Below, piece after piece: positions 1-6,417 of a DNA stretch of 6,417 nucleotides (position 1 is its first letter; the number at the start of each line of letters is the position of its first letter). The position numbers were made by a program, and so were the translations under genes. The DNA lies in contig DVKA01000112.1 in assembly GCA_018716365.1 (NCBI GenBank), positions 1 through 6,417 of the forward strand, read 5' to 3'. Origin of the DNA: Candidatus Caccocola faecipullorum (GTDB lineage Bacteria > Synergistota > Synergistia > Synergistales > Synergistaceae). The notes beneath the pieces are model-generated. The model made no database searches, was not told where the DNA came from, and was given only the letters and a program-made list of their open reading frames with translations.

Positions 1-75
1 CATAGAGGCGGGGACTGCGGAGAGCGACCACTCGCTGTCTTCAACCGTTTTTTTCATTACTTGCTCTCTTGCCAT
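1..75 (-). CDS. N-terminal fragment of a gene running off the left edge; possibly an NCS1 (cytosine/purine-type) permease
   Basis: Reading leftward from the ATG at 75, 25 codons stay open to the window edge (MAREQVMKKTVEDSEWSLSA, then VPASM). A GGAG (complement of 85-88) lies 9 nt before the ATG, and a good promoter lies further upstream, so this is a real gene start and not a shadow frame. A second ATG at codon 7 has no better ribosome-binding site. The acidic stretch followed by W-S-L-S-x-V-P-x-S resembles the cytoplasmic N-terminus just before TM1 in NCS1 nucleobase permeases of the CodB type (L-x-x-V-P-x-S-x-R). That resemblance rests on fewer than ten residues and is a guess; no membrane segment is visible yet. 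The gene lies downstream of the HxlR gene on the same strand but is probably transcribed separately from its own promoter. Confidence 0.5.
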   Translation of the reverse strand, partial: MAREQVMKKTVEDSEWSLSAVPASM

Positions 76-136
76 AAAAAGACGCTCCGTTTCTTTGATT
101 TCTAAGCTATGCAACCGATTGTGCAAGCCGATGGGC

Positions 137-164
137 ATTATACAACGGAACGCGCTTTTTACAA
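137..164 (-). promoter_or_regulatory. Sigma70-type promoter for the left-edge gene
   Basis: On the minus strand, TTGTAA (complement of 159-164, 4/6 match to the -35 consensus) and a perfect TATAAT (complement of 137-142) are separated by 16 nt. Transcription would start near 130, leaving a leader of about 55 nt before the ATG at 75. The leader start carries two TTGCA copies 12 nt apart (in 107-125), which may be a regulator half-site pair, but this is not distinctive. Confidence 0.65.
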
Positions 165-210
165 AGGGGGATTAGGTATATTTTTCTCTTTTGTTTCTTT
201 CGCGGAAATT

Positions 211-249
211 GCGGTCAAACCGCGGCGCGCGGCAAACCGAGACGCGCCG
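211..249 (-). terminator. Possible weak hairpin terminator after the HxlR gene
   Basis: Just after the HxlR stop codon, the minus strand can form a 7-bp GC-rich stem (CGGCGCG/CGCGCCG, 243-249 with 223-229, 13-nt loop). A second 5-bp stem with a 3-nt loop (GCGGT/ACCGC, 211-223) follows and shares one base with it. No run of T follows either stem, so intrinsic termination would be poor. I record it because it separates the repressor from a gene that has its own promoter. Confidence 0.3.
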
Positions 250-264
250 TGGAAAAAATTGATT

Positions 265-651
265 TTACCGATTTTCGCTCCGTCCGAAATTTTCTGGACA
301 GCCGCGGCACACCCCGCCGCTGCCTCCGTCGTGATACTCCGCCGACCAGCGGCAGATGCTCTGGAGAATCGGTACGGCGGAGCGCCCCTTGTCCGTCAGC
401 GAATATTCGACGCGCGGCGGTATCTCGTCGTATGAGCGGCGCAGCGCCATGCCGCCTGCAAGGAGCTCCTTGAGCGCCGCTGATAGCACGGCGTCGGTGA
501 TGTCCGTAAGCTCCGCGCGCAGCTCGCCATAGCGCAGCGTCTTTTTCTGCGCGAGCACGCATATTATGCGGGATTTCCATTTCCCGCCGAAAAGCTCCAG
601 CCCGTATTCGAGCGGGCAGCGTATCTCCTTTTCCGTCTTTCTTCTGTACAT
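265..651 (-). CDS. HxlR-family winged-helix transcriptional regulator
   Basis: A 128-residue DNA-binding protein of the HxlR (MarR-like winged helix) family, whose members are usually dimeric repressors sensing redox or electrophile stress or metabolites. The family signature is clear: RCPLEYGLELFGGKWK at residues 11-26, then an R-Y-G-E-L helix, the recognition-helix region with L-S-x-A-L-K-E-L, and the wing Y-x-x-x-P-P-R-V-E-Y-S-L-T-D-K-G. I start at the ATG at 651: a GAAAGGGG (complement of 663-670) lies 11 nt upstream, while the ATG at 660 would leave only 2 nt, and a TTG at 690 would lie upstream of the apparent -10 box. Five cysteines are present (12, 31, 100, 115, 118). Cys12 is at the conserved N-terminal position used for thiol sensing in relatives such as YodB, and 115/118 form a C-terminal CxxC, so redox or metal sensing is plausible (inference). 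It is divergent from a flavin-binding protein gene, its likely target. Confidence 0.92.
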   Translation of the reverse strand: MYRRKTEKEIRCPLEYGLELFGGKWKSRIICVLAQKKTLRYGELRAELTDITDAVLSAALKELLAGGMALRRSYDEIPPRVEYSLTDKGRSAVPILQSICRWSAEYHDGGSGGVCRGCPENFGRSENR

Positions 652-676
652 CGCGCGCATCGCCCCTTTCGCCCTG

Positions 677-682
677 ATTATA
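677..682 (-). promoter_or_regulatory. -10 element for the HxlR gene
   Basis: A perfect TATAAT on the minus strand, with no convincing -35 at 16-19 nt (best hexamers GCATAA, CGCATA, TCGCAT). Transcription would start near 670, only about 20 nt before the chosen ATG at 651. This argues against the longer reading frame beginning at 690. Confidence 0.5.
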
Positions 683-725
683 CGCCGCAACGCGCGCTTT
701 ATGCGAGTTGCTATGAAAATAATAA

Positions 726-767
726 GCGGCTATTAAATTTCTTTATATCTTTAATTTCGTAAGCCGC
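726..767. repeat. Spaced inverted repeat around the AT-rich core of the divergent promoter region
   Basis: GCGGCT (726-731) and AGCCGC (762-767) are exact inverted copies flanking a nearly GC-free 30-nt stretch. Inside it, ATTAAA (732-737) and TTTAAT (750-755) are a second inverted pair, although the two pairs are not concentric (6 extra bases on the right). This could be a pair of regulator half-sites or simply AT-rich promoter DNA bounded by chance GC repeats. Its location between two divergent starts makes it a candidate for HxlR-family binding. Confidence 0.35.
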
Positions 768-777
768 GCGCTATACT
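750..777 (+). promoter_or_regulatory. Probable promoter for the flavin-binding protein gene
   Basis: TATACT at 772-777 matches the -10 consensus at 5 of 6 positions. The -35 is poor (TTTAAT at 750-755, 16-nt spacer, about 3/6), as expected for a promoter that is weak or controlled. The predicted start near 784 leaves a leader of about 35 nt ending in AAGGAGG. Confidence 0.5.
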
Positions 778-786
778 TGAATCAAG
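776..786. promoter_or_regulatory. Perfect 11-bp palindrome, candidate operator
   Basis: CTTGA-A-TCAAG is an exact inverted repeat with a single central base. It overlaps the last two bases of the -10 box and covers the expected transcription start of the flavoprotein gene, where a bound repressor would block initiation. The adjacent HxlR regulator is the obvious candidate to bind it (inference). Confidence 0.5.
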
Positions 787-818
787 CCAAGAAACACAGC
801 CGTTAAGGAGGATTTGAC

Positions 819-1217
819 ATGATGGATGAAAAAATAGTGAATCTGCTCAAAAACCAGCTCTGGTATCTCGCGACCTGCGACGGCGGCGAGCCGAACGCCG
901 TGCCCGTAGGCTTCAAGAAGGTCGCGGAGGACGGGACGCTGCTCATAGGCGACGTATTTTTCAAAGTTACGCTGAAGAACCTGCTCGCGAACGCGAACGT
1001 CTCTATCTCCGCCTGCGACGCCGCATCGGGCGAAGGCTATCAGGTCAAGGGCACGGCGGAATATTTCACGGAAGGCCCCGTCTTCGATGAGATAAAGGCG
1101 CTCGGCGAAGAGCTTTTCCACGGCAAGCTCGCGCCAAAGGGCGCGGTGCGCGTCACGCCGCGCAAGGCGATCGTCACGACGCCCGGCCCCGACAACAACA
1201 AGGTGACGGAGTACTAA
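819..1217 (+). CDS. Pyridoxamine 5'-phosphate oxidase family (FMN-binding split barrel) protein
   Basis: A 132-residue cytoplasmic protein of the small single-domain PNPOx-like family, which bind FMN (or sometimes F420 or heme) as dimers. Visible features are the N-terminal helix then W-Y-L-A-T-C (15-20), G-E-P-N-A-V-P-V-G-F (23-32), L-L-I-G-D (41-45) followed by F-F-K-V-T-L-K-N-L (47-55), the usual flavin-phosphate region, then V-S-I-S-A-C (61-66) and V-K-G-T-A-E-Y (76-82). It is far too short and too divergent to be the true vitamin B6 enzyme PdxH, and its substrate cannot be told from sequence. The start is set by a strong AAGGAGG at 805-811, 7 nt before the first ATG; a second ATG follows immediately. 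It is divergent from the HxlR gene and ends in its own terminator, so it is a single-gene unit, probably repressed by that regulator and possibly used in flavin-dependent redox or detoxification. Confidence 0.9.
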   Translation: MMDEKIVNLLKNQLWYLATCDGGEPNAVPVGFKKVAEDGTLLIGDVFFKVTLKNLLANANVSISACDAASGEGYQVKGTAEYFTEGPVFDEIKALGEELFHGKLAPKGAVRVTPRKAIVTTPGPDNNKVTEY

Positions 1218-1243
1218 GCTCCGCGCGCTTCCGCGAAACGCAG

Positions 1244-1280
1244 AACGGCCCGAAGGACGGCGAGTCCATCGGGCCGTTTT
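1244..1280 (+). terminator. Strong rho-independent terminator after the flavoprotein gene
   Basis: A perfect 10-bp stem (AACGGCCCGA at 1244-1253 with TCGGGCCGTT at 1269-1278) is extended by an inner 4-bp GGAC/GTCC stem (1255-1258 with 1264-1267) across a single A:A mismatch, with a 5-nt loop. It ends in TTTT (1277-1280). It starts 27 nt after the stop codon. Confidence 0.9.
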
Positions 1281-1296
1281 CGCATCCTGCGGCGCG

Positions 1297-1305
1297 TGCT
1301 ATATT
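1297..1305 (+). promoter_or_regulatory. Extended -10 promoter for the DUF4241 gene
   Basis: TGCTATATT carries the TGn extension and a 5/6 match to TATAAT, which can work without a good -35; none is visible (TTTTCG at 17-nt spacing). It lies just after the upstream terminator, and the predicted start near 1312 gives a leader of about 40 nt. Confidence 0.5.
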
Positions 1306-1353
1306 AGGCGTGAAATTTATCCGCGCGCGGACGCGGGAGACGGAGGGCTGACG

Positions 1354-2079
1354 ATGGCGGACAAAACAGAAAAATCTCCGCTTCAGGCGGCGTTTGAGAA
1401 AAATCTTAAATTTTTGAATCAGGAGAGCTATCCCGAGGATTTCTTCCGCGGCCTCTTCGGCGGAAAACTTACGACCGTCGCGGCGGGCGCTGTGGATTTT
1501 CCGACGGGGCGCGTCGTCCTCGCAGACCCGCTCTATTATCTCGGCACGAAGTACGAGACGCGGCTCGACCGCACCATACCTGCGGGCAGCTATGACGTGG
1601 AGCTTGCTGTGCTGCGCTCGCCCGTCGCGGGAATCCGCGTCGCGGCGGCGCGGCTCGTAATAAGCTCCGCGCCAGTCGTGAGCCGCGAGATAGCGATGCC
1701 GGAGGGACGCAGGCGCGAGGAGCTCGGACAGCCCGGCGTATGGACCTTCTTCGGCGTGGACGCCGGGCTCGCCTGTTTCGCTGACGCGCAGACGGCGGAG
1801 GAATACCGCGCATTCGCGGAGCAATGGCAGGAAGAGCACCCGGAGGGCAATATTTACGAGGATTACTTCGCGCGCCTCTTCGCTGAGAGCGCCGCGGCGC
1901 GTCCCGGCGTTCAGAGCGAGTACGGAGATTTCATCGCGTGGCGCGTGCCGGGAGGAAGCAGGCTGACTATGTTCACGAGCGGCCTCGGCGACGGCATATA
2001 CAGCGGTTACTGGGGGCTCGACGCGGACGGGAACGCCGCCGAGCTCGTCATACCTTTCATGAATCCAGAATTTTTCTAG
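1354..2079 (+). CDS. DUF4241 domain-containing protein
   Basis: A 241-residue soluble protein of unknown function that matches the DUF4241 family over most of its length. Recognisable elements are TGRVVLADPL at 51-60, then a P-x-G-x-Y-x-V-E-L-A turn and strand (76-85), R-V-A-A-A-R (95-100), F-G-V-D-A-G-L-A-C-F-A-D (133-144), and the C-terminal S-G-x-G-D-G-x-Y-x-x-Y-W-G-L-D-A-D-G at 209-226. The first 40 or so residues are a charged helical lead-in. No signal peptide or membrane segment is seen. The start is supported by GGAGG at 1342-1346, 7 nt before the ATG. The gene stands alone, with a terminator on each side and its own promoter, and shows no functional link to its neighbours. The family has no established biochemical role that I know of; members occur singly or in small clusters in many bacteria. 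Confidence 0.88.
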   Translation: MADKTEKSPLQAAFEKNLKFLNQESYPEDFFRGLFGGKLTTVAAGAVDFPTGRVVLADPLYYLGTKYETRLDRTIPAGSYDVELAVLRSPVAGIRVAAARLVISSAPVVSREIAMPEGRRREELGQPGVWTFFGVDAGLACFADAQTAEEYRAFAEQWQEEHPEGNIYEDYFARLFAESAAARPGVQSEYGDFIAWRVPGGSRLTMFTSGLGDGIYSGYWGLDADGNAAELVIPFMNPEFF

Positions 2080-2107
2080 GACTTCGCAGAGATTCCGCGC
2101 ATACGAA

Positions 2108-2150
2108 AGCGCCGCCGCAATTTACGCGGCGGCGCTGATTTGTATATTTT
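2108..2150. terminator. Hairpin terminator between convergent units, probably bidirectional
   Basis: A perfect 11-bp stem (AGCGCCGCCGC at 2108-2118 with GCGGCGGCGCT at 2126-2136) has a 7-nt loop. On the plus strand it is followed by the T-rich GATTTGTATATTTT (2137-2150), which ends the DUF4241 transcript. On the minus strand the same stem, 25 nt past the last hydrogenase-operon stop codon, is followed by only TTTCGTAT, so it may end that transcript less efficiently. Confidence 0.85.
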
Positions 2151-2161
2151 CGCCTAAATTC

Positions 2162-2407
2162 TTACTTAACGAGCGGCATTACCGTCTCTTCGAAGAATTT
2201 GTGCGCGGTCTCGGGCGCGACGCTGTATATTTTGCCGTCGATGTCTACCGAGACTCCGTGCTCGCAGTTGCCGAGGCAGAAGGAGCCCGTGAGGTTTATC
2301 TTGTCGTGCAGTCCGCGCGCCTCTATCTCGTGCTGGAAGTACTGGAGGACGTTGTAGGCCCCTTTCAGATAGCAGGAGGTTCCGTTGCAGATTTTTATGG
2401 AGACCAT
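2162..2407 (-). CDS. Small stand-alone thioredoxin-like [2Fe-2S] ferredoxin, hydrogenase accessory subunit
   Basis: An 81-residue protein that is one thioredoxin-like [2Fe-2S] domain. The ligands are C7-x4-C12 (I-C-N-G-T-S-C) and C44-x3-C48 (F-C-L-G-N-C), the same CX4C/CX3C pattern as NuoE. It aligns visibly with the C-terminal half of the HydC protein of this operon (I-K-x-C-x-G-T-x-C-x-x-x-G, then C-L-G-x-C). It lacks the N-terminal helical domain of NuoE, so it is a cluster-bearing module only. It is the last gene of the operon, and its ATG follows the hydA stop codon with no gap and in the same frame. A likely role is as an electron-transfer subunit or exchangeable electron carrier of the hydrogenase. 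It could correspond to the C-terminal [2Fe-2S] domain fused to HydA in T. maritima, or play the part of Desulfovibrio HndB. The identity of the fold is firm; the role is inferred from position. Confidence 0.9.
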   Translation of the reverse strand: MVSIKICNGTSCYLKGAYNVLQYFQHEIEARGLHDKINLTGSFCLGNCEHGVSVDIDGKIYSVAPETAHKFFEETVMPLVK

Positions 2408-4108
2408 TTACTCCGCCTCCTTCGCGTCGTAATGGACGTGGAGCAGCTCGTGTACCTTGCCCTTGAGCAGGCCGTTGTAGAGCGAAATCATCAGCGGGTT
2501 TTCCTCGGAGCGCTTGATGCTCGACATTCTGTCGGCCGAGTAGAGGCCCTTGCCGCGCAGCTCCTTTTCATCGCGCAGCGCGAAAGGCTGGCCCGCGCCG
2601 CAGACGCAGCCGCCGGGGCACGCCATGACCTCGACGAAGTCGTAGTGTTCGCCGGCCTTGATTCTCTCGATTATTTTGCGCGCGTTGCCGAGGCCGCTGA
2701 CGACGGCTATTTTCAGCGTGCGCTCGCCGTAGGCCACCTCGGCTTCCTTGACGCCCTCGTCGCCGCGGACGCCCTTGAAGGCTATCGCGCGCAGGGCCGC
2801 GGGCGATTTGTCGGAGGTTATGCGGCGCAGCACCGCTTCCGTGACGCCGCCCGTAACGCCGAAGATTACGCCCGCGCCGCTCATCGTGCCGAAAGGCATG
2901 TCTACAGCCTCAGGCTCCAGCTCGTCGAAGACGATGCCGGATTCCTTTATCATCTGGATAAGCTCCTGCGTCGTTATAACGAAGTCCGTGTCGGGGCCGG
3001 CCTCGCTGCGGAATTCCTCGCGCGCCGCCTCGGCCTTCTTCGCGGTGCAGGGCATGACTGCGACGTGGTAGTGCTTACGCGGCGAATGTTTGTGGTTTTC
3101 CTTTATGACGGAAGCGAACATCTGCATCGGCGAGCGGCAGGTCGAAAGGTAGGGCACGACCTCTGGCATATTCTTCTCGCAGAAGTTCACCCACGCGGGG
3201 CAGCAGGAGGTGAAGAGCGGCATCTCGTCCGTCCCGCCGTTCGCTAGCTTTTCCAGGAACTCGGCGGACTCTTCGAGCACCGTGAGGTCGGCTCCCGTAG
3301 AGGTGTCGAAGACCTCGTTGAAGCCCATGCGGCGCAGCGCCGCGACGATGCGGCCCATAGCGTTCTCGCCGCCGCCTATGCCGAACTCTTCGCCTATCGC
3401 GACGCGCACGGCGGGCGCTATCTGGACGGAGACGCGCGCCTTCTTGTCGTCAAGCGCCTTCCAGACCTTCGCCGTGTCGTTCTTGACGACTATCGCGCCG
3501 GTCGGGCAGACCGCGGCGCACTGACCGCAGCCGACGCAGTTGCTTTCGGCAATCGGGATGTCGAAGACGGTGCTTATCGTCATCTTCGAGCCGCGGCGCG
3601 CGAAGTCTATCGCGCCGACGCTCTGTATTTCGTTGCACATTCTGACGCAGTCGCCGCAGAGGATGCACTTGTTGTGGTCGCGCGATATGCAGAGAGACGA
3701 GTCGTCGCGCCGCGGCTCCGACGCGCCGTTCGGGAAGCGCACGCCGTCTATGTTGAAGCGCATAGCGAGGTCCTGAAGCTTGCATTTGCCGTTGTTGTGG
3801 CAGGTGGTGCAGTCGCGGCAGTGGTCGGCGAGCAGCAGTTCGAGTATCATCTTGCGGTATTTGCGCAGCCGCTCCGTGTTCGTCCATATCTCCATGCCCT
3901 CTTTCGGCGGCGTGGAGCAGGCGGCATCAAGTCCGCCCCATTTGTTCTCGACCATGCACATACGGCATGCGCCGTAAATAGACAATTCAGAGTAGTAGCA
4001 GAAGGTCGGGAGCTGGATGCCCGCCTTGCGTATGACTTCGAGGACGTTTTTCTCTCCCGCTATCTCGACGGGGATTCCGTCTATCGTCATATATTTTTTC
4101 TGTTCCAT
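2408..4108 (-). CDS. hydA: [FeFe] hydrogenase catalytic subunit, NAD(P)-linked/bifurcating type (HydA/HndD)
   Basis: A 566-residue soluble enzyme that reversibly reduces protons to H2. Domains in order: plant-type [2Fe-2S] (C37, C48, C51, C64); His-Cys3 [4Fe-4S] (H96, C100, C103, C109); two-cluster ferredoxin domain (C148/C151/C154/C158 and C191/C194/C197/C201); then the H-cluster domain with motif 1 T-S-C-C-P-A-W (C302 proton relay, C303 ligand), motif 2 M-P-C-T-A-K-K-A-E (C354) and motif 3 from E493 to P508 (C497, C501); and the small-subunit-like tail ending H-E-L-L-H-V-H-Y. Against Clostridium CpI, remembered proton-path residues are kept (E280, E283, C302, S322), with Lys at 287 where CpI has Arg. 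Motif 3 has Ala505 where Gly is usual and an extra Cys503. An AAGGAGGG lies about 8 nt before the ATG at 4108; the gap from hydB is 4 nt. Electrons would pass between the HydB flavin and the H-cluster. It lacks a C-terminal [2Fe-2S] extension. H-cluster assembly needs HydE/F/G, absent here. Confidence 0.96.
   Translation of the reverse strand: MEQKKYMTIDGIPVEIAGEKNVLEVIRKAGIQLPTFCYYSELSIYGACRMCMVENKWGGLDAACSTPPKEGMEIWTNTERLRKYRKMILELLLADHCRDCTTCHNNGKCKLQDLAMRFNIDGVRFPNGASEPRRDDSSLCISRDHNKCILCGDCVRMCNEIQSVGAIDFARRGSKMTISTVFDIPIAESNCVGCGQCAAVCPTGAIVVKNDTAKVWKALDDKKARVSVQIAPAVRVAIGEEFGIGGGENAMGRIVAALRRMGFNEVFDTSTGADLTVLEESAEFLEKLANGGTDEMPLFTSCCPAWVNFCEKNMPEVVPYLSTCRSPMQMFASVIKENHKHSPRKHYHVAVMPCTAKKAEAAREEFRSEAGPDTDFVITTQELIQMIKESGIVFDELEPEAVDMPFGTMSGAGVIFGVTGGVTEAVLRRITSDKSPAALRAIAFKGVRGDEGVKEAEVAYGERTLKIAVVSGLGNARKIIERIKAGEHYDFVEVMACPGGCVCGAGQPFALRDEKELRGKGLYSADRMSSIKRSEENPLMISLYNGLLKGKVHELLHVHYDAKEAE
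2416..2422 (-). promoter_or_regulatory. Ribosome-binding site inside the end of hydA, setting the start of the 81-aa gene
   Basis: A perfect AAGGAGG (complement of 2416-2422) forms part of the codons for Lys-Glu-Ala near the HydA C-terminus, 8 nt before the ATG at 2407. It supports true independent initiation of the small protein and not merely translation left over from an interrupted fusion gene. Confidence 0.85.
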
Positions 4109-4112
4109 CGGG

Positions 4113-5990
4113 CTATCCCTCCTTCACCGCGTGGAACGGGCAGGCCGTCACGCAGGCTCCGCATTTGATGCATTTGTCCCTGTCTATGACGAAGGGCTTC
4201 TTTATCTCTCCGCTGATCGCGCCGACGGGGCATCCGCGCGCGCATTTCGAGCAGCCCTTGCAGAGCTCGGGGTCTATGCTGAAGCTCTTGAGCTTCGCGC
4301 AGGCTCCGACGGGGCAGTATTTTTTGTAGATGTGCGCCTCGTACTCGTCGCGGAAGTTCTTTATCGTGCTGACGACGGGCAGGGCCGCGGTCTTGCCGAG
4401 GCCGCAGAGCGCCGTGTGCGAAATCATGTCCGCAAGCTCAAGCAGCAGTTCGATGTCGCCGTCGCGGCCTTCGCCCGCGACTATGCGTTCGAGTATCGCA
4501 AGCATCTGTTTCGTGCCGCCGCGGCAGGGGACGCACTTTCCACAGGATTCATTCTGCGTGAAGTTCATGAAGAAACGCGCGACCTCGACCATGCAGGTCT
4601 TGCTGTCCATGACGACGAGGCCGCCGGAGCCTATCATCGCGCCCGCGGCAGAAAGCGAGTCGAAGTCGAGCGGGAGGTCAAGGTCTTTCTCCGTGAGGCA
4701 GCCGCCGGAGGGGCCGCCTATCTGGACGGCCTTGAAGTCCGCGCCGCCTCTCATGCCGCCGCCGACCTCGAAAACTATCTCGCGCAGCGTCGTGCCCATC
4801 GGAACTTCGATGAGGCCTGTGTTCTCTATGTTGCCGGTCAGAGCGAAGGCCTTCGTGCCGGGGCTCTTCTCCGGGCCGAGCGACTTGTACCATTCGACGC
4901 CGTTGTTGATGATGAGCGGGACGTTGGCGAATGTCTCGACGTTGTTCAGCACAGTCGGGCTGTCGAATAGACCGTGCTCGACCGTGCGCGGCGGCTTGAC
5001 GCGCGGCATTCCGCGCTTGCCCTCGATGGAGGCGGTCAGCGCGCTGCCCTCGCCACAGACGAAGGCTCCCGCGCCGCGGTTGATGTGAATTCTGAACGAG
5101 AAGCCGCTGCCCAGGATATTATCTCCGAGCAGTCCGAACTCCTCCGCCTGCGCGATGGCCGTGCGCAGACGCGAGACCGCCATCGGGTACTCCGCGCGCA
5201 CGTAGATATATCCGTTAGCCGCGCCGCAGGCGAGCCCCGCAATCATCATGCCTTCGAGCATACGGTGCGGGTCGCCCTCCATTATCGAGCGGTCCATGAA
5301 GGCGCCGGGGTCTCCCTCGTCGCCGTTGCAGACTATATACTTGTTAGCGGCCTTCTGGCGGCGCACCTGGCTCCACTTGCGTCCGGTCGGGAAGCCGCCG
5401 CCGCCGCGCCCGCGCAGGTTCGAGTCCGAAATCATCTGCACGATCTCTTCGCCGTCCATGTCGAAGAGCGCCGTCTCGAATGCGCGGTAGCCGCCGATGC
5501 CAAGATATTCTTTAATTGAAGTCGCGTCGATGTGCCCGCAGTGTTCGAGCACGTGGCGCGTCTGCTTCTTGTAGAACGGGATTTCTTCCTGCTTTTTGAA
5601 TACCTCGCCGTGCTTCGTATAGGCGAGGCGCTCTATATGCTCGCCGCCGATGATAGTCTTCTCCACTATCTCTTCGCAGTCGGCGGGCTTCACCTTGACG
5701 TAGAGCCAGCCCTGCGGCTCAATGCGGACGAGCGGCCCCATCTCGCAGAAGCCGTGGCAGCCGGATTTTTTGAGACCGACGGAGTCGTCGTGCGGCTCCT
5801 CCGCGAGCTCGACCTCGACTCTGAGGCCGCGCTCTTCCATGATTTTCTTAAGTTCGTCGTAGATGACGAGAGAGCCGCTCGAAATGCAGCCCGTACCGGC
5901 GCAGATGAGGATTTTCTTCTTTTCCCCGGCGAGACTCGCCGCGTACTCTTCTCTCAGCTTCCGAAGCTCTTCGCGCGTCTTGATAATCAT
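4113..5990 (-). CDS. hydB: NuoF-like flavoprotein subunit of the bifurcating hydrogenase (HydB/HndC)
   Basis: A 625-residue subunit that binds FMN and NAD(P)(H) and is the presumed bifurcation site. Domains in order: thioredoxin-like [2Fe-2S] (C30-x4-C35, C78-x3-C82); NuoF core with the glycine-rich G-R-G-G-G-G-F-P-T-G-R-K-W (194-206), C-N-G-D-E-G-D-P-G-A-F-M-D-R (221-234) and A-G-A-F-V-C-G-E-G-S-A-L (307-318); [4Fe-4S] site E-S-C-G-K-C-V-P-C-R (C483, C486, C489) plus C529; a C559/C564 pair in C-P-V-G-A-C; and a C-terminal 2[4Fe-4S] ferredoxin (C577/C580/C583/C587 and C607/C610/C613/C617). From memory, length and order match T. maritima HydB almost exactly. The ferredoxin-like tail separates it from complex I NuoF. 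Gly315 replaces the second Glu of the complex I motif G-E-E-T-A-L, which may affect NADH/NADPH choice. AGGAAGGAG lies 7 nt before the ATG; it begins 1 nt after hydC. A formate dehydrogenase-linked NuoF is a possible alternative, but the next gene makes the hydrogenase role clear. Confidence 0.95.
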   Translation of the reverse strand: MIIKTREELRKLREEYAASLAGEKKKILICAGTGCISSGSLVIYDELKKIMEERGLRVEVELAEEPHDDSVGLKKSGCHGFCEMGPLVRIEPQGWLYVKVKPADCEEIVEKTIIGGEHIERLAYTKHGEVFKKQEEIPFYKKQTRHVLEHCGHIDATSIKEYLGIGGYRAFETALFDMDGEEIVQMISDSNLRGRGGGGFPTGRKWSQVRRQKAANKYIVCNGDEGDPGAFMDRSIMEGDPHRMLEGMMIAGLACGAANGYIYVRAEYPMAVSRLRTAIAQAEEFGLLGDNILGSGFSFRIHINRGAGAFVCGEGSALTASIEGKRGMPRVKPPRTVEHGLFDSPTVLNNVETFANVPLIINNGVEWYKSLGPEKSPGTKAFALTGNIENTGLIEVPMGTTLREIVFEVGGGMRGGADFKAVQIGGPSGGCLTEKDLDLPLDFDSLSAAGAMIGSGGLVVMDSKTCMVEVARFFMNFTQNESCGKCVPCRGGTKQMLAILERIVAGEGRDGDIELLLELADMISHTALCGLGKTAALPVVSTIKNFRDEYEAHIYKKYCPVGACAKLKSFSIDPELCKGCSKCARGCPVGAISGEIKKPFVIDRDKCIKCGACVTACPFHAVKEG

Positions 5991-5991
5991 A

Positions 5992-6417
5992 TTAAAGCTC
6001 CTTCCTGAGAGCGGCGACCAGCTCAGCCGCCTTGTCCGGCGTCATCGCGGGATGCACCTCGTCGTTGACCGTAAGCACCGGCGCGAGGCCGCAGGCTCCG
6101 AGACACGAGACCGTCTCCACCGTGAAGCCGAGGTCGTCGGTCGTCACCTTTTTGTCCGTCAGGCCGAGCTCCGCGCGCAGCCTTTCAAGAATCGGGATGG
6201 AGCCGCGCACGTGGCAGGCCGTCCCGTCGCATACCTTGATGACGAACTTTCCCTTCGGATTAAGAGAAAAGTTCTCGTAGAAGGTAGCGACGCTGTAAAT
6301 GCGCGCCTCGGGCATCCCGAGCTTCTTCGAAAGGTAGGGAAAGATCTCGCGCGGCAGATAGCGGTAATGCTCCTGAATCTCCTGGAGTATCGCGATGACC
6401 GCCGTCGCCTGCGCGCC
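5992..6417 (-). CDS. hydC: NuoE-like [2Fe-2S] subunit of the bifurcating hydrogenase (HydC/HndA), N-terminus cut by window edge
   Basis: The reading frame is open to the window edge, giving 141 visible residues with a complete C-terminus; relatives have about 155-165, so only some 15-25 residues are missing. The visible part starts in the NuoE helical domain (L-P-R-E-I-F-P-Y-L, then the family hallmark I-Y-S-V-A-T-F-Y at 40-47) and continues into a thioredoxin-like domain holding one [2Fe-2S] cluster: C63-x4-C68 (V-C-D-G-T-A-C) and C104-x3-C108 (S-C-L-G-A-C). The Met at 6315 is internal and not the start, because the helical domain is in frame upstream of it. HydC packs against the NuoF-like subunit; its cluster serves electron storage or gating near the FMN. 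It is the first visible gene of the operon and ends 1 nt before hydB. The operon promoter, if immediately upstream, lies outside the window. Confidence 0.95.
   Translation of the reverse strand, partial: GAQATAVIAILQEIQEHYRYLPREIFPYLSKKLGMPEARIYSVATFYENFSLNPKGKFVIKVCDGTACHVRGSIPILERLRAELGLTDKKVTTDDLGFTVETVSCLGACGLAPVLTVNDEVHPAMTPDKAAELVAALRKEL

What the first reader, a model, noticed from the sequence alone, without database searches (positions are those of the whole stretch)
2162..2460. In-frame TAA-ATG junction splits a hydrogenase [2Fe-2S] domain into its own gene
The hydA stop (2408-2410) is followed without a gap and in the same frame by the ATG of an 81-aa thioredoxin-like [2Fe-2S] gene. 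One stop codon is all that separates HydA (566 aa) from a fusion of about 648 residues. From memory, T. maritima HydA is about 645 aa and carries an extra C-terminal [2Fe-2S] domain, so the two proteins together resemble a split version of that subunit. The AAGGAGG 8 nt upstream suggests real independent initiation, which would make the cluster module exchangeable or present at different stoichiometry. Readthrough of TAA could give both forms.
Basis: partly seen in the sequence, partly recalled or inferred. Interest (0 to 1): 0.72.

Follow-up and report, generated by a model that had tools for sequence, protein, structure and literature searches.

The report
Separate iron-sulfur gene trailing hydrogenase HydA

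Summary
The junction is real: hydA (566 aa) ends in TAA at 2410-2408 and the ATG of an 81-aa thioredoxin-like [2Fe-2S] ORF follows at once, in frame, 8 nt after AAGGAGG. HydA is not cut short: it is the ordinary short form, and the small gene is a conserved fourth gene after hydC-hydB-hydA, in 10 of 10 own-phylum genomes with close HydA and 48 of 76 related loci elsewhere. Gaps run from -29 to +12 nt, 8 of 58 in phase, 2 abutting, so readthrough is not a conserved trait; the sister genome has TAG, so the stop is no sequencing error. The protein is homologous to the C-terminal A5 domain of T. maritima HydA, and one clostridial genome has a natural fusion; but that domain is no closer to it than to other free small proteins, many of them beside the sensory hydrogenase HydS. 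Small genes behind hydA go with HydS in the genome (45 of 48 against 8 of 28), not significantly after correction for kinship. Likely role: separate [2Fe-2S] partner linking HydABC to H2 sensing.

The parts
2162..2407 (-). 81-aa predicted thioredoxin-like [2Fe-2S] protein gene, fourth gene of the hyd cluster; cysteines C7, C12, C44, C48
   Evidence: PF01257; C7, C12, C44, C48 invariant in 24 rows; model pLDDT 96.6; dN/dS 0.08
2416..2422 (-). AAGGAGG, likely ribosome-binding site of the small gene, inside the hydA end, 8 nt before ATG
   Evidence: a purine-rich stretch before the start is also seen in most of the other loci printed
2408..4108 (-). hydA, 566-aa short-form [FeFe] hydrogenase subunit (stop TAA at 2410-2408)
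   Evidence: PF02906, PF02256; TIGR02512 above cut-off; group A6 model NF040763 684 bits, below its cut-off of 765; 8a6t_A E 5.6e-159
4113..5990 (-). hydB, 625 aa, with N-terminal thioredoxin-like [2Fe-2S] domain, FMN/NADH domain and C-terminal ferredoxin-like (two [4Fe-4S]) domain
   Evidence: 8a6t_B E 1.2e-248 over residues 3-625
5992..6417 (-). hydC (NuoE-like), N terminus cut by the contig end
   Evidence: PF01257 161 bits; window is the whole of contig C13
2108..2136 (.). 11-pair G+C-rich hairpin between the convergent ends of the hyd cluster and the DUF4241 gene, terminator-like on the + strand
   Evidence: 1 found, 1.3 expected in shuffles, so weak

Best explanation
The 81-aa ORF is a separate, conserved fourth gene of the hydC-hydB-hydA cluster that encodes a predicted thioredoxin-like [2Fe-2S] protein, predicted to be translated from its own start, which likely works as a detachable electron-carrying partner of HydABC and would pass the redox state of the bifurcating hydrogenase to the H2-sensing hydrogenase HydS encoded elsewhere in the genome. 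Shown: the gene, its conserved place, its family, a paralogue beside HydS, its variable junction. Inferred: cluster binding, docking on HydABC in the manner of the HydA A5 domain of T. maritima, and the link to HydS. The abutting in-frame TAA-ATG would be one of many spacings that allow tight translational coupling and is not evidence of a fission or of readthrough.
For: Gene order hydC-hydB-hydA-small (hydC not always in the stretch held) in 10 of 10 own-phylum genomes with HydA at 73% identity or more and the small gene behind hydA in 48 of 76 related loci elsewhere. Gaps -29 to +12 nt. Family PF01257, four invariant cysteines, thioredoxin-like [2Fe-2S] fold. Best solved-sequence match is the A5 domain of TmHydA. 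A natural HydA-small fusion, followed by hydS and a SpoIIE-type phosphatase gene. Small-family presence against HydS presence in 391 Clostridia genomes: both 98, small only 4, HydS only 11, neither 278. Named HydA loci with an adjacent small gene: HydS in 45 of 48, without it 8 of 28. In the draw of 391, 45 genomes have HydA: small gene within 100 nt, HydS in 15 of 15 (12 of 12 without three in which that gene also abuts hydS), no small gene near hydA, 6 of 23. Own phylum 9 of 10 against 13 of 100. In C. thermocellum the gene after hydA, Cthe_0431, falls with sensor and hydrogenase genes after furfural (PMC3848806, passages); that it is of this family is inferred from A. straminisolvens and A. 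mesophilus (L097, L100).
Against: The genome-wide link of the family to HydS is carried largely by copies that lie beside hydS; in the draw of 391 the 6 genomes with a small gene 439-566 nt behind hydA and the fused one also have hydS right next to it, so those 7 prove nothing. For copies behind hydA the link does not reach significance on the HydA tree: 6 independent pairs, same way in 3.7, opposite way in 0.0, median p 0.125. Three of 48 loci with the gene (L093, L115, L134) and G160 (55% complete) show no HydS; 8 of 28 without the gene have HydS. The tree needs at least 10 gains or losses of the gene behind hydA, so HydABC seems to do without it. In T. maritima cluster A5 lies over 30 A from the other clusters and is judged not crucial for bifurcation (PMC9499530 section 8). 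In the fold search the TmHydA chain ranks sixth, behind HydC and HydB domains and a free ferredoxin. No physical contact with HydABC or HydS is shown.
Confidence: 0.5

Rival explanations
1. The small protein is the A5 bridge domain of HydABC supplied in trans: it docks on the C-terminal [4Fe-4S] domain of HydB as the HydA C-terminal domain does in T. maritima, and has nothing to do with HydS.
For: Best solved-sequence match is the A5 domain; a natural fusion to HydA exists; HydB here has the C-terminal ferredoxin-like domain; gene spacing is tight.
Against: The TmHydA domain is no closer to HydA-adjacent copies than to the other free small copies (mean scores 115 and 116) and scores higher with a divergent HydS-adjacent set (130); the tree cannot join them (AU p 0.161 for fused plus HydA-adjacent, 0.631 for the tree that shuts the fused out); the co-occurrence with HydS is unexplained.
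Confidence: 0.27
2. The small protein is a free [2Fe-2S] ferredoxin that serves the hydrogenase as a soluble electron carrier or assembly aid and forms no lasting complex.
Against: Position behind hydA in 58 loci and a fusion to HydA speak for a fixed partner.
Confidence: 0.17
3. A recent split of a longer HydA by one stop codon, with readthrough making both a short and a long HydA.
For: Abutting TAA-ATG in one frame; combined length of 648 residues is close to TmHydA (645).
Against: In phase in 8 of 58 loci only, overlapping in 13; TAG in place of TAA in the sister genome; short HydA is the rule among the listed relatives; the read-through query found no homologue with the domain at E 1e-3 (6 candidates only, low sensitivity).
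Confidence: 0.03

Closest known systems
C-terminal [2Fe-2S] (A5) domain of T. maritima HydA (7p5h, 7p8n; PMC9499530)
   Same: Homologous domain, CX4C and CX3C cysteine pairs; in HydA it follows the hydrogenase part as the small gene follows hydA here
   Different: Separate gene here; 22 of 58 identities; not a specific sister in the tree
Small subunit of group C D(M2f) sensory [FeFe] hydrogenases (TM1420 with TM1422; Cthe_0425-0426, as listed in PMC3561251)
   Same: The window genome carries a copy of this protein family next to hydS on C222 (43% identical) and a third copy on C258 (51%). That TM1420 is of this family is taken from the paper's listing and a reference title; its sequence was not compared
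   Different: This copy lies behind hydA, not beside hydS
HydD of Caldanaerobacter subterraneus HydABCD (PMC4694547)
   Same: A small protein predicted to hold one Fe-S cluster, encoded in the hyd cluster and co-purified with HydABC
   Different: Encoded before hydB, not after hydA; sequence not in hand, homology untested. A. woodii HydD is predicted to hold no cofactor (PMC6288185)
HydABC bifurcating hydrogenase of T. kivui (8a6t)
   Same: HydA and HydB of the window match nearly over their full length, both with short HydA
   Different: Only its HydC, not a free small protein, matched the 81-aa query among solved chains
Free thioredoxin-like [2Fe-2S] ferredoxins of Aquifex aeolicus (1m2a, 1f37) and Azotobacter FeSI (5abr)
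   Different: 20-34% identity; whether they are encoded with a hydrogenase was not looked at

Membership tests
PF01257 thioredoxin-like [2Fe-2S] ferredoxin | Curated gathering score | tested here: met
   32.5 bits against 24.8
PF01257 thioredoxin-like [2Fe-2S] ferredoxin | Four cluster cysteines | tested here: met
   C7, C12, C44, C48 invariant in 13 and 24 aligned rows
PF01257 thioredoxin-like [2Fe-2S] ferredoxin | Bound [2Fe-2S] cluster | not testable with these tools
   needs spectroscopy
A5 domain of T. maritima-type HydA | Sequence homology to HydA residues 571-639 | tested here: met
   E 7.7e-10
A5 domain of T. maritima-type HydA | Part of the HydA chain | tested here: not met
   stop codon in the window and in the sister genome
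A5 domain of T. maritima-type HydA | Specific common ancestry with HydA C-terminal domains | tested here: inconclusive
   AU tests reject nothing: p 0.161, 0.631, 0.363, 0.345
D(M2f) sensory hydrogenase small subunit | Encoded beside hydS | tested here: not met
   hydS is on contig C222 with a small gene of its own
D(M2f) sensory hydrogenase small subunit | Same sequence family as the HydS-adjacent copy | tested here: met
   43% to the C222 copy, E 7.2e-18
NuoE / HydC | NuoE model score and the N-terminal part of the chain | tested here: not met
   NuoE models 23-32 bits against cut-offs of 141-220; matched only from profile position 70 on
Bifurcating HydABC | HydB with N-terminal [2Fe-2S] and C-terminal two [4Fe-4S] domains, HydC present | tested here: met
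Bifurcating HydABC | NADH plus ferredoxin dependent activity | not testable with these tools
   needs enzyme assay
C. subterraneus HydD | Sequence homology | not tested
   its sequence was not in any call

The most novel reading that the evidence does not exclude
The A5 [2Fe-2S] module, fused to HydA in Thermotoga and one clostridial lineage and free behind hydA in Clostridia and the window's phylum, is not part of electron bifurcation at all but the wire between the bifurcating hydrogenase and the H2 sensor HydS, so that a catalytic hydrogenase reports its own redox state to a sensory one through paired paralogous [2Fe-2S] proteins.
Probability: 0.25. Interest if true: 0.72.

Novelty: new variant of a known kind. 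Interest (0 to 1): 0.42.

Why it matters
The T. maritima HydABC structure left cluster A5 without a role, isolated and absent from HydA in the other characterised bifurcating enzymes (PMC9499530, section 8). This survey shows that homologues of that domain often sit in trans right behind hydA in short-form enzymes, and that they tend to travel with the H2 sensor HydS. This gives a testable role to a cluster without one, and a candidate missing part for purified HydABC preparations.

Tried and rejected
Readthrough or fission: rejected from phase, overlap and stop-codon data. Sequencing error in the TAA: rejected, sister genome has TAG. NuoE-type free protein: rejected on model scores and length; HydC and HydB-N domains fall apart from it in the tree. 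Fused HydA in the own phylum: the 664-704 aa HydA chains L173-L177 (G142, G146, G150, G153, G134) end in a cysteine-free tail that does not match the small-domain model (four of the five also); the 713- and 642-aa frames L182 and L181 have no C-terminal extra domain. Fused homologues by protein search with the read-through query: none. Structure comparison does not tell the A5 domain from other thioredoxin-like ferredoxins. Domain trees place the TmHydA domain differently depending on which rows are in, with long branches; no use was made of its exact place. Rows dropped before counts: L111 and L166 (contig ends shortly after hydA), L159 and L168 (hydA interrupted); duplicates L067 = L171 and L069 = L172; 7 Clostridia genomes whose only HydS-profile hit was a chain of about 880 aa (counted as lacking HydS); the hydC rows, L126_far and L025_other. 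The classes near, adjacent and none in the 391-genome draw were read by me off the positions and typed into.

Full report
What is there. The window carries, on the minus strand, hydC (5992-6417, N terminus cut by the contig end), hydB (5990-4113, 625 aa), hydA (4108-2408, 566 aa) and an 81-aa ORF (2407-2162). The hydA stop TAA (2410-2408) and the ATG of the small ORF abut in one frame, and AAGGAGG lies 8 nt before the ATG.

The small protein. PF01257 at 32.5 bits; NuoE models reach only 23-32 bits against cut-offs of 141-220 and cover only their C-terminal part. C7, C12, C44 and C48 are invariant in 24 rows. AlphaFold2 on that alignment gives pLDDT 96.6, and the closest structures are thioredoxin-like [2Fe-2S] domains and ferredoxins; the fold does not tell subtypes apart, and the TmHydA chain ranks only sixth. 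Of solved sequences the best is T. maritima HydA residues 571-639 (E 7.7e-10), then the HydB N-terminal domain of A. mobile (7.1e-6) (the species name is from the literature, PMC9304861). The gene is under purifying selection (dN/dS 0.08 to 0.19 against four relatives).

HydA is not truncated. Its closest solved chain is T. kivui HydA, 571 aa. Of 7998 scored homologues the best 120 are listed: 118 are 560-599 aa long, two are 523 and 527. In 185 genomes of the own phylum, HydA at E 1e-80 is found in 110. The ten genomes with HydA at 73% identity or more (window included) all have the small gene directly behind hydA; the next 20 HydA loci (L070-L089, 53-55%) have no match to it in the stretch held, which is 306 nt or more. 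Among the 80 best named loci outside, of 434 found, four were dropped as cut or interrupted; 48 of the remaining 76 have the small gene within 100 nt, in Lachnospiraceae, Acetivibrio, Lutispora, Clostridium, Caproiciproducens, a Treponema MAG and others. Of 22 genomes without it that were searched, 4 carry a short small-family frame elsewhere at E 1e-20 or better (G190, G199, G203, G204).

The junction. Over 58 distinct loci the gap runs from -29 to +12 nt; it is 0 in two (the window and its same-genus relative G124), in phase in 8, overlapping in 13. G124 has TAG where the window has TAA. This pattern fits translational coupling at a flexible junction, and gives no support to a fission by one stop or to selected readthrough.

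Fused forms. A read-through query restricted to the domain found no fused homologue (6 candidates, none at E 1e-3). In 391 Clostridia genomes, 102 have a small-family match at E 1e-12, and only one of the listed matches lies in a long frame: G352, a 665-aa HydA with PF01257 at residues 584-657. There the order is hydC, hydB, hydA-small, hydS, SpoIIE-type phosphatase. This HydA is a long, separate branch in the HydA tree. So the fusion is real in nature and rare in this draw, and need not be ancestral to the window's arrangement. Apart from it the only fused form in hand is T. maritima.

Relatives of the small protein. The window genome has two more short copies: C258 (51%), behind adhE and an APH-family phosphotransferase gene, and C222 (43%), directly before a PAS-bearing [FeFe] hydrogenase, HydS. 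In G140 one cluster reads hydS, SpoIIE-type phosphatase, small, hydC, hydB, hydA, small; G141 has hydS and both small copies in the same places. One domain tree separates the small family from HydB-N and HydC domains (98/99), but the TmHydA domain is a long branch whose place shifts with the rows used, and AU tests reject none of four arrangements, including fused domains with HydB-N (p 0.363). Plain alignment scores of the TmHydA domain are the same to HydA-adjacent copies (mean 115, 57 rows) and to the other free copies (116, 24 rows), and higher to a divergent HydS-adjacent set (130, 6 rows). The claim that it is a split TmHydA domain therefore holds at the level of family only.

Link to HydS. 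In the 391 Clostridia genomes, the small family and HydS occur together in 98, small alone 4, HydS alone 11, neither 278 (7 genomes with only long HydS-like chains counted as lacking HydS). This is carried mainly by copies beside hydS. More telling: of 45 genomes of that draw with HydA at E 1e-170, the 15 with a small gene within 100 nt of hydA all have HydS, against 6 of 23 with none near; in three of the 15 (G280, G356, G294) the gene also lies next to hydS, and without them it is 12 of 12 (p 3e-5). Six more genomes have a small gene 439-566 nt behind hydA and one is fused; in these hydS is the next gene, so they add nothing. In the named loci: 45 of 48 against 8 of 28. In the own phylum: 9 of 10 against 13 of 100; the tenth genome is 55% complete, and the 100 include more distant HydA types. 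A motif scan finds hydS in the fetched stretch of 7 loci of the set with a small gene behind hydA; elsewhere it is further off. Kinship weakens all this: on a HydA tree of 91 rows the small gene behind hydA needs at least 10 changes, and six independent pairs on well supported branches give the same direction in 3.7, the opposite in 0.0, median p 0.125. The direction is consistent, the proof is not there.

Literature, as seen. eLife PMC9499530 (passages and section 8): HydA and HydB C termini form a mobile bridge; A5 is isolated; the other characterised enzymes lack the A5 part. PMC3561251 (passages) lists TM1420-TM1422 and Cthe_0425-0426 as sensory hydrogenases of the dimeric class and Cthe_0428-0430 as bifurcating, and says that sensory enzymes usually lie upstream of bifurcating ones. 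PMC3848806 (passages): the region Cthe_0422-0432 was the most down-regulated after furfural; its table lists the sensor genes, HydC, HydA and the hypothetical gene Cthe_0431. PMC10055695 (passages) cites a 2003 study of a [2Fe-2S] protein encoded in the T. maritima hydrogenase operon (seen as a reference only). PMC4694547 (passages): C. subterraneus HydA-D co-purify. I found no paper that treats the gene behind hydA as a subunit in searches, which cover open-licence PMC papers only.

Verdict. Observation confirmed; interpretation partly right (homology to the HydA domain, independent start) and partly wrong (split by one stop, readthrough). Most likely it is a conserved separate [2Fe-2S] partner of HydABC that is tied to H2 sensing; the partner role and the sensor link are inferred.

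Noticed in passing
G352:C42 (L211 3427-5424): Natural fusion of HydA with the small [2Fe-2S] domain (665 aa) followed by hydS and a SpoIIE-type phosphatase gene; the only long frame among the small-family matches listed for 391 Clostridia genomes.
   Followed up: yes
G000:C258 8788-12428 (L041): adhE, an APH-family phosphotransferase gene and a small [2Fe-2S] paralogue in a row, the same order as Cthe_0423-0425 in C. thermocellum; in the same-genus genome (L048) the row is not followed by hydS.
   Followed up: partly
L212 3058-3560, L213 406-930 and about a dozen more genomes: Two small [2Fe-2S] genes in tandem directly before hydS, a few nt apart.
   Followed up: no
L173, L174, L175, L176, L177: HydA chains of 664-704 aa in the window's family with a 78-91 aa cysteine-free, perhaps coiled-coil tail of unknown role.
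   Followed up: partly
L024, L028, L033, L034, L036, L039: A divergent set of small [2Fe-2S] proteins (C-M-G-S-S-C-F motif) directly before hydS in other families of the order.
   Followed up: no
L126 about 4024-4300: The small gene behind hydA is broken into two frames in this draft genome.
   Followed up: no
window 265-690 (-), 819-1217 (+), 1354-2079 (+): HxlR-type regulator, pyridoxamine-oxidase-like protein and DUF4241 protein next to the hyd cluster; the last is convergent with it.
   Followed up: no
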